Positions 1 through 64,000 of a stretch of DNA of 64,000 bases are shown in pieces. Below the pieces are notes generated by a model. That model was given only the letters and a program-made list of their open reading frames with translations. It made no database searches and was not told where the DNA came from. The DNA is taken from the NCBI RefSeq assembly GCF_000565075.1, contig NZ_JDFG01000039.1:62001-126000 (forward strand), in the 5' to 3' direction. The DNA is from Atopobium sp. BS2. Lineage in GTDB: Bacteria > Actinomycetota > Coriobacteriia > Coriobacteriales > Atopobiaceae. Both the position numbers and the translations under genes were made by a program. Positions within the stretch are counted from its first letter, which is position 1, and each line of letters begins with the position of its first letter.

Positions 1-2413
1 GGGATGCCTTGACGTTGTTAGCAACAAGCTCGGTCTTCTCGGAGACGTGGTTGACTGCGTAGTCAAAGATCTCCTGCTTGGACTCCTGCTCCTCGATTGG
101 CTTCATGGTCAGAGCATCTGCAGGGCAGATGTAGACGCAGTTGGAGCAACCGGTGCAGTCGAGCTGAGAAATAGCAATCTCAAACTTGTAGCCCTTAGCC
201 TTAGGACCAACGGCATCCTTGAACTGAGACTGTGCTGGTGCAGCAGCAACCTCTTCGTCGGTAAGGACGAATGGACGGATGACTGCGTGTGGGCAGACAT
301 AAGCGCACTGGTTACACTGGATGCACTTCTCGACGTTCCACTCAGGAACAACAACAGCAATGCCACGCTTCTCATAAGCAGCAGCACCAAGCTCGAACTG
401 TCCATCAACGTGGTTCTTAAATGCGGAAACAGGCAGTGCGTCACCCTCCATACGAGAGACTGGAGTCATGATGTCGCGAACCTGCTTGAGCAGAGCCTCG
501 CGGCCCTCAAGGGTGATTGTGCTTGGAGCATCCTCTGCAGTAGCCCAATCAGCAGGAATCTCAATCTTAGTAAATGCAGTAGCACCAGCGTCGATTGCCT
601 TGTGGTTCATATCAACGACGTTCTGGCCCTTCTTCAGGTAAGAGTGAGTTGCAGCATCCTTCATGTACTGAAGTGCGTCTGCCTCTGGAAGAACCTTTGC
701 AAGAGCAAAGAATGCAGACTGAAGAATGGTGTTGGTGCGCTTGCCCATACCAATTTCCTTGGCAAGGTCAATTGCGTTGATCAGATAAACATTGATGTTG
801 TTCTTAGCAATGTAGCGCTTTGCCTCTGCTGGCAGGTGGTGTGCAAACTCCTCTGCATCCCACTGGCAGTTGACCAGGAAGGTACCGCCAGGCTTGACGT
901 CGCGGACCATCTTGTAGCCCTTGATGATGTATGCAGGAACGTGGCATGCAACAAAGTCTGCCTTGGTGACATAGTAAGGAGAACGAATCTTGTGATCACC
1001 GAAGCGCAGGTGGCTGATGGTGATACCGCCGGTCTTCTTGGAGTCATACTGGAAGTATGCCTGAACATATTTATCGGTGTGGTCACCAATAATCTTAATG
1101 GAGTTCTTGTTAGCACCAACGGTACCGTCACCGCCGATACCCCAGAACTTGCACTCAATGGTGCCCTCAGCTGCAGTGTTAGGAGCCTCTGGATCCTCTG
1201 GGAGAGACAGGTTAGTAACGTCGTCGACAATACCAACGGTGAACTCACGCTGAGGAGCATCCTTCTTGAGCTCCTCGAAGATTGCGAATGCGGATGATGG
1301 TGGGGTGTCCTTGGAACCAAGGCCGTAACGACCGCCAACAACCTTAATGCCTGTACGACCAGCCTCATAGAGGGAAGAAACAACGTCTTCGTAGAGAGGC
1401 TCACCAACGGAACCCGGCTCCTTGGTGCGGTCGAGAACAGCAATCTTCTTGACGGACTCAGGAAGAACGTCAACAAAGTGCTTTACAGAGAATGGACGAT
1501 AGAGACGGACCTTAACCAGACCGACCTTCTCGCCATGAGCGTTCAGGTAATCGATAACCTCTTCAAGGGTATCGCAGAAGGAACCCATGCAGATAACAAC
1601 GCGGTCGGCGTCTTCTGCACCGTAGTAATTGAACAGACCGTAGTCAGTACCAAGCTTAGCGTTGATCTGGTTCATGTAGTCTTCAACAACTGCTGGCAGC
1701 TGGTTATAAACCTCGTTGCACGCCTCGCGGTGCTGGAAGAAGATATCGCCGTTCTCGTGGGAACCACGGCTTGATGGATGCTCTGGGTTCAGTGCGTGAT
1801 CGCGGAATGCCTGAACAGCATCCATATCACACATCTCAGCCAGATCAGCGTAATCCCAAACAGCAACCTTCTGAATCTCGTGAGAAGTACGGAAGCCGTC
1901 GAAGAAGTTAACAAATGGAACCTTGCCCTTGATTGCTGCGAGGTGAGCAACAGGAGCCAGATCCATAACCTCCTGGACGTTGCCTTCTGCGAGAAGTGCA
2001 AAGCCAGTCTGGCGAGCGGACATAACGTCAGAGTGATCGCCAAAGATGTTCAGTGCATGGGTTGCAACGGTACGTGCGCTGACGTGGAAAACACCAGGAA
2101 GCTGCTCGCCGGCAATCTTGTACATGTTTGGAAGCATGAGCAAGAGGCCCTGAGAAGCGGTGTAAGTAGTGGTCAGAGCGCCTGAACCAAGAGAACCGTG
2201 AACAGCACCAGCTGCGCCAGCCTCGGACTGCATCTCGACAACCTTGACGGTTGTACCAAAGATGTTCTTTACACCCTGGGCTGACCACTGGTCAACATAG
2301 TCTGCCATTGGACTTGATGGGGTAATTGGGTAAATGCCCGCTACCTCGGTAAACGCATACGACACGTAAGCCGCGGCGTTGTTACCGTCCATGGACTTAA
2401 ACTTTCTTGCCAT
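1..2413 (-). CDS. nifJ: Pyruvate:ferredoxin (flavodoxin) oxidoreductase, C-terminus beyond window
   Basis: The minus-strand frame from ATG 2413 stays open to the window edge, giving about 804 codons of a protein usually near 1180 residues. It starts MARKFKSMDGNNAAAYVSYA, followed by the YPITPSSPMADYVDQW pyrimidine-binding domain of PFOR. Further on are domain II/III segments and a tandem 2[4Fe-4S] ferredoxin domain with the cysteine patterns CIQCNQCAYVCPHA and CTGCSNCVYICPADA. The C-terminal thiamine-diphosphate domain lies off the left edge. The family oxidatively decarboxylates pyruvate to acetyl-CoA and reduces ferredoxin in the cytoplasm, a hallmark of anaerobic metabolism. AAGGAGAGG lies just upstream of the ATG. 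No frameshift is visible. The long antisense frames over this gene are shadows. Confidence 0.96.
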   Translation of the reverse strand, partial: MARKFKSMDGNNAAAYVSYAFTEVAGIYPITPSSPMADYVDQWSAQGVKNIFGTTVKVVEMQSEAGAAGAVHGSLGSGALTTTYTASQGLLLMLPNMYKIAGEQLPGVFHVSARTVATHALNIFGDHSDVMSARQTGFALLAEGNVQEVMDLAPVAHLAAIKGKVPFVNFFDGFRTSHEIQKVAVWDYADLAEMCDMDAVQAFRDHALNPEHPSSRGSHENGDIFFQHREACNEVYNQLPAVVEDYMNQINAKLGTDYGLFNYYGAEDADRVVICMGSFCDTLEEVIDYLNAHGEKVGLVKVRLYRPFSVKHFVDVLPESVKKIAVLDRTKEPGSVGEPLYEDVVSSLYEAGRTGIKVVGGRYGLGSKDTPPSSAFAIFEELKKDAPQREFTVGIVDDVTNLSLPEDPEAPNTAAEGTIECKFWGIGGDGTVGANKNSIKIIGDHTDKYVQAYFQYDSKKTGGITISHLRFGDHKIRSPYYVTKADFVACHVPAYIIKGYKMVRDVKPGGTFLVNCQWDAEEFAHHLPAEAKRYIAKNNINVYLINAIDLAKEIGMGKRTNTILQSAFFALAKVLPEADALQYMKDAATHSYLKKGQNVVDMNHKAIDAGATAFTKIEIPADWATAEDAPSTITLEGREALLKQVRDIMTPVSRMEGDALPVSAFKNHVDGQFELGAAAYEKRGIAVVVPEWNVEKCIQCNQCAYVCPHAVIRPFVLTDEEVAAAPAQSQFKDAVGPKAKGYKFEIAISQLDCTGCSNCVYICPADALTMKPIEEQESKQEIFDYAVNHVSEKTELVANNVKAS

Positions 2414-2431
2414 TTCCTCTCCTTGCCTAAT

Positions 2432-2447
2432 CTGTGATTTCTCACAG
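2432..2447. promoter_or_regulatory. Palindrome in nifJ leader/promoter
   Basis: CTGTGATTTCTCACAG is a 6-bp inverted repeat with a 4-nt centre, ending 19 bp before the nifJ ATG. The arms resemble TGTGA/TCACA half sites of CRP/FNR-type operators, but the spacing is 4 rather than 6. It may be an operator or a small leader hairpin; the sequence alone does not decide. Confidence 0.35.
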
Positions 2448-2699
2448 TATGCGTCTGTGCGATCCAAAATAAAGCTGTAGACCCTGGGTGACTACGGAAA
2501 CATGTTTCATAGTTCGGCCGGCAGCGGTCGCATAATGCTTTTATTATTGCGCAAAAAAACAATGAAACAAATCAGAAATACAAGCTGACAAATACCTATT
2601 TTTAAGTAGGAATTTCTACCTGCGGAATTACAAAATAAACATAACACTAAAGTGCAAGTTTTTTGTAAATCGACAAAATATTCAAGTACACAAGCAGCC

Positions 2700-2726
2700 A
2701 TCTGTCTGAAAAACAGACAGATTTTT
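2700..2726 (+). terminator. Orphan plus-strand intrinsic terminator
   Basis: A perfect 9-bp stem (ATCTGTCTG / CAGACAGAT) with an AAAAA loop is followed by a T-run on the plus strand. There is no plus-strand gene upstream of it, so it could end a small RNA starting in the nifJ promoter region. Confidence 0.5.
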
Positions 2727-2808
2727 ACGTAGGCGCTCAACGTGCGACAACTTTATCGTGCATTGCGTACCCTTTGCTGGACGAGCCTTAAATATCGTAC
2801 TTATCTGA

Positions 2809-3471
2809 TTACTTAGCAGCTTTGATTTCACAAAGTTTCTTGTAACCAAATAAGAAACGCTCTCCTATCTCGCCTTGAGCATCAGAAGCACATACGATTC
2901 CATGTTCATCTGAAGTAAGGAAAGCTTCATCAAATTCGGCGGTTCCATCAAATACCTGGGCAATAACGTCTGGATTAAACTCTGTTGGCTCATGAAGAGT
3001 CTGTGCCAGGTCTAACACTAAACTTGTGACTCCCGATCGAACGCTTCCTTCCGAGACGCCCGCAATAAGCTTTCCGTCTTTTACCAGCCAAAGCACCTCT
3101 GGTGCACAATGAGTTTGCTGCTCTTCTCGCTGTGAAATCCTTGCGCGTCCCGCAAGAGACAGAACAGAACGCTCTTCCAAAGACTGGTAAGGTCCAACAG
3201 TCATAGCAGCCTGTCCATTGCTCTCAAGCAAAATCATAAGAACGCCATCTGGAAACTCTTGTGACCCTTCTTTAAGTGTTCCCTCAATGTGCTGCTTAGC
3301 CCAAGCAATCAAGTGCGGAGAAACCTCTTTTTGCGCAACAACTCGCTTGCTCAGCGCACGTAAGTGCCTGTTATCAAGAGGGAGGACACCTCCAGCCAGT
3401 CTCCAACGACAAACAAGTTCTGGATTATCAAGCTCAAACTTCTGAGCTGCTTCTAGCTCTTCCTGGTCCAC
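2809..3471 (-). CDS. Conserved hypothetical protein, possibly class-IV PLP aminotransferase-like
   Basis: This is a 220-residue protein. I chose GTG 3471 because GGGGGAGG sits 5 nt upstream; a TTG five codons earlier lacks that signal. The C-terminal third (EAFLTSDEHGIVCAS followed by IGERFLFGYKKLCE) and the middle SEGSVRSGVTSLVLDLA are loosely reminiscent of fold-type IV PLP enzymes (BCAT/ADCL). No catalytic lysine context is clear, so I do not assign an activity. There is no signal peptide or membrane segment. It lies 51 bp downstream of purH on the same strand and may be cotranscribed with it. Confidence 0.75.
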   Translation of the reverse strand: MDQEELEAAQKFELDNPELVCRWRLAGGVLPLDNRHLRALSKRVVAQKEVSPHLIAWAKQHIEGTLKEGSQEFPDGVLMILLESNGQAAMTVGPYQSLEERSVLSLAGRARISQREEQQTHCAPEVLWLVKDGKLIAGVSEGSVRSGVTSLVLDLAQTLHEPTEFNPDVIAQVFDGTAEFDEAFLTSDEHGIVCASDAQGEIGERFLFGYKKLCEIKAAK

Positions 3472-3522
3472 AGTGTCCTCCCCCAACTTTTTTAAATGAA
3501 CTGCTACTCCCGAATTAGCAGA

Positions 3523-5112
3523 TCAGTGCCTAAAGTGACGCTTGCCTGTAAACACCATTGCAATGCCATATTCATCACAAGCAGCAATAGATTCATCATC
3601 TCTGACTGATCCACCAGGCTGAATGATAGCCGTTACGCCATGAGCTGCTAGTGTGTCAACGTTATCTCGGAATGGGAAGAAGGCATCAGATGCTGCCACA
3701 AGATTCTTTGAATCAATTCCCATGCGCTCACAAGCTGCCTCTGCACGCTCACACGCAAGAAGAGCGGCGTCAACACGATTAGGCTGACCTGGTCCCATAC
3801 CAATTCCAGCCTGATCTTTTGCAACCAAAATTGCATTTGACTTAACGGTCTTGCAAACTTTCCAAGCAAATACCAAATCGCTCAGCTCTTCTGGAGTTGG
3901 TTGGCGCTTAGTAACAACCTCAAAGCTATCTGCAGCCTCGTCTGCGTGGTCAAGGTCTTGTACCAAAAGACCTCCGTCAACAGTTCTCATCTCAAGCTCG
4001 CGGCTTCTATCAATTCCACCCGTAGCCAATACACGAAGGTTTGTTCTCTTTGACAGGCGCTCAAGAGCTTCTTCTGTAAAGCTTGGTGCAATAAGAACCT
4101 CAACAAACTGCTTATTGATGTCTGCAAAGTGCTCAACAAGCTCCAGCGGAACTTCTCTGTTTACTGCAATAATTCCACCAAATGCAGAAAGTGGATCGCA
4201 AGCAAATGCTCGATCATATGCCTCAACAACATTTTCTGCCGTAGCAGATCCACAAGGATTCTGGTGCTTCAAAATAATGACCGATGGCCCATCAAACTCG
4301 CGAACAGCAGCCCAGGCTGCATCAGTATCAAGCAAATTGTTGTAAGACAAGGGCTTACCCTGAAGCTGCTGAGCGTTTGCCAGAGAGTGTGCAGGAGCTC
4401 CAGGCATCTTATAAAACGCTGCGGACTGCTGAGGATTTTCTCCGTAACGAAGATCTTGTTCTTTTGTTGCCTTTACCAGCAAAGTCTCTGGGAATTTACT
4501 CTGCTCTGCTTCAACAACATCAGAAAGGTATGCGGCAATAGCGCCATCGTATGCAGCCGTTGTCTTAAATACCTTCAAAGCCAGCTGCTGGCGAGAAGCC
4601 CTTGTAGTTGCACCGTCATGGACACGCATCTCATCAAGAACACGACCATAATCTGCCGGATCAACAACAACCGTAACAAAATCATTATTCTTTGCAGCAG
4701 AGCGGAGCATTGAAGGCCCACCGATATCGATATGCTCAATTGCATTTTCAAGAGTTACTGATGGATCAGCTACAGTCTTCTCAAACTCATAGAGATTAAC
4801 GCAGACCAGGTCAATCATGCCAATACCATTATTCTCTGCGTCTGCGACATGACCGGGATTGTCTCTACGGCATAAAAGACCACCATGAACACGAGGATGC
4901 AGCGTCTTAACGCGGCCGTCCATCATCTCTGGAAATCCGGTATAAGACTCAATAGGAACTACAGGCACACCAGCCTCTTCGAGGATTTTTGCGGTTCCGC
5001 CTGTTGAAATTACCTCAACGCCAAACTCTTTAGTAAGCGTTTGTGCAAATTCAACAATACCTGTTTTGTCTGTTACCGAAATTAGCGCACGTTTGATAGG
5101 GGCCTCAGCCAT
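3523..5112 (-). CDS. purH: Bifunctional AICAR formyltransferase / IMP cyclohydrolase
   Basis: PurH catalyses the last two steps of IMP synthesis: formylation of AICAR with 10-formyl-THF, then ring closure. The N-terminal MGS-like cyclohydrolase domain begins KRALISVTDKTGIVEFA. The transformylase domain carries the KHQNPCG motif, and the C-terminus FPFRDNVDTLAAHGVTAIIQPGGS is typical. I chose ATG 5112 (529 residues) because AAAGGAG lies 6 nt upstream; the frame extends 13 codons further without a signal. All motifs look intact. purC and purB lie elsewhere in this window, so the purine genes are scattered. Confidence 0.97.
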   Translation of the reverse strand: MAEAPIKRALISVTDKTGIVEFAQTLTKEFGVEVISTGGTAKILEEAGVPVVPIESYTGFPEMMDGRVKTLHPRVHGGLLCRRDNPGHVADAENNGIGMIDLVCVNLYEFEKTVADPSVTLENAIEHIDIGGPSMLRSAAKNNDFVTVVVDPADYGRVLDEMRVHDGATTRASRQQLALKVFKTTAAYDGAIAAYLSDVVEAEQSKFPETLLVKATKEQDLRYGENPQQSAAFYKMPGAPAHSLANAQQLQGKPLSYNNLLDTDAAWAAVREFDGPSVIILKHQNPCGSATAENVVEAYDRAFACDPLSAFGGIIAVNREVPLELVEHFADINKQFVEVLIAPSFTEEALERLSKRTNLRVLATGGIDRSRELEMRTVDGGLLVQDLDHADEAADSFEVVTKRQPTPEELSDLVFAWKVCKTVKSNAILVAKDQAGIGMGPGQPNRVDAALLACERAEAACERMGIDSKNLVAASDAFFPFRDNVDTLAAHGVTAIIQPGGSVRDDESIAACDEYGIAMVFTGKRHFRH

Positions 5113-5252
5113 TGCCGCTCCTTTGTGTTCGACACTTACTATCAGAAACACTTACAGCCTATCAGCTGTGAAACACTACGTACTAGATGTAAACAAACTT
5201 GAAACTATTCTATAATCTTCCGCTGTAAAACACCTGAAAGGAACTATTTCAT

Positions 5253-5882
5253 ATGTCTGCCGATACTTCAATCATAGTCCCCTTCGAAGATACTGACTTA
5301 TCAGAACTTATATCAATCGTTGAACGTGTCTGGTACTTGGACAGCGATGAATCAAAAGATGAAAGTCGCTCACTTGCAACTATTGATATCGCCTATTTTA
5401 TTGGCGTTTCTACTCATCGCTTTGTAGCAAAGCAAGATGGTCAAATACTTGGTCTTATTTTCTGCTCAAACGGAGAAACTCCAGCAGATTTTGAAAAATG
5501 GCAGAAGTTAGAAAACGAAACAACAGCAAAAGCTAAGAAACTATTAAGTGAAGCTCGCTTTAAGGACTACGAGATCTTTGGTGATGTCGAATCTCATCTT
5601 GTTCATGATTATTGGAACACAAACACTAACGATGCCAAATGGGAAATTACTCTGTTCTGCGTTAACCCCGCTATAAAGAGCCAAGGTATTGGGGGCATGC
5701 TCTTCTCCTACGTTCTGGACTTTATGAAAGAGCAAGGAGCTAAGCATTACTTCCTTGCAACTGATGACGATTGCGACTTTGGTTTCTATCAGCACAAAGG
5801 CCTCACCTGTAAAGATAAGGCAGCTATTAAGTCATCAACAAAAGACTATGGATTTGCCTATATCTATGCGGGAGATTTCTAA
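5253..5882 (+). CDS. GNAT-family N-acetyltransferase
   Basis: This 209-residue protein has GNAT-fold features: a beta strand WEITLFCVNPAIKSQGIGGMLFSYVLDFMKEQGAKHYFLATDDD contains the acetyl-CoA-binding Q/R-x-x-G-x-G/A type loop (SQGIGG), and the tail FYQHKGLTCKDKA is typical of the family. The acceptor substrate cannot be predicted. AAAGGA precedes the ATG. It is divergent from purH and lies 2 nt upstream of the GluQ-like gene, so the two are very likely one transcript. Confidence 0.85.
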   Translation: MSADTSIIVPFEDTDLSELISIVERVWYLDSDESKDESRSLATIDIAYFIGVSTHRFVAKQDGQILGLIFCSNGETPADFEKWQKLENETTAKAKKLLSEARFKDYEIFGDVESHLVHDYWNTNTNDAKWEITLFCVNPAIKSQGIGGMLFSYVLDFMKEQGAKHYFLATDDDCDFGFYQHKGLTCKDKAAIKSSTKDYGFAYIYAGDF

Positions 5883-5884
5883 GA

Positions 5885-6820
5885 ATGAGTTCTTGCGTTG
5901 GAAGATTTGCGCCCACACCTTCTGGAAGGATGCACCTAGGCAACGTTTTCTCAGCGCTTATGGCTTGGGCCAGCGTTCGTTCCCAAAATGGCAGCTTTAT
6001 TCTTCGCATCGAAGACCTGGATATTCGTGCTCATAATCCTCAATACACCTCCCTCCTCCTTGATGATTTACAGTGGTTGGGACTAACTTGGGACAAAGAT
6101 CCGTATTACCAAAGCAAGCGTGCGGAGCTCTATCAGGACGCTCTATTGAAATTGAAACAACAGAAACTTTTATATCCTTGCTTTTGTTCCCGAGCAGACT
6201 TACACGCTGCACAAGCCCCTCATGCCAGCGATGGTGCATATGTCTATGCGGGAACCTGCCGCGACCTGAGCAAATCCGAGCGTGAAGAGCTTTCCAAACA
6301 TAAAATTCCAGCAACTCGCATACGAGTTGCTAATAAGACCTACGCGTTTGAAGACAAGGTCTATGGTCAAACATCACAAAACCTTGCTGAATCATGCGGA
6401 GACTTTATTGTCCAGCGTGCAGATGGCGTCTTTGCCTATCAACTTGCTGTAGTAGTTGACGATGCTGACATGGGCGTAACTGAAGTAGTTAGAGGATCAG
6501 ATCTTCTTTCATCTACTCCCAGACAGCTTTATTTGCAAGACGTGCTTGGTTTTTCTCATCCCATCTATGCTCACCTCCCCTTACTGGTTGCACCTGATGG
6601 CAGGAGACTTTCTAAACGCAATCACGATCTAGATCTTGGTGTTCTGAGAGACCAAGGAAAAACACCAGAAGAGATTCTTGGCTTTCTGGCTTATTGCATA
6701 GGTCTTGCAGAAAAAGAAGAGCCTCTTTCTGCAGTACAAGTTGCCAATCGCTTTTCATGGGATGTACTTCGCGCTCACCGAAAAAACGTGGTTGTTGAGC
6801 ATTTTTCACATGTTTTGTAA
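5885..6820 (+). CDS. gluQ: Glutamyl-Q tRNA(Asp) synthetase-like protein
   Basis: This is a 311-residue truncated glutamyl-tRNA synthetase paralogue. It has the class I HIGH-like segment (RFAPTPSGRMHLGN), the RIEDLD strand, zinc-binding cysteines (CFCSRADL with a downstream YAGTC) and the KMSKS-like RRLSKRNHD. It lacks the C-terminal anticodon-binding domain of GltX, which fits the GluQ/YadB family that glutamylates queuosine in tRNA(Asp). The start lies 2 nt after the acetyltransferase stop. Its tail runs close to tRNA-Ser. Confidence 0.9.
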   Translation: MSSCVGRFAPTPSGRMHLGNVFSALMAWASVRSQNGSFILRIEDLDIRAHNPQYTSLLLDDLQWLGLTWDKDPYYQSKRAELYQDALLKLKQQKLLYPCFCSRADLHAAQAPHASDGAYVYAGTCRDLSKSEREELSKHKIPATRIRVANKTYAFEDKVYGQTSQNLAESCGDFIVQRADGVFAYQLAVVVDDADMGVTEVVRGSDLLSSTPRQLYLQDVLGFSHPIYAHLPLLVAPDGRRLSKRNHDLDLGVLRDQGKTPEEILGFLAYCIGLAEKEEPLSAVQVANRFSWDVLRAHRKNVVVEHFSHVL

Positions 6821-6829
6821 AATGTCTTA

Positions 6830-6858
6830 TTGTGAGTGACGCCAGTTCGGGGTATCAT
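6830..6858 (+). promoter_or_regulatory. Predicted promoter of tRNA-Ser
   Basis: TTGTGA, a 17-bp spacer and TATCAT give a sigma-70-type promoter whose predicted start falls close to the tRNA-Ser 5' end. It begins just after the GluQ-like stop codon. Confidence 0.5.
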
Positions 6859-6875
6859 TCTCAAGCACCCATTTT

Positions 6876-6966
6876 GGAGAGCTGACCGAGAGGCCGAAGG
6901 TGCTCGCCTGCTAAGCGAGTATGGGCCCCAAGCCCATCTGGGGTTCGAATCCCCAGCTCTCCGCCA
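6876..6966 (+). tRNA. tRNA-Ser(GCT)
   Basis: A class II tRNA with a 7-bp acceptor stem (GGAGAGC/GCTCTCC), a long variable arm, the T-loop GGTTCGAATCC and anticodon GCT in the loop CTGCTAA. The CCA end is encoded. Confidence 0.96.
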
Positions 6967-6975
6967 GAATTTTCT

Positions 6976-7005
6976 GCTCGTTGCATCTCTGCAACGAGCT
7001 TTTTT
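6976..7005 (+). terminator. Terminator after tRNA-Ser
   Basis: A perfect 10-bp stem (GCTCGTTGCA / TGCAACGAGC) with a TCTC loop is followed by six T residues. Confidence 0.93.
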
Positions 7006-7078
7006 CTTACCAAGAAGAACTTTTTCTAAGATTAGTCTTGCATTTTCAACTGGAAAATGGCATTCTATCTACTTGCAC

Positions 7079-7155
7079 GCGGCGTTACCTCAGCTGGATA
7101 GAGGACCTGACTACGAATCAGGGCGTCATAGGTTCGAATCCTATACGCCGCACCA
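7079..7155 (+). tRNA. tRNA-Arg(ACG)
   Basis: A 77-nt cloverleaf with acceptor stem GCGGCGT/ACGCCGC, anticodon ACG in loop CTACGAA, T-loop GGTTCGAATCC and encoded CCA. Anticodon ACG is normally edited to ICG by TadA. Confidence 0.96.
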
Positions 7156-7166
7156 CTTGAACTTAG

Positions 7167-7191
7167 GAGCTCCTTCGGGAGCTCTTTTTTT
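7167..7191 (+). terminator. Terminator after tRNA-Arg
   Basis: The stem GAGCTCC/GGAGCTC with a TTCG loop is followed by seven T residues. Confidence 0.93.
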
Positions 7192-7192
7192 A

Positions 7193-7513
7193 TTATCTAC
7201 CTGGTCTTAAAGCTACTTCACCAGACGAATTTGCATACAAATACTGATAAGAAACACCGGCTTCATCAAGCTCATCCATTACCTCAGCCATGCATGTTTC
7301 TGCCATAATAACCTCCAGATACTCTTGTGGGCTTAAATCTTTTAAACCCACTCTACCTTGGTCTGAAATCCACTTTCTTAAAGTTGCAAGTTGCTCTGAT
7401 GCAATATGGATCTCTGAATAAAACTCCTTGTGACCAAATCCAATTTTTGCCGCACTACCCTGAACAAACTGCCTTAATACAATTTCTTTCTGTACCTCTA
7501 CCAGACCTTTCAT
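7193..7513 (-). CDS. Small hypothetical protein under a LexA-like palindrome
   Basis: This 106-residue acidic, soluble protein (MKGLVEVQKEIVLRQFVQGS start) has no motif I recognise. I chose ATG 7513 because GAGGTGG ends 3-5 nt upstream; a GTG two codons earlier is possible. It is probably helical with a run of hydrophobic and charged residues, and has no signal peptide. The promoter (TATACT minus-10 at about 7541-7546, read on the minus strand) is overlapped on its upstream side by a perfect 24-bp palindrome with a GAAC-N4-GTTC core. Damage-inducible expression is therefore likely, but that is inference. Confidence 0.7.
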   Translation of the reverse strand: MKGLVEVQKEIVLRQFVQGSAAKIGFGHKEFYSEIHIASEQLATLRKWISDQGRVGLKDLSPQEYLEVIMAETCMAEVMDELDEAGVSYQYLYANSSGEVALRPGR

Positions 7514-7553
7514 AGCCACCTCTTTCTTCCTTTACTAATCTCAGTATAGCAAA

Positions 7554-7577
7554 TTTATAGAACATATGTTCTATAAA
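7554..7577. promoter_or_regulatory. LexA-like SOS operator
   Basis: A perfect 24-bp palindrome is centred on TAGAACATATGTTCTA. The GAAC-N4-GTTC core is the known Gram-positive/actinobacterial LexA (DinR) recognition pattern. It sits about 40 bp upstream of the 7513 start and covers the position expected for the minus-35 element, as a repressor site would. Confidence 0.65.
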
Positions 7578-7582
7578 TCAAT

Positions 7583-7621
7583 AAAAGAAATGGTCTTCAC
7601 AATTCAGTAGAAGACCATTTC
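7583..7621 (-). terminator. Terminator of serS
   Basis: A 12-bp perfect stem (GAAATGGTCTTC / GAAGACCATTTC) is followed on the minus strand by TTTTATT. It lies 34 bp after the serS stop and insulates the LexA-like promoter from serS read-through. Confidence 0.88.
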
Positions 7622-7654
7622 TAAGATTGAATCAATTTTGATTAAAAAGAGAAA

Positions 7655-8938
7655 CTATTCTGGTCGAATAACCTCGATGCCACCCATGTAAGGACGGAGC
7701 GCCTCAGGTACGGTAACGGAGCCATCTGCGTTCTGATAATTCTCCATAATTGCAGCCATGGTACGGCCAACTGCCAGACCAGAGCCGTTAAGCGTGTGAA
7801 CCAGACGGGTGCCCTTGAACTCTGCTGGATCCTTATAGCGGATATTTGCACGACGAGCCTGGAAATCCCAGCAGTTAGAGCAAGAAGAAATCTCCTTGTA
7901 TGCGTTATAGCTTGGGAGCCAAACTTCAATGTCATAGCACTTGCATGCAGAGAAGCCAATGTCACCAGTGCAGAGAGTAACCACGTGATAAGGAAGATCC
8001 AGAAGCTGAAGGATCTTCTCGGCTTCCTGAACCATGGACTCAAGCTGATTCATGGAGTCTTCAGGCTTTGCAAACTTGACCATCTCTACCTTGTCAAACT
8101 GGTGGACGCGGATGATGCCACGGGTGTCTCGACCAGCTGAACCTGCCTCCTCGCGGAAGCATGGGGTGAATGCGGTATAGAGCAGAGGGAGCTGAGATGC
8201 GTCCAGAATCTCGTCACGATGGATGTTTGTGAGTTGGACCTCAGCAGTTGGAATGAGGTAGAGGTCAGGCTGTACGTGATAGAGATCTTCTTCAAACTTA
8301 GGGAGCTGACCAGTGCCAAACAGAGAGTCCTGATTTGTGATAACTGGTGGCCACCACTCTTTGAAGCCTGCCTGGTTATGTGTATCAATCATGAAGTTGA
8401 TAAGCGCACGCTCCATGCGAGCGCCCATGCCGCCAAGAAGATAGAAGCGAGTTCCTGCAAGTTTTACGCCACGATCAAAATCAATCATGCCAAGCTCAGG
8501 GCCAAGATCCCAGTGTGCTTTTGGCTCAAAATCAAACTGAGTTGGCTCTCCCCACTTGCGAACCTCAGGGTTATCGGAGTCATCCTTGCCATAAGGAACG
8601 GATGCGTCAGGAATGTTTGGAATAGCTGCAACAAGGGCGGTGAGCTCTTCCTCAACCTCTCCGCGGCGCTGATCAAGCTCTGCGATGCGGTCTTTGTTAG
8701 CTGCTACCTGCTCTTTAGCTGCCTCAGCCTCTTCCTTCTTGCCCTCACGCATAAGAAGGCCAATCTGCTTAGAAACAGCATTACGCTCTGCCTGAAGAGA
8801 CTCAACCTCGGCAATTACGCTTCTGCGCTCCTCGTCAAGCTCAAAGAATTTCTCGCGATCCCAATGGGCGTTTTGCCTGGACTCGCAAGACTTATCTACG
8901 AGGTCAGGATTCTCGCGCACAAATTTGATATCAAGCAT
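7655..8938 (-). CDS. serS: Seryl-tRNA synthetase
   Basis: SerRS charges tRNA(Ser) and tRNA(Sec) with serine. The 427-residue length is standard. The N-terminal coiled-coil arm (residues about 30-110, rich in E/K/Q) is followed by class II motif 2 (AGSAGRDTRGIIRVHQFDKVE) and motif 3 (GLAVGRTMAAIMENYQ, then VPEALRPYMGG). The upstream region is too short for a T-box leader. The gene ends in its own terminator. Confidence 0.97.
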   Translation of the reverse strand: MLDIKFVRENPDLVDKSCESRQNAHWDREKFFELDEERRSVIAEVESLQAERNAVSKQIGLLMREGKKEEAEAAKEQVAANKDRIAELDQRRGEVEEELTALVAAIPNIPDASVPYGKDDSDNPEVRKWGEPTQFDFEPKAHWDLGPELGMIDFDRGVKLAGTRFYLLGGMGARMERALINFMIDTHNQAGFKEWWPPVITNQDSLFGTGQLPKFEEDLYHVQPDLYLIPTAEVQLTNIHRDEILDASQLPLLYTAFTPCFREEAGSAGRDTRGIIRVHQFDKVEMVKFAKPEDSMNQLESMVQEAEKILQLLDLPYHVVTLCTGDIGFSACKCYDIEVWLPSYNAYKEISSCSNCWDFQARRANIRYKDPAEFKGTRLVHTLNGSGLAVGRTMAAIMENYQNADGSVTVPEALRPYMGGIEVIRPE

Positions 8939-9048
8939 GCAGCTTCTCCTTGAATCAACACTTTTTAGCAGTGCATTTTTTCTTATAGCTTACCAAGTAT
9001 ATACTTGTATTCAGATTCTTAACCCTTCACATGTTCTGGAGCTAGATT

Positions 9049-9267
9049 ATGGACGCAATTAACTCATTTGTCGGCTGGCTTTTTGGCGATAAGACCGGTG
9101 TGTTGTTCCTCGTACTTGGTGGAATTCTGCTCTTTTTGGTCATTTCCTTTGTGCTGGAGCGCAAAACTAAAAAGATGTATTTCAACCATAAAAAGACTGA
9201 AGACGACTGGGATCTCTTTGGCGACGACCAAGAGGGTTGGTCTGACTTTGAATCAGATAACAAATAG
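9049..9267 (+). CDS. Small single-pass membrane protein
   Basis: A 72-residue protein with one transmembrane helix (residues about 17-36, GVLFLVLGGILLFLVISFVL), a short basic cytoplasmic patch (ERKTKKMYFNHKK) and an acidic, aromatic tail (DDWDLFGDDQEGWSDFESDNK). GGAG precedes the ATG. No known family is recognised. Its 3' end is only about 10 bp from the left end of the IS element, so its native terminator may have been displaced by the insertion. Confidence 0.75.
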   Translation: MDAINSFVGWLFGDKTGVLFLVLGGILLFLVISFVLERKTKKMYFNHKKTEDDWDLFGDDQEGWSDFESDNK

Positions 9268-9283
9268 GTAACAAAAATGTACC

Positions 9284-9301
9284 GACCCCCAAAAGTTAGA
9301 C
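9284..9301 (+). repeat. IS left inverted repeat
   Basis: GACCCCCAAAAGTTAGAC matches the inverted right-end copy at 10793-10810 exactly over 18 bp. Confidence 0.85.
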
Positions 9302-9333
9302 CAAAATCTAACGATTAGGAGGTCGGTATTTTT

Positions 9334-9912
9334 ATGGCAAAACATAGTTTCGAATTCAAGAAGAAAGTCGTTTTAGAGTATTTAGATGGCAAAGGTGGAG
9401 TGAAATATCTTTCTAAAAGATATGGACTTGGTTCTGATTCACAGCTACGCACATGGATTAATGCATACAATGCGTTCGGTGATGAAGGATTAATGCGTTC
9501 TCGTAAACAAACAAAATACTCTTTCGAAAAGAAGATTTCTGTTGTAGAACTATATCTATCAAGTGAAATTTCATATCAAGACTTGGCAATTCAAGAAGGT
9601 ATAAACAATCCGAGTATGATTGCTAACTGGGTTAATCGCTTTCGTGCTGCCGGTCCTGACGCCTTGAAAACTCGCAGGAAAGGTCGAAAGAAAACATTGG
9701 ATAAACCTCAGATAGATAGTGAAGTTCAAAAAGCAGAAGAAAGAATAGTTGATACCAGTGCAGAGCATATTAAAGAATTAGAAGATGAACTGCTTAAGTT
9801 AAGAATTGAAAATGCCTTTTTAAAAGAACTGAGGAGGCTGCGTTTAGAGGACGAGGCAAAAATGAGAGAAAGGCGCTCGTCATCAATAGCCTCCGAGGAG
9901 AGTTCAAACTAA
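9334..9912 (+). CDS. IS150-like transposase OrfA
   Basis: A 192-residue protein with two helix-turn-helix segments (residues about 10-50, KHSFEFKKKVVLEYLDGKGG, and about 62-105, SVVELYLSSEISYQDLAIQEG). A basic linker and a C-terminal coiled-coil/leucine zipper (HIKELEDELLKLRIENAFLKEL) mediate multimerisation in this family. AGGAGG lies upstream of the ATG. An A5 run at 9858-9862 is the likely minus-1 slip site that joins it to OrfB. Confidence 0.93.
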   Translation: MAKHSFEFKKKVVLEYLDGKGGVKYLSKRYGLGSDSQLRTWINAYNAFGDEGLMRSRKQTKYSFEKKISVVELYLSSEISYQDLAIQEGINNPSMIANWVNRFRAAGPDALKTRRKGRKKTLDKPQIDSEVQKAEERIVDTSAEHIKELEDELLKLRIENAFLKELRRLRLEDEAKMRERRSSSIASEESSN

Positions 9913-10753
9913 AAGACCTTCTCTCTTATATAAGTATGCCTAAAGCAACATATATGTACTGGCAGAAAAGATTCGATAGAGAAAACCCTGACAAAGAAAT
10001 CGATGAGAAGATTCTTCAAATCAGAAAGACTCACAAGGATTATGGCTATCGTCGAATGGTTGGAGAATTACAAAATCAAGGCTACTGTGTAACAAAAAGA
10101 AAGTACAACGTATAATGCAGAAGCTTGGTCTACAGGTTACTTCTTTCATTCGAAAAAGCCGTAAATACAGTTCGTACAAAGGTAAAGTTGGAACGGTTGC
10201 TCCTAATCGCATAAGGAGACGATTTAATACCTATATACCACACCAGAAGATCACAACAGATACTACAGAGTTTAAGTATTATGAGATTACTGCTAAAGGT
10301 CACATGACAATGCATAAGCTTTATCTAGATCCATTCATGGATATGTGTAATGGTGAAATTATAAGCTATGGAATTGACAGACACCCTTCAGCAAAAAATG
10401 TTATGGATGCATTGGGACAGGCTATTGCAATAACATCCGATTGCAAATACAGAAGAACTTTCCATTCGGATCAAGGCTGGGCTTACCAAATGAAAGCATA
10501 CTCCCACCGTCTTAAGGAAGAAAGAATCTTCCAAAGTATGTCTCGTAAGGGAAACTGTCATGATAACTCCGTTATGGAGAACTTCTTTGGATTGCTTAAA
10601 CAAGAAATCTACTATGGCGTTATTTACTATAGCTATGATGAGCTAAAGTCAGAAATCGAACGATACATAAAGTATTACAACGAACAAAGAATTAAAGAAA
10701 GACTAGGATGGTTAAGTCCAGTGCAATACAGGCTTAGACTCTTGGCTGCATAA
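9861..10753 (+). pseudogene. IS150-like transposase OrfB (DDE integrase), frameshifted
   Basis: Read in the minus-1 frame from the A5 run, this encodes NERKALVINSLRGEFKLKDL and continues to a stop at 10113-10115. The family alignment expects it to continue in the minus-1 frame, where KVQRIMQKLG runs into the intact 212-residue remainder. The break lies in an A-run at about 10094-10098 and fits loss of one A. The downstream part keeps the DDE residues (ITTDTTEF, FHSDQGWAY, NSVMENFFGLLKQE). It is most simply a single-base deletion. A second programmed shift is possible, but the local sequence is not a strong slippery site. Confidence 0.85.
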
Positions 10754-10792
10754 AAATAACGTAGCAGCCATATAAACTGCTACGCTAAAAAA

Positions 10793-10810
10793 GTCTAACT
10801 TTTGGGGGTC
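10793..10810 (-). repeat. IS right inverted repeat
   Basis: GTCTAACTTTTGGGGGTC is the exact reverse complement of the left-end block at 9284-9301. Confidence 0.85.
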
Positions 10811-10815
10811 ACATC

Positions 10816-10841
10816 AAAAAGCCCCGTGAAGGGGCTTTTTT
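10816..10841. terminator. Bidirectional terminator, tRNA-Leu side
   Basis: The stem AGCCCC/GGGGCT is flanked by an A-run on the left and a T-run on the right, so it can act on both strands. It would end the tRNA-Leu transcript and any transcript leaving the IS element. Confidence 0.8.
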
Positions 10842-10850
10842 AAATGTAAA

Positions 10851-10937
10851 TGGTGCGGGCGAAGGGACTTGAACCCCCATGAACTTGCGTTCATACGGAC
10901 CTGAACCGTACGCGTCTGCCAATTCCGCCACACCCGC
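10851..10937 (-). tRNA. tRNA-Leu(CAG)
   Basis: A class II tRNA with acceptor GCGGGTG, the GGCGGAATTGGCAGACGCG D-arm, anticodon CAG in loop TTCAGGT, a long variable arm, T-loop GGTTCAAGTCC and encoded CCA. Confidence 0.95.
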
Positions 10938-11070
10938 GTGCTAGGGAATAATACTACAACATTTTGTTTTCTTCTAATGGAAAAACAATAGATATATAAG
11001 AAAATTCTTTTCAGCGGTAGAATATAGACAGTCACGGCCGACAAACACACTTTAAACACAGGAGGTTGCC

Positions 11071-12867
11071 GTGAGTGACTCGCGGTCACAGACCACGCAG
11101 ACTGCATATCTACATTCACCTTCTGCTCAGCATGCATCACCTGCGGCTGAGCCAGAAATTTTGCTGGACCGATATCGCGTTCTTGCTCGCAGGGGTAACG
11201 GAGGCTTTGGCACCGTTTGTACCTGCTGGGATACTCGTTTGCAGAGACGCGTAGCCATTAAGCGTATGCCACTGTTGGGAGCTTCCGAAACTACCGGAGT
11301 GTTTGCTTCAACTGTTGACGAGGCTCTTTCTGAGGCAAGAACTGCCTGCTTATTGGCTCATCCCAACATTGTGACTGTTCATGACTTTGAGATTGAAGGC
11401 GATTACGCCTATTTGGTCATGGAGTTTGTTGATGGTCTTAATTTATCGGAGCTCTTGGCTCGCGTTGAGGGTGGCTACCTCACCTATGCCGAAGCAGCTC
11501 ACATGGTGTCTTCACTTGCAAAGGCGCTTCACTATGCTCATGAAAACGGCGTACTCCATCTGGACATCAAGCCAACAAATATCATGATTGACCGCCAGGG
11601 TACGGTAAAACTTGCCGACTTTGGTATGGCAACACTTGCTTCAGCTGCTGGTTATGGCGGCGCTCGTGGTGGTACGGTAGGCTACATGCCTCCCGAGCAG
11701 GTTGAAGGCATGCTTGTTGACGAGCGCGCTGATATTTTCTCGCTTGCTGTTGTTCTGAGGCAGGCTCTAACGGGCGTCAATGTATTTGCGGGCAGAACGG
11801 CTAAAGAATCCCTTGATCACATCTACAAGGGCCCAAAAATTCCTCTGCTCAAACAAGATCCCGAGGTTCCCTTTGCTGTAGACGCCGCCTTGACGCAGGC
11901 ACTTTCCCCTGAGCCGTCAATGAGACAAGGAAGCGTCTTGGAGTTTGCACAAGAAATTGTGACTCCTCTTGGCAGCGAAAAGCAGGGCGAGAAAAGCCTC
12001 AAATCCCTGGTGGAACAGTCAGAAGAAGAGGAAACCGAGACCTGGGATGTCAAGCATCTTCCGCTCTCAATCCGCTTCCCCTGGCTGCCCTCGGCTACCG
12101 TGCGTGGCGTATCAGCCCTGGTCGCCGGTATTCTTCTCGCCCAGTTATTCCAGCTTATTGCTCCAGAATCGTTCACGTTTATTGTGGTGGGTTCTCTTGT
12201 AGGAGCTGCGGCAGCTGCTCTTTGGACTCCGTTGGGTTCTGCGCTTGTCATTGCATGCGCGGTATATGCCCTGGCAAGTATTAGCCCTACCAGCACTTCA
12301 TTCCCATTTGCAACGCTTGTAACCTTAGTAAGCGTTATATGGTGGGCCTTTGCAGGAAGGGTCTCAAAATTCAGCAGCATCAACTGCTTATTAGGAGCTT
12401 TATTACCTGCTCCTGTTTCAGCACCAGCGCTTGTCTCCGCCACCATGCATCCACTACCTGCGGTTTTAACAGGAGCCTTTAGCTATCTTTTTGGGACACT
12501 GTTTGCAAGAGGCATATCTTTAGGCTTTGCGGCAACGCCTCTTGCTTATGACTACACCTCGCTGACCTCAGGACTTCCTTTTTGGATTCGCTTTGGGGCA
12601 TGCTCCCTATCTGCTCTTTTAGGCTCGCTTATGAGCCAGAAAAGACGCCGTGGGTGGATGGTTTTTGGACAAATTATTTGTGCTGCATTGCTTTCAAGTG
12701 GCTTTATATGGGCAGCTTGGATGGAGAATCCCAATTTTTGGGTAGTTGAAAGTATAGTTTCGGTACTAATTACGGTATTCTTATGTGTACTTGTATGTAT
12801 TGCAATTGTCCTGATAGGTCCACTTGACGCGGATCAGGAAGGCGAGGAATTAGATGAGCTTTCTTAG
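11071..12867 (+). CDS. Polytopic membrane Ser/Thr protein kinase (non-RD)
   Basis: This 598-residue protein starts at GTG 11071 with AGGAGG upstream. Residues about 32-300 form an Hanks-type kinase: glycine loop RRGNGGFGTV, VAIKRM lysine, catalytic loop HLDIKPTN, and DFG (LADFGMA) followed by GGTVGYMPPEQ. The HRD arginine is replaced by leucine, so it is a non-RD kinase and may not depend on activation-loop phosphorylation. Residues about 335-590 hold several hydrophobic segments (perhaps eight helices) instead of the usual single helix and PASTA tail. It opens the FHA/phosphatase/cell-wall cluster and overlaps fhaA by 14 nt. Confidence 0.9.
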   Translation: MSDSRSQTTQTAYLHSPSAQHASPAAEPEILLDRYRVLARRGNGGFGTVCTCWDTRLQRRVAIKRMPLLGASETTGVFASTVDEALSEARTACLLAHPNIVTVHDFEIEGDYAYLVMEFVDGLNLSELLARVEGGYLTYAEAAHMVSSLAKALHYAHENGVLHLDIKPTNIMIDRQGTVKLADFGMATLASAAGYGGARGGTVGYMPPEQVEGMLVDERADIFSLAVVLRQALTGVNVFAGRTAKESLDHIYKGPKIPLLKQDPEVPFAVDAALTQALSPEPSMRQGSVLEFAQEIVTPLGSEKQGEKSLKSLVEQSEEEETETWDVKHLPLSIRFPWLPSATVRGVSALVAGILLAQLFQLIAPESFTFIVVGSLVGAAAAALWTPLGSALVIACAVYALASISPTSTSFPFATLVTLVSVIWWAFAGRVSKFSSINCLLGALLPAPVSAPALVSATMHPLPAVLTGAFSYLFGTLFARGISLGFAATPLAYDYTSLTSGLPFWIRFGACSLSALLGSLMSQKRRRGWMVFGQIICAALLSSGFIWAAWMENPNFWVVESIVSVLITVFLCVLVCIAIVLIGPLDADQEGEELDELS

Positions 12868-13978
12868 TGACTTTGAAAACCGTATTGGTTCGGTCTTTGG
12901 TGCCGCACCTCAGGGATACGCAGAGCCTTTCTCTTTTAAGAAGCTTGCCAAACGCGCAGCTAAAGAGATGGAACGTGAGACGTATGAGATTGATGGTGTA
13001 GACACTGCGCCTGCCCTGTATACCGTTTTAGTTGCTCCTCAAGACGATTCACTGATGCGTCCTCTTTATGCTGATCTAACTGCAGAGGTTTCTGACTTCG
13101 TGGCTGCTCAGGCTCAGCAAAAAGATTATGTATTTGTTGGTCAGCCGCTTGTTCGTTTTATGGTTGACCCATCTCTGAAGCCTGGAAAATTTGCTGTCTT
13201 TGCAGAAAACGTTGACGGCAATACGCTTGACCAGCTACGCAACGAAGAGCGTGCTTTCTTGGGTGGAAACTCCAGTGTTGGAGGAGCTGCAGCTCAAATG
13301 CCTCAGCAGCACAATTCCCGCGCTGCTGCTCAGCCAGAACTACAGCCAGAGCCAGATCCTCTGTCCGTAGTTAGACCCGTTTCTGCAGATAATGCAACCC
13401 CGGAGGTTTTGGGCGATCTTGCTGGTACAGACGCTGGTCTTGCGGTAATGCCACCAGATTTTGTTGAGGCTCAAGGCGCAATTCCTGTTGTTTCTGCAGC
13501 TGAGTCTACCCCTATGCCTGTTCTTCCTAGCTCAAACGGGCTTCCAGACCTTCCAGTTAACGGAGCTATCCCAACAGCGGCTCCTGTCCCTATGACACAG
13601 CGTCGTGTGACACCTTCACTTGATACCCAGTTAAACGGCGTGGGCGGACGTCCTTCTCGCAATCTGCAGGGCACGCCACGCGCAAACATGGATGCTACCT
13701 GCATTTTGATTGATCGCCAGAGCGGTCGTTCGTATCGCGTTGAGGCTCCTCGCGCCATCATTGGTCGCGAGCGCTCTCAGGCAGACGTTGTTCTGCGCGA
13801 TCCTAACGTTTCAAGACGTCACGCCGAGATGACCTATGACGGTCACGATTGGCACATTGCTGATTTGCACTCCACTAATGGAACGCTTGTCAACGATATC
13901 GACGTAGATGAGGTAATTCTGCGCGACGGAGACCTCATTACCATTGGTCTTATGGATCTTCAGTTCCGGGAGAACTAA
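12854..13978 (+). CDS. fhaA: FhaA-like protein: DUF3662 plus C-terminal FHA domain
   Basis: A 374-residue cytoplasmic protein. The N-terminal DUF3662 (FhaA_N) domain spans about residues 1-125. It is followed by a low-complexity Ala/Pro/Gln linker and a C-terminal FHA domain (about 280-374) with the phosphothreonine-binding motifs RAIIGRE, VSRRHAEM and HSTNGTLVND. In mycobacteria FhaA binds phosphorylated cell-wall proteins such as MviN and is a PknB substrate; a similar role here is inferred from family and context. The start overlaps the kinase gene, and the stop overlaps fhaB by one base (TAATG). Confidence 0.9.
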   Translation: MSFLSDFENRIGSVFGAAPQGYAEPFSFKKLAKRAAKEMERETYEIDGVDTAPALYTVLVAPQDDSLMRPLYADLTAEVSDFVAAQAQQKDYVFVGQPLVRFMVDPSLKPGKFAVFAENVDGNTLDQLRNEERAFLGGNSSVGGAAAQMPQQHNSRAAAQPELQPEPDPLSVVRPVSADNATPEVLGDLAGTDAGLAVMPPDFVEAQGAIPVVSAAESTPMPVLPSSNGLPDLPVNGAIPTAAPVPMTQRRVTPSLDTQLNGVGGRPSRNLQGTPRANMDATCILIDRQSGRSYRVEAPRAIIGRERSQADVVLRDPNVSRRHAEMTYDGHDWHIADLHSTNGTLVNDIDVDEVILRDGDLITIGLMDLQFREN

Positions 13979-14391
13979 TGATTGATTTGATTCTCTTTGC
14001 AGGACGTGTTCTGCTTGTTGTCCTGTTGTACATCTTCCTGTTCTCGGTCATGCGCACGGGCATTGGTCTTGTCCGCGGTCAGCGCAAAGACGGAGCTATT
14101 TGGTCCGTTGATGTCGAGAAGGGCGTCAAGTCCTTACGTGGTCTTCACGTAGACATCTTGGGTCCTGTTGTTATTGGACGCTCCCCTTCGTCTGACATTG
14201 TGATTGACGAACCTTACGTTTCTGCTTCACACGCCCGCTTTACTATCCAGGGCCCTGCTCTGGTACTTGAAGACCTTGGATCCACAAACGGAACCATGGT
14301 TAATGGTCACATCATCGAGCAGCCTGTTACCCTTCGCGACACAGACGAAGTCCAGGTCGGCGATGTGATTATGCGTGTTGGACGTCGATAA
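13978..14391 (+). CDS. fhaB: FhaB/FipA-like membrane-anchored FHA protein
   Basis: A 137-residue protein with one N-terminal transmembrane helix (residues about 2-23) and a cytoplasmic FHA domain (PVVIGRSPSSDIVIDEPYVSASH, then LGSTNGTMVNG). It matches the small FHA protein found in actinobacterial kinase clusters (FipA in mycobacteria), which links kinase signalling to the divisome. Its ATG overlaps the fhaA stop, so the two are translationally coupled. Confidence 0.9.
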   Translation: MIDLILFAGRVLLVVLLYIFLFSVMRTGIGLVRGQRKDGAIWSVDVEKGVKSLRGLHVDILGPVVIGRSPSSDIVIDEPYVSASHARFTIQGPALVLEDLGSTNGTMVNGHIIEQPVTLRDTDEVQVGDVIMRVGRR

Positions 14392-14398
14392 GAGGCTC

Positions 14399-15658
14399 AT
14401 GGTTTCTTCTGATACAACACATATTTCTGATACACCTACACAAGAGCCCGTGAGTGCTCCTGGTCGTTGCGAGCTGCCACTTGATGGTCGCTGTGACGCA
14501 GAGGCAGCTTCTGGCTCTAACACCTTTATTTCTTGGGGCGCCCGCTCTGACGTGGGATTAGTTCGCGAGCATAACGAGGACTCGTTCCTTTTGCGCACTC
14601 CCCTTTTTGCCATCTGCGATGGTATGGGAGGTCACGCCGCCGGTGAGGTGGCAAGCTCCATTGCTGTTAAGGTTATTGCCGAACAGGCGCCAAGTACCGC
14701 AGACGATGTCCGTCTTGGCGCTGCAATTGAGGCTGCTAACCAGGAAGTTATTGATGCCCCTGCAAAGGGTATTGGCAAACCTGGCATGGGCTCCACTGCC
14801 TCTGCTGTCCTCATTGAGGGCAATCAGATGGCCGTTGCTCATGTTGGAGACTCTCGCATTTACCTGCTCCATCATGGCACGCTGGTCCGCATTACTCATG
14901 ACCACAGCTATGTTGAGGAGCTCATTGATTCTGGTCAGATTACCGCTGATGAGGCTCGCACACACCCTTCTCGCTCGGTAGTTACGCGAGCTCTTGGCTC
15001 TGATCCAGACATGTATGCAGATCATTTCTCGCTTGAAGTATCTGATGGTGACCGCATCATCTTGTGCTCCGATGGTCTCTCTGGCATGGTGCCCGACGAT
15101 GAGATTGAGTCCATTGCTGTCTCTAACGTCACGCCACAAAAGGCTGCCGATAACCTTGTTTCCGCAGCTCTTACCTATGGCGGCTCAGACAACATTACCG
15201 TTATTGTCATCGATGTCTTGGACGACGGCATAGCCGATCAAACCAGAAAACACCTTACTCGTGGCGTCATTGCCACGTTTGTCTCGTTCCTTGCGCTCTT
15301 TGCAGCCACTGTTGCGGTGTTCTTCCTGTTTGTAAGCAGCGAGTGGTACTTAGGAATTAACGGAACTACCGTTGGCGTTTATCGAGGTATTCCTACAACA
15401 ATTGCCGGCATAAACATGTCTTCGCTTGTTGAAACTACGTCGATTGAAATAAAAGATTTGCCTGACGCAGTTCAAGACTCTCTTGCAGACGGAATTCGCG
15501 TTAAGAACGAGGATGAAGCACATAGCACCGTCGAGAATTACCGCAAACAAATTGACGACGCCAACACTAAAGCGGTCAAAAAGAAAGAAGACGTTCAGTC
15601 TGGCGGAACACCCACAACAGAAACAACAACGTCAACAACAAGTTCGGGAGGTGAGTAG
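14399..15658 (+). CDS. pstP: PP2C-type Ser/Thr protein phosphatase with membrane anchor
   Basis: This protein reverses Hanks-kinase phosphorylation. PP2C motifs are present in order: [34 protein letters not shown] (metal-binding DGMGGH), [23 protein letters not shown] and [11 protein letters not shown] transmembrane helix (about residues 285-310) separates the cytoplasmic catalytic domain from an external domain ending in a Thr/Ser-rich tail. I chose ATG 14399 (419 residues) because AAGAGG precedes it; a GTG eight codons earlier inside fhaB has no such signal. It lies between fhaB and the SEDS-PBP gene in one operon. Confidence 0.92.
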
Positions 15659-15660
15659 GA

Positions 15661-18525
15661 ATGGAAAAAGCAGGTGGACTAAGGCGTAATACAGAGCTCT
15701 TCTTACTATTTGTAGGAGCAATCCCTGTATTTCTGCTGTACGCCATGTACATGATTACTGCTCGCTCAACGCTCAGCCTTGAGACAATGGCCGTTCCTAT
15801 TGGTCTCTTTGCAGCATTTACCGTGGCTCACATTGCTATTAGGTTCCTTGCTCCCGCAGCAGACCCCGCCATTCTCCCCATTGTGTTTGTGCTCTCGGGA
15901 ATTGGCATCACCATGGTCACCAGACTTGCACCAAATCTTGCAGTCAACCAGACCATTTGGCTCTTTATCTCTGTTGTTGTGATGATTGTGGTACTGGCGG
16001 TCATTAGAAATCTTGACGCGTTAGCACGCTACAAATACTCCATTGGTATTCTCGGCGTCATACTGCTTCTTCTGCCAATTGTTATTGGCCAGGATCGCTA
16101 CGGCGCAAAACTCTGGATTTCTTTTGGCGCATTCACCTTCCAGCCTGGCGAGCTTGCAAAGATTGCCATTACGCTCTTCCTGGCATTTTATCTAGCACTG
16201 AATCGAGAAGCCCTATCGGTCTCCATGCGTTCTTTTGGACCTTTCCGCATTCCTCGCTTTAAAATGCTGCTTCCTCTGTTTGTCATGTGGGGCATCAGCC
16301 TGATTGTTGTTATTTTTGAACGCGACCTTGGTAGCGCTCTGCTCTTCTTCGTGTTCTTTGTCATCATGCTCTATGTAGCAACAGGTCGCGCAAGCTACGT
16401 TTTTGTCAGTATTGCGCTCTTGGCCATTGGCGGCGTGGTGCTTTATCACTTCTTTGGTCACGTTCAGACTCGTGTCAACATTTGGCTTAACCCCTTCAAA
16501 GATCCCGCTGGAGACGGCTACCAAATTGTCCAGTCCCTCTATTCCATCGCAGATGGAGGCCTTGCTGGCACCGGAATTGATAAGGGAATGCCTACGCTTA
16601 TCCCTATTGTTGAGTCTGACTTTATTTTCTCGGCCATTGCTGAGGAGCTGGGACTCTTTGGCGGAGCGGCAATTATTACCCTGTTCCTGCTCCTTACTGT
16701 GCGCGGTCTTGCAACAGCTGCTCGTGCAAAGTCCGATTCATCTGCTTTTGCAGCTGCTGGTCTTACCAGTGTTTTGGCGTTCCAAACCTTCCTCATTGTT
16801 GCAGGCGTTACTAAGCTCATGCCTCTAACCGGCGTTACCCTGCCCTTTATGAGTCAGGGCGGTAGCTCTCTTCTTTCCAGCTTTATCATTATTGCTCTGC
16901 TGCTCAGGGCAGGTGACGAGGGAACTGGTCGCGAGACAGAGCTTGAACCAAGCAAGAAAACACTTGACTCCCAGAGGCTTGAAATTTCTTCTGGTGGAGC
17001 TCACGCCTCTTCCGTTTTGCATGGCAGCCACATCCGTGGAGGCTTTGGCCTGCAGTCTGAGGAATCCGGTGTTCTGGGACGTGTTGCTCTTGGAAAACGT
17101 CTGACCAATTTGGTTACCGTATTTACCCTCTTCTTCACCGTTCTTCTCGGCAACTTGACCTTCTTGATGGTCATTGACGCACCTAGACTTCAGGCGCTCC
17201 CTACCAACAACCACACTATTGCTAAGAGCGCATATGTTCAGCGCGGCGCCATCATGACTTCTGACGGCGTCACTCTGGCAGAGAGCGTCAAGCAAGACGA
17301 CGGCACCTACGTGCGCAACTATCCACACGACGGCATGGCTTCTCACACCGTTGGCTACATCTCTACCCAGTACGGAACTGCAGGTATCGAGTCCTCCATG
17401 AACGAGACGCTCACCGGACACGCAGATCATTCCGACTGGAGAAGCGCTCTGTACTCGATGGCAGGCGTTAATACCGCTGGTTCAAGCGTTGTTTTGACCA
17501 TCAATTCCCAGATGCAGGCTGTAGCAGAAGCTGCACTCCAGGGATATTCCGGCTCCATTGTTGTTATGGATCCAGCCACCGGAGCCGTGCTTGCAAAGGC
17601 TTCAAGCCCTTCATACACCCACGCTGATCTGGGCACTGTTATTGAGTCTGGTACCGGCAGTCAGCTGGTTGACAGAACTACCCAGGCGCTCTACTCCCCA
17701 GGTTCGTCGTTTAAAACCATTACGCTTTCTGCTGGAATTGACACACATACCACCACGCTGGACACCACCTATTCAGCTCCAGGAACTATGGAGCTTGGCG
17801 GTGGAACCATCCACAACTACGCCAACGAGGACATGGGCACTATTCCTCTGCGTGAGGCATTTGCTCGCTCTTCTAACACGGCGTTGGCGCAGCTTGGCGT
17901 AGCACTTGGCGCAGACAACCTGGTCAGCTATGCACGTGCCTTTGGTTATGGCACAGCGCTTGGCCAGGACTTCTCCACTACACCATCGCTGATGCCAAAT
18001 CCTGCCGAGATGACCACCTGGGAGCTTGGTTGGGCGTCTTGCGGCCTTCCTGTTGGAGAGCATGCAAGCCCTGCAGGTCCTCAGACTACCGTCATGCAAA
18101 ACGCTGTTGTTGCGGCTGCAATTGCTAACGGCGGCGTGGTCATGAACCCTTACATCGTTGATCGCGTTCTCTCGCCAGAGGGAGCTGTTGTTTCTACAAC
18201 GTCACCAAAATCGCTCGGACAGGCAGTGTCTGCGGATACCGCCGCGCAGGTCCGAGAGGCAATGTTGGGCGTTGTTGAATCTGGCACTGGTATGGGAGCT
18301 CGCGTTCCGGGCGTCAAGATTGCAGGAAAAACAGGTACGGCAGACGTCGAGAACGGCAACTTTAACTCGTTCTTCATCGGTTTTGCGCCTTACGACCATC
18401 CAACCCTTGTTGTTTCTGTTGTCATCGAAGGCAACGGTGAGAACGTTTTAGGTTACGGTGCTCAAGTTGGCGGACGTGTTCTTGCGCAGTGCCTGAACAT
18501 CCAGGCTTTGGGAGCTGCTTCGTAG
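15661..18525 (+). CDS. Natural fusion of SEDS glycosyltransferase (FtsW/RodA) and class B penicillin-binding protein
   Basis: One 954-residue uninterrupted frame contains both halves of a peptidoglycan synthase. Residues about 10-425 are a SEDS polymerase with roughly ten helices, including [12 protein letters not shown] and the [19 protein letters not shown] loop that carries the family's essential Asp. After a linker of about 60 residues comes one more helix (about 485-505). Then follow a PBP dimerisation region ([17 protein letters not shown]) and a transpeptidase with SSFK near residue 681, SSN near 736 and KTG near 889. In most actinobacteria these are adjacent rodA and pbpA genes. It begins 2 nt after the phosphatase stop. 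Confidence 0.95.
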
Positions 18526-18625
18526 CGCCTAAAACACCGCACGGTCTTCTCCCCAAGTAGTTGGGTGTGTTCTAAGATAGTAAGTGACGTGGCGAGAAAA
18601 TCGCACGCTTGATAGGAGTTGAGTT

Positions 18626-20551
18626 ATGCCAGGTAGAATGCTCAGTGGGCGTTACCAGGTTCAAGACAAAATTGGTACCGGTGGAATGGCCACCGTTTAC
18701 CGCGGACAGGACCAGGTTCTTGGTCGTACTGTTGCCATCAAGATGATGCTGCCGCAGTACGCAAACGATCCTTCCTTTGCTGCCCGCTTCAAGCAGGAGG
18801 CACAAGCCGCAGCGGCGCTCTCCAGTCCTTATATTGTCTCGATATACGACTGGGGTAAGGACGGCGAGTCCTACTACATTGTCATGGAGTATCTGCGCGG
18901 TACAGACCTTAAGAGTGGCATCCGCAAACATGGAGCCCTTGATTCCCGTAAGGTCGCTCAGATTGGCTCTCAGATTGCTCAGGCGCTCTCTGTAGCACAT
19001 CGTCACGACATCATTCACCGTGACATCAAGCCACAGAACATCATGGTCCAGCCAGATGGCAACATCAAGGTCATGGACTTTGGCATTGCTCGTGCAAAGA
19101 ACAGCAGTCTAACCACCGATAACTCTGTTCTTGGCACCGCCCATTACGTTTCTCCAGAGCAGAGTACGGGCAAGCCTTTGGGACCAACCACCGATATCTA
19201 TTCCCTAGGCATTGTCATGTACGAGGCTGCAACTGGCCGCGTTCCCTTTGTTGGTGACGACGCTATCAGCGTTGCTATGAAGCAGGTCAACGAGGCTCCT
19301 CAGCCACCATCGCTGATCAACCCCAACGTTGACCCCGCACTCGAGGCAATCATTCTTCGCTGTATGGAGAAAAACCCAGCTGACCGCTATCAGAGTGCTG
19401 ACGAGCTTGCTCGTGCGCTGCGCGATTTTATTGCTGGTCGCGCCACTATTCCAAGCAACACCACCGTGAGCCCCCGCATTGTGACGCCACCTCAGCCAAC
19501 TTCCAGGTTGGATCGTCGCGGCATCGACGGCTCCAACACCTACATTACGCGCGGTGGCGACACTGGTCGCTTGAACCGCGTCCATTCTCGCGAAGAGGCT
19601 GATGAGCTGGACAAGCGCGAGAATAAGCGTCACAAGCGCAACGTTATTCTCGGCGTTTTAGGCGCTTTGGTTGTCCTGGCTCTTGCGGGCTTTGCTATTG
19701 CACAGATGCTCGGCAACTCTTCCCAGCAGTATCTGGTTCCACAGTTTGTTGGTCAGACAAAAGACCAGGCTACTCAGGCACTAAATGCTTCTGATAGCCA
19801 CTTTAAGCTGGGAACTGTTACAGAAAGCTACAGTGATTCTGCTCCTGAAGGTCAGGTCATTGATCAGACACCAAGCGCTAACAAACAGGCTTCTGAAGGA
19901 ACCGCGGTTAACCTTGTCATTTCTAAGGGCGCTAAACCTGCTGCTGCAGTTAAGGTGCCTGATCTTACCAACAAGAGTCCATCAGAGGCTGAGTCTGCTC
20001 TTGCTGCTGTTGGCCTCAAAGCAAGAAATGGTGACTCGGTTGAGTCGGACGACGTAACCGTTGGTTATGTTGCAACACAGGAACCAGCCGCAGGTAGCGA
20101 TGCTAAAGCTGGCGACACCATCACCTATCACCTGTCTACTGGCAAGGGTAAGGCAGATGTTCCAGACGTCACCGAGATGACTGCCGAGCGTGCGTCCGAT
20201 GTTTTGAAAGATGCAGGCTTCAAGGTAGATACTCAGAAACAGCCTTCGTCGAGCGTTCCTGAGGGCCGTGTCATCTCCCAGTCTCCAGCTAACGGCAAGG
20301 CAGATAAGGGTTCCACGGTAACCATCGTTGTTTCTTCCGGTGCTCAGAGCGGATCTGTTCCAAACGTTGTTGGCAAGGACTTTGAAACCGCTCAGTCCAC
20401 GCTGGAAAACGCGGGCTTCCAGGTCAACACGGTTTGGGTCTACGATGATAACGTTGCAACTGGAAACGTAGTTGGTCAGACACCATCAAGCGCTGCAGCT
20501 GGCGCTACTATCACCATCCGCGTCTCTAGCGGACCTCGCCCATCAGCGTAA
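18626..20551 (+). CDS. pknB: Ser/Thr protein kinase PknB with four PASTA domains
   Basis: A 641-residue receptor kinase. The cytoplasmic kinase domain (about residues 10-270) has GTGGMATVYRG, VAIKMM, HRDIKPQN and DFGIA, and is a normal RD kinase. A transmembrane helix lies at about 339-362. Four extracellular PASTA repeats follow, each starting with a V-P-x-h motif (VPQFVGQ, VPDLTNK, VPDVTEM, VPNVVGK). PASTA domains bind muropeptides or lipid II and report on cell-wall synthesis. TAGGAG precedes the ATG. The 100-bp gap after the SEDS-PBP gene lacks an obvious terminator, so it may share the operon transcript. Confidence 0.96.
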   Translation: MPGRMLSGRYQVQDKIGTGGMATVYRGQDQVLGRTVAIKMMLPQYANDPSFAARFKQEAQAAAALSSPYIVSIYDWGKDGESYYIVMEYLRGTDLKSGIRKHGALDSRKVAQIGSQIAQALSVAHRHDIIHRDIKPQNIMVQPDGNIKVMDFGIARAKNSSLTTDNSVLGTAHYVSPEQSTGKPLGPTTDIYSLGIVMYEAATGRVPFVGDDAISVAMKQVNEAPQPPSLINPNVDPALEAIILRCMEKNPADRYQSADELARALRDFIAGRATIPSNTTVSPRIVTPPQPTSRLDRRGIDGSNTYITRGGDTGRLNRVHSREEADELDKRENKRHKRNVILGVLGALVVLALAGFAIAQMLGNSSQQYLVPQFVGQTKDQATQALNASDSHFKLGTVTESYSDSAPEGQVIDQTPSANKQASEGTAVNLVISKGAKPAAAVKVPDLTNKSPSEAESALAAVGLKARNGDSVESDDVTVGYVATQEPAAGSDAKAGDTITYHLSTGKGKADVPDVTEMTAERASDVLKDAGFKVDTQKQPSSSVPEGRVISQSPANGKADKGSTVTIVVSSGAQSGSVPNVVGKDFETAQSTLENAGFQVNTVWVYDDNVATGNVVGQTPSSAAAGATITIRVSSGPRPSA

Positions 20552-20589
20552 TCGCTGCGGCGTACAATGTGCTTAACCGGTACGTTCAG

Positions 20590-20622
20590 GCCCTGTAACC
20601 GAATGCGGTTGCAGGGCTTTTT
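20590..20622 (+). terminator. Terminator of the kinase/cell-wall operon
   Basis: A stem of about 12 bp (GCCCTGTAACCG / CGGTTGCAGGGC, one mismatch) is followed by TTTTT, 40 bp after the pknB stop. Confidence 0.9.
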
Positions 20623-20813
20623 GCTGCCACGGAAATAGTTCGACAGCGGCACGTGTCGTCGCCGGAACCGGTGACGCAAGCGCTTCAGCGCTGCGAGCGT
20701 TTTATTGCCGCGATTATCACGACTGTTTCCAGCAATAAAACATCTTCGAATGACCAAGGCTTACTTGCATCATTTTTCGGAATACGGCCGATCGGATCCA
20801 TTTGCTGATGGCC

Positions 20814-20946
20814 GAACACACCTATGTCGGATAATCTGTCAAAAAGACGTATACATGACGCTGAAAATAGCTAAGACATGCAGAATATCTTCATTAGGTG
20901 TGTAATATGCTCGCAATTGGACAGATTATCTGACATAGGTGTGTTC
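20814..20946. mobile_element. MITE-like element with 27-bp terminal inverted repeats
   Basis: Two 27-bp arms (20814-20840 and 20920-20946) begin GAACACACCTATGTC and end GATAATCTGTC, and match as an inverted repeat with one mismatch. They flank a 79-bp A+T-rich core without coding capacity. Size and structure fit a non-autonomous transposable element or a very large hairpin. I do not recognise the parent family. Confidence 0.6.
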
Positions 20947-21190
20947 CATAGATACGGAATTTACCTATAGTTAAATTTCTTATATATATCTATTCATTAT
21001 TCAGCATATTAATTGAAGTTTATGCATAGAAATGTATATCAGGTATTGAGGCTCTCTAAATGTCAGACATTGAGCCCAGATGTCCGGTTATCTTGATTAA
21101 AAGCCAGTCGATTCTTCAGCGGGGCGCGGCTAAGCTGCACTTTTTGTGCACCAAACCTAAGAAGCCGACGCTGACACGCCGTAACAAAGA

Positions 21191-21217
21191 AAACCGGCAG
21201 CACGAAGCCGCCGGTTT
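21191..21217 (-). terminator. Terminator of tRNA-Arg(CCT)
   Basis: The stem AAACCGGC/GCCGGTTT, read on the minus strand, is followed by TCTTTGTT, directly after the tRNA 3' end. Confidence 0.7.
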
Positions 21218-21225
21218 GAAATCAA

Positions 21226-21301
21226 TGGTGCCCCCGGGCCGATTCGAACGGCCGACACCCGCTTTAGGAGAGCGGTGCTCTATCCCCTGAGCTACGAAGG
21301 C
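21226..21301 (-). tRNA. tRNA-Arg(CCT)
   Basis: A 76-nt cloverleaf with acceptor GCCTTCG/CGGGGGC (two G-T pairs), anticodon CCT in loop CTCCTAA, T-loop CGTTCGAATCG and encoded CCA. Confidence 0.94.
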
Positions 21302-21378
21302 ATGTGGGATATTCTACTCACGTAGGCTCGCGTACGCAAATCTCACCAAGGCTTGCGGCGCCGGCAGCAGAGCCGCTG

Positions 21379-22005
21379 CTACTTGCGACGAGCCTTGCGC
21401 TCGGCCCTCTTTCTGTCGTACTCAGCCTGACGCTCGAGGTAGAAATCGTTGAGCTTCTTATCGGTCATGCCAGCAACCTTAGCCTCGATCTTCTTGCGAA
21501 GAGGACGCATCTTAAAGAAGCTGTAGACAACCGAGCCAAAGATGCAGAAGTAAGCAAAGACCAGCATGATGGCAGAAATCATACCAACGCCGGTGTTCAG
21601 GTCCCTGGACTCAGGAACCATATACGAAAGCACCAGTGTAATGATGGTTGCAACAAAGCCAAGACCTAGGAAGACCCACCAAACGCGCTCGGCACGATGA
21701 TAGTCTGGATCCGCGCGCAGCATAGCCTCAAATCCACGGCTGCGAATATCCTCGCGCTCGCGCTGGCGAGCACGTGCAGCACGCTTCTCCTCTTTGCTCT
21801 TTGGAGCGCTGGAGCCAGAGCCAGAGCCACTCACACGTACAGATGCAGCTGCCTCTCGTACTGGTTTAGCAGTAGCAGCAGATTTGCGACCAAAAGCGGA
21901 ATACGAAGGACGCTCAGTCTCCTCAGAGGTTTCTTTCTTTGAAAGGCTTGCGGTGGCCTCACGCGCTTCTTTGGTTGCGCCTGTAATGGTGTCACGCAGT
22001 GACAT
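21379..22005 (-). CDS. Hypothetical two-helix membrane protein
   Basis: This 208-residue protein has a Ser/Ala/Lys/Glu-rich disordered N-terminal half and a basic patch (KEEKRAARARQREREDIRSR). Two transmembrane helices follow (about residues 107-127, VWWVFLGLGFVATIITLVLS, and 137-160), and the tail is very basic (RKRAERKARRK). The charged ends suggest cytoplasmic termini, possibly nucleic-acid or lipid-associated. No known domain is recognised. Its start overlaps the purC end by 14 nt, implying cotranscription. Confidence 0.8.
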   Translation of the reverse strand: MSLRDTITGATKEAREATASLSKKETSEETERPSYSAFGRKSAATAKPVREAAASVRVSGSGSGSSAPKSKEEKRAARARQREREDIRSRGFEAMLRADPDYHRAERVWWVFLGLGFVATIITLVLSYMVPESRDLNTGVGMISAIMLVFAYFCIFGSVVYSFFKMRPLRKKIEAKVAGMTDKKLNDFYLERQAEYDRKRAERKARRK

Positions 22006-22888
22006 TGGTCTCCTTCAGTGGTACAAACTCAGTTCCCGTAATAATCTGGAATGCCGTACGATAACGCTCGGACGTACCCTCAATAACCTCTTCTGGAAGA
22101 TGAGGTGGCTCTCCTTGCATGTCCCAGTGGGCTTTCAGCCAATCGCGTACATACTGTTTGTCGTAGCTTGGCTGAACATGTCCCTCAGAATAACCCTCAG
22201 CAGGCCAAAAACGACTTGAATCGGGTGTAAGGCACTCATCAATAAGTGTAAGTTTTCCGTCGATAAAACCAAACTCAAATTTGGTATCCGCAATAATAAT
22301 TCCACGAGTTGCAGCATATTCTGCAGCAGCCTTATAAATTGCAAGCGAGGCTTCCTTCAGCTGAGTAGCAACATCCTCACCAACAATCTCGCAGCAACGC
22401 TCAAACGAGATATTCTCGTCATGATCGCCAAGCTCAGCCTTAGTGGAAGGAGTAAAGATGGGCTCAGGAAGTTTAGATGCCTCAGTCAGACCATCAGGCA
22501 GCTTAATGCCGCAGACGGTACCGTCCTGGTCATAGGTCTTTTTGCCAGAACCAGTAAGATAACCACGGACAATGCACTCAATTGGCACGGTCTGTGCTTT
22601 CTTTACCAGCATTGCGCGACCAGCAAGATACTCAGTGTAATCTGCAAACTGCTCAGGAGTCTGATCTGGCAGAACAGAAATCATGTGGTTAGGCAGAAGG
22701 TCCTTGAAGCGATTAAACCAGAAAGCGCTGATACGTGTCAGAATTTCTCCCTTAAAAGGAATCTCGTCAGGAAGAATAAAGTCAAAAGCACTAATGCGAT
22801 CGCTCGCAACCATCAAAAGTTTGTCGCCACAATCGTAGATATCGCGAACCTTACCGTGCGAATCGGGACGAAGCTCAGCTCCAGCCAC
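21992..22888 (-). CDS. purC: SAICAR synthetase
   Basis: PurC ligates aspartate to CAIR in purine synthesis. The 298-residue chain has the SAICAR motifs HGKVRDIYD, SDRISAFDFILPDEIPFKG and LIDECLTPDSSRFWP. I chose GTG 22888 because GAGGT lies about 5 nt upstream; a TTG seven codons earlier has no signal. The family range is 235-300 residues. The gene is followed on the same transcript by the two-helix membrane protein. Confidence 0.95.
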   Translation of the reverse strand: MAGAELRPDSHGKVRDIYDCGDKLLMVASDRISAFDFILPDEIPFKGEILTRISAFWFNRFKDLLPNHMISVLPDQTPEQFADYTEYLAGRAMLVKKAQTVPIECIVRGYLTGSGKKTYDQDGTVCGIKLPDGLTEASKLPEPIFTPSTKAELGDHDENISFERCCEIVGEDVATQLKEASLAIYKAAAEYAATRGIIIADTKFEFGFIDGKLTLIDECLTPDSSRFWPAEGYSEGHVQPSYDKQYVRDWLKAHWDMQGEPPHLPEEVIEGTSERYRTAFQIITGTEFVPLKETNVTA

Positions 22889-22963
22889 AATGACCTCACT
22901 TCTGCGCAAAGCGCGTTGTATTGCAGGACTTTTGATTGTACGGCAAAATGTCCAAAAATCGAC

Positions 22964-24469
22964 CTACAACAAAGTATCTGTTACAGAGATATTATTTTGG
23001 GCAAGCAGAGGAAGGTGCAGCGAGAAGGTCGTGCCCTTTCCAAGCTCGGATTCTACCGAGATAGTGCCGTTATGACGGTCCATAATCTCTTTTGTAATTG
23101 CCAAACCTACACCAAGACCACCTGAAGCGCGCTCGCGGCTTTCTTCAGCGCGCCAGAATCGCGAGAAGGTCTGTGGAATGTCCTCAGGAGCAATTCCCAT
23201 ACCATCATCAGTCACGGAGATAACCGCATCGGTATTATCAATCGATACGGTTATGGCTACATGGCCTCCATCATTGGTGTAGCGGATAGCGTTGCTCAGC
23301 AAATTGGTCAGGGCTTCTCGAATCATGTCCGAATCAATATCAACAAAACAATTACCCTCGGGTGTCTTATCCACAAAGGTCAACGTGCGGTTATTCTCCT
23401 TAAAGAGTGTTTCTTGTACCGCAACGAGACTCGCCACCATAGCCACAACATTGACGCTTTCTGGGTTGAACTTTGTCTTTCCATTCTCAAGCCTTGAGAG
23501 GTGGAGCATGGCGTCTACCAGGCGAGAAAGACGTCTACTCTCAGACACAATGTTTTCCAAGCGCTCTTCATCTGCGGGTAAGATACCGTCTTGGATTGCT
23601 TCAACGGTGGCCATGATAGCCATAAGTGGAGTTCTGAGCTCATGTGCAACGTCACTGGTCAGACGGCGTTCAAGCTTAATGTCTCTTTCGAGTGAAGACG
23701 CCATATCGTCGAAGGTTTCTCCCAGACGCCCCAGTTCATTCTCGCCACGGATGCCTGAACGAGCCGCAAGATTGCCGCTTCTGATCTGAACAGCTGTCTC
23801 GGTAATACGACGCACCGGCTTGGTAAGCGAACGTGAAGCCAAAATACCAATCAGTCCAGAAAGCGAAATTGCAATGGCTGCAGCAAGACTAATTGCCTGG
23901 TAAGAACCATTACGGAACGCAATGTCTCGCTGGGTCAGAAACGGCTCAGAACCAAACGTCCAAATTCTAATGCTGCCCACAGGCTCACCTTGCAGGTTTT
24001 GGACAACTGCATAAACCACGGCGTCACCCGTCTGAGGGCCAGATAATGCACTATTTCCACCAGGTCGGCGAGCATTTGGTGCCGAGTCGTCATACAGAAC
24101 CACGCCAGAAACATCTAAGACCTGGATACCAATATCGGAATTGGTTGCAGAGGCCTGACGTGCAATAGAGAGAACGTCGGCATTCCAGCCTTCTGCGCGC
24201 GCGTACGCCTGAGACATATTGAGCGCGGTAGTATCAACGGTGTTTTGTAGGTTCTCCCTGGTATAAGCAGTAAAGCGACTCTCCCACACAATACCCAAGA
24301 CAGAAATAAGCACCAAAACCGTCATGACCGCAGTCAGCGCAAAGAACGCCGCCATGCGGGTGGTAAAGCTTTGAGTGCCCACGGGATCGGGCTTAATAGT
24401 TTTATAAGAACCCTCAGTTTCCGGAGGGTTCTTAAGAGAATTTGAGTGATGTTTCTTGAAGAGCGCCAA
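22964..24469 (-). CDS. Membrane sensor histidine kinase
   Basis: A 501-residue kinase. It has a first transmembrane helix at about residues 40-62, an extracytoplasmic sensor of about 130 residues, a second helix at about 193-213 and HAMP (RSLTKPVRRITETAVQI). The HisKA domain carries DVAHELRTPLMAI, with the phospho-accepting His near residue 276. The HATPase domain has N-box NLLSNAIRYT, DDGMGIAPEDI, FWRAEESR and GGLGVGLAI. The start appears to be TTG 24469, 11 nt after the response-regulator stop, so the two are coupled. The stimulus is unknown; the nearby Tat lipoprotein is a possible partner. Confidence 0.93.
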   Translation of the reverse strand: MALFKKHHSNSLKNPPETEGSYKTIKPDPVGTQSFTTRMAAFFALTAVMTVLVLISVLGIVWESRFTAYTRENLQNTVDTTALNMSQAYARAEGWNADVLSIARQASATNSDIGIQVLDVSGVVLYDDSAPNARRPGGNSALSGPQTGDAVVYAVVQNLQGEPVGSIRIWTFGSEPFLTQRDIAFRNGSYQAISLAAAIAISLSGLIGILASRSLTKPVRRITETAVQIRSGNLAARSGIRGENELGRLGETFDDMASSLERDIKLERRLTSDVAHELRTPLMAIMATVEAIQDGILPADEERLENIVSESRRLSRLVDAMLHLSRLENGKTKFNPESVNVVAMVASLVAVQETLFKENNRTLTFVDKTPEGNCFVDIDSDMIREALTNLLSNAIRYTNDGGHVAITVSIDNTDAVISVTDDGMGIAPEDIPQTFSRFWRAEESRERASGGLGVGLAITKEIMDRHNGTISVESELGKGTTFSLHLPLLAQNNISVTDTLL

Positions 24470-24480
24470 AGCTCTAAAGC

Positions 24481-25194
24481 TTAGGACTCGTGGCTAGCGT
24501 TGCCAGCCTCAAAGCGATAGCCAACACCGTGAACGGTGAACAGCCAGCGAGGATTACGAGGATCATCGCCGAGCTTTGCGCGCAAGTTCTTGACGTGCGA
24601 ATCAATAGTACGCTCATAGCCCTCAAAGTCATAACCCAGGACCTTCTCGACAAGCTCCATACGTGTGTACACGCGACCAGGATAGCGAGCAAGGGTGGTG
24701 AGCAGCTTAAACTCTGAAGCGGTCAGGTCAACTTCCTCGTTGTTGATGAGAATCTTGTGACCAGAAATATCAATAGTAAGAGTGCCGTAATCAAGCACGT
24801 CAACAGCAGTATCTGGCTCAGAATACGTGCGGCGGAACAATGCGCGAACGCGTGCCACCAGCTCGCGCGGCGAGAAAGGCTTAACAAGATAGTCATCAGC
24901 ACCAAGCTCAAGACCAATAATTCTGTCTTCTACCTCACCTTTTGCGGTAAGCATGATGATAGGCACGTTAGAGGTATCTCTAATTGCACGGCAAACGCGC
25001 TCTCCAGAAAGTTTTGGGAGCATAAGATCGAGAATCACCAGGTCAAATGCGTGCTTTTCAAACTCTTCAACTGCACTTTGACCGTCGCCAACGCCCTTAA
25101 CAACGTAATTTTCGCGCTCAAGATATGCTGAGACGGCGTCACGGATGACTTTCTCATCTTCGACAATCAGAATTTTCTTCTCGTCGGAAGCCAT
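24481..25194 (-). CDS. OmpR/PhoB-family response regulator
   Basis: A 237-residue protein. The receiver domain has acidic residues in VEDEK, the phospho-acceptor in LVILDLMLP and the lysine in LVKPF. It is followed by a winged-helix domain (TASEFKLLTTLARYPGRVYTRMEL, then RTIDSHVKNLRAKLGDDPRNPRWLFTVHGVGYRF). I chose ATG 25194 because AAGGGGAG lies upstream; an in-frame ATG nine codons earlier is less likely. Direct repeats at 25284-25301 could be its own operator. Confidence 0.95.
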   Translation of the reverse strand: MASDEKKILIVEDEKVIRDAVSAYLERENYVVKGVGDGQSAVEEFEKHAFDLVILDLMLPKLSGERVCRAIRDTSNVPIIMLTAKGEVEDRIIGLELGADDYLVKPFSPRELVARVRALFRRTYSEPDTAVDVLDYGTLTIDISGHKILINNEEVDLTASEFKLLTTLARYPGRVYTRMELVEKVLGYDFEGYERTIDSHVKNLRAKLGDDPRNPRWLFTVHGVGYRFEAGNASHES

Positions 25195-25283
25195 TGTCTC
25201 CCCTTTTCTTTTGCCCTGCATGTATGTGCGTATGGCACATTACGATTATTCATTAATTATTTGTATTCATTCTATCTCTATAC

Positions 25284-25301
25284 CTACAAATAATCTACAA
25301 A
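25284..25301 (-). promoter_or_regulatory. Direct repeats upstream of response regulator
   Basis: CTACAAA occurs twice with an 11-bp period (25284-25290 and 25295-25301), read on the minus strand as TTTGTAG repeats about 90-110 bp before the regulator start. Eleven-base direct repeats are the typical binding arrangement of OmpR/PhoB-type regulators, so autoregulation is plausible. Confidence 0.4.
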
Positions 25302-26506
25302 GAAAAAACACGAACTGTCACGGAAGCCGGATATCCGCTGGTAGGATCCTTAACAGTTGAGTAGGTTACAAAAGAATCACAGTTGCCTTCTCGAGCGGGA
25401 AACTCTCCGTAATCAACGCTTCTATCCATTGAATAGAGCCAGTTTGCCGTTTGATTTTGCGTATCAACAAGCACGTAAGAGGCACGGCTCTTAACTATGT
25501 AAAGACTACCTTTACCTGCCGATATTGCATAAGGTTCACGCTCTATGACGTAAGGGTTTTCGCCTGAAGCAGGCAGGATATATGTTCCCATCTTGCCCAA
25601 CAGACCGCCCGAGTCATAACTTGCTTCAACTGACACAATAAACTTATCGTCTACGCGACTTGCTGCAAAAGGTTTAACAGATTGAGGCATAACAAGCTGG
25701 TCAACCTTGGTTTTAAGGTTGTCTCCCAGCAGGTATGCTGTAACGCCATAGAAAGTGCCTTCGGAGGCGCGAACTCGAGGAGTAAGGGTAACTACGCCCT
25801 TTGAGATAGACGGTGCAGTAGCAAATCTACCTGGAGATTCAACGGCGTCCGTTCCCTCAGAATCCCCCACACGCCACACGTAGCAGTGCGAAGATTCACG
25901 GGTTTTCTCGCCAGAAGAAGCTGGTTGGACTAGCCAAACCACCTTATCGTCTCCGCAGGCAAACGGAGCCGGATCCCAGTTTTTATCGGCCTTGTAGAGG
26001 ACCTTTGCATCTCCAGTAAGCTTGCCGTCGGAAAATGGTGCGGCAAGAAGCTCCCAGTCAAAGGTTGTGGTATCCACCTCAACCCATGCATAAACGGAGT
26101 CGGAGCAGCGAACGTCGTAAATTACGGCGGTGGTATTGTTCATCTGAGCCGCAGGAACAACGTCAACAACCTGGCCAGACGTCAGCGAAAGAGCAGAGCC
26201 CTTTACCATTGGCGTAGCAGACGCTCCGGCCGTGGTAACGGGAATCCAATTTCCATCGGCTGGATGCAGCACGCTTCCCAAAGGAAGAGTCCAAGTCTGG
26301 CTAGGTTGGGCAGAATACTCCGCTGAGCTATAGGAGTCCAGCACATTTGTGCCAGAGGACTCGTCAAGTACCAGCGGTTTTCCTGCATCTCCCGAGCCTT
26401 CTTGATGAGAGCAGCCAGACGCGATGCTAATTGCACCCGCAACTACGACACCAGCCGCTCCCGTCTTAAAGAAGTTTCGGCGAGAAATGTTCCCAAACAG
26501 TGACAC
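25295..26506 (-). CDS. Tat-exported lipoprotein of unknown function
   Basis: A 403-residue protein with a twin-arginine signal (ISRRNFFKTGAAGVVVAGA) ending in a lipobox-like IASGC, so it is probably exported folded and lipidated. The mature part is rich in beta-strand and aromatic patterns (repeated W, Y and V-V-W segments) and may form a beta-propeller; no catalytic motif is seen. It starts at GTG 26506, only 3 nt after the purB stop, indicating translational coupling. Downstream lies the two-component system. A role as an extracellular sensor or binding partner is inference. Confidence 0.82.
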   Translation of the reverse strand: MSLFGNISRRNFFKTGAAGVVVAGAISIASGCSHQEGSGDAGKPLVLDESSGTNVLDSYSSAEYSAQPSQTWTLPLGSVLHPADGNWIPVTTAGASATPMVKGSALSLTSGQVVDVVPAAQMNNTTAVIYDVRCSDSVYAWVEVDTTTFDWELLAAPFSDGKLTGDAKVLYKADKNWDPAPFACGDDKVVWLVQPASSGEKTRESSHCYVWRVGDSEGTDAVESPGRFATAPSISKGVVTLTPRVRASEGTFYGVTAYLLGDNLKTKVDQLVMPQSVKPFAASRVDDKFIVSVEASYDSGGLLGKMGTYILPASGENPYVIEREPYAISAGKGSLYIVKSRASYVLVDTQNQTANWLYSMDRSVDYGEFPAREGNCDSFVTYSTVKDPTSGYPASVTVRVFSL

Positions 26507-26509
26507 GAT

Positions 26510-27856
26510 TTAGTCCAATTCAAGATGCTCAAGACGGTCAAACAAAACGTTTGAACGGGTAAGGAATGCGCGAGGGTCAAAGATTTTCTCAAGCTCCTCA
26601 TGGCTCAGCGTACAGGCTGGGTCTGCCTCAAGAAGCTCCTGGTAGGATGGTCCTTCCTTGCATTGCTGAATATCTGCCCAGACCTTCATAGCGTTGGACT
26701 GAACAATCTTGTATGCCTCTTCACGAGTAATACCAGTGTTGACCAGGGCAAGAAGAACCTTTGACGAGAAGAGCATGCCACGGGTCTTATTGAGGTTGGC
26801 CATCATCTGCTCTGGATACAGGACCATGCCATCAAGCAGGAACTCAAGCTTTGACAGCATGTGGTCAAGAGCAATAAAGCTGTCTGCCTGGGCAACGCGC
26901 TCAGCGGAAGAGTGGCTGATATCGCGCTCGTGCCAAAGAGCAACGTTATCAAAAGCAACCTGTGCGTTTGCCTTAACTACGCGGGACAAACCACAGATCT
27001 TCTCGGCAGTAATAGGATTGCGCTTGTGAGGCATAGCGGAAGAGCCCTTCTGGCCCTTGCGGAATGGCTCCTCAGCCTCGAGGGTATCGGTCTTCTGCAG
27101 CGCACGCATCTCAGTTGCAATACGCTCGCAGGTAGCAGCAACGGTTGCCAGAACACCAGCAAGGTACGCGTGGTGATCGCGAGAAATTACCTGGGTTGAA
27201 AGTGGGTCGTGGACAAGACCGAGTTTCTCGCAAACATACTCCTCTACAAAAGGATCAATGGAAGAGTAAGTTCCAACAGCACCAGAAATAGCACCATAGG
27301 CAACGTTTTTGCGAGCATCCTTCAAGCGGTCAAGGTCGCGCTTAAACTCCCATGCCCAGCTACCAAACTTCATGCCAAAGGTCATAGGCTCGGCGTGAAT
27401 GCCGTGAGTACGACCAACGCAGAGGGTATCGCGCTCCTCAAACGCGCGACGCTTGCAGATAGCAGCGCAGCGACGAACCGCAGCAATAAGCAGGTCACAC
27501 GCCTGGGTGAGCTGATAGCAAAGGGCGGTGTCGCCCAGGTCCGTTGAGGTCATGCCGTAGTGAACCCAGCGACTTGGCTTAAGCTCACCCTCTGGAACCT
27601 TGGCATCAATGTAGGAGCCCATATTGGTCAGGAAGGCAATGACGTCGTGGTTGGTAACGGCCTCAATCTCGTCTACCTCAGCGCGGTTAAACGCAGCGTG
27701 CTCTCGAATCCAAGCTGCCTCTTCGCGAGAAATGCCAATAACACCAAGCTCAGCCTGTGCTTCGCACGCAAGGACTTCAATTTCCTGCCAAACGGTGTAC
27801 TTGTTCTCCAAAGAAAAGATGTGGCCCATTTCTTTGCCGGTGTAGCGATCTACCAC
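26510..27856 (-). CDS. purB: Adenylosuccinate lyase
   Basis: PurB cleaves SAICAR and adenylosuccinate, releasing fumarate. The 448-residue protein has the fumarase/aspartase superfamily signature GSSAMPHKRNPITAE, an active-site loop TSTDLGDTA and the catalytic region GRTHGIHAEPMTFG. The N-terminus MVDRYTGKEMGHIFSLENKY is typical. It is followed at 3 nt by the Tat lipoprotein gene. Confidence 0.97.
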   Translation of the reverse strand: MVDRYTGKEMGHIFSLENKYTVWQEIEVLACEAQAELGVIGISREEAAWIREHAAFNRAEVDEIEAVTNHDVIAFLTNMGSYIDAKVPEGELKPSRWVHYGMTSTDLGDTALCYQLTQACDLLIAAVRRCAAICKRRAFEERDTLCVGRTHGIHAEPMTFGMKFGSWAWEFKRDLDRLKDARKNVAYGAISGAVGTYSSIDPFVEEYVCEKLGLVHDPLSTQVISRDHHAYLAGVLATVAATCERIATEMRALQKTDTLEAEEPFRKGQKGSSAMPHKRNPITAEKICGLSRVVKANAQVAFDNVALWHERDISHSSAERVAQADSFIALDHMLSKLEFLLDGMVLYPEQMMANLNKTRGMLFSSKVLLALVNTGITREEAYKIVQSNAMKVWADIQQCKEGPSYQELLEADPACTLSHEELEKIFDPRAFLTRSNVLFDRLEHLELD

Positions 27857-27883
27857 GATGAGACTCCTTCTGCTCGTAAAAGA

Positions 27884-27916
27884 AAAGGTCGAGTACCACT
27901 ATGGTACCCGACCTTT
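27884..27916 (-). terminator. Terminator of tRNA-Lys
   Basis: A long stem (AAAGGTCG-GTACC with its complement, one mismatch) is followed on the minus strand by TTCTTTT, between tRNA-Lys and purB. Confidence 0.85.
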
Positions 27917-27924
27917 GAATTACC

Positions 27925-28000
27925 TGGTGGGCCGTTAGGGGTTCGAACCCTAGACCTTGGGATTAAAAGTCCCCTGCTCTACCAACTGAGCTAACGGCCC
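27925..28000 (-). tRNA. tRNA-Lys(TTT)
   Basis: A 76-nt cloverleaf with acceptor GGGCCGT/ACGGCCC, anticodon TTT in loop CTTTTAA, T-loop GGTTCGAACCC and encoded CCA. Confidence 0.96.
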
Positions 28001-28048
28001 ATTATCGGGCGTGGCAATTTTACCACGCAACTAGGATAGTGTAGCAGT

Positions 28049-29326
28049 TTACTCCCATGCCCATTGTCCATTTACGAAAATTGGTGTTTCTTTTCCATCG
28101 GCAGAAATTCCCCAAATGTTCAAATCGTCTGCACCAATCATAAAATCAACGTGTGTAGTGCTCTGATTAACGCCGTGGGCCAAAAGCTCTTCTGGACTCA
28201 TTTCAAGGCCGCCCTTCAGGCACTCTGGGAAGCCCATTCCAAGTGCTAAATGGCAGCTAGCATTCTCGTCATACAGGGTATCGTAGAACAGAATGCCGCT
28301 CTGGCGAATAGGTGTGTTTTTAGAGATTAAAGCGCATTCTCCCAGGTACTTGCCGCCCTTCTGAGAAACAATAGAAGTCAGAACGTCTTTGCCCTGTTCA
28401 GCGCCGTAGTCAACAACCTCGCCGTCTTTGAAGGTAAACCAGAAGTTTTTAACAATCTGGCCGGCATGAATCAGAGGCAACGCAGAGTGAACAGTGCCGT
28501 TTACCTTGCGATAGTTTGGCGTTGTAAAGACTTCCTCGGTAGGAATGTTAGGGAAGAACAACGTTCCATCCTGAGTCTTTCCAGCGCCGCCCTCCCAAAG
28601 ATGCCCTGGGTTCATACCAACAGTCAGATTAGTTCCATTTGAAGATTCATAGCGAAGCTCTTCAAACTGATGAGAATTCATGAAGCGCTTGGTTTTCTCA
28701 AATGTTGCATTGTGGGTCTCCCAAGCACTCTGAGGATCTTCTCCACTTGCATGAGCAACGTCCAAAATTGCAATCCAAAGCCTGTAGATTGCCTCAGCCT
28801 CAGAAAGCTCTGGGAAAATTACCTTTGCCCATTCAGCTGCAGGAACACCAGCAATACACCAAACGTTTTTACCAAAGTCCATACCGTTTCTAAAGACGTC
28901 GCACTCTAAGTTTCTTGCGCGAGAAACAGCAGCTGGCTTTTCTGGATCAATTCCCTTTAGACCATTTGGATCATCAGACGAGAGGAACAAAAATGCTGCA
29001 CCCTGCTCTGCAAGGGAGTTAAGCTGCTCAATCTTCCAGCTTGGTGTCTTAGAGAGACGCGCTAGGTCAACGTTTTCGTACATAATTCTTGAGGACTCTT
29101 GATCGCCCCAAATAACTGTGACAAATTCTGCGCCAGCCGCATAAGCTGCTCGCTGAACCCTACGGGCAAAATCAGCAATCTCAATTGAAGCGTTAATTAC
29201 CAGCTGACTTCCCTCAGAAATTGCGCATCCCTTCTTAACAAGAAGCTCTGCGTATTTATCAATCTGATCAGACAGCGCATCAAGAGCAATCTTTACCTCT
29301 TGATCTGTCATAGGAATTTGTGCCAT
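28049..29326 (-). CDS. M29-family metallo-aminopeptidase
   Basis: This 425-residue cytoplasmic aminopeptidase is of the thermophilic M29 family (AmpS/PepS type). The metal-binding segment FPNIPTEEVFTTPNYRKVNGTV and the later LALGMGFPECLKGG and STTHVDFMIGADDLNIWG blocks, with Glu, His and Asp ligands, are all present. I chose ATG 29326 with AAGGGAA upstream; an ATG six codons earlier is less likely. Length and motifs are normal. It lies downstream of tRNA-Gly but is separated from it by a terminator. Confidence 0.93.
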   Translation of the reverse strand: MAQIPMTDQEVKIALDALSDQIDKYAELLVKKGCAISEGSQLVINASIEIADFARRVQRAAYAAGAEFVTVIWGDQESSRIMYENVDLARLSKTPSWKIEQLNSLAEQGAAFLFLSSDDPNGLKGIDPEKPAAVSRARNLECDVFRNGMDFGKNVWCIAGVPAAEWAKVIFPELSEAEAIYRLWIAILDVAHASGEDPQSAWETHNATFEKTKRFMNSHQFEELRYESSNGTNLTVGMNPGHLWEGGAGKTQDGTLFFPNIPTEEVFTTPNYRKVNGTVHSALPLIHAGQIVKNFWFTFKDGEVVDYGAEQGKDVLTSIVSQKGGKYLGECALISKNTPIRQSGILFYDTLYDENASCHLALGMGFPECLKGGLEMSPEELLAHGVNQSTTHVDFMIGADDLNIWGISADGKETPIFVNGQWAWE

Positions 29327-29460
29327 GTTGTTCCCTTCAACCATCAGTCCGCGTAATTCGAGTACTTAAGCACGCTCTATCAAAGATATATCCAAAATAT
29401 TTCCGCTCAACTTCTACCCGAACAACCTTCTTCACAACGCCAAATTTCAATCTTGTCCAT

Positions 29461-29481
29461 AAAAAGAGCCCCGAAGGGCTC
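29461..29481 (-). terminator. Terminator of tRNA-Gly
   Basis: The stem GAGCCC/GGGCTC with a tetraloop is followed on the minus strand by TTTTT. Confidence 0.9.
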
Positions 29482-29492
29482 TTGTATGTCTT

Positions 29493-29567
29493 TGGAGCGG
29501 GCAACGGGATTCGAACCCGCGGATGATGGCTTGGGAAGCCATTGCCTTACCACTTGGCGATACCCGC
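29493..29567 (-). tRNA. tRNA-Gly(CCC)
   Basis: A 75-nt cloverleaf with acceptor GCGGGTA/TGCCCGC, anticodon CCC in loop TTCCCAA, T-loop GGTTCGAATCC and encoded CCA. Confidence 0.95.
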
Positions 29568-29589
29568 AATTGTGTAGATTTTATCACAG

Positions 29590-29985
29590 TATTTTTTGCC
29601 TTTTAATCGCTTGCTCAGCAACTAGATAAAAGTTTGATGAGTTGTTTTCTGCCTAGCTGCGCATATACAACAAATATGCACCCACACAAATTTTCTCCGT
29701 CAGAAACTGGACAGGCGCTGGCCAGAATAGGCACAAAGTCACTCTTTAGCATGCTCTCCAACGAAAGGAGCGCTATGCAAAAGTACTTCTGGCGAGAAAC
29801 CCCCGCACACCACTATCCCGCCTCTTATAGGCGCCTGCTCTCCACCCGACAACTCCGCCTTCCTCGGGCAAAGCTGCTTGGCGGAGATCCCGTCATGCCA
29901 AGCAGCTTCCCTTCCGTAGGACATGCGGGCCTGCGGGCGCGTCTAGCAGACAGGTTTTCTCGCAAACCTGAGGCTCCCCCATAAA
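29590..29985. other. G+C-rich, highly self-complementary region: candidate structured RNA
   Basis: No known protein is recognised. From about 29790 the sequence becomes G+C-rich and strongly self-complementary. Four pairings stand out: a perfect 12-bp inverted repeat (29871-29882 with 29897-29908, AAGCTGCTTGGC); a 7-bp pair CTCCGCC/GGCGGAG (29853-29859 with 29880-29886) that competes with it; an enclosing GCGCCTGC/GCGGGCGC (29831-29838 with 29933-29940); and a hairpin CAGGTTT/AAACCTG (about 29951-29970). A short frame begins at ATG 29775 behind AAAGGAG, but its predicted peptide is basic and unlike any family. tmRNA, RNase P and SRP signature sequences are absent. Strand and ends are unknown. 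Confidence 0.5.
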
Positions 29986-30012
29986 GAAAAAGACCGGTGA
30001 AACACCGGTCTT
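29986..30012 (-). terminator. Terminator of the Fur-family gene
   Basis: A 10-bp perfect stem (AAGACCGGTG / CACCGGTCTT) with an AAA loop is followed on the minus strand by TTTCTTT. Confidence 0.85.
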
Positions 30013-30038
30013 AAAGAAGGCTGTTTTGTTGCAACACA

Positions 30039-30440
30039 TTAGTTAACGCTGTGATGGAGCGCTGGGTTCTTAGCTAGGCACTCGTTGCAAATACCCGTAA
30101 AGCACAGAGCGTAAGAGTCAACCTCGCCGCAAGAATCCTTGGTGAGATTGGTAAGGTCCCTCAGAACTGGTCCGTCAACATCAAAGACACGGCCACACTC
30201 ATGACACTGGAAGTGTGCATGCTCGGTTGTGGTTGGATCAAAACGAGAGATATTATCGCCGGTATTAACAACCTGGAGCTCGCCTGCGTCAACAAGCTGC
30301 ATAAGGTTACGGTAAACAGTTCCAAGAGAGATGTTTGGTAACTCCTCTCTTACTGCTGCATACACACTATCTGCTGTTGGATGGTCATGGCGACCTTCCA
30401 TATAAGTACGAATTGCCTCACGTTGCTTGCTGTAACGCAC
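30039..30440 (-). CDS. Fur/PerR-family metalloregulator
   Basis: A 133-residue DNA-binding repressor. The winged helix (KQREAIRTYMEGRHDHPTADSVYAAVREELPNISLGTVYRNL) is followed by the dimerisation domain with HAHFQCHECGRVFD and ICNEC, giving the two CxxC pairs of the structural zinc site. This arrangement with a short C-terminus is closer to PerR than to classical Fur, but metal and target cannot be assigned. It is divergent from the adhesin gene across about 150 bp and ends in its own terminator. Confidence 0.92.
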   Translation of the reverse strand: MRYSKQREAIRTYMEGRHDHPTADSVYAAVREELPNISLGTVYRNLMQLVDAGELQVVNTGDNISRFDPTTTEHAHFQCHECGRVFDVDGPVLRDLTNLTKDSCGEVDSYALCFTGICNECLAKNPALHHSVN

Positions 30441-30587
30441 GATAACCTCATTAATTAGTAAGTGTTACTGATTACTGAATACGTTAACACTAATTGTCTA
30501 TATGTTGCAACAAAAGCTCACATTTATGCATTACCAAATATCTCTATATACACAATCTACCTCTGATTTTTCAGTTTGGAGGCACGC

Positions 30588-32843
30588 ATGTTTATCACAA
30601 AATCCTCAAAACCTAAGAAGGAAACAGCTGCACGAAGACAAACCCCTTCTTCTGTCTTTCACTTCTGGTTTATTCCTCTGTTACTTGGAGCACTTCTCCT
30701 CAGCCATTTTTTCCTAAAGCCTGCCCATAGGCTTGCTTTTGCACAAGAACCCTCATTTACCGTTGCACAAAGAGAAGATTTTCCTGGTGGACAGCAAATT
30801 CCCATGTGGACTGCTAGCGATGGTACCTATCTTTACTGTGGAGATGAATTTAACCATTATGGTGCATGGCCAGGAGCAACGGGAAGTGTGGTTGACCCGC
30901 AATCTTATACAAAGCTCACCTCAGCCAACGGCGCTCGCGGTGGAACGTATACAAATGAACAGCTTCGAGCTATTGATTACATCATCTATCACGGAGCTAC
31001 TGCGTCCCAAGAAAAGGACGTGTATGGATATACGGGATGGAAGGCACGAGCCATCACGCAGTTTACACTGTGGGCTGTTATGCGCGGTGAAGCCCATGCA
31101 CTTGCGGTAAGTGTTCCTCAGGCAGAACTTCATCAGCCTATTGAGCAGTTCTATTCCGATGCTATGAACTATGCTCAAACCAACGGCGGCAGTCCAGAAA
31201 ACGGAGTTGCCAAGCTCTTTGTACCCACAGGAGACAAACAGGTTCTGTTTTTCTTTGGACAGCAATCTGGCTCACTCAAAATTACCAAAAGTTCCTTATT
31301 GCCTGATGTCACCTCCAATAACGAGCACTACACCCTAAAAGGCGCTGTCTACGGAGTATATTCCGATGAGAGTTGTACCAATCTTCTTGGCAGTCTCACC
31401 CTTGATAAATCTGGGTCTGCAACGCTCGACAATCTTCCTGTTGGAACGGTGTATGTAAAAGAAACCGCTGCACCAAAGGGCTTTCTTCTTGACCAATCGG
31501 TTCATGCTGTAAAAATAACAAACCAGGAAGAGAGCACTCTCACGGTTACCGATACTCCTATTGGAGAGTTTGATCTACGCATTTCAAAACAAGACTTTGA
31601 CCACAGCACTAGCCTCGACGAAGACGCTCGTTCTGAGCAGCAAAGCGCTTCTCCCCAAGGAAACGCAACGCTACAGGGTGCACTTTTTAAAGTGACCTAT
31701 AGCGGCTCTGCTGAAACAATAATAAGAACATGGGTTTTCTCGACAGATGCTCACGGTTTTGTTTCTTTTGACGCAGAGCATAAGGTTTCTGGAGATGATC
31801 TTTTTACTCTTGGCGAGAAACCCTGGCTTCCTCTGGGGTATTACCAAATCGAAGAAATTCAAGCACCTGAAGGCTATAAACTTCCAGAACATTCACTTCA
31901 AACCTGGAAGCTATCAAGCCAAGACGGCAATCTTATCTGGACAAATCTTTCTAGCGGAAAAGAGAATTCCTCGTCTGAGCACTCCTTTACCTTCAAAGAC
32001 GAGGTAATAAGAGGAAATCTTAGAGTTAAGAAAATCGGGCATACTTCTCTAAGTTCACCTGATGGTTATTCTGAAGTAGGTGAAATGCCAAGTCTTAAGG
32101 GCGCCAAAATTGAGCTAACTAATAGCTCTGCTCAACCTATCTTCTACCAGGGAAAATGGATTGCTCCTCACGAAGTTGTCACCACAGTAGAAACAGACGA
32201 ATCTGGAGAAGCGGCGGTTAAAGACCTTCCCTTTGGCTCCTATTCACTTAAAGAGGTTACGGCTCCAGCGGGATACTCTCTTAACAAAGAATGGAACCCA
32301 ACGGTCACTCTTACTTCTGAAGAGACTGTAGAAGCACCCAAGCTCATTGATGAAAGAATTTCTTTACAAACAATGCTTGTGGATGCTGAAGGGTCAAAAA
32401 ATCCTGAATATGCCGAGAAACTCAATCTTGTTGATCACATTAAATACGAGGGTCTTACCCCAGGAGAAGAGTACGAAATTACCGGAGAGCTCTATGAAAC
32501 AAAGCAGCTCCAAGAAGGTACGGCAGAACCTGTTGCTCGCGGAACTGTCCGCTTCAAAGCTCCTACCTCATCGGGAGAAGCTGCGGTTCCTTTTTCTGTA
32601 AGGACTGCCTCACTTGAAGGTAAAGAAGTTACCGCCTACGAAACCATCTCAAAAGATGGTGAGAAAGTTGCTTCGCACACCGATAGTCACTCTAAAGCAC
32701 AAACTATTCGTGTGACGCCTAGGCCCCATCTTCCGGGCACGGCAGACAATGCCTACGCAGTTCCCCTTTTACTCGCCTTGGCAGGATCGGTACTTATTGG
32801 ATGTGTCCACTTATTTGCAGCAAAAATAAGACGCTCCTTTTAG
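30588..32843 (+). CDS. Cell-wall-anchored adhesin with thioester (TQXA) domain, Cna-B repeats and VaFE domain
   Basis: This 751-residue surface protein starts at ATG 30588 directly behind GGAGG; the frame extends four codons upstream from a TTG. An N-terminal signal/transmembrane segment is followed by a thioester domain with cysteine in YLYCGDEFN and glutamine in ITQFTLWAVM, which in this family form a host-binding thioester. Three Cna-B/SpaA-like domains follow (VYVKETAAPKGF, GYYQIEEIQAPEGYKL, SYSLKEVTAPAGYSL), then a VaFE-type domain (MLVDAEGSKNPEYAEKLNLVDHI spans its start). The C-terminus has an LPGTA sorting motif, a hydrophobic helix and KIRRSF. No sortase gene is in the window. Confidence 0.9.
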   Translation: MFITKSSKPKKETAARRQTPSSVFHFWFIPLLLGALLLSHFFLKPAHRLAFAQEPSFTVAQREDFPGGQQIPMWTASDGTYLYCGDEFNHYGAWPGATGSVVDPQSYTKLTSANGARGGTYTNEQLRAIDYIIYHGATASQEKDVYGYTGWKARAITQFTLWAVMRGEAHALAVSVPQAELHQPIEQFYSDAMNYAQTNGGSPENGVAKLFVPTGDKQVLFFFGQQSGSLKITKSSLLPDVTSNNEHYTLKGAVYGVYSDESCTNLLGSLTLDKSGSATLDNLPVGTVYVKETAAPKGFLLDQSVHAVKITNQEESTLTVTDTPIGEFDLRISKQDFDHSTSLDEDARSEQQSASPQGNATLQGALFKVTYSGSAETIIRTWVFSTDAHGFVSFDAEHKVSGDDLFTLGEKPWLPLGYYQIEEIQAPEGYKLPEHSLQTWKLSSQDGNLIWTNLSSGKENSSSEHSFTFKDEVIRGNLRVKKIGHTSLSSPDGYSEVGEMPSLKGAKIELTNSSAQPIFYQGKWIAPHEVVTTVETDESGEAAVKDLPFGSYSLKEVTAPAGYSLNKEWNPTVTLTSEETVEAPKLIDERISLQTMLVDAEGSKNPEYAEKLNLVDHIKYEGLTPGEEYEITGELYETKQLQEGTAEPVARGTVRFKAPTSSGEAAVPFSVRTASLEGKEVTAYETISKDGEKVASHTDSHSKAQTIRVTPRPHLPGTADNAYAVPLLLALAGSVLIGCVHLFAAKIRRSF

Positions 32844-32869
32844 TTGAGCAACCTTGTCTTGGCGCAAAA

Positions 32870-32904
32870 AAGAAAGGGCAGAACTCTCTGCCCTTTCTTA
32901 AAAA
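32870..32904. terminator. Bidirectional terminator
   Basis: A 13-bp perfect stem (AAGAAAGGGCAGA / TCTGCCCTTTCTT) lies between the converging adhesin and M28-like genes, with an A-run on each side that gives T-tails in both directions. Confidence 0.85.
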
Positions 32905-32926
32905 TTTGTACTAGTTTCTTGTTCGT

Positions 32927-34852
32927 TTATGAGCGTCTAATAAGCTCAGTAACAAGAGCTGCAGCATCAGCACACTGACCAGCATTAACGTTCTCGCGAA
33001 TATCGGCAGCGGTGCGGCTAAGCGTAGGAAGTCCATCCTCATTCAAGCCCATCAAGGTAACAGAACGAACTGAATTCTGCATTGCAGGAGTTGCATCAGT
33101 GGTGTCCCAGTCAAATGCACGCTGCTCAACATCAATATGAAGATCAGTTGCAATAGTAGAAAGGAGTCGAGTCATTCTACGGTCAGCGCGGCGAACGTTG
33201 CCAATTCCCTCATTCTTAAGAATGGAGAGCGTACCAGCACCAACACAATCAAGGTTAATGAGAAAAGCACCGCGAATATCAGTTCTATGCTTTGCGAGGA
33301 ACTCCCTCATGCCTGCGTGATCAAAGTCAGATGCTCCAAGCGCAACAAACCAAATGTCATGTGCAATGAGTTCGTCATCAGAGAGAGATAGAACAGCATT
33401 ACGAAGATCATCCTCAGAGACAACAGATGCATCCTCAGAGTCAGCATCTTCACGATTCTCTGCAGATGGAGCTGCTCCGCCCTTCCAGTCATCTGATGGT
33501 CCGTCGTTACGACCGAAGAGTCTAAAGGAACGGCGCTTTGCCTCAGGAGTCTTTGCGTCCTGTGCCTCTGTGAGACCCTCATCAGCCGAAATGGTGTCGA
33601 ATGGGCTCTCTTCGTCTTCTACCTCTGGAGAAGGTGCAGATGTTGGAGCTGGAACATAGTGAGGAGCTGGCTCAGAAGATGGAGCCAGTGGATCAACGGC
33701 GTCGCCAGAAGGATCAGGGAGATCAAAGAGGGATGCCCGACGAGCAAAATCGTTCTTAGCATGGAGCTCATGTGTTGCTTCAGGCTGTACCTGCGTTGCA
33801 TCTGCATCAGCGGACTCGTGAACCTGCTTCATAGTTGCATTGAGCTCATCGTCAACAGAATCATACGCAACGGTGTTGTCAGCAGAGGCATCCTCAGTCT
33901 GCTCTTCTTCTGTTGTTGCATTTACAGCCTCTGCAACATCCTCGAGAGATGCAGTCTGGCTTGCACCAGTAGTGTCATAAGCAACGTAGCTTACTTCGCA
34001 ATCCTCAGGAAGAATGCCCAGTGAATTAAGAACTTCCTCGCCGTGGCGGACGCCTTCCACCTCATCAGGCTCTGGGATAAGTGCAGCTGCATCTCCTGCA
34101 AAATGATGAACAACCTCGGGTCGATGACCAGTAGGACGGACATTCTCGAGAATACCAAGAAGTGCTGCAACTGAAGACTTGTTGTTGTTTGCGCCAATAG
34201 TGCAAGGTGCAAAACGCTCTGCAATAGTTGCGACAGAAAGAGCAACAAGTGGAAGAGCTGCAAGAATACCAACAATCCAGAAAAGGACACGAACTGGATC
34301 AGGAAGGAAACGAAGAATCTGAACAAACGTAGCAACAAACACGGCAACTACACACCAACGCGCATACCTCTGTACAAGTGGTACGTACTTTGCTACAGGA
34401 GACTCAACAAGGAAGTTTGTATGTGGAGAGTCATAGTGAGCAACAATTACGATTGGACGATTGCCTTTTGCGACAAGCTCACCAGTGGCTTCGTGTTTAG
34501 CAACAACGTTCTGGCTTCTAATAGAAGATCCAAATGAGCCAAGAATGTCATTACCAAAATACTTGAGACACGTAAGTGCGCCAAAACCAGCGACAAGCAG
34601 AACGCCAAAAGCAATGAGTGCTGCATTACCAGTGCCTGCAAAAATAACGCCAATGAAGAGGAGGATTAGATAGATTGAGTAGCCAAGACTCTTAATAGAC
34701 TTAGCGTCAAATTCTTCAATGGTTGCCTCAAGCCCGTGAAGTTTCATTTCTTCAGCAATGGTTTGAGCAGCCTGAAGCTCCTCTTGGCTACCGGCAGGAG
34801 CAATATCAATCTGCTCGTCTAGATAGTCAACATAGTCATGTGTGATGGCCAT
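32927..34852 (-). CDS. Membrane protein with degenerate M28-peptidase domain
   Basis: This 641-residue protein starts at ATG 34852 (GAAGGA upstream). An N-terminal alpha/beta part is followed by two pairs of transmembrane helices (about residues 55-95 and 155-200). It has the M28-like HYDSPH segment, but the usual GANDN is GANNN, the catalytic EE is replaced (FVALGASDFDHAG) and the final metal-binding His is not evident. NLDCVG is kept. Between the halves is an acidic, Ala/Glu/Asp/Pro-rich insertion of about 250 residues. It is probably an inactive peptidase-like scaffold; binding function is inferred. Confidence 0.82.
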   Translation of the reverse strand: MAITHDYVDYLDEQIDIAPAGSQEELQAAQTIAEEMKLHGLEATIEEFDAKSIKSLGYSIYLILLFIGVIFAGTGNAALIAFGVLLVAGFGALTCLKYFGNDILGSFGSSIRSQNVVAKHEATGELVAKGNRPIVIVAHYDSPHTNFLVESPVAKYVPLVQRYARWCVVAVFVATFVQILRFLPDPVRVLFWIVGILAALPLVALSVATIAERFAPCTIGANNNKSSVAALLGILENVRPTGHRPEVVHHFAGDAAALIPEPDEVEGVRHGEEVLNSLGILPEDCEVSYVAYDTTGASQTASLEDVAEAVNATTEEEQTEDASADNTVAYDSVDDELNATMKQVHESADADATQVQPEATHELHAKNDFARRASLFDLPDPSGDAVDPLAPSSEPAPHYVPAPTSAPSPEVEDEESPFDTISADEGLTEAQDAKTPEAKRRSFRLFGRNDGPSDDWKGGAAPSAENREDADSEDASVVSEDDLRNAVLSLSDDELIAHDIWFVALGASDFDHAGMREFLAKHRTDIRGAFLINLDCVGAGTLSILKNEGIGNVRRADRRMTRLLSTIATDLHIDVEQRAFDWDTTDATPAMQNSVRSVTLMGLNEDGLPTLSRTAADIRENVNAGQCADAAALVTELIRRS

Positions 34853-35041
34853 ACTACGTCCTTCGTTGGCATGTCTTCTGACAGGTTTCATATATACGTC
34901 ATTAGTATACGTCTTATATCGAAATATAGCGGTTAAAGTGTATTTTTACGTCCAAATTTAGAAATTCTGCACTAAATATCAAAAACTTTCGTATATGTTT
35001 AGAGAGATTTGAGTTCAACTAGCAAAAAGCGGGAGGTGGAT

Positions 35042-36022
35042 ATGGCTCCAAACAATCAAACTCTAGGTAATAATGAACTTGGTGCCTGGAGGATTTTCTC
35101 GCTATTTATGCTGCTAATTCAAAAGGGACCTCTACCCTCGGCAGAAATATATGCAGCGATTTACTCAGATTTATCTACCGATTCTGCTTTAAGAACTTTT
35201 TCAAGAGATCGCACTGTTTTGAAACAGCTTGGATTTGCAATTACAGAGGTAAAAACGGGAAAAGAAAAGTCATTCTATCTTTCGGACTCGAATTTCTTTA
35301 ATTCCTCGTACGACTTAAGCCCTGAAGATGCCAATCAGCTGCTTGTAATCTGCAGTGCAATTCTCACTGACGCAACGTTTGTATACCAAGAGGAATTGAG
35401 AAACGCGCTCTCTAAAATTGTGGGTAACTTTTATTCCTTGGACTCAGGTAAGTCAGACAGCCAAAAACTCAGCGCTTCTTCCCAAAACAAAGTCTTTCCT
35501 GTTCTATACGAATCACTCAGCTCTAAACAACTGGTAAACATCACCTACACAAACTCACAGGACCTAGTTAAGCAAAAACATCTGGGCGTGCTGGACTTCT
35601 TTGTTTCACAGGGACTTCTATACTTTGTGGCCCAAGATTTTTCATCCGGTACTGAGAGCGCTTCCATCAAAACTTTTCGCGTTGACCGTGTTTTAGATGC
35701 CGCGATTCTTAAAAATGAGTCCTTCTCCATACCAGAAGAGTTTGATTCAAAAGACTATAAACTCCTTGATTTCCAGCTCGGATTGCAAGCAGACACGCTT
35801 ACCGCGTTTGTCCCCAAAAATATACTCGCTGCTTTTGAACATTTCTCGCAAGGTCAAGGGGATGTTGAGCTCCTCTCTAATGGCGCTTTGTGGACCGTTA
35901 CTTACGCTCATGAAGACACCGCTTTATCTTGGATTCTTGCTCATGGATTAATTCCAAGGTCTCCAGAGTCTCTTCTCGCAAAGTGGAAAGAGTCTTTAAG
36001 CGAGGTTGCCAATGGCTGTTAA
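35042..36022 (+). CDS. pafB: WYL-domain transcriptional regulator, PafB-like
   Basis: A 326-residue protein with an N-terminal winged helix (LGAWRIFSLFMLLIQKGPLP, then LSTDSALRTFSRDRTVLKQLGF) and a WYL-type sensor domain (LVNITYTNSQDL, LYFVAQDFS, KTFRVDRVLDAAI). I chose ATG 35042 because GGGAGGTGG sits just upstream; the frame starts 11 codons earlier at a TTG. Tandem WYL proteins in actinobacteria are PafB and PafC, which activate a LexA-independent DNA-damage response. The assignment rests on architecture and pairing; pafA and the proteasome are not in this window. Confidence 0.78.
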   Translation: MAPNNQTLGNNELGAWRIFSLFMLLIQKGPLPSAEIYAAIYSDLSTDSALRTFSRDRTVLKQLGFAITEVKTGKEKSFYLSDSNFFNSSYDLSPEDANQLLVICSAILTDATFVYQEELRNALSKIVGNFYSLDSGKSDSQKLSASSQNKVFPVLYESLSSKQLVNITYTNSQDLVKQKHLGVLDFFVSQGLLYFVAQDFSSGTESASIKTFRVDRVLDAAILKNESFSIPEEFDSKDYKLLDFQLGLQADTLTAFVPKNILAAFEHFSQGQGDVELLSNGALWTVTYAHEDTALSWILAHGLIPRSPESLLAKWKESLSEVANGC

Positions 36023-36998
36023 AAACACCTCTTTTGGAAGAAAAAACATATCGTCAGCTGTCTATAAGCTCATACTGCTTGCTTCTGCATTGAGGGAGTC
36101 TTTTGACGCAGTTGAGCTAAGCGCGGTTCAGTCACGATTTGCCATCTCCTCTGAAGAGGCTGCTATTCTGATGGAGCTTTTGCAGCTCACGGACGAGAAT
36201 GGCTATCTTCCCCTCCCCCTTACGGGAGACCAAGATACTCTGACACTTGTTGGAGAGTCTCCCTTTACTGCTCGCAGGCTTGTCTTAACGGATGAAGAAA
36301 CCTTGGCACTTAAAGAGGCTTTTACCGCTCTCGCTTTGCCCCAAGAAAGTGTATTTTGGAGCCTCTTGAAGCCTCCATATACAAAAAGCTCTTCACCGGA
36401 CGGGTCTTCGGTCTCTCTTGTCTCCAAAAGTCACTCTAAAGAAGTAGATGCGTTCCTCACCTGCTCAAATGCAATTGCAGAATCACAAGTTATTTCATTC
36501 GACTATCGCTCTGAGGCGTCTGTTGCAGAAGCTCGCGGTGATAGAGATACTGCAATTAGCCAGAGAGAGGTTCTTCCCTATAAGCTGTCATACGGAGAAA
36601 ATGGGTGGCTTATCGAGGGGGTTGATTTAAACCTAGAGCAGCAAAGGGTCTTTAGGGTCAATCGAATGAGCTGCATTGAAACGCAATCCGCTTCATTTGA
36701 GCACAGAAAGCTTGCGGAACGCGTGCAAGATTCTGCTATGCAAGAAAAGTCTCAGCTGGTAGAGCTTACCTTCTTTGATAAAACCGCTCTTACGCACTAT
36801 TCGTGGCCGGGACTTAAAACAGTTGGAAGCCAGCGCAATGCTGTAGAAATTAAAGCAACTATCCCCTACTACGGCGGAACATGGCTGCTACAGCGGTTGC
36901 TTGCCCTTAAGGGAAAAGTAACAACCAAAGACAAGGCCGTGATGCACGCAATGCGCACTTACGCTGCGTCTTTGCTTGCTGCAGAAGAGCAGCTCTAA
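36012..36998 (+). CDS. pafC: WYL-domain transcriptional regulator, PafC-like
   Basis: A 328-residue partner of the preceding gene, overlapping its end by 11 nt. It has an N-terminal helical/HTH region (YKLILLASALRESFDAVELS), a WYL-type domain (QVISFDYRSE, LPYKLSYGENGWLIEGVDLN, QRVFRVNRMSCIE) and a WCX-like C-terminal domain (VELTFFDKTALTHYSWPG, ATIPYYGGTWLLQRLLALKG). ATG 36012 is preceded by GAGG. PafB and PafC act as a heterodimer in mycobacteria. The two here are transcribed together and divergent from the M28-like gene. Confidence 0.78.
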   Translation: MAVKNTSFGRKNISSAVYKLILLASALRESFDAVELSAVQSRFAISSEEAAILMELLQLTDENGYLPLPLTGDQDTLTLVGESPFTARRLVLTDEETLALKEAFTALALPQESVFWSLLKPPYTKSSSPDGSSVSLVSKSHSKEVDAFLTCSNAIAESQVISFDYRSEASVAEARGDRDTAISQREVLPYKLSYGENGWLIEGVDLNLEQQRVFRVNRMSCIETQSASFEHRKLAERVQDSAMQEKSQLVELTFFDKTALTHYSWPGLKTVGSQRNAVEIKATIPYYGGTWLLQRLLALKGKVTTKDKAVMHAMRTYAASLLAAEEQL

Positions 36999-37022
36999 GC
37001 CAATCAGGTGATTGCAGCCCTG

Positions 37023-40000
37023 CTACGCGTCGTGTTCTTCTCGCCACTTGGCAATTTGCTCGGAGATGTCCTTTGTGCAAACACGCTGGTAGTTCTTGTT
37101 AGGCAGCGATTTTAAGAACGAGCTGCCATATCGCTTGGACACCAGTCTGGAATCGGCAAGCACCAAAACGCCCTTATCCTCAGCGCTTCTAATAAGGCGA
37201 CCAGCAGCCTGCTTTGTTGCAATTACCGCCTCTGGCAGAGAATAACGCCACCACGCACGATCTTCTCGCGCTTCACGCTCTTTGACCAGCGGTTCATTAG
37301 GGCTTGCAAACGGAAGCTTAGGAATTACTACGCACCTAAGCGTGTCTCCCGCAGCATCAAAGCCTTCCCAGAACGATTTAAGAGCAAACAGCGAGAGGTT
37401 CTTTTCGGCTAGGAACTTTTCACGAACACGACGTGCAGAAGAAGAGCGCTCCTGGCAGACAAGATTAAGGCCCTGCTCACTCAAGCGTGGCTCCAACGCT
37501 TCATAGAGGCGCTCCATATCGCGTCTGTTGGTAAAGAGCGTCAGCACTGAGCCACCCATCTGAACATGAACGTCGTATAGCAGCTTTTCCAGAGCGTCTA
37601 GGTAACCTGGATCAGTTGGTGCAGGCATGTCTTCGGCCACAAAGGCAGCCATATGATTCTCGTAGTCAAAGCTTGACTCTAAGTGCAGACTCTTGTGTTC
37701 AAAGGCGCCTCTATCCAGGCCAACAGCGTGCTCAAAATGCGAGAAATCATCTCCAACAGCAATGGTCGCCGAGGTAAACACAACGGAGTGCGTCTCAGGA
37801 AGCCACTTCTCTGCCAGCTCTGCACCAATATCAAGCTTCTCAGCCACAAGAGCCTCAGAGCCAATATCACGCTTCAGTCGAGTCAACTTTGCTGAATAGA
37901 CATAACTCTTGTCCGTTCCCTCGCAAATGAGCTTCAGAGACTCCAAAAGGGTGCTCAAGAACACCCCCGCCTCGCTCAAGTTGCTTGCAAGGTTTGGAGC
38001 TGATGCAATGAGTGCCTCGGTGGTTTTTCCTATACGAAGCGTTGCTTCTTCAAGAGCAGAAAGAGCAACGGAAGCGGTCTCCAAGACCTCTTTCCATTCC
38101 TCTGTCTCTCTTACCTCATCGTTAATCCAAAGCTGAAGGGAGTTATAGCCGCCGTCGCTTTTGGCCAATGGAGCCAGCTCATGCACGGTGGCCATAAGGT
38201 TGCCCATTGCTGCCATGGCTCGCTGAACTGCGGCAGCAGAGCGCGTGAGAAGACCGGTGAGCAGCGTAGAGTCCTCAAGATTAGCGGCGCCTACCATAGC
38301 AGCATGAATGGCTCCGGACTTAATTCCACCAAGCAGCTCAAAGCCGTTTCTCATCTCTTTGGCAGAAATTTCTACTGCCCACTGATGGCGAGCTTCAGCC
38401 TCAAAGCCATGAGCCTCGTCAATCACCCAATGTCTGATAGGTGGCAGAATTTTTCCGTCAGCAGCAACGTTTCTCAGTAACAGAGAGTGATTGGTTACCA
38501 CAACATCCGAAGATCCCGCACGTTTACGAGCTCCATGAACAAAGCACTCATGAGGGTAATACGGACACTTAGAGCGCAGGCACTCCGCTGCTTTGATAGT
38601 TACCATCTCTCGTGGAACCGAGCGCCAGCGAATCCCCAACGCATCCAAATCGCCATCAGCCGACTGGCACGCGTAGGCATAAATCACCGCAATTGCGGTC
38701 AGCATGTCAGACGCAACACTATTGCTCGAGCGCCCTTCCTGATCAAGCAGCGTCAGTGGAAGTTCCTCAAGAGCGGCCCTATCAACGCGATGCAGGCACG
38801 GATAGTGCTCGTATCCTTTTAAGCTGCAGAAGCTCAATCCGTTTGGCAACGCTCGTGCAAGAGCCGGAAGGTCATGAGCAACTAGCTGGTCAGTCAAGGC
38901 GTTTGTCTTTGTGGCAATGCCTACGGTAACGTCATTTTTCTGCGCAAAAAGCACCTCAGGCAGCAGGTATGCAATCGACTTGCCAATACCAGTCCCCGCC
39001 TCAAGCTCTCTATGCGAAGAAGTTACCAGCGCGTTTCTGACCTCAACGGACATGCTAACCTGCTCGTTGCGTGCCTCAAATTTGTCATACATCTGCGAGA
39101 CAATGCCCGGTTTAGCAAACGCTCTGTGAATCTCGTCTTTGGAAATAGGCAGCATGGCAGGCGTCTCTGGGTCATCCGCGTCTCTTCTCGCCTTTGCTTT
39201 TATGTCAGCGACAAGCTGGCTGCGAATGTCCTTGAGCGAGAAAAACGTGCCCGAGATCTCTGCATCTGCAAGTTCGGCACCTGTTGCATCTTTCTTTGCG
39301 ACACCGCGCTGAACTGCTTCTTCTTCCTTCATTTGCGACAAATACGAGAAGATTGGCCTAAACGTCCACTCCACTCCGTCGTGCATTGACGCCAGTTTGG
39401 CGAGAAGACCGCGAGGCAGATTCATAAGTCCCAAAAGCAAGATGCGCCACATGCCACAAAGAGCATCTACGTCGTCACTTGCGCGGTGCGTAACCTTCAT
39501 AGTGCCAAACGCTTCTGCCATGCTGGAAAGCTTGTGTGAAGAAAGTCGAGGTAGCGCTATGCGTGAGAGCGACAGCGTATCGATCCAGGTATCGGAGACA
39601 GAAGTTCCGCCGGGCACCCGTTCAATAAACGTACGGTCAAAGGTGGCGTTGTGAGCCAAAACCGGAAGACCGCCGACAAATTCTGCAAGTGCAGCAACGG
39701 CTTCCTTTGCGCTTGGTGCGCCCTTAACGTCTTCATCGGTGATTGAAGTGAGAGCTGTAATCTCTTCTGGAATTGGACACCCTGGATCAACAAAAGTCTG
39801 AAAGCGCTCCACAATCTCTCTGCCACTCAATTTAACAGCAGAAATCTCAATAAGGGAGCATTTCTTAAAGGACAAACCTGTTGTCTCGGTATCCAAAACA
39901 ACAATGTCGTCCTCTAAGACATCAAACGACTCATGCTCCGCCCTCTCTGCAAGTTCTAAATACTTCTTGCAAACCGCAGAGGGGGTACCTGGAAGAATGA

Positions 40001-40040
40001 GTTCTTCTAGTTTTTGCGTAGCGCTTTTAGTGCTGGTCAT
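37023..40040 (-). CDS. dinG: DinG-family helicase with N-terminal DEDDh exonuclease
   Basis: A 1005-residue DNA-repair enzyme of the Bacillus-type DinG architecture. Residues about 45-210 form a DnaQ-like exonuclease (VVLDTETTGLSFKKCSLIEI, then HNATFDRTFI). The superfamily 2 helicase has Walker A EAGTGIGKSIAYLLPE near residue 355 and the DEAH box VIDEAHGFE near 540. A cysteine set (ECLRSKCPYYPHECFVHGAR) fits an XPD-type [4Fe-4S] cluster. C-terminal motifs include AAGRLIRS. It may act at stalled forks or R-loops. It precedes ddl-independent terminators and lies 11 nt downstream of ddl. Confidence 0.93.
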   Translation of the reverse strand: MTSTKSATQKLEELILPGTPSAVCKKYLELAERAEHESFDVLEDDIVVLDTETTGLSFKKCSLIEISAVKLSGREIVERFQTFVDPGCPIPEEITALTSITDEDVKGAPSAKEAVAALAEFVGGLPVLAHNATFDRTFIERVPGGTSVSDTWIDTLSLSRIALPRLSSHKLSSMAEAFGTMKVTHRASDDVDALCGMWRILLLGLMNLPRGLLAKLASMHDGVEWTFRPIFSYLSQMKEEEAVQRGVAKKDATGAELADAEISGTFFSLKDIRSQLVADIKAKARRDADDPETPAMLPISKDEIHRAFAKPGIVSQMYDKFEARNEQVSMSVEVRNALVTSSHRELEAGTGIGKSIAYLLPEVLFAQKNDVTVGIATKTNALTDQLVAHDLPALARALPNGLSFCSLKGYEHYPCLHRVDRAALEELPLTLLDQEGRSSNSVASDMLTAIAVIYAYACQSADGDLDALGIRWRSVPREMVTIKAAECLRSKCPYYPHECFVHGARKRAGSSDVVVTNHSLLLRNVAADGKILPPIRHWVIDEAHGFEAEARHQWAVEISAKEMRNGFELLGGIKSGAIHAAMVGAANLEDSTLLTGLLTRSAAAVQRAMAAMGNLMATVHELAPLAKSDGGYNSLQLWINDEVRETEEWKEVLETASVALSALEEATLRIGKTTEALIASAPNLASNLSEAGVFLSTLLESLKLICEGTDKSYVYSAKLTRLKRDIGSEALVAEKLDIGAELAEKWLPETHSVVFTSATIAVGDDFSHFEHAVGLDRGAFEHKSLHLESSFDYENHMAAFVAEDMPAPTDPGYLDALEKLLYDVHVQMGGSVLTLFTNRRDMERLYEALEPRLSEQGLNLVCQERSSSARRVREKFLAEKNLSLFALKSFWEGFDAAGDTLRCVVIPKLPFASPNEPLVKEREAREDRAWWRYSLPEAVIATKQAAGRLIRSAEDKGVLVLADSRLVSKRYGSSFLKSLPNKNYQRVCTKDISEQIAKWREEHDA

Positions 40041-40051
40041 AACCTACAAAT

Positions 40052-41011
40052 CTACTGGCGATCCTCAAGTGCAAACTCAATAAAGCGAGTGCAGAGCTCA
40101 GGGAAATCAATGCCGCCGGTACGTGCAGAATCAGGCAGCAAAGAACGGGCAGTCATACCAGGAATGGTATTTGTCTCCAGTACCACTGGGACGCCGTCCT
40201 TCGTAACAATAAAGTCACTACGAGAAACGCCGCGGCAACCAAGTGCATTGTGAGCCTTGATAGCTAGCTCCTGAGCACGTGCATATACTGCAGGCTCAAG
40301 ACGAGCTGGAATCACATGGTGCAGGGATGCTGGCTCATATTTTGTCTTAATGCTGTAGAACTCATCGCCCGTAACAATCTCAACGATTGGCAGAGCTGTT
40401 GGGTCCTCGTTGCCAATAACAGGAACGGTAATCTCCGTTCCCTCAATGCTCTCCTCGATTAGGATGCGCTCGCCCTGCTCGCCTGCAAGTTCAAGTGCAG
40501 CGGGAAGCTCTTCTCGCGAAGTAACGCGCGTAACGCCGTAGCTGGAGCCGTTGCCAGAAGGCTTTACAAACATAGGGAGTCCGAGGTCCTCAATAAGCTT
40601 GTCTACCTGTTCATCTGTGAAGACGGTACCTGCAGCAACGTCAATTCCCTTAGGAGTTGGAACGCCTGCCTGCCTATACATGAGCTTCGACAGCTCTTTT
40701 TCGGTTCCCATAGCAGACGCAAGGACGCCAGAAAACGTGTAAGGAATGTGCAGAATCTCGAGAAGACCCTGGATGCAACCATCCTCACCAAAGCGGCCGT
40801 GCATAGCAACGTACACGACATCATAACCGCCCTGAGCAAGGGTAACTACAAAGTCTTTTTCTGCAACATCAAGCAGGTCAACACTGGTAAAGCCAGCTTC
40901 TTTAAGTGCTGCTGCACACTGCTTGCCAGACTCCATTGCAATCTCATGCTCGTCTGACCAGCCACCTGAAACAACTGCTACATGAAGCTTTTTTAGCTCT
41001 TCACGTGTCAT
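40052..41011 (-). CDS. ddl: D-alanine--D-alanine ligase
   Basis: Ddl makes the D-Ala-D-Ala dipeptide for peptidoglycan precursors. I chose ATG 41011 because a perfect AAGGAG lies 5 nt upstream; the frame extends 35 codons further without a signal. The 319-residue protein has an N-terminal VVSGGWSDEHEIAMESG, ATP-grasp segments (LPMFVKPSGNGSSYGVTRV, ILIEESIEGTEITVPVIG) and the C-terminal VLETNTIPGMTARSLLP. It is just upstream of dinG on the same strand. Confidence 0.95.
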   Translation of the reverse strand: MTREELKKLHVAVVSGGWSDEHEIAMESGKQCAAALKEAGFTSVDLLDVAEKDFVVTLAQGGYDVVYVAMHGRFGEDGCIQGLLEILHIPYTFSGVLASAMGTEKELSKLMYRQAGVPTPKGIDVAAGTVFTDEQVDKLIEDLGLPMFVKPSGNGSSYGVTRVTSREELPAALELAGEQGERILIEESIEGTEITVPVIGNEDPTALPIVEIVTGDEFYSIKTKYEPASLHHVIPARLEPAVYARAQELAIKAHNALGCRGVSRSDFIVTKDGVPVVLETNTIPGMTARSLLPDSARTGGIDFPELCTRFIEFALEDRQ

Positions 41012-41110
41012 TTCCGCTCCTTCAGATAAGTCTCCCATAGGGTAAACTCTAGTAAACGTATTTCTTCTAAGATACCGCAGATAGCTTAGAAGAGTTGGAG
41101 AAGGACAAAA

Positions 41111-42229
41111 ATGCAATCAAATAATACTCTTGACGGCACAAACACCACGGCTGACGGCGCAGACATCTCCGCGCTTGATTCTCGCCCACAGAAGGCTGCC
41201 GTCAAATCTGACCTCAGAAGCCTTTCATCAGAGCAAATTCTTGAACTGGTGGCCTCCCTTGGCCAGCCAAAATTCCGCGCAAAGCAGATTGAGGAGTGGA
41301 TCTGGTCTAAAGGCGCTACCTCTTTTGATCAGATGAGTAATCTTCCAAAAACGCTGCGAGAAGAGCTATCTAAGCAGGTATCGCTTGCTGGTGCTGAACA
41401 AATTGTTCGCCAGGTCTCTGAAGACGGAAGCCGTAAATACCTGCTTCGCTACCCTGATGGTACTTCTGTCGAGTGCGTTGGCATGCCAACCGGCAATAAG
41501 CTTTCGGTCTGTGCTTCTACACAGGCTGGCTGCGCCATGGGCTGTGCTTTCTGTGCAACAGGCGCTGCTGGTCTCACCCGTTCTCTTTCTGCGAGCGAGA
41601 TTTACGAGCAGGTTATGCACGTCCGCGACGATTTTGACGCGCGCGTTACCAGCGTTGTTCTTATGGGACAGGGCGAGCCCTTCATGAACTACGACGCTAC
41701 TCTTGCGGCAATGAGACGTCTTAACTCCCCTGACGGAGCTGGCATTGGTGCACGCCATATTACGGTTTCTACCTGCGGTGTTATACCTATGATTAAGCGT
41801 TTTGCCTCTGAACCAGAGCAATTTACACTTGCTGTTTCGCTTCACTCTGCGGTACAAAAGACGCGAGACGCCCTCATGCCAGGAGTTCGTAAATACTCAC
41901 TGATTCACCTGTATGACATTATGGGTGAGTATGTCGATAAGACCGGTCGTCGTCCAACGTATGAATATGCGCTGATCAAAGGCGTTAACGATTCTGACAA
42001 TGAGCTTGGAGCTTTGAGAGACTTCTGTCGAGGAACGCTCTGCCACGTTAACATCATTCAGCTTAACGAGATTGAGGGCTCTAAGTTCCATCCAACATCC
42101 CCTGCCCGCGCACAGGAGTTTGTAAACAGCCTCAACTCTGTTGGCGTTGAAGCAACCATCCGTCTTTCTCGTGGATCTGACATTGATGCTGCTTGTGGAC
42201 AGCTCTTCCAGAAGAGAAACGCACGTTAA
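41111..42229 (+). CDS. rlmN: 23S rRNA/tRNA A2503/A37 methyltransferase (radical SAM)
   Basis: RlmN adds a methyl group to C2 of A2503 in 23S rRNA and A37 in tRNA. The 372-residue protein has the radical SAM CAMGCAFCATG cluster motif, GQGEPFMNYD and RLSRGSDIDAACGQL near the end, with the conserved C-terminal cysteine. GGAGAAGG precedes the ATG. It is divergent from ddl and ends in a strong terminator. Confidence 0.97.
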   Translation: MQSNNTLDGTNTTADGADISALDSRPQKAAVKSDLRSLSSEQILELVASLGQPKFRAKQIEEWIWSKGATSFDQMSNLPKTLREELSKQVSLAGAEQIVRQVSEDGSRKYLLRYPDGTSVECVGMPTGNKLSVCASTQAGCAMGCAFCATGAAGLTRSLSASEIYEQVMHVRDDFDARVTSVVLMGQGEPFMNYDATLAAMRRLNSPDGAGIGARHITVSTCGVIPMIKRFASEPEQFTLAVSLHSAVQKTRDALMPGVRKYSLIHLYDIMGEYVDKTGRRPTYEYALIKGVNDSDNELGALRDFCRGTLCHVNIIQLNEIEGSKFHPTSPARAQEFVNSLNSVGVEATIRLSRGSDIDAACGQLFQKRNAR

Positions 42230-42257
42230 ACGCGATATACCCTACACATTACAGGTA

Positions 42258-42289
42258 AAGAAGGGACCCTCTCGAGTCCCTTCTTTTTT
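42258..42289 (+). terminator. Terminator of rlmN
   Basis: A 10-bp perfect stem (AAGAAGGGAC / GTCCCTTCTT) is followed by a T-run. Confidence 0.92.
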
Positions 42290-42299
42290 AGTTCATATA

Positions 42300-42315
42300 T
42301 AGAACATTTGTTCTA
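42300..42315. promoter_or_regulatory. Second LexA-like palindrome
   Basis: TAGAACATTTGTTCTA matches the 7.5-kb palindrome at all but one base and has the same GAAC-N4-GTTC core. It lies between the rlmN terminator and the convergent small gene, overlapping that gene's stop codon, so no promoter target is obvious. Confidence 0.45.
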
Positions 42316-42552
42316 ATTAATTGCTTTGAGCCATTCTTTTTCTACTCTCGCTTGATGAGAGAGAATGTTTTTTGAAGTTTTTCTATCAATACCACCTGAA
42401 TAATCGTCGAGAATTGCATCAAGTGCCCTTCTCGACCTTCTCATTGCGTGGAGAAAACTTCTTTGTGCTTCTTTAGTCAACAAGGTGTGCTTAGCGAGAA
42501 AAGCTATTCCAATCAATGAAACTGTGGATATAATTGCAAATTTTATCTTCAT
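42313..42552 (-). CDS. Small membrane-anchored protein coupled to parB
   Basis: A 79-residue protein with an N-terminal hydrophobic helix (residues about 4-21, KFAIISTVSLIGIAFLAKH) and a basic, helical remainder (RSFLHAMRRSRRALDAILDD, then KNILSHQARVEKEWLKAIN). Its ATG overlaps the parB stop (TAATG), so it is translated with the partition proteins. I do not recognise the family. A role linking ParB or the origin to the membrane is possible but is inference. Confidence 0.75.
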   Translation of the reverse strand: MKIKFAIISTVSLIGIAFLAKHTLLTKEAQRSFLHAMRRSRRALDAILDDYSGGIDRKTSKNILSHQARVEKEWLKAIN

Positions 42553-43412
42553 TATGCTTCTTTACCGTTTGATAGTTTTTCAACTAAAGCAGCAAGCTCT
42601 TCCTCATCATTGAATTCGATTTCGATTTTATTCTTGCCGCGAACATTTCGCACTTTGACTGGAGTATCCAAAGCAATTCTTAATTGCCTTGCCGCACGCT
42701 TATATGCCTGTGGAGTTGGTTGTCTTTTTGGTTTCTCTACAGTAGTGACAGAAAATAGTGGAGCAAGGTTTTCTGTCTGGCGGACAGACAAGTTCTCTTC
42801 AATCACTTTCTGAGCAAGTTTAATTCTTCCTTCTTTGCCACTAACGGAAAGAATTGCACGAGCATGTCCAGCACTAATACGTCCTTCTACCATCAAAGTC
42901 TGCACCTCAGTTGGAAGGTCAAGAAGGCGTAGGGTATTTGTGATTGCAGATCTTGATTTTGAGAGAACCTTGGCCAAATCGTCTTGAGTTAAGTTCTCCT
43001 GTTTAATTAACTGCTTATAACCTTGTGCTTCTTCGATTGGGCTTAAGTCAGATCTCTGCAAATTCTCAATAAGAGCAAGCTTGAATACTTCCTCGTCAGA
43101 AATTGCTTTGATTACAACAGGTACTTCCTCTAATTTTGCAAGTTTTGCAGCCTGGAAACGTCTCTCACCAGCAACAATTTCGTAGTGGTCGCCCTTCTCG
43201 CGAACAAGAAGTGGCTGAAGAATACCGTTTTGCTTAATAGAATCACTGAGTTCAGTGAGCTCAGCTTCGTCAAAATGCTTGCGAGGCTGGTCTTTATTCG
43301 GCTTAATCTTCTTCAAAGGCAGCGTGGTAGTTTCTTTTTTATTACCGACCTCTGCATCCACCTCACTAAAGAGCGAATTAAGGCCTTTACCAAGTCCTGA
43401 TTTTTTAACCAC
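42552..43412 (-). CDS. parB: Chromosome partitioning protein ParB
   Basis: A 286-residue ParB/Spo0J CTP-switch DNA-binding protein. The N-terminus GLGKGLNSLFSE is typical. The CTPase/ParB motif region has LPLKKIKPNKDQPRKHFDE and VAGERRFQAAKLA, with GERRFQ in place of the commoner GERRWR. Then comes ENLQRSDLSPIEEAQGY and the HTH (LTQDDLAKVLSKSRSAITNTLRLLDLP). The C-terminal dimerisation domain is short. It starts at GTG 43412, overlapping the parA end. Two perfect parS sites lie just upstream of parA. Confidence 0.96.
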   Translation of the reverse strand: MVKKSGLGKGLNSLFSEVDAEVGNKKETTTLPLKKIKPNKDQPRKHFDEAELTELSDSIKQNGILQPLLVREKGDHYEIVAGERRFQAAKLAKLEEVPVVIKAISDEEVFKLALIENLQRSDLSPIEEAQGYKQLIKQENLTQDDLAKVLSKSRSAITNTLRLLDLPTEVQTLMVEGRISAGHARAILSVSGKEGRIKLAQKVIEENLSVRQTENLAPLFSVTTVEKPKRQPTPQAYKRAARQLRIALDTPVKVRNVRGKNKIEIEFNDEEELAALVEKLSNGKEA

Positions 43413-44205
43413 GACGATTCACTTCCTTTGCAAGTTTGTTATATGCAAGTGCGCCCATACTTATTCGTGCATACATGGTTACCGGCAAACCATGACTTGG
43501 TGCCTCAGCAATTTTGACGTTTCTTGGAATAAGTGTCTTGAATACCTTGTTACCAAAGTAGTTAGATACTTCATTAACTACCTGCTTAGAAAGGGAAGTT
43601 CTGCTATCAAACATGGTCATTACTACACCAAAGATATCAAGATCCGGATTGAGCTGTTTTTGAACCATCTTCATTGATTCAACAATCTTAGTTACGCCCT
43701 CTAGTGCATAATATTCGCACTGAATTGGGATAAGAATGCTGTTTGCTGCGACTAAAGCATTAATTGTTAAAAGACCTAGTGATGGTGGGCAATCAATCAA
43801 AATGTAGTCAAAATAGTCTTTAACCTGGTCAATTGCCTGCTTTAATATGTTTTCTCTTGATTTCACGGAAACGAGTTCAATTTCTGCACCAGCAAGTTGA
43901 ATGGTAGCAGGAGCAATAGTCACGTATTTCTGAACTGTTTGTTGTAATACGTCTTCAAGTGGCGTTTCGTTGAGGATAACATCATAGATATCTGCTTCTA
44001 GTTCCTCTTTATCAATTCCAAATCCACTTGTTGCATTACCTTGTGGGTCAAAATCGATAATTAGAACCTTCTTTTTTGTTTCTCCAAGTGCTGCTGCAAG
44101 ATTTATTACGGTAGTTGATTTTCCAACTCCGCCTTTTTGATTAATTACAGCAAGTACTTTAGGATCTCTATCTTGAAATCCCCTCGAAAGGTCTTTGTAG
44201 CTCAT
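43405..44205 (-). CDS. parA: Chromosome partitioning ATPase ParA (Soj)
   Basis: A 266-residue deviant Walker-A ATPase: INQKGGVGKSTTVINLAAAL, VLIIDFDPQGNATSG and ILIDCPPSLGLLTINAL. It moves origins by ParB-stimulated ATP hydrolysis on the nucleoid and, in Bacillus, also modulates DnaA. GGAGG precedes ATG 44205. It overlaps parB by 8 nt. Confidence 0.97.
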   Translation of the reverse strand: MSYKDLSRGFQDRDPKVLAVINQKGGVGKSTTVINLAAALGETKKKVLIIDFDPQGNATSGFGIDKEELEADIYDVILNETPLEDVLQQTVQKYVTIAPATIQLAGAEIELVSVKSRENILKQAIDQVKDYFDYILIDCPPSLGLLTINALVAANSILIPIQCEYYALEGVTKIVESMKMVQKQLNPDLDIFGVVMTMFDSRTSLSKQVVNEVSNYFGNKVFKTLIPRNVKIAEAPSHGLPVTMYARISMGALAYNKLAKEVNRRG

Positions 44206-44244
44206 TTATCCTCCGTTTGACCAAGTTTATTTAATAATACAGAA

Positions 44245-44260
44245 TGTTTCACGTGAAACA
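44245..44260. promoter_or_regulatory. parS site 1
   Basis: TGTTTCACGTGAAACA is a perfect match to the bacterial parS consensus. It lies between the rsmG stop and the parA start and would be the ParB loading site. Confidence 0.95.
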
Positions 44261-44268
44261 TTCCACAA

Positions 44269-45027
44269 TTAGTCTCTTCTTGCAACAAACGGATTTGATT
44301 TAGCCATTCCTGTTTTTCTCGGTAGTTTAATTTTGCTTTTTGCAACTTTTTTATAAAGAAGAATTTCGCGATGACCAAGATCGTTTGGCAATTCAAATGT
44401 TTCACGTGAAACATTTTCATACCCAAAAATTTTGGCTGCCTGAGAGGCGTCCTGAAGCTCTATCTCATCAACGTTGGCCTTCATTACTATGAGGGTACCC
44501 TGTGGAGCTAAGAAAGGCTCTGCGTACTCCAAAAGAATATTTGTCTTTGCAACTGCTCTGAAAGTAACAAAATCAAACTTCTGCTTATAGTCGTTTGGAA
44601 TTTCTTCAGCTCGAAGCTTTTCAGCTCTTATTCTCACACCAAGACCAATCTCATCAATCATTGACTGTACGGCACTGATCTTTTTTCCAATTGAATCAAC
44701 AAGCAATGTTTTGTTATCGCTCATGATTGCAAGAGGCAGTCCAGGGAAGCCTCCACCGGTACCAATATCAATATAGTTTTGAGCCTCAGATATAAACTCA
44801 TTACATACTTTGAGTGGTAATAAAGAATCAAGAATATGAAGAACCAGTGCATCATCAATTGAAGTGATTCTTGTGAGATTGAGGTTTTTATTAATCTCGA
44901 TGAGCAATTCAATATGCTTGAGGAGTTGTCTTCTTTGGGTCTCAGTTGAATTGATTCCATAGGTAAGGAGAAGTTCCTTAAGTACATTCTCTTTTGAATC
45001 GTATAACGACTTCTCTGATTCAGACAT
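44269..45027 (-). CDS. rsmG: 16S rRNA m7G527 methyltransferase
   Basis: A 252-residue GidB/RsmG methyltransferase with the SAM-binding motif YIDIGTGGGFPGLPLAI and the conserved NLTRITS segment. Loss of this enzyme gives low-level streptomycin resistance in other bacteria. I chose ATG 45027 because AGGAG lies 5 nt upstream; the frame continues 15 codons further. Its coding sequence contains a parS site near the 3' end. An imperfect palindrome (45037-45073) abuts the ribosome-binding site. Confidence 0.95.
   Translation of the reverse strand: MSESEKSLYDSKENVLKELLLTYGINSTETQRRQLLKHIELLIEINKNLNLTRITSIDDALVLHILDSLLPLKVCNEFISEAQNYIDIGTGGGFPGLPLAIMSDNKTLLVDSIGKKISAVQSMIDEIGLGVRIRAEKLRAEEIPNDYKQKFDFVTFRAVAKTNILLEYAEPFLAPQGTLIVMKANVDEIELQDASQAAKIFGYENVSRETFELPNDLGHREILLYKKVAKSKIKLPRKTGMAKSNPFVARRD
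44398..44413. promoter_or_regulatory. parS site 2
   Basis: A second perfect TGTTTCACGTGAAACA lies inside the 3' part of rsmG, 153 bp from site 1, where it encodes part of the NVSRETFE region. Confidence 0.95.
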
Positions 45028-45036
45028 TGCTTCTCC

Positions 45037-45073
45037 TGTGACAAAACTTCTTGTAACAAGAAGAATTGTCACA
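45037..45073. promoter_or_regulatory. Imperfect 37-bp palindrome in the rsmG leader
   Basis: Arms TGTGACAA-AA-CTTCTTG and CAAGAAG-AA-TTGTCACA surround a 3-nt centre and match except at two central positions. As RNA it would form a hairpin ending directly at the AGGAG of rsmG; as DNA it could be an operator. Confidence 0.45.
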
Positions 45074-45101
45074 AAAAAAGAGGAAGGCGTAAACCTTCCT
45101 C
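45073..45101 (-). terminator. Terminator after jag
   Basis: The stem GAGGAAGG/CCTTCCTC, read on the minus strand, is followed by seven T residues, separating the rpmH-jag operon from rsmG. Confidence 0.88.
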
Positions 45102-45130
45102 ATCAAATTAGTAAAGCTTGTTAAAAATTC

Positions 45131-45715
45131 TTAGCTGTTAATAGCTGTAACAACAACGCGACGGTATGGATCATCGCCCTCAGAGTGAGTTGTAACTTCA
45201 AGATTATCTCGAAGTGCAATGTGAATGATACGACGCTCATAGCCACTCATTGGAGCAAGAGAAACCTTACCAGTCTTCTTAGCACGAGCAGCAGCAGAGA
45301 GCGCCATCTCCTGAAGCTTATTACGGCGGCGGCTCTTGTAGCTTTCTACATCAACAGATACTGGATAGTGGAAGTGAAGCTTAGCGCTCATCAAAGACGA
45401 AAGAACCATCTGAAGAGCCTCAAGCGTATTACCGTGACGACCAATGAGAATTGCAAGATCGCCGCCGGTTACATCAAGAATAAGCTCTCCATCTTCACCA
45501 TCATACTCATCAATTGCACAGCTGTTCTCGCCAAAGAAGGAGAGAAGCTCTCTTAGATAAAAGACAGCGGTATCAGCAATCTTATTCATCTCAGCATCAG
45601 TAAGCTGAATTCCAGCTTCAAAATGCTCTCGAATTGAAACAAACTCGTCTTGTGAATCAACGACAGGAGACTCATTAAGAGCGTTTGGCTCAGAAACGAA
45701 AGTCTCATCCTCCAT
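45131..45715 (-). CDS. jag: Jag/KhpB-like RNA-binding protein (KH-R3H)
   Basis: A 194-residue protein with a Jag-type KH domain (VTGGDLAILIGRHGNTLEALQMVLSSL) and a C-terminal R3H domain (AKKTGKVSLAPMSGYERRIIHIALRD, then THSEGDDPYRRVVV). The N-terminal 45 residues are acidic and replace the usual Jag_N domain. It is an RNA-binding partner in the KhpA/KhpB system of Gram-positive bacteria. GGAGG precedes ATG 45715. It lies in the conserved rnpA-yidC-jag order. Confidence 0.94.
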   Translation of the reverse strand: MEDETFVSEPNALNESPVVDSQDEFVSIREHFEAGIQLTDAEMNKIADTAVFYLRELLSFFGENSCAIDEYDGEDGELILDVTGGDLAILIGRHGNTLEALQMVLSSLMSAKLHFHYPVSVDVESYKSRRRNKLQEMALSAAARAKKTGKVSLAPMSGYERRIIHIALRDNLEVTTHSEGDDPYRRVVVTAINS

Positions 45716-45804
45716 GTCGTCCTCCAGTCAATATAAAAAGTTTAACTATTAATCTACCGTAAAAATTTTTTGTAAACAAAAGTTATTTTGTTTAAGCCCA
45801 GCTA

Positions 45805-46563
45805 CTAAGCCTTTTTGTGAGGGCGTGGCTTCTTTTCTTTTCTCACCACGTCAACCTCGATTGGCTTATTAGCCATCTGAGCCTCAGCCTTAAGCTTCTC
45901 TTTTTCCATAATGCGCTTGGTAATAAGCTGCTGCTGAGCAAGCTGCCAAATACCAGAAGTAACGTAGTAGAGAAGAACAGCTGCTGGCACAGTCCAACCA
46001 AACCAGAGCATCATGAGGGTCATCATGCCACCCATCATGTACTGCTGGGTTCGCTGCTCACCAGAGCTTGTACGAGCATTTACTGCCATAGAAAGGAAGG
46101 TTGTAAGACCAAATAGAAGAACAAAAATTATGTAAGGGATAGCAGCAACAAGGCCATCAACAGCAAAAATGTCTGACGTTGCTCGTGCGATAGAAGGAAG
46201 AATGTTGTAGAAACGAGAGTCTACCGGAACCATCTTTGCAACGGTAAAGAGTGCAATAAAGATAGGGGACTGCAGAAGCAGAGGAAGACAACCACCGAGT
46301 GGATTGAAGTTAATCTCTGCGTAAAGCTTGCGCATTTCTTCGTTCTGTCTTACTGGATCATCAGCATAGCGCTCCTGGATTTCTTTGAGCTTTGGCTGAA
46401 CAACGCTCATACGAGCCATAGAGGCCGTCTGCTTGTTGGTCATTGGAACCAGGATAATACGGATGATGATGGTAAGCAGGATAACTGCCATACCCCAGTC
46501 TCCCGAGAATGATTGAAGTCCCGCTAAGACTGTGTATAGAAAGTTAACAATCCAATCCCACAT
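45805..46563 (-). CDS. yidC: Membrane protein insertase YidC
   Basis: A 252-residue Oxa1/YidC/Alb3 insertase with about five transmembrane helices. It has no large extracellular P1 domain, as in other Gram-positive YidC proteins. The conserved cytoplasmic loop (KLKEIQERYADDPVRQNEEMRKLY) and the positively charged tail (KEKKPRPHKKA) are present, as is PLGGCLPLLLQSPIFIALF. The GGAGG site lies just before ATG 46563. Confidence 0.96.
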   Translation of the reverse strand: MWDWIVNFLYTVLAGLQSFSGDWGMAVILLTIIIRIILVPMTNKQTASMARMSVVQPKLKEIQERYADDPVRQNEEMRKLYAEINFNPLGGCLPLLLQSPIFIALFTVAKMVPVDSRFYNILPSIARATSDIFAVDGLVAAIPYIIFVLLFGLTTFLSMAVNARTSSGEQRTQQYMMGGMMTLMMLWFGWTVPAAVLLYYVTSGIWQLAQQQLITKRIMEKEKLKAEAQMANKPIEVDVVRKEKKPRPHKKA

Positions 46564-46583
46564 ATTTCCTCCGGTGCGTTCCT

Positions 46584-46820
46584 TTACGGAACGGGATCGT
46601 ATCCTCCCTTATGAAAAGGGTGACAGCGAGCAATACGCTTAAGAGCAAGCCAACTTCCCTTTTTAACACCATACTTTTGTATGGCCTGAACTGCATATTC
46701 GGAGCAAGTGGGCCGATAAATACAGTGAGGCTTAAAAAGGGGAGAAATGTTTCTTTGATAGAAACGAATAGCACCTAGGAACAAGTTTGCGAAAAAAGAA
46801 TCATGTCTTTTCTCGCTCAT
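46584..46820 (-). CDS. yidD: Membrane protein insertion efficiency factor YidD
   Basis: A 78-residue member of the DUF37 family with the signature [26 protein letters not shown] spanning its two conserved cysteines and a GGYDPVP end. It lies between rnpA and yidC as in most bacteria. Its ATG overlaps the rnpA stop (ATGA), so it is translationally coupled. Confidence 0.95.
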
Positions 46821-47140
46821 TTGACCCCTGTCTTTCTTAACAAAGCATCCAAAGAAACGCTTATATCAGCAGGATTAGTGCTGTGTGTATCTTTAGTCGC
46901 AAAGAGAATAATGCCGTATCCCTCAACAGGTAAACCGCTCTTTCGAGCTGCTTCGCGCAGAACGCGTTTACACCTGTTTCTAAATACGGCGTTACCTAAT
47001 CTTTTTGGAGCTACAAAGGCTACCTCGGAAGGATGTGCCTCAGTGGATGGTGCTACTCGTATACGAAGAACAGAACTTTGAGCCCTCTTCCCCGCAGAGA
47101 AGACCCTTTCAAACTCTGAACGAGATTTAATGGTCTTCAC
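46817..47140 (-). CDS. rnpA: Ribonuclease P protein component
   Basis: A 107-residue protein subunit of RNase P, which matures tRNA 5' ends. The RNP signature is present: the RNR-like [15 protein letters not shown] and the N-terminal [18 protein letters not shown]. It starts at GTG 47140 with AAGGA upstream, 11 nt after rpmH. Confidence 0.95.
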
Positions 47141-47151
47141 AGAAACATTCC

Positions 47152-47286
47152 TTAGACGGTGAGGCGCTTACGGCCCTTAAGGCGGCGACGAGCGAGAACG
47201 GCACGACCATTCTTAGTTGCCATACGTGCACGGAAACCGTGGGTAGTTGCGCGCTTGCGCTTATTTGGCTGGTAGGTACGCTTCAT
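47152..47286 (-). CDS. rpmH: 50S ribosomal protein L34
   Basis: A 44-residue highly basic protein: [18 protein letters not shown] at the start, followed by [20 protein letters not shown]. The sequence is a textbook L34. GGGAGG precedes ATG 47286. It is the first gene of the operon that reads away from oriC. Confidence 0.98.
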
Positions 47287-47333
47287 AGCTATTTCCTCCC
47301 GAACGGGTACAGTATCGATTAAAAAGCCTACAG

Positions 47334-47363
47334 ATTGTACTCGCGTTTATGGTTACCTGTCAA
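47334..47363 (-). promoter_or_regulatory. Promoter of the rpmH operon
   Basis: Read on the minus strand, TTGACA (perfect minus-35), an 18-bp spacer and TACAAT give a strong vegetative promoter about 50 bp upstream of rpmH. Confidence 0.8.
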
Positions 47364-47369
47364 ATTTTC

Positions 47370-47648
47370 TACGCAAATACCTCAACTTTTTCTCTTTTTT
47401 ATTCAAAAATCTAGCGAGAAAACCTTTCATTTTGAAAATTTCACTTGTGATAAGTGAAGAAATTTGTTGAAAGGAATATTTCTGCAAGCTGAAATATGTC
47501 CGTTAAATGCTACTATCATTCAGTACGTCTTTCACAAAGATATAAAGTTATCTACAGATGTTTAACACTTGTTGAAAACTTTCATTTATCGTGAAAGAAA
47601 ACGAAAAGTTTTCTTCATTTGTTTAACAATTGTTGAAAAGGAGGTGTC
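47370..47648. other. Candidate origin of replication (oriC), left part
   Basis: This A+T-rich gap between divergent rpmH and the GHKL gene carries a cluster of DnaA-box-like 9-mers: TGTTGAAAG (47465), TTATCTACA (47548), TGTTTAACA (47559), TGTTGAAAA (47570), TGTTTAACA (47620) and TGTTGAAAA (47631). The last four form a 20-bp direct repeat (47559-47578 and 47620-47639) with one mismatch. I found no exact TTATCCACA. Position next to rpmH and upstream of dnaA, plus nearby parS, supports an origin. The region also holds the GHKL gene promoter. Confidence 0.75.
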
Positions 47649-48515
47649 ATGGCAAGAGATTTCTTTCCTTTTGTTGAGGAAAACACAAACCAGAATGAAA
47701 AAGACGCTGGTTCTGATAATTCTCTCACCGTCCGTTATGCTGCACGTATTGCAGTGTATGACGATAAAGCCGCAGCACCTCGTGTTGTTCTCGTAGAACC
47801 AAAAAACGTTCGATCTTATCTTGATGAAATTGCAGCTACCGTTAACCAGCTTGCTCACGAGCAGGGTGGAAAAATTCCTTTTATGGTTATGCGTGAGATT
47901 GTGGAAAATTTCATTCACGCCCGTTTTGTAGCGCCTACAATTTCAATCATGGATAATGGAAATACCATTAGGTTTTCAGACCAGGGACCTGGTATTAAAG
48001 AGAAAAATCGAGCTCTTGAGTTTGGTACTTCTTCTGCAACAGAAGAGATGAAATCGTTTATTAGAGGCGTTGGTTTTGGCCTTCCTTATGCTCAACAATA
48101 CATGGTTGAGAAGGGTGGAAGTCTTACCCTCGAAGACAATATCTCTGGCGGAACCATTGTTACTTTGTCAACACGCCGCTCTAAAGATGCACACATTCAG
48201 ACGCTTCCAACTCAAGAAGAAGCTGAAGAATTACCTGTAAATCAGAACCAACAGGCAGTTTTGCATGCTCAGCAGGCCGTATCTCAACAGCCAGCTGCAC
48301 AGCTTCCTAATCTGATACTTACAGATCGAGCAAAACAAGTTCTTCAATACCTTTCTGAACATGAATGGGTTGGAGCAACAGAGTTAACAAGTACCTATGG
48401 ACTTTCAACACCAACGTGGTCAAGAGAATTAAAATCGCTGTTAAACATAGGAATAATCGGAAAATTTGGGCAGAAATATAAGCTCACTACTATTGGAGAA
48501 ACTCTCCTTTCATAG
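47649..48515 (+). CDS. GHKL ATPase - winged-helix protein located in the origin
   Basis: A 288-residue protein. Residues about 50-175 form a compact histidine-kinase-like ATPase (GHKL) domain: N-box MREIVENFIHA (Asn87), G1 FSDQGPGI (Asp111) and G2 FIRGVGFGLPYAQQY. There is no HisKA dimerisation/phosphoacceptor domain and no membrane helix. After a Gln-rich linker (about 195-222), residues 225-288 look like a winged helix-turn-helix (RAKQVLQYLSEHEWVGATEL, then PTWSRELKSLLNIGIIGKFG). AAGGAGG precedes ATG 47649 and overlaps a DnaA-box-like repeat. It sits between two clusters of such boxes, directly upstream of dnaA. Function is unknown; control of initiation is inferred from place and architecture. 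Confidence 0.88.
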   Translation: MARDFFPFVEENTNQNEKDAGSDNSLTVRYAARIAVYDDKAAAPRVVLVEPKNVRSYLDEIAATVNQLAHEQGGKIPFMVMREIVENFIHARFVAPTISIMDNGNTIRFSDQGPGIKEKNRALEFGTSSATEEMKSFIRGVGFGLPYAQQYMVEKGGSLTLEDNISGGTIVTLSTRRSKDAHIQTLPTQEEAEELPVNQNQQAVLHAQQAVSQQPAAQLPNLILTDRAKQVLQYLSEHEWVGATELTSTYGLSTPTWSRELKSLLNIGIIGKFGQKYKLTTIGETLLS

Positions 48516-48518
48516 AGT

Positions 48519-48582
48519 TTCTCAACATTATTCGATGAAAGTTATCAACATTCCTCTATACTAGGTGTCCCAATTTTCAACA
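48519..48582 (+). promoter_or_regulatory. dnaA promoter with DnaA-box-like elements
   Basis: TTCTCAACA (48519), TTATCAACA (48542) and TTTTCAACA (48574) precede dnaA. A minus-10 TATACT lies at 48557-48562, so the second element falls between minus-35 and minus-10 and the third in the leader. This arrangement would allow DnaA to repress its own gene. Confidence 0.6.
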
Positions 48583-48598
48583 TTTTGATTGGACACGT

Positions 48599-50128
48599 AT
48601 GGATGCATCAATTGATTCAGACGCAGTAGCTCTGTGGCAAGACGCAATTGACCTCTTGGTTGAAGAAAATCAGCCAGAGGCTTTTATCGCTATGTTGAGA
48701 ACCTGCACTCCAATTAAAGTTGAAGATAACGCACTGTGTGCTGAAACACCAATGCGCTTGGCATATAACCGTATCCTTAAAAATCTACCGATTGTTGAGA
48801 GATGCCTTTCAGCAGCAGCCTTTGAAGACATTATTTTGAGCCTTACTCTTACAAAGTCTTCTACCCCTGTTACCACTACTTCCACAATGACTCCTCAAGA
48901 GTTCAATGCTTGGAAGCAAACAACTGCTCCTATACGAGCAGTTGTTCCAGAGCAGATTCAAGATTTTGAATCCCAGGAGCAAAGCCTTGAAGAATTAAAA
49001 CAACAGACCTTAAAACGTCGTAAGAGTAATCCTCTTTATGAAGAGACATCTTTCAATTCAAACCTCACGTTTGATCGCTTTGTTGTTGGTGACGAGAATG
49101 AGCTTGCGCATCAACATGCATTAAATGTTGCAAACGACGCAAAAGGTAAGGCAAACCCGCTGTTTATTTACGGTGCAAGTGGTCTTGGAAAAACTCACCT
49201 TCTACGCGCGGTTCAAAACTACATCAACTCTGAAGATATCGAACGCGTTTGTGTTTACAAAGATGCAGATGCCTTTGTTGATGACTACGTAAATGCAGTT
49301 CGTAAAAACGCGTCAGGAAACGCCGCAACAGAGCTTAGTAATAACTACCAAAACATTGATGTTCTTATCATCGATGACGTCCAAAAACTTGCTGGTAAAG
49401 CAGGTACTATTAATTTCTTCTTCAATATTTTTAACTCTCTTATTGATAGAGGTAAGCAGATTATTCTTGCCGCAGATAGAACACCTGCTCAGCTTGGTAT
49501 GGGATCTGACGGCTTTGATGATCGTATTACTTCTCGTATGAGTGGTGGCATCGTTATTGGTATTGAGTCTCCAAGCTACGAGATGAAGCTCAATCTTATT
49601 CATGTCTTCTGCGACCGTGCGTTTAAAGAAAGAAATTCTTCTCTTTCTGCAGACGATTTGCCAGAGGACATCCGTCGCTACATGGCTGACAAGGCCGGTC
49701 AAAGTATTAGAACACTTGAGGGCTTCTGTAATCGCTGTGTAACTGGTCAGATTAAAGCAAAAGAATCTGGCACAAATATTAAACAGGAAGAAATCGATAA
49801 GATTGCAGACACGCTCTGGCGTCGCGTTTCAAAGACCGTAAATATCGAGAAGGTCCAAGAAGTTGTAGAAAATATCTATGGCATTAGTCATCGCGATATT
49901 GTTGGTAACAAAAGAAATAAAGAGATTGCAGAACCTCGTCACGTTGCAATTTATCTTGCTCACGACCTTTGCCAATACACACTGGTAAATATTGGTAAGC
50001 ATTTTGGTGGAAGAAAACACGCAACTATTTTGCACAGCATTGAGGTAATAGAAGAAAGAATCAAAGAAGACAAAAGTTTCTATGATCAAATTTCTCAACT
50101 CAAGAAGACTATTCTTGAACAAAGTTAG
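48599..50128 (+). CDS. dnaA: Chromosomal replication initiator DnaA
   Basis: A 509-residue AAA+ initiator. Domain I spans about residues 1-85 and a flexible domain II about 86-150. The AAA+ core has Walker A GASGLGKTH (about 192-200), Walker B VLIIDDVQKLAGK and sensor region LAADRTPAQL. Domain IV ends with IGKHFGGRKHATILHS, whereas most DnaA proteins read GGRDHTTV. Relative to E. coli, base-contacting P423, D433 and T435 are V, K and A here, while R399 and H434 are kept. No strong ribosome-binding site precedes ATG 48599. Confidence 0.97.
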   Translation: MDASIDSDAVALWQDAIDLLVEENQPEAFIAMLRTCTPIKVEDNALCAETPMRLAYNRILKNLPIVERCLSAAAFEDIILSLTLTKSSTPVTTTSTMTPQEFNAWKQTTAPIRAVVPEQIQDFESQEQSLEELKQQTLKRRKSNPLYEETSFNSNLTFDRFVVGDENELAHQHALNVANDAKGKANPLFIYGASGLGKTHLLRAVQNYINSEDIERVCVYKDADAFVDDYVNAVRKNASGNAATELSNNYQNIDVLIIDDVQKLAGKAGTINFFFNIFNSLIDRGKQIILAADRTPAQLGMGSDGFDDRITSRMSGGIVIGIESPSYEMKLNLIHVFCDRAFKERNSSLSADDLPEDIRRYMADKAGQSIRTLEGFCNRCVTGQIKAKESGTNIKQEEIDKIADTLWRRVSKTVNIEKVQEVVENIYGISHRDIVGNKRNKEIAEPRHVAIYLAHDLCQYTLVNIGKHFGGRKHATILHSIEVIEERIKEDKSFYDQISQLKKTILEQS

Positions 50129-50361
50129 TGTTTAAAACCTGTTAGTAAGATGTTAATTGGTGAAGAGAAGTAGTGGTTTGTTGTTGAGAGTTTAAGAGGG
50201 GGAGTTTTACTTTGTTTATGAATGTCAAAAATAAGCAAACAAATCTGACCTCTAGAAACATATTTCTACCTCTAGAAATGTAAAGCTTTCTTCTTTTCAA
50301 CATAGCTTATTATTACTACGATATTTTTATTCTTATCTAAGAAATAATAGAAAGGGTCGTC
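50129..50361. other. dnaA-dnaN intergenic region
   Basis: This A+T-rich gap of 233 bp holds a repeated CCTCTAGAAA (about 50249 and 50269), an imperfect palindrome TAGAAACATATTTCTA (50253-50268) and a TTTTCAACA DnaA-box-like 9-mer (50294-50302). It may be a second origin sub-region or the unwinding side, but no clear DUE is proven. Confidence 0.5.
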
Positions 50362-51462
50362 ATGAAATTTACCGTAAGTCAATCCGCTCTCCAGACGGCA
50401 CTTGATATTGTTTCTAAGGGTATTGGTTCTAATACAACACTTCCTATTCTCTCTGGTATTTACCTCAAAGCATTTAATGGCATGCTTGAGTTACAATCCA
50501 GCGACTTAACTATTTCTATTAAGCATCAAATTGCAGCAAACGTAGAGGAAGAAGGAGAGACAGTTGTTTCTGGAAAGGTTATCCAGAACATTGTTAAAAA
50601 TCTTCCTGATGCTGCAATTACTTTTGAAGGTGGAGAGCGCACACTTTCTGTAACATGTCAGCGTTCGTCTTTTAGACTTAATACTCTTTCTGCTCACGAC
50701 TGGGCTCAGTTCCCAGAGTTTGATCTTGAGAAAACCTGTGAGCTCCCAAGCCAGCTTCTATCAACTATGGTCGATAAGGTGTATCGCGTAACTTCTAAGG
50801 AAGCTTCTCGTCCTATTCTTCAGGGAATTTCTCTTACTGTTGAGGACAACACTATTCGTCTTGTTGCTACTGACTCATTCCGTCTTGCTGTTTGTGATTC
50901 CAACACAGATACTCCAGCAGGTGAGTCTTTTACTGCAATTATCTCTGGTGAAGTGTTCCATGATGTTCTTTCCATGCGTAGCATGACTGAGAAGGTCTTG
51001 ATTGGTACTACAGATAATCAGGTAGTCTTCCAGTTTGGAAACACCACTCACATCTCTCGTAAGATTGAAGGTCATTTCCCTGACTATAAGCAGCTACTTC
51101 CTACGTCTTGCACCGCGTCAGTTGATATCAACGTTGAAGATTTCTCTGCAGCCCTGAAGCGTGTCTCTGTTATTGCACTAGCAAATCCTTCAGTTCGTTT
51201 TGATGTTGACGCCGATGGTAAAGAAGTTAAGCTCTCTGCATCCTCACCAGATCAGGGTGAATCTTCCGAGCACATTGAAGCTCAGATTGAGGGAGATTCT
51301 CTTTCAATTGCTTTGAATTATCACTATGTCTTTGATTGTGTAAATGCTGCTCCTTCTAAGGATCTTCTGCGTCTTGAGCTTCAAGGTCCTTCTCAGCCAG
51401 CTATTTTCAAATCAAACGGCAGGGTTAACTACTTGTATCTTCTGATGCCTGTTCGCCTCTAA
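50362..51462 (+). CDS. dnaN: DNA polymerase III beta sliding clamp
   Basis: A 366-residue sliding clamp with three repeated clamp domains. Typical segments are MKFTVSQSALQTALDIVSKG, TLPILSGIYLKA, VRFDVDADGKEVKLSASSPD and the C-terminal YLLMPVRL. It tethers polymerase III to DNA and is the hub for repair and initiator-inactivation factors. AAAGG precedes the ATG. It is followed 15 nt later by recF. Confidence 0.97.
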   Translation: MKFTVSQSALQTALDIVSKGIGSNTTLPILSGIYLKAFNGMLELQSSDLTISIKHQIAANVEEEGETVVSGKVIQNIVKNLPDAAITFEGGERTLSVTCQRSSFRLNTLSAHDWAQFPEFDLEKTCELPSQLLSTMVDKVYRVTSKEASRPILQGISLTVEDNTIRLVATDSFRLAVCDSNTDTPAGESFTAIISGEVFHDVLSMRSMTEKVLIGTTDNQVVFQFGNTTHISRKIEGHFPDYKQLLPTSCTASVDINVEDFSAALKRVSVIALANPSVRFDVDADGKEVKLSASSPDQGESSEHIEAQIEGDSLSIALNYHYVFDCVNAAPSKDLLRLELQGPSQPAIFKSNGRVNYLYLLMPVRL

Positions 51463-51477
51463 TTTGATAGGGGTTGT

Positions 51478-52569
51478 GTGGGACTTAAAGTTGAACATGT
51501 TTCGCTGTATGACTTTCGTTGTTTTTCTTCGAAAGAAATAGATTTATCTGCACAAACTACTATTTTTGTAGGAAAGAACGCTGCAGGTAAGACAAATACT
51601 GTTGAAGCACTACAACTCCTTACTGCTGGATATTCATTTAGAAAGCCCACACCTTCACAACTCCTTCTTACAGGTACTTCTGAGGCAAAGATAGAAATTT
51701 CTCTTACAGGAGATGGAAGAAAGCTAGAAAATGCCTGCACCATTACAGAACGCCGCCGTCAATTTTTAAAGAATGGCAAGAAATGTCAGGCTGCAGATAT
51801 TTCTGGAACACTGATGTCGGTACTTTTTAATCCCGATGACCTTTCAATGATTAAAGGTGGTGCATCGTATCGCCGAGAAGAATTTGATGACTTTGGCCGC
51901 CAGGCAAATAAAAGCTACTTCAAGGTCTTCTCGGCATATACCAAGACAGTTGGGCAAAGAAATAAGCTGCTTAAATCTGATTGGCCAGATGAAAACTTGC
52001 TTGATGCTTGGGATTTTTCACTTGCAAGAGGAGGGGCTACGCTTCTTCATGCACGAATTCATTTGTTTGAGCGCCTGTCAAAGAAGACATGTGAGATCTA
52101 CCAGGAACTCTCTGGTGGAGAACACCTAGAAATGAACTATATTTCTTCAATTGGAGAGGTATCTCTTGAGGCCACTAGAGAAGAAATTACTGATCAATTC
52201 TTGAAGGCTTTAAGTGAAGCTCGCACGGATGATATTCGTCGTCAGCAAAGTACAAAAGGACCTCATCGAGACGACGTTGAGTTTTTAATTGAGGGTAAAG
52301 ACGCTAGAAATTTTGGTTCTCAAGGTCAAATTAGAACTGTCGTTTTAGCACTTAAGATGGCAGAAGTTCTCCTTTCAGAAGAAATACTTGGTGAGAAACC
52401 CTTGCTGCTTTTAGATGATGTTATGAGTGAGCTTGATGAAGACCGCAGAAAAGCCATTATGGAATTTGCATTCCATGACATTCAGACAGTAATTACCACT
52501 ACAAACCTTGGGTATTTCTCTGAAGAGGTTTTAGAAAAAGCGCAGATAGTTAGGTTTAGTGATGAATAA
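51478..52569 (+). CDS. recF: DNA replication and repair protein RecF
   Basis: A 363-residue ABC-type ATPase with Walker A FVGKNAAGKTNTVEA, the RecF signature, and Walker B LLLLDDVMSELDEDRR. It loads RecA at gaps together with RecO and RecR. It starts at GTG 51478 with AGGGG upstream and overlaps the next gene by 8 nt. Confidence 0.96.
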   Translation: MGLKVEHVSLYDFRCFSSKEIDLSAQTTIFVGKNAAGKTNTVEALQLLTAGYSFRKPTPSQLLLTGTSEAKIEISLTGDGRKLENACTITERRRQFLKNGKKCQAADISGTLMSVLFNPDDLSMIKGGASYRREEFDDFGRQANKSYFKVFSAYTKTVGQRNKLLKSDWPDENLLDAWDFSLARGGATLLHARIHLFERLSKKTCEIYQELSGGEHLEMNYISSIGEVSLEATREEITDQFLKALSEARTDDIRRQQSTKGPHRDDVEFLIEGKDARNFGSQGQIRTVVLALKMAEVLLSEEILGEKPLLLLDDVMSELDEDRRKAIMEFAFHDIQTVITTTNLGYFSEEVLEKAQIVRFSDE

Positions 52570-53095
52570 TCAACAAGAAACACCTGCGCGCGGTGGCAAT
52601 GAAAATGCAAAAGATTTAATGAGTTCTCTGCTTGGAACTTTCAGAGATTCTAAAAGCATGTCAAAAAATCGTCGTGCTTATCTTGCGTGGGTTGAAGCAA
52701 ATGGTGAAAGAGAAACAGAACATACAACCGGCGTATTTGTTAGAGAAGTTGCTGGTAGAGAGTTCCCTGTGCTTACAGTCTATGTAGATAATCGTATGTG
52801 TATGATTGATTTTCTTGCACAAAGAGAAATTTATAGAGCCAGGCTCTCAGAGCAAGGCCTGGAGTTCTCAGACCTTGAATTTAAGCTGGACAAATACAAT
52901 AGACATGCTGATAAAGAAGCCAACTCATCAGAAAAGCAAGCACAGGGCCAAAAAGAAGAGAAAAAAGATCTTCCAGAACTCACACCAGAAGAGAAATTAC
53001 AAATTTCTGAGTTAGTTTCTGGACTTTCTGAGCCACTTAAGTCAACGGCTTATAAAGCGATTGAAGCAAGTTTTAGACAAAAAAAGAGTCTTTAG
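52562..53095 (+). CDS. DUF721 (DciA-like) protein
   Basis: A 177-residue protein. The N-terminal 100 residues match the DUF721/DciA pattern (SKNRRAYLAWVEANGERETEHTTGVFVREV, spanning its helix and strand, then LTVYVDNRMCMIDFLAQREIY). The C-terminal half is a Lys/Glu-rich linker followed by a helical end. DciA proteins load or operate the replicative helicase DnaB in bacteria that lack DnaC or DnaI, and the gene usually sits between recF and gyrB in actinobacteria, as here. ATG 52562 overlaps the recF stop. Confidence 0.85.
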   Translation: MNNQQETPARGGNENAKDLMSSLLGTFRDSKSMSKNRRAYLAWVEANGERETEHTTGVFVREVAGREFPVLTVYVDNRMCMIDFLAQREIYRARLSEQGLEFSDLEFKLDKYNRHADKEANSSEKQAQGQKEEKKDLPELTPEEKLQISELVSGLSEPLKSTAYKAIEASFRQKKSL

Positions 53096-53213
53096 TCTAA
53101 TCTGTCACTAATCTGTCCTTAAATCTCTTTACAGAGCCTCTCAGATACCAAATATTACTTTTTAAACAATGAAATTTCTCTGTGCCGAGTTGATTTTGGC
53201 GATTTCATAGTAA

Positions 53214-55199
<1,986 letters not shown>

Positions 55200-55243
55200 T
55201 GGTTTCTCGCTAAATCATTAGACAGAAAATGAAAGGGTAACTT

Positions 55244-58024
55244 GTGGCAGACGATAAAAATATGAATGACGATCTTTTTGATGCAGATGAGGACCAAGAC
55301 CTTGATGCACAAAATGATATGGATGAAGAATACGAAGACGATGAGGTAGAAGAAGACTCTGACGAGTTTGACCCAGAGACTGGGGAAAATCTCATAACGG
55401 GAGAAACTTCACACATTATCTCTGATGAGGCTGGTACTCGTCTTGACCTCTCAGACATTCACGGTGGCACGCTTAAGCCAACCGATTTGTCCTCAGAGAT
55501 GAAGACTTCCTTCCTCGAGTATTCCATGTCCGTTATTGTTGCTCGTGCACTTCCAGATGTTCGAGACGGCCTTAAGCCTGTTCACCGCCGTATTTTGTAC
55601 GCAATGAGCGAGGCTGGCATTACGCCAAACCGTCCACATAAGAAGTCTGCATGGGCAGTCGGTGAAGTCATGGGTAAGTACCACCCACACGGTGACTCCG
55701 CTATTTATGACTCCATGGTCCGTATGTCTCAGGATTTCTCGATGAGACTTCCTCTGATTGATGGTCACGGAAACTTTGGTTCTATCGACGGCGATCCACC
55801 AGCAGCAATGCGTTATACCGAGGCACGTCTTACCAGAAGTGCTATGGAGATGCTGGCAGAGCTTAACAAGAACACCGTTGATCTTCAGTCAAACTATGAT
55901 GAATCACTGACAGAGCCAGCAGTTCTTCCTGCGCGTTTCCCAAATCTTTTGGTTAACGGTTCTTCAGGTATTGCAGTTGGTATGGCTACCAACATTCCTC
56001 CTCACAACCTTGGTGAGGTAACCAACGCTGTTTGCATGATGATTGAGAACCCTGACGTTACCACTGAGGAGCTCATGACCGTTCTACCTGGTCCTGACTT
56101 CCCAACAGGTGGCATCATCATGGGCACTCAGGGCATCAAGGATGCCTACGAGACTGGTCGCGGTTCTATTACAGTCCGCGCAAAGGTTCACGTTGAACAG
56201 GTCAAGAGCGGTCGCCAGCGCCTTGTTGTTACCGAGATTCCTTACCAGGTTAACAAGGGCCTTCTCCAGGAGAAGATTGCTCAGGCAGTCAACGAGAAGA
56301 AAATTGAAGGCATCTCCGACATGCGCGATGAGTCCAACCGTAAGGGTATGCGCATTGTTTTGGACCTCAAGCGTGATGCTGTACCACAGGTTGTTCTGAA
56401 CAATCTCTATAAGAAGACTCAACTCCAGTCCAACTTTGGCATCATTGACCTGGCCTTGGTTGACGGTGTTCCTCGTACGCTTTCTCTTCGCGAGATTTTG
56501 CGTCACTACATTGATCACCAGATTGATGTCGTACGCCGTCGTACTGAGTTTGACCTGGATAAGGCACAGAAGCGTGTCCACATTTTGGAAGGCCTTCTGA
56601 CCGCAGTTGATAACATCGATGAGATTGTCCACATCATCCGCAGCTCGCAGGATGATGCTGAGGCAAAGAAGCGCATGAACGAGCGTTTTGGCCTGGATGA
56701 GATTCAGGGCGAGGCAATCCTTCAGATGCGTCTGCGCCGCCTCACCGGTCTTGCTCGTCAGGATCTTGTCGACGAGATTTCCCAGCTCAGACTTGATATT
56801 GCCTACTACGAGGATCTTCTCGCTCACGAGGAAAAGATTCTGGCTGTTATTGCCGATGAGCTTCGTGAGATTTCCAACCGCTACGCTGACAAGCGTCGTA
56901 CGCAAATCTCTGACCAGGATATTCAGAACCTGGACGTCGAGGATCTTATCGCCGAAGAGGATATGGTTGTCACCGTTACTCACGCAGGTTACGTAAAGCG
57001 CGTTCCTGTTGAGATTTATCGCTCTCAGAAGCGCGGCGGCAAGGGTGTTCAGGGCGTCTCTCTCAAAGAGAACGACTTTGTCGAGAATCTCTTTGTTGCA
57101 TCTACCCACGATTACGTGCTGTTCTTTACCAACTTTGGTAAGGTGTACCGCCTCAAGGTCCACGAGCTTCCTGTTGGTAACAGAACTACTAAGGGTAGCG
57201 CCATCATCAACGTTATCGAGACGCTTGCAGAGGGCGAGAAGGTCAAGGCAGTTATTACAACCCGAGACTTCCCAGAAGACAACTACCTGATGTTTGCTAC
57301 TAAGCAGGGAATGGTCAAGAAGACAGCAATGTCTGAGTACGACCGTACCCGTAAGGACGGCCTCATTGCCATCAACCTTAAGGATGGCGACGAGCTTGTT
57401 AACGTCCGTCGTGTCCACCCAGGTGACAAGGTTGTTCTGTGCTCCTCCGACGGTAAGGCAATCCTGTTTGACGAGGCTGAGGCAAGAAGCATGGGCCGTG
57501 GCACCTCGGGCGTCCGTGGTATTACGCTCAAGGGCGACGCAACTATGCTTGGCATGGAGATTACCAACGGCAATGGCGACCTCTTCGTTATTACCGAGAA
57601 GGGCTACGGAAAGCGCACCGCAATCTCTGAGTATCCAGTCCATAAGCGTGGTGGCCAGGGCGTCTTTACCATCACAATGACGGAGAAGAAGGGTAACCTG
57701 GTTGCCTGCCGCGTTGTTGGTCCTCAGCACGAGATTATGATCATGTCCGAGGAGGGCGTTGTAATCCGCGTCAAGGCTGGCGACATCTCCAAGCTGGGCC
57801 GCTCCACTCAGGGCGTCAAGGTTATGAACCTCTCTGGTAGCGACGTTGTTTCTGCAGTTGCTCGTATGGTTGCCAACAAAAAGAAGGCTCCAAAGCACGC
57901 AGAGAACCAAGGTATGCTTGATCTGATGGCAGCAGGTGCTCGCGATGCTGATGAGACAGAGTCCGTTGACCTTGGAGATGAAGAGGAAGTACTGGACGAT
58001 TCACTGCTGGATGATGACGAATAA
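55244..58024 (+). CDS. gyrA: DNA gyrase subunit A with acidic N-terminal extension
   Basis: A 926-residue breakage-reunion subunit. The core starts at about residue 83 ([19 protein letters not shown]). Catalytic tyrosine is Tyr191 ([10 protein letters not shown]). The quinolone-resistance region reads [15 protein letters not shown], with Ser152 and Asp156 at the E. coli 83 and 87 positions, the susceptible state. The GyrA-box QKRGGKGV opens the beta-pinwheel C-terminal domain, and the tail is acidic. Before the core are about 70 residues rich in Asp and Glu, which ordinary GyrA lacks. The frame starts at GTG 55244 behind AAAGGG, and an internal start could shorten the extension. Confidence 0.96.
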
Positions 58025-58049
58025 GCATTTCAGCTATACGTAATTTGAA

Positions 58050-58081
58050 GAGCTCAAGGGGTAATTCCCTTGAGCTCTTTT
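58050..58081 (+). terminator. Terminator of gyrA
   Basis: An 11-bp perfect stem (GAGCTCAAGGG / CCCTTGAGCTC) with a 6-nt loop is followed by TTTT, 25 bp after the stop. Confidence 0.92.
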
Positions 58082-58172
58082 CGTTATTTACCGAGAAAAT
58101 CAGCACGCTAACGGTAGTGATTTTTATATAAAAGATGAGTCAGTTGTTTAAAAGTAAGCCATAGAGCAGGGC

Positions 58173-58679
58173 TTATGAGAAATCCTCAGGAGAGACATCC
58201 TCAATAAACTGGCGGAACTCCTCAAGCTCTTGGGCCTGAACGTCCTTCTCGACATCAGTAAAGTCTGGAGCAGCAGCAATTTCTAGAACGCTCTCGTCAG
58301 CAAAGATGGGAGCGTTTGTTCTTACAGCCAGCGCAATTGCGTCTGACGGACGAGCATCCACGTAGATATGCTCTCCCTCTTTAGAGATGAGCTCAATTTG
58401 CGAGAAGAACGTGGTGCCGCGAACGCCTACAATGCGCACACTTTTAACATCTGCGTCCAGAGAATCAAGAACGGAGCGGAGAAGGTCATGTGTGAGTGGT
58501 CTCTGGGTAGACTCTTGATCTATGCCAAGACTGATAGCAGAGGCTTCAATGTTGCCAATCTTGATAGGAAGGCTTAAGGAAGAGACGCCGCGTGGGTCAT
58601 GAAGACGCAGGACAATAACGGAAGAGATAGGACCTCCTCCGACAACAACCGTCTGTATGTCCATCCGCTTTAGTGACAC
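58173..58679 (-). CDS. Bifunctional nuclease family protein (BFN, DUF151)
   Basis: A 168-residue protein. The DUF151 core reads LPIKIGNIEASAISLGID, then RPLTHDLLRSVLDSLDADVKSV and YVDARPSDAIALAVRTNAPIF, followed by an acidic tail. Family members show RNase/DNase activity in plants, but the bacterial role is unclear. I chose GTG 58679 with GGAG 5 nt upstream; ATG 58664 is the alternative. The longer open frame that runs across tRNA-Ile is not real coding. Confidence 0.9.
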   Translation of the reverse strand: MSLKRMDIQTVVVGGGPISSVIVLRLHDPRGVSSLSLPIKIGNIEASAISLGIDQESTQRPLTHDLLRSVLDSLDADVKSVRIVGVRGTTFFSQIELISKEGEHIYVDARPSDAIALAVRTNAPIFADESVLEIAAAPDFTDVEKDVQAQELEEFRQFIEDVSPEDFS

Positions 58680-58832
58680 AAATACTCCAAATAGCACGCC
58701 ATTTATCAATCTTTGGGCAGATAGTCTACGACTCTCTGTTCTGCTTTCATACCCAATTTCAAGAAACTTTAAAACAAAACAAAAAAAGTGTTGACCTATG
58801 AGAATTATGGAGGTATTATTTTTCCCTGCGTT

Positions 58833-58909
58833 GGGCCTGTAGCTCAGTTGGTCAGAGCGTCCGGCTGATAACCGGGAGGTCACAAGTTCAAACCTTGTCA
58901 GGCCCACCA
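58833..58909 (+). tRNA. tRNA-Ile(GAT)
   Basis: A 77-nt cloverleaf with acceptor GGGCCTG/CAGGCCC, anticodon GAT in loop CTGATAA, T-loop AGTTCAAACCT and encoded CCA. Confidence 0.96.
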
Positions 58910-58925
58910 CTTTATGTGACAATAG

Positions 58926-58960
58926 TCACCCCAACGTTAGCCGAGTCGCCGTTGGGGTGA
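58926..58960 (+). terminator. Terminator between tRNA-Ile and tRNA-Ala
   Basis: An 11-bp perfect stem (TCACCCCAACG / CGTTGGGGTGA) is followed by TTATT. The T-tract is weak. Confidence 0.7.
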
Positions 58961-58997
58961 TTATTAAAACCTTCTGGGCCCAACCAGAAGTCAGTAC

Positions 58998-59073
58998 GGG
59001 GAATTAGCTCAGCTGGGAGAGCGCGGGCTTTGCAAGCCTGAGGTCAGGGGTTCGATCCCCCTATTCTCCACCA
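58998..59073 (+). tRNA. tRNA-Ala(TGC)
   Basis: A 76-nt cloverleaf with acceptor GGGGAAT/ATTCTCC, anticodon TGC in loop TTTGCAA, T-loop GGTTCGATCCC and encoded CCA. Confidence 0.96.
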
Positions 59074-59080
59074 AATGTTC

Positions 59081-59110
59081 AAGGCCAGGGATTTTGTCCC
59101 TGGCCTTTTT
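59081..59110 (+). terminator. Terminator of tRNA-Ala
   Basis: An 11-bp perfect stem (AAGGCCAGGGA / TCCCTGGCCTT) with a TTTTG loop is followed by a T-run. Confidence 0.92.
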
Positions 59111-59262
59111 GCTTAGATATGCAAAAACATACCGATAGCCGCCAATATCAGCCACTTATCGAATAGTTGAAATATTTTCGAAAAAGTTTGAGTACGATTT
59201 ACACAGGAGTATGTTCTTTTCATTGGAGCTGTGGGTGACCACAAGGAGAGAAAAGAGTTCTT

Positions 59263-60402
59263 ATGTCAAACCTTACTCGTCGTAACTTTTTTGGAGTCAG
59301 CGCAGTTGTAGCAGGCCTGGGCATCACTGCCTGCAAAAAGTCCGATTCTGATGCTGGCGATAAAAAAGAATCTGACACCAACTCTACAGACGCGGTTGGA
59401 GCACCAGAAGAGCTGGTAAAGGCAGCAAAAGAAGAGGGTAAGCTGATTGTTTACGGCTCTTGTGAGGAAGAGTATCTAAACGCAGTTTGCGCTAATTTCA
59501 AGAGTCTGTATGGCATTGATGTTCAGGCACAGCGTCTCTCAACCGGAGAAGTTGCTGCAAAGATTGAGGAAGAGAACGGTCATCCATCAGCAGATGTATG
59601 GTTTGGCGGAACAACCGATCCTTACAATGTCTCCTCCTCAAAGGGTCTTCTTGAGCAGTACGAGCCAAAGAATGCGTCTCACCTTATTTCCGACAAGTTC
59701 AAGAGTACAAATAAGGACTGGTACGGAATTTATAAGGGCATCCTGGGCATTCTGTACGATAAGGAAGAGCTTGAGCGCCTTAAGCTTGATGTTCCTCAGG
59801 ATTACAAAGATCTTATCGATCTTAAATATAAGGGTCTTATTTGGTCTTCTAACTACAACACTGCCGGTACTGCAAAGCTGATCATCAACACCGTTATTCA
59901 GAAGTACGGTCACGATCAGGGCATTCAGTATCTTGTTGACCTTGATAAGAACATTGCTCAGTACACCAAGAGTGGTTCTGGTCCTTCCAAGGCTATCGGA
60001 ACAGGCGAGTGCACCATCGGAATTGGTATGCTCCACGACGGCATTTATCAGATTGTTGACCAAGAGCATGAGAATGTTGGTCTTCAGATTCCAAGCTCTG
60101 GTGCATCATATGAGGTTGGCGCAACTGCAATCTTCAAGGGTGCTGCACATCCAAACGCCGCTAAGCTCTGGATCGAGTATGCACTTTCACCAGCATGCGT
60201 TGACCTTGCTCAGAAGAATGGCTCTTATCAGTTCCTGGTACTTGACAACGCAAAGCAGCCTGAAATTGCTACTGAGTACGGCCTTGATCCAAACAATGTC
60301 ATGGACTACAACTTCGAGGATGCTAAGAAGCATACCGAGCAGTATGTCAAGGACGTTATGGAAGCTCTTGGTGGCGGAGACAGTCGCTTCAAGACAGAGT
60401 AA
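59263..60402 (+). CDS. Tat-exported substrate-binding lipoprotein of an iron-type ABC importer
   Basis: A 379-residue binding protein. A twin-arginine signal (NLTRRNFFGVSAVVAGLGIT) ends in lipobox ITAC, so it is lipidated after folded export. The mature fold is type 1/FbpA-like (GKLIVYGSCEEEYLNAVCANF, SADVWFGGTTDP, YGIYKGILGILYD, GLIWSSNYNTAGTAKLIIN). The order of genes and the permease type fit ferric iron or a similar anion-bound ligand; the true ligand is not proven. A weak ribosome-binding site lies about 12 nt from the ATG. It is the first gene of the operon. Confidence 0.9.
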   Translation: MSNLTRRNFFGVSAVVAGLGITACKKSDSDAGDKKESDTNSTDAVGAPEELVKAAKEEGKLIVYGSCEEEYLNAVCANFKSLYGIDVQAQRLSTGEVAAKIEEENGHPSADVWFGGTTDPYNVSSSKGLLEQYEPKNASHLISDKFKSTNKDWYGIYKGILGILYDKEELERLKLDVPQDYKDLIDLKYKGLIWSSNYNTAGTAKLIINTVIQKYGHDQGIQYLVDLDKNIAQYTKSGSGPSKAIGTGECTIGIGMLHDGIYQIVDQEHENVGLQIPSSGASYEVGATAIFKGAAHPNAAKLWIEYALSPACVDLAQKNGSYQFLVLDNAKQPEIATEYGLDPNNVMDYNFEDAKKHTEQYVKDVMEALGGGDSRFKTE

Positions 60403-60463
60403 AACCAGCGCCGTCGAGCAAACAAACAATGTTGTTGCTCAAGCTTTGAGTGGCAGATTATAC

Positions 60464-60491
60464 TGGGTAGGCAGAGATCTGCCTACCCAGT
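60464..60491 (+). promoter_or_regulatory. Intercistronic hairpin in the ABC operon
   Basis: A perfect 12-bp stem (CTGGGTAGGCAG / CTGCCTACCCAG) with a 4-nt loop lies between the binding-protein and permease genes. It lacks a T-run, so it is more likely an mRNA stabiliser or partial attenuator that keeps the binding protein in excess. Confidence 0.7.
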
Positions 60492-60541
60492 TCCACATAC
60501 AGCTTTGCGTATAGGTTTAGTGTTTCAGAGTTAGGACCAGC

Positions 60542-62251
60542 ATGGCAAAATCCCAGAGCGCTCGACTTGAGCGAAAAAAGCTCCTTGGCGATCCAATTTT
60601 GATAACGACCATTGTCGTTCTTATCGCCTTCTTAACCCTATTTATTTTGTATCCACTTGCCATTCTTATGGTTGACTCTGTAGTCTCCGATAATGGGATT
60701 AGCTTTGATGTATTTACGCGCATCTTGGCTTTGCCTTCGTTTGATCGCGCAATTACCAATACGCTCAGAGTTGGTTTTGCGGTAGGCATTTTATCAGCGC
60801 TTATTGGTCTTCTTTTTGCATATGTTGAAGTGTACGTAAAGCTTCGTACAAAGTTTATGACAGGACTTTTCCGCGTGGTTTCCATGCTTCCTGTTGTTTC
60901 TCCGCCATTTGTTCTCTCGCTTTCCATGATCATGATGTTTGGTAAGAAAGGCCTGATTACTCGAGGTCTTTTGGGAATTTTTGACAACAACATCTATGGT
61001 TTCTGGGGCATTTTTATTGTTCAGACCATGTCGTTCTTCCCTGTGTGCTACATGATGCTTAAGGGTCTGCTTAAAAATATTGATCCATCTCTTGAAGAAG
61101 CAGCACGTGATATGGGCGCAAGCCGCTGGAAGGTATTTACCAGCGTTACTCTTCCTCTAATTTTGCCTGGCTTGGGCAACGCTTTTCTCGTCTCATTTAT
61201 TGAGTCAATCGCAGACTTTGCTAACCCAATGATTATTGGTGGTTCGTACGATACCCTGGCAACAACCATCTACCTGCAAATCACCGGCGCATACGACAAG
61301 CAGGGCGCAGCGGCTATGGCTGTTGTTCTTCTTTCCATCACGCTGCTTATGTTTGTTGTTCAGAAGTTTGTGCTAGAAGCAAAGAGCACGTCTACGCTCT
61401 CGGGCAAAGCAACGCGAGCCAGGATGCTTATTACAGACAACTCTGTTCGCATCCCGCTCACTATCCTTTGCGCGCTGGTTGCACTCTTTGTTATTGGTAT
61501 GTACCTCTGCGTTCCTTATGGCTCGTTTGTCCGTTCTTGGGGCTCTAATTACGAACTAACTACTAAATGGTTTGAGCAGGTATTTACCAAGTATCACGGC
61601 TTGCAAGCATTTAGCGATTCGTTCATGCTCTCGCTTATTGCCGCACCAATTACCGCTCTGCTTTCGATGATTATTTCTTACCTGGTAGTAAAACGTCGCT
61701 TCCGTGGCCGTGGTTTTATCGAGGCTGTATCCATGCTTGCTATGGCAGTCCCTGGTACGGTTTTGGGCGTTGGTTATATTCGTGGTTTCTCAAGTGGTGT
61801 CATGCACACAGGATTTTTGCAAGGCCTGTATGGCACAGGACTTATCCTGATCATTGTCTTTGTCGTGCGTTCGCTTCCTACAGGAACACGATCGGGCATC
61901 TCGGCACTTCGACAGATTGATAAATCAATTGAGGAGTCCGCATACGACATGGGCGCCGACAGCTTTACGGTGTTTATGACCGTCACGTTGCCGCTGATTA
62001 AAGATTCGTTCTTGTCTGGCTTGGTAACGGCGTTTGTCCGCTCCATCACCGCAATTTCTGCAGTTATCCTCTTGGTCACACCAGAGTTCCTGCTCATCAC
62101 CGTTCAGATTAATGAGTTTGCTGGTAAGGGTTCATATGGTATGGCCTGCGCCTTTGCAACAATTCTGATTGTTATTACCTATGGCTCGGTATTGCTTATG
62201 AATTGGGCCATCAAACACTTTGGCACCAGCCGAGCACTCAAGGAGGAGTAA
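60542..62251 (+). CDS. Fused two-domain ABC permease (FbpB-like)
   Basis: A 569-residue membrane protein with about twelve helices and two complete BPD_transp_1 domains in one chain, as in FbpB/SfuB iron permeases. The two EAA loops read EEAARDMGASRWKVFTSVTLP and EESAYDMGADSFTVFMTVTLP; each contacts the ATPase. AGGA precedes the ATG. The stop is 3 nt from the ATPase gene. Confidence 0.93.
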   Translation: MAKSQSARLERKKLLGDPILITTIVVLIAFLTLFILYPLAILMVDSVVSDNGISFDVFTRILALPSFDRAITNTLRVGFAVGILSALIGLLFAYVEVYVKLRTKFMTGLFRVVSMLPVVSPPFVLSLSMIMMFGKKGLITRGLLGIFDNNIYGFWGIFIVQTMSFFPVCYMMLKGLLKNIDPSLEEAARDMGASRWKVFTSVTLPLILPGLGNAFLVSFIESIADFANPMIIGGSYDTLATTIYLQITGAYDKQGAAAMAVVLLSITLLMFVVQKFVLEAKSTSTLSGKATRARMLITDNSVRIPLTILCALVALFVIGMYLCVPYGSFVRSWGSNYELTTKWFEQVFTKYHGLQAFSDSFMLSLIAAPITALLSMIISYLVVKRRFRGRGFIEAVSMLAMAVPGTVLGVGYIRGFSSGVMHTGFLQGLYGTGLILIIVFVVRSLPTGTRSGISALRQIDKSIEESAYDMGADSFTVFMTVTLPLIKDSFLSGLVTAFVRSITAISAVILLVTPEFLLITVQINEFAGKGSYGMACAFATILIVITYGSVLLMNWAIKHFGTSRALKEE

Positions 62252-62254
62252 CAC

Positions 62255-63334
62255 ATGGCTACAGAGAAAAAAGGCGTTCGCCTTGAGCACATTTCCAAAA
62301 TTTATCAGGATCAGAAGACTGGAAAAGACTTCTACGCAGTTCAAGACGCTAACATCACTATTGCTCCTGGCGAGTTTGTAACGCTGCTTGGCCCTTCTGG
62401 CTGCGGAAAGACCACTATTCTGCGCATGATTGCTGGTTTTGAGAGCCCTGATGAGGGAAAGATCTTTCTTGGCGATGAGCAGATTGATGAGCTCACTCCA
62501 AACAAGCGCGACACGGCAATGGTATTCCAGAGCTATGCATTGCTTCCTCACTACAACATCTTCGATAACGTTGCCTATGGCCTCAAGCTGCGCAAGATGG
62601 ACAAGAACGTAATTCGCGAGAAGGTCCTTCATATCCTTAGTCTTGTTGGACTTGAGGGCATGGAAGAGCGCATGACCAACCAGCTTTCTGGCGGTCAGCA
62701 GCAACGTGTTGCTTTAGCTCGTGCTCTGGTTATTGAGCCAAGCGTGCTCCTCTTCGACGAGCCTCTTTCAAACCTCGATGCTAAGCTGCGTGTTGACATG
62801 CGTAATGAGATCCGTCGTATTCAGCAGGAGGCCGGCATTACCGCCATCTACGTCACACATGACCAGTCAGAGGCAATGGCACTTTCAGACAACATCATCA
62901 TTATGAAAAAGGGTGTTGTGGACCAGGTTGGCGATCCTCAGACGGTTTACTATCACCCAGCAGACGAGTTTGTTGCAGACTTTATTGGTGAGTCAAACTT
63001 CCTGCATGCAACCATTGCAGACAAGCTTGATTCTGAGACTGCACTTTGCCGCTTTGAGGGCCATGAGTTTGAGGCCAGCGGATGTTCTCACCTGGACAAG
63101 GGAAAAGAGTGCTGCATTGTTCTTCGTCCAGAGTCCGCACGCCTTGCTGACGAGGGAACACTTGCCTGTGAGGTAGTTCTATCTCGATTCATGGGTCACT
63201 ACCAGAACTATCACGTTATGGTAGGAGACACTCTCATCAAGATTACGGACTTCAATCCTCGTACCCACAAGATTTACAACGTTGGTGACCACGCCTTTGT
63301 TGACTTCACCAAAGATGAGGTCCACGTTCTGTAA
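62255..63334 (+). CDS. ABC transporter ATP-binding protein (FbpC-like)
   Basis: A 359-residue importer ATPase with Walker A LLGPSGCGKTTILR, Q-loop VFQSYALLPHYNIF, signature LSGGQQQRVALARAL, Walker B VLLFDEPLSNLDAKLR and H-loop VTHDQSEAMAL. A C-terminal TOBE/regulatory domain of about 110 residues follows (FIGESNFLHATI, then CCIVLRPESARLAD). GGAGGAG precedes the ATG. It closes the binding protein-permease-ATPase operon. Confidence 0.95.
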   Translation: MATEKKGVRLEHISKIYQDQKTGKDFYAVQDANITIAPGEFVTLLGPSGCGKTTILRMIAGFESPDEGKIFLGDEQIDELTPNKRDTAMVFQSYALLPHYNIFDNVAYGLKLRKMDKNVIREKVLHILSLVGLEGMEERMTNQLSGGQQQRVALARALVIEPSVLLFDEPLSNLDAKLRVDMRNEIRRIQQEAGITAIYVTHDQSEAMALSDNIIIMKKGVVDQVGDPQTVYYHPADEFVADFIGESNFLHATIADKLDSETALCRFEGHEFEASGCSHLDKGKECCIVLRPESARLADEGTLACEVVLSRFMGHYQNYHVMVGDTLIKITDFNPRTHKIYNVGDHAFVDFTKDEVHVL

Positions 63335-63360
63335 GCGCTTTGGTTAAAGCAGTAACGTAT

Positions 63361-63388
63361 GGCGAGAAGATCAGTTGGTCTTCTCGCC
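63361..63388. terminator. Terminator between convergent genes
   Basis: A 10-bp perfect stem (GGCGAGAAGA / TCTTCTCGCC) lies between the ATPase gene and the LacI-type gene. The plus-strand tail ATTTTGTT is moderately T-rich. Confidence 0.7.
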
Positions 63389-63394
63389 ATTTTG

Positions 63395-64000
63395 TTAGAT
63401 GGTTGATTTGAGCCAGTTTAGTTTGCAGGTGAGCAGCTTGTGATCGGGCTCAAGAGAGGGGTCCTTGATTCTTTTAAGGAGCATCTTGCAAGCGGCGTAG
63501 CCCTCTTCATAGACAGGCTCGACAATGGTTGAGATGCTTTTAACGGGCAGGTCAGTCCAATCGGTGTTATTGAATCCCAACAGGCCAACTTGCTTTGGAA
63601 TTACTGTCTCGTAGGATTGCAAGGCATTATAGACACTTTTAAGAGCCCATTGATTTGGCACAAATACCAGTGTTTTCTTTGACGGAAGAATGTGATTATT
63701 GAGCCATTGCGTGATGTCAGAGATAGACAGCGTGCTTTGCTCCATGGTGAGACGCTCATGAGGTTTATTTAAGGCTTCTAAAGCATCAGTGAAGCCAGAT
63801 TCTCGTTCAATTCTGGTACGACCTTTTGGCTCTCCACCAATGATTAAAAAGTTTTCGTATCCGCATTCAACACAATGCGTCGCTGCTGAATAAACGCCGT
63901 CGTAGAGGTTACTTTTTATCCAGGAAGTATTAAGGGCAAGAAGGTCGCAGTCAAAGTAGACAACGGGTTTACCAACTTTAGCAATTCGTCTATCTACCGC
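63395..64000 (-). CDS. LacI-family transcriptional regulator, N-terminus beyond window
   Basis: The frame is open to the right edge and gives the last 201 residues of a LacI/GalR-type regulator. Visible are the periplasmic-binding-protein-like core (GKPVVYFDCDLL, YENFLIIGGEPKGRTRIERESGF) and the C-terminal lobe (VFVPNQWALKSVYNALQSYE, VGLLGFNNTDWTDLPVKSISTI, ACKMLLKRIKDP). The DNA-binding head lies outside. The effector, probably a sugar, is unknown, and any link to the adjacent ABC operon is unproven. Confidence 0.88.
   Translation of the reverse strand, partial: AVDRRIAKVGKPVVYFDCDLLALNTSWIKSNLYDGVYSAATHCVECGYENFLIIGGEPKGRTRIERESGFTDALEALNKPHERLTMEQSTLSISDITQWLNNHILPSKKTLVFVPNQWALKSVYNALQSYETVIPKQVGLLGFNNTDWTDLPVKSISTIVEPVYEEGYAACKMLLKRIKDPSLEPDHKLLTCKLNWLKSTI

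Follow-up and report, generated by a model that had tools for sequence, protein, structure and literature searches.

What does a small protein with the marks of a GHKL ATPase and a winged helix do when its gene lies directly upstream of dnaA, among DnaA boxes? Controls of bacterial replication initiation have been worked out mostly in Proteobacteria and Bacillota, and our search of open-licence papers found no description of this gene or of any dnaA-linked GHKL gene. Here, we describe the gene, its relatives and its setting in a 64-kb stretch of DNA from Atopobium sp. BS2 (the window, analysed at its full length of 64,000 nucleotides); features lie on the forward strand unless stated otherwise.

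Domains and relatives of the protein

The gene (47649..48515) is present as a single copy in its own genome and encodes 288 residues. Pfam matches HATPase_c at residues 79-175 (E 7e-10) and the winged-helix family HVO_A0261_N at residues 222-287 (E 8e-6, below the family cut-off). Structure prediction with AlphaFold2 from a 64-sequence alignment yielded a model with a mean pLDDT of 85.6, in which two confident domains (residues ~26-180 and ~220-288, pLDDT mostly >90) are joined by a disordered linker (about residues 190-220) and preceded by disorder at residues 1-20. Together with fold matches, these results place the GHKL nucleotide-binding domain at residues 26-180 (47724..48188) and the C-terminal winged helix at residues 218-288 (48300..48512). 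The N box (EIVENFIHA, residues 83-91, 47895..47921), G1 box (DQGPGI, residues 111-116, 47979..47996) and G2 box (GVGFGL, residues 140-145, 48066..48083) were located by alignment of 64 homologues and supply the ATP-site motifs E83..N87..H90, D111xGxG115 and G140xGxG144. By these boxes and its Bergerat fold, the protein is a member of the GHKL ATPase/kinase superfamily.

No HisKA or AlbA_2 domain was detected by Pfam at E up to 1, and the protein has no transmembrane or sensor domain; only ~25 residues, mostly disordered in the model, precede the GHKL domain. The model likewise contains no transducer domain of the MutL/GyrB/Hsp90 type, the GHKL domain being followed by the disordered linker and winged helix only. 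Thus the initial annotation was exact in the coordinates and length of the reading frame (translation, ORF list), and its three nucleotide-binding boxes, its lack of HisKA and membrane domains and its C-terminal winged helix are all borne out by sequence, Pfam and structure prediction. Beyond the HATPase_c superfamily, the protein passes no curated cut-off in Pfam or NCBIfam, and none of the initiation regulators Hda, SirA, YabA, DiaA, HobA, SeqA or DnaD was matched at E <=1 in these libraries, which do not necessarily hold a model for every one of these names.

Ten residues (N87, H90, D111, G113, G115, G140, G142, G144, G157 and G168) are invariant in all 64 aligned homologues, so that the loss of N, G1 or G2 residues in relatives, named at the outset as a result that would count against a nucleotide-dependent role, was not found. 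Pfam matches HATPase_c in every one of the 64 and HTH families in most. Glu83, kept in 62 of 64, is spaced from Asn87 as in the Glu-x3-Asn pair of MutL and SpoIIAB, whose Glu acts as the general base; in histidine kinases this position is Asn. The sequence of the recognition helix is TWSREL in the window's family and STAYRDL, or similar to it, in most lineages. Many lineages, though not all, also carry a short N-terminal motif (such as MARDFYPFVE, MKNFLxxL or MQDFFLRL) ahead of a variable disordered stretch; in the window it occupies 47649-47678 and might serve as a docking peptide.

The top Foldseek match is DIP2311 of Corynebacterium diphtheriae (PDB 3lmm), with an alignment long enough to cover both domains; its GHKL part superimposes with Z 14.5 and rmsd 2.6 over 149 residues, and it too places a winged helix C-terminal to the GHKL domain. 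DIP2311 is larger (about 550 residues against 288), shares only 15-20% identity, and has an AlbA-type N-terminal domain for which the window protein has no room. We take DIP2311 to be a multi-domain GHKL protein of the COG2865 / AlbA_2–HATPase_c_4–HTH type. The earlier generalisation that fusion to a DNA-binding domain is unusual for soluble GHKL domains is therefore too strong: DIP2311 has the same pair, and the fusion is not without precedent. The published description of DIP2311 gives its function as unknown (PMC8780604). Both domains and their fusion are thus of known kinds, and there is a substantial chance that the function of the gene is new.

For the winged helix, the next structural matches are MarR-type repressors. 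A homologue also matches the Csa3/CasR winged helix (TIGR01884, down to E 3e-9, below cut-off); Csa3/CasR proteins likewise carry a nucleotide-binding domain followed by a winged helix, but theirs is a CARF sensor rather than a GHKL domain, and they are tied to CRISPR, not to dnaA. For the GHKL part, further matches are SpoIIAB and the CA domains of histidine kinases, each with Z about 11. The CA domains share the HATPase_c fold, whereas the window protein lacks HisKA and a sensor and has Glu, not Asn, at the first N-box position. SpoIIAB/RsbW proteins are closer in being small, soluble GHKL proteins with Glu at the general-base position, and this likeness raises the alternative of a protein kinase, or an anti-factor, working directly on DnaA or on some other initiation protein, with the winged helix placing it at the origin and the N-terminal motif of many lineages offering a possible dock for a partner. 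We consider this improbable: the window protein differs from SpoIIAB/RsbW in its added winged helix, no STAS antagonist or sigma gene lies nearby in the window or among the flanking genes of relatives, and HATPase_c_2 is matched in only 6 of 64 homologues, weakly (best E 0.004, Pfam).

Linkage to dnaA and distribution

The same domain pair was sought next to dnaA in relatives, and 113 loci with the gene were read, from ~29 families of the window's phylum and from the ANGP1 group that includes locus L002 (a MAG), which we take to be Sysuimicrobiota. At all 104 loci whose contig reaches dnaA (103, plus L073, where the gene ends at the beginning of dnaA), the gene is the immediate upstream neighbour of dnaA and shares its strand. 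At the other nine, the contig ends <=217 nt past the stop codon of the gene; several of these are long single contigs that stop there, as expected for closed chromosomes numbered from dnaA. Separation of the gene from dnaA was seen at none of the 113 loci, and the scattering of homologues away from dnaA that was to speak against the annotation is not observed among the 104 testable ones.

Distances from the stop codon to the start of dnaA (the DnaA match extrapolated to its start) lie between about -10 and 333 nt. Spacing is near zero (about -10 to +15 nt, some genes overlapping) in many families other than the window's, which suggests a shared operon in those families. The window's neighbours rpmH, rnpA, yidC, dnaA and dnaN also flank the gene in relatives. 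Since the order rnpA–yidC–jag–dnaN–recF–gyrB is itself conserved around the gene, it could be a regulator of unrelated genes that remains beside dnaA only because gene order close to the origin decays slowly. Three loci bear on this directly: in L001, L052 and L053, perhaps through a single common inversion, dnaN and rnpA have changed orientation, and the gene and dnaA are inverted together relative to dnaN/recF and rnpA/yidC. The pair stays intact where the order breaks, so the gene is linked to dnaA and not to rpmH. With zero exceptions among 104 loci and near-overlap with dnaA in many families as well, we regard the slow-decay explanation as very improbable. Adjacency to dnaA is nonetheless not proof of action on dnaA. 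Distances between homologues of the protein correlate with DnaA distances at r 0.47, inside the range of other gene pairs (0.43-0.70), which fits vertical descent and gives no specific signal of co-evolution.

The search for homologues covered two phyla, the window's and that of L002. Matches were obtained in 271 of 298 genomes of the window's class (a few at E about 1e-4 only), in 247 of 396 genomes of its phylum, including a weak tail at E around 1e-4 that is taken to be generic histidine kinases, and in 42 of 43 genomes of the phylum of L002, most at E below 1e-80. Fifteen class genomes without a strong match were examined for dnaA; ten of these also lack a dnaA match and in one the contig starts inside dnaA, so that assembly gaps are likely for 11 of the 15. 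An assembly gap is not the cause in the other four (G161, G228, G008 and G061), where dnaA sits between intact flanks and a homologue is missing. Elsewhere in the phylum, eight genomes sampled from other families also carry dnaA and lack the gene. Because dnaA is kept where the gene is absent, the gene is dispensable over evolution.

Loci of class members without the gene (L128, L129, L130 and L131) have dnaA and intact flanks, with a dnaA–rnpA gap of 0.8-1.6 kb, and offer natural comparisons for the function of the gene. One homologue (G284:C16:34215-35063) carries an in-frame TAA and is possibly a decaying copy. A mobile or phage origin was rejected, since neither plasmids nor phages nor IMG/VR gave a match, as was a role in defence, PADLOC models matching the winged-helix part only and with weak scores.

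The origin setting

The cumulative GC skew of the window reaches its minimum at 44-52 kb, as expected for an origin, and five of the seven TTWTCMACA sites of the whole 64 kb fall within 47.3-48.6 kb. The gene is flanked by DnaA-box clusters on both sides, with the divergent rpmH (47152..47286, reverse strand; translation) beyond the upstream one. Upstream of the gene, an extended -10-like element, TGCTACTAT (47508..47516), is followed by two copies of a 35-nt direct repeat, 86% identical and 61 bp apart, each containing a DnaA-box-like half together with an inverted box. The first copy (47544..47578) holds the box-like halves TTATCTACA (47548) and TGTTGAAAA (47570), and the second (47605..47639) ends in the inverted DnaA-like box TGTTGAAAA (47631-47639). 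The ribosome-binding site AAGGAGG (47638..47644) shares 2 nt with this last box, in agreement with the overlap first noticed there. Upstream alignment shows that the box pattern and the extended -10-like element are kept in the window's family; the L002 group retains, ahead of the gene, an array of the pattern TTATCCACA-N3-TTTTCCACA-N2-TGTGGATAA.

Downstream, 83 nt separate the stop codon from dnaA (48599..50128; TIGR00362 above cut-off), and the further boxes reported before dnaA are present there as TTATCAACA (48542..48550) and TTTTCAACA (48574..48582). The first of these lies inside a dnaA promoter-like site, ATGAAA-16-TATACT (48535..48562), which is a consensus match only, with TATACT kept in the family's flanks; in the window, dnaA appears to have its own promoter. 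No known RNA element reached Rfam gathering scores between 44.0 and 53.5 kb.

Promoter-like elements upstream of both the gene and dnaA, the operon-like distance to dnaA found in many lineages and a winged helix of the IclR/MarR/TrmB type would all suit a purely local transcription regulator, one that acts on the rpmH–dnaA promoters to control its own and dnaA transcription only, senses adenine nucleotides through its GHKL domain and takes no direct part in opening the origin. Against this reading, k-mer analysis and alignment footprinting of the upstream region revealed only DnaA boxes and promoter-like elements, with no clearly distinct winged-helix operator, a result that also weighs against the main model set out below. 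A plain autoregulator also needs no link to dnaA through rearrangement, though it could keep one. We judge this purely local reading to be rather unlikely, while rating it above the kinase and slow-decay alternatives.

Proposed role and observations on DnaA

A regulatory role at the origin had been proposed for the protein in the initial annotation. The part of this proposal that ties its function to dnaA or its origin is well supported by comparison of sequences, because no scattered homologues were found and the N, G1 and G2 residues are invariant; how the protein would regulate is kept here as a conditional model. Strict linkage to dnaA, an intact ATP site, a retained winged helix and a setting among DnaA boxes are most simply read as signs of a part in initiation or in dnaA expression, and we consider it on balance probable that the gene encodes a nucleotide-gated, origin-proximal, vertically inherited one-component regulator of dnaA expression and/or initiation. 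The GHKL domain, with Glu83 placed as the general base is in MutL and SpoIIAB, would bind ATP, and its conformation or dimer state would shift with nucleotide or a partner. This state might then gate the winged helix on rpmH–dnaA DNA, so that dnaA transcription and/or the assembly of DnaA on the adjacent boxes could track nucleotide or cell-cycle state. As some lineages without the gene keep dnaA, such a protein would be an accessory regulator and not a core initiation factor.

The chance seems nearly even that these proteins form an unrecognised class of initiation regulator, in which a GHKL ATP switch and a winged helix bind the origin in a nucleotide-dependent manner and set dnaA expression or the timing of initiation. 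The class would be old, since it is common to many lineages of the window's phylum and to the Sysuimicrobiota/ANGP1 group. With its two domains, invariant ATP site and constant dnaA neighbour in many lineages of this phylum and another, the protein is a strong, testable candidate regulator of initiation or of dnaA in this phylum, including human-associated Coriobacteriia, and the gene offers a simple way to study the coupling of initiation to nucleotide or energy state beyond the model organisms.

Two further observations concern neighbouring genes. A 178-aa ORF between recF and gyrB (52559-53095), where a DciA-type helicase loader is expected by position, matches nothing in Pfam or NCBIfam within the limits applied. 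The DnaA of the window carries GGRKHAT as its C-terminal motif. In a comparison that took in the window and loci L017 and L139-L156, the D of the DNA-recognition motif GGR-D-H-x-T (E. coli D433) is replaced by S, T or K in the window's family and is kept nearly everywhere else. The origin boxes of this family read TTWTCAACA and not TTWTCCACA: 35 D-type loci have 82 CC and 20 CA boxes, whereas 16 S/T/K-type loci (two from one genome) have 2 CC and 41 CA boxes, as if initiator and box had changed together.
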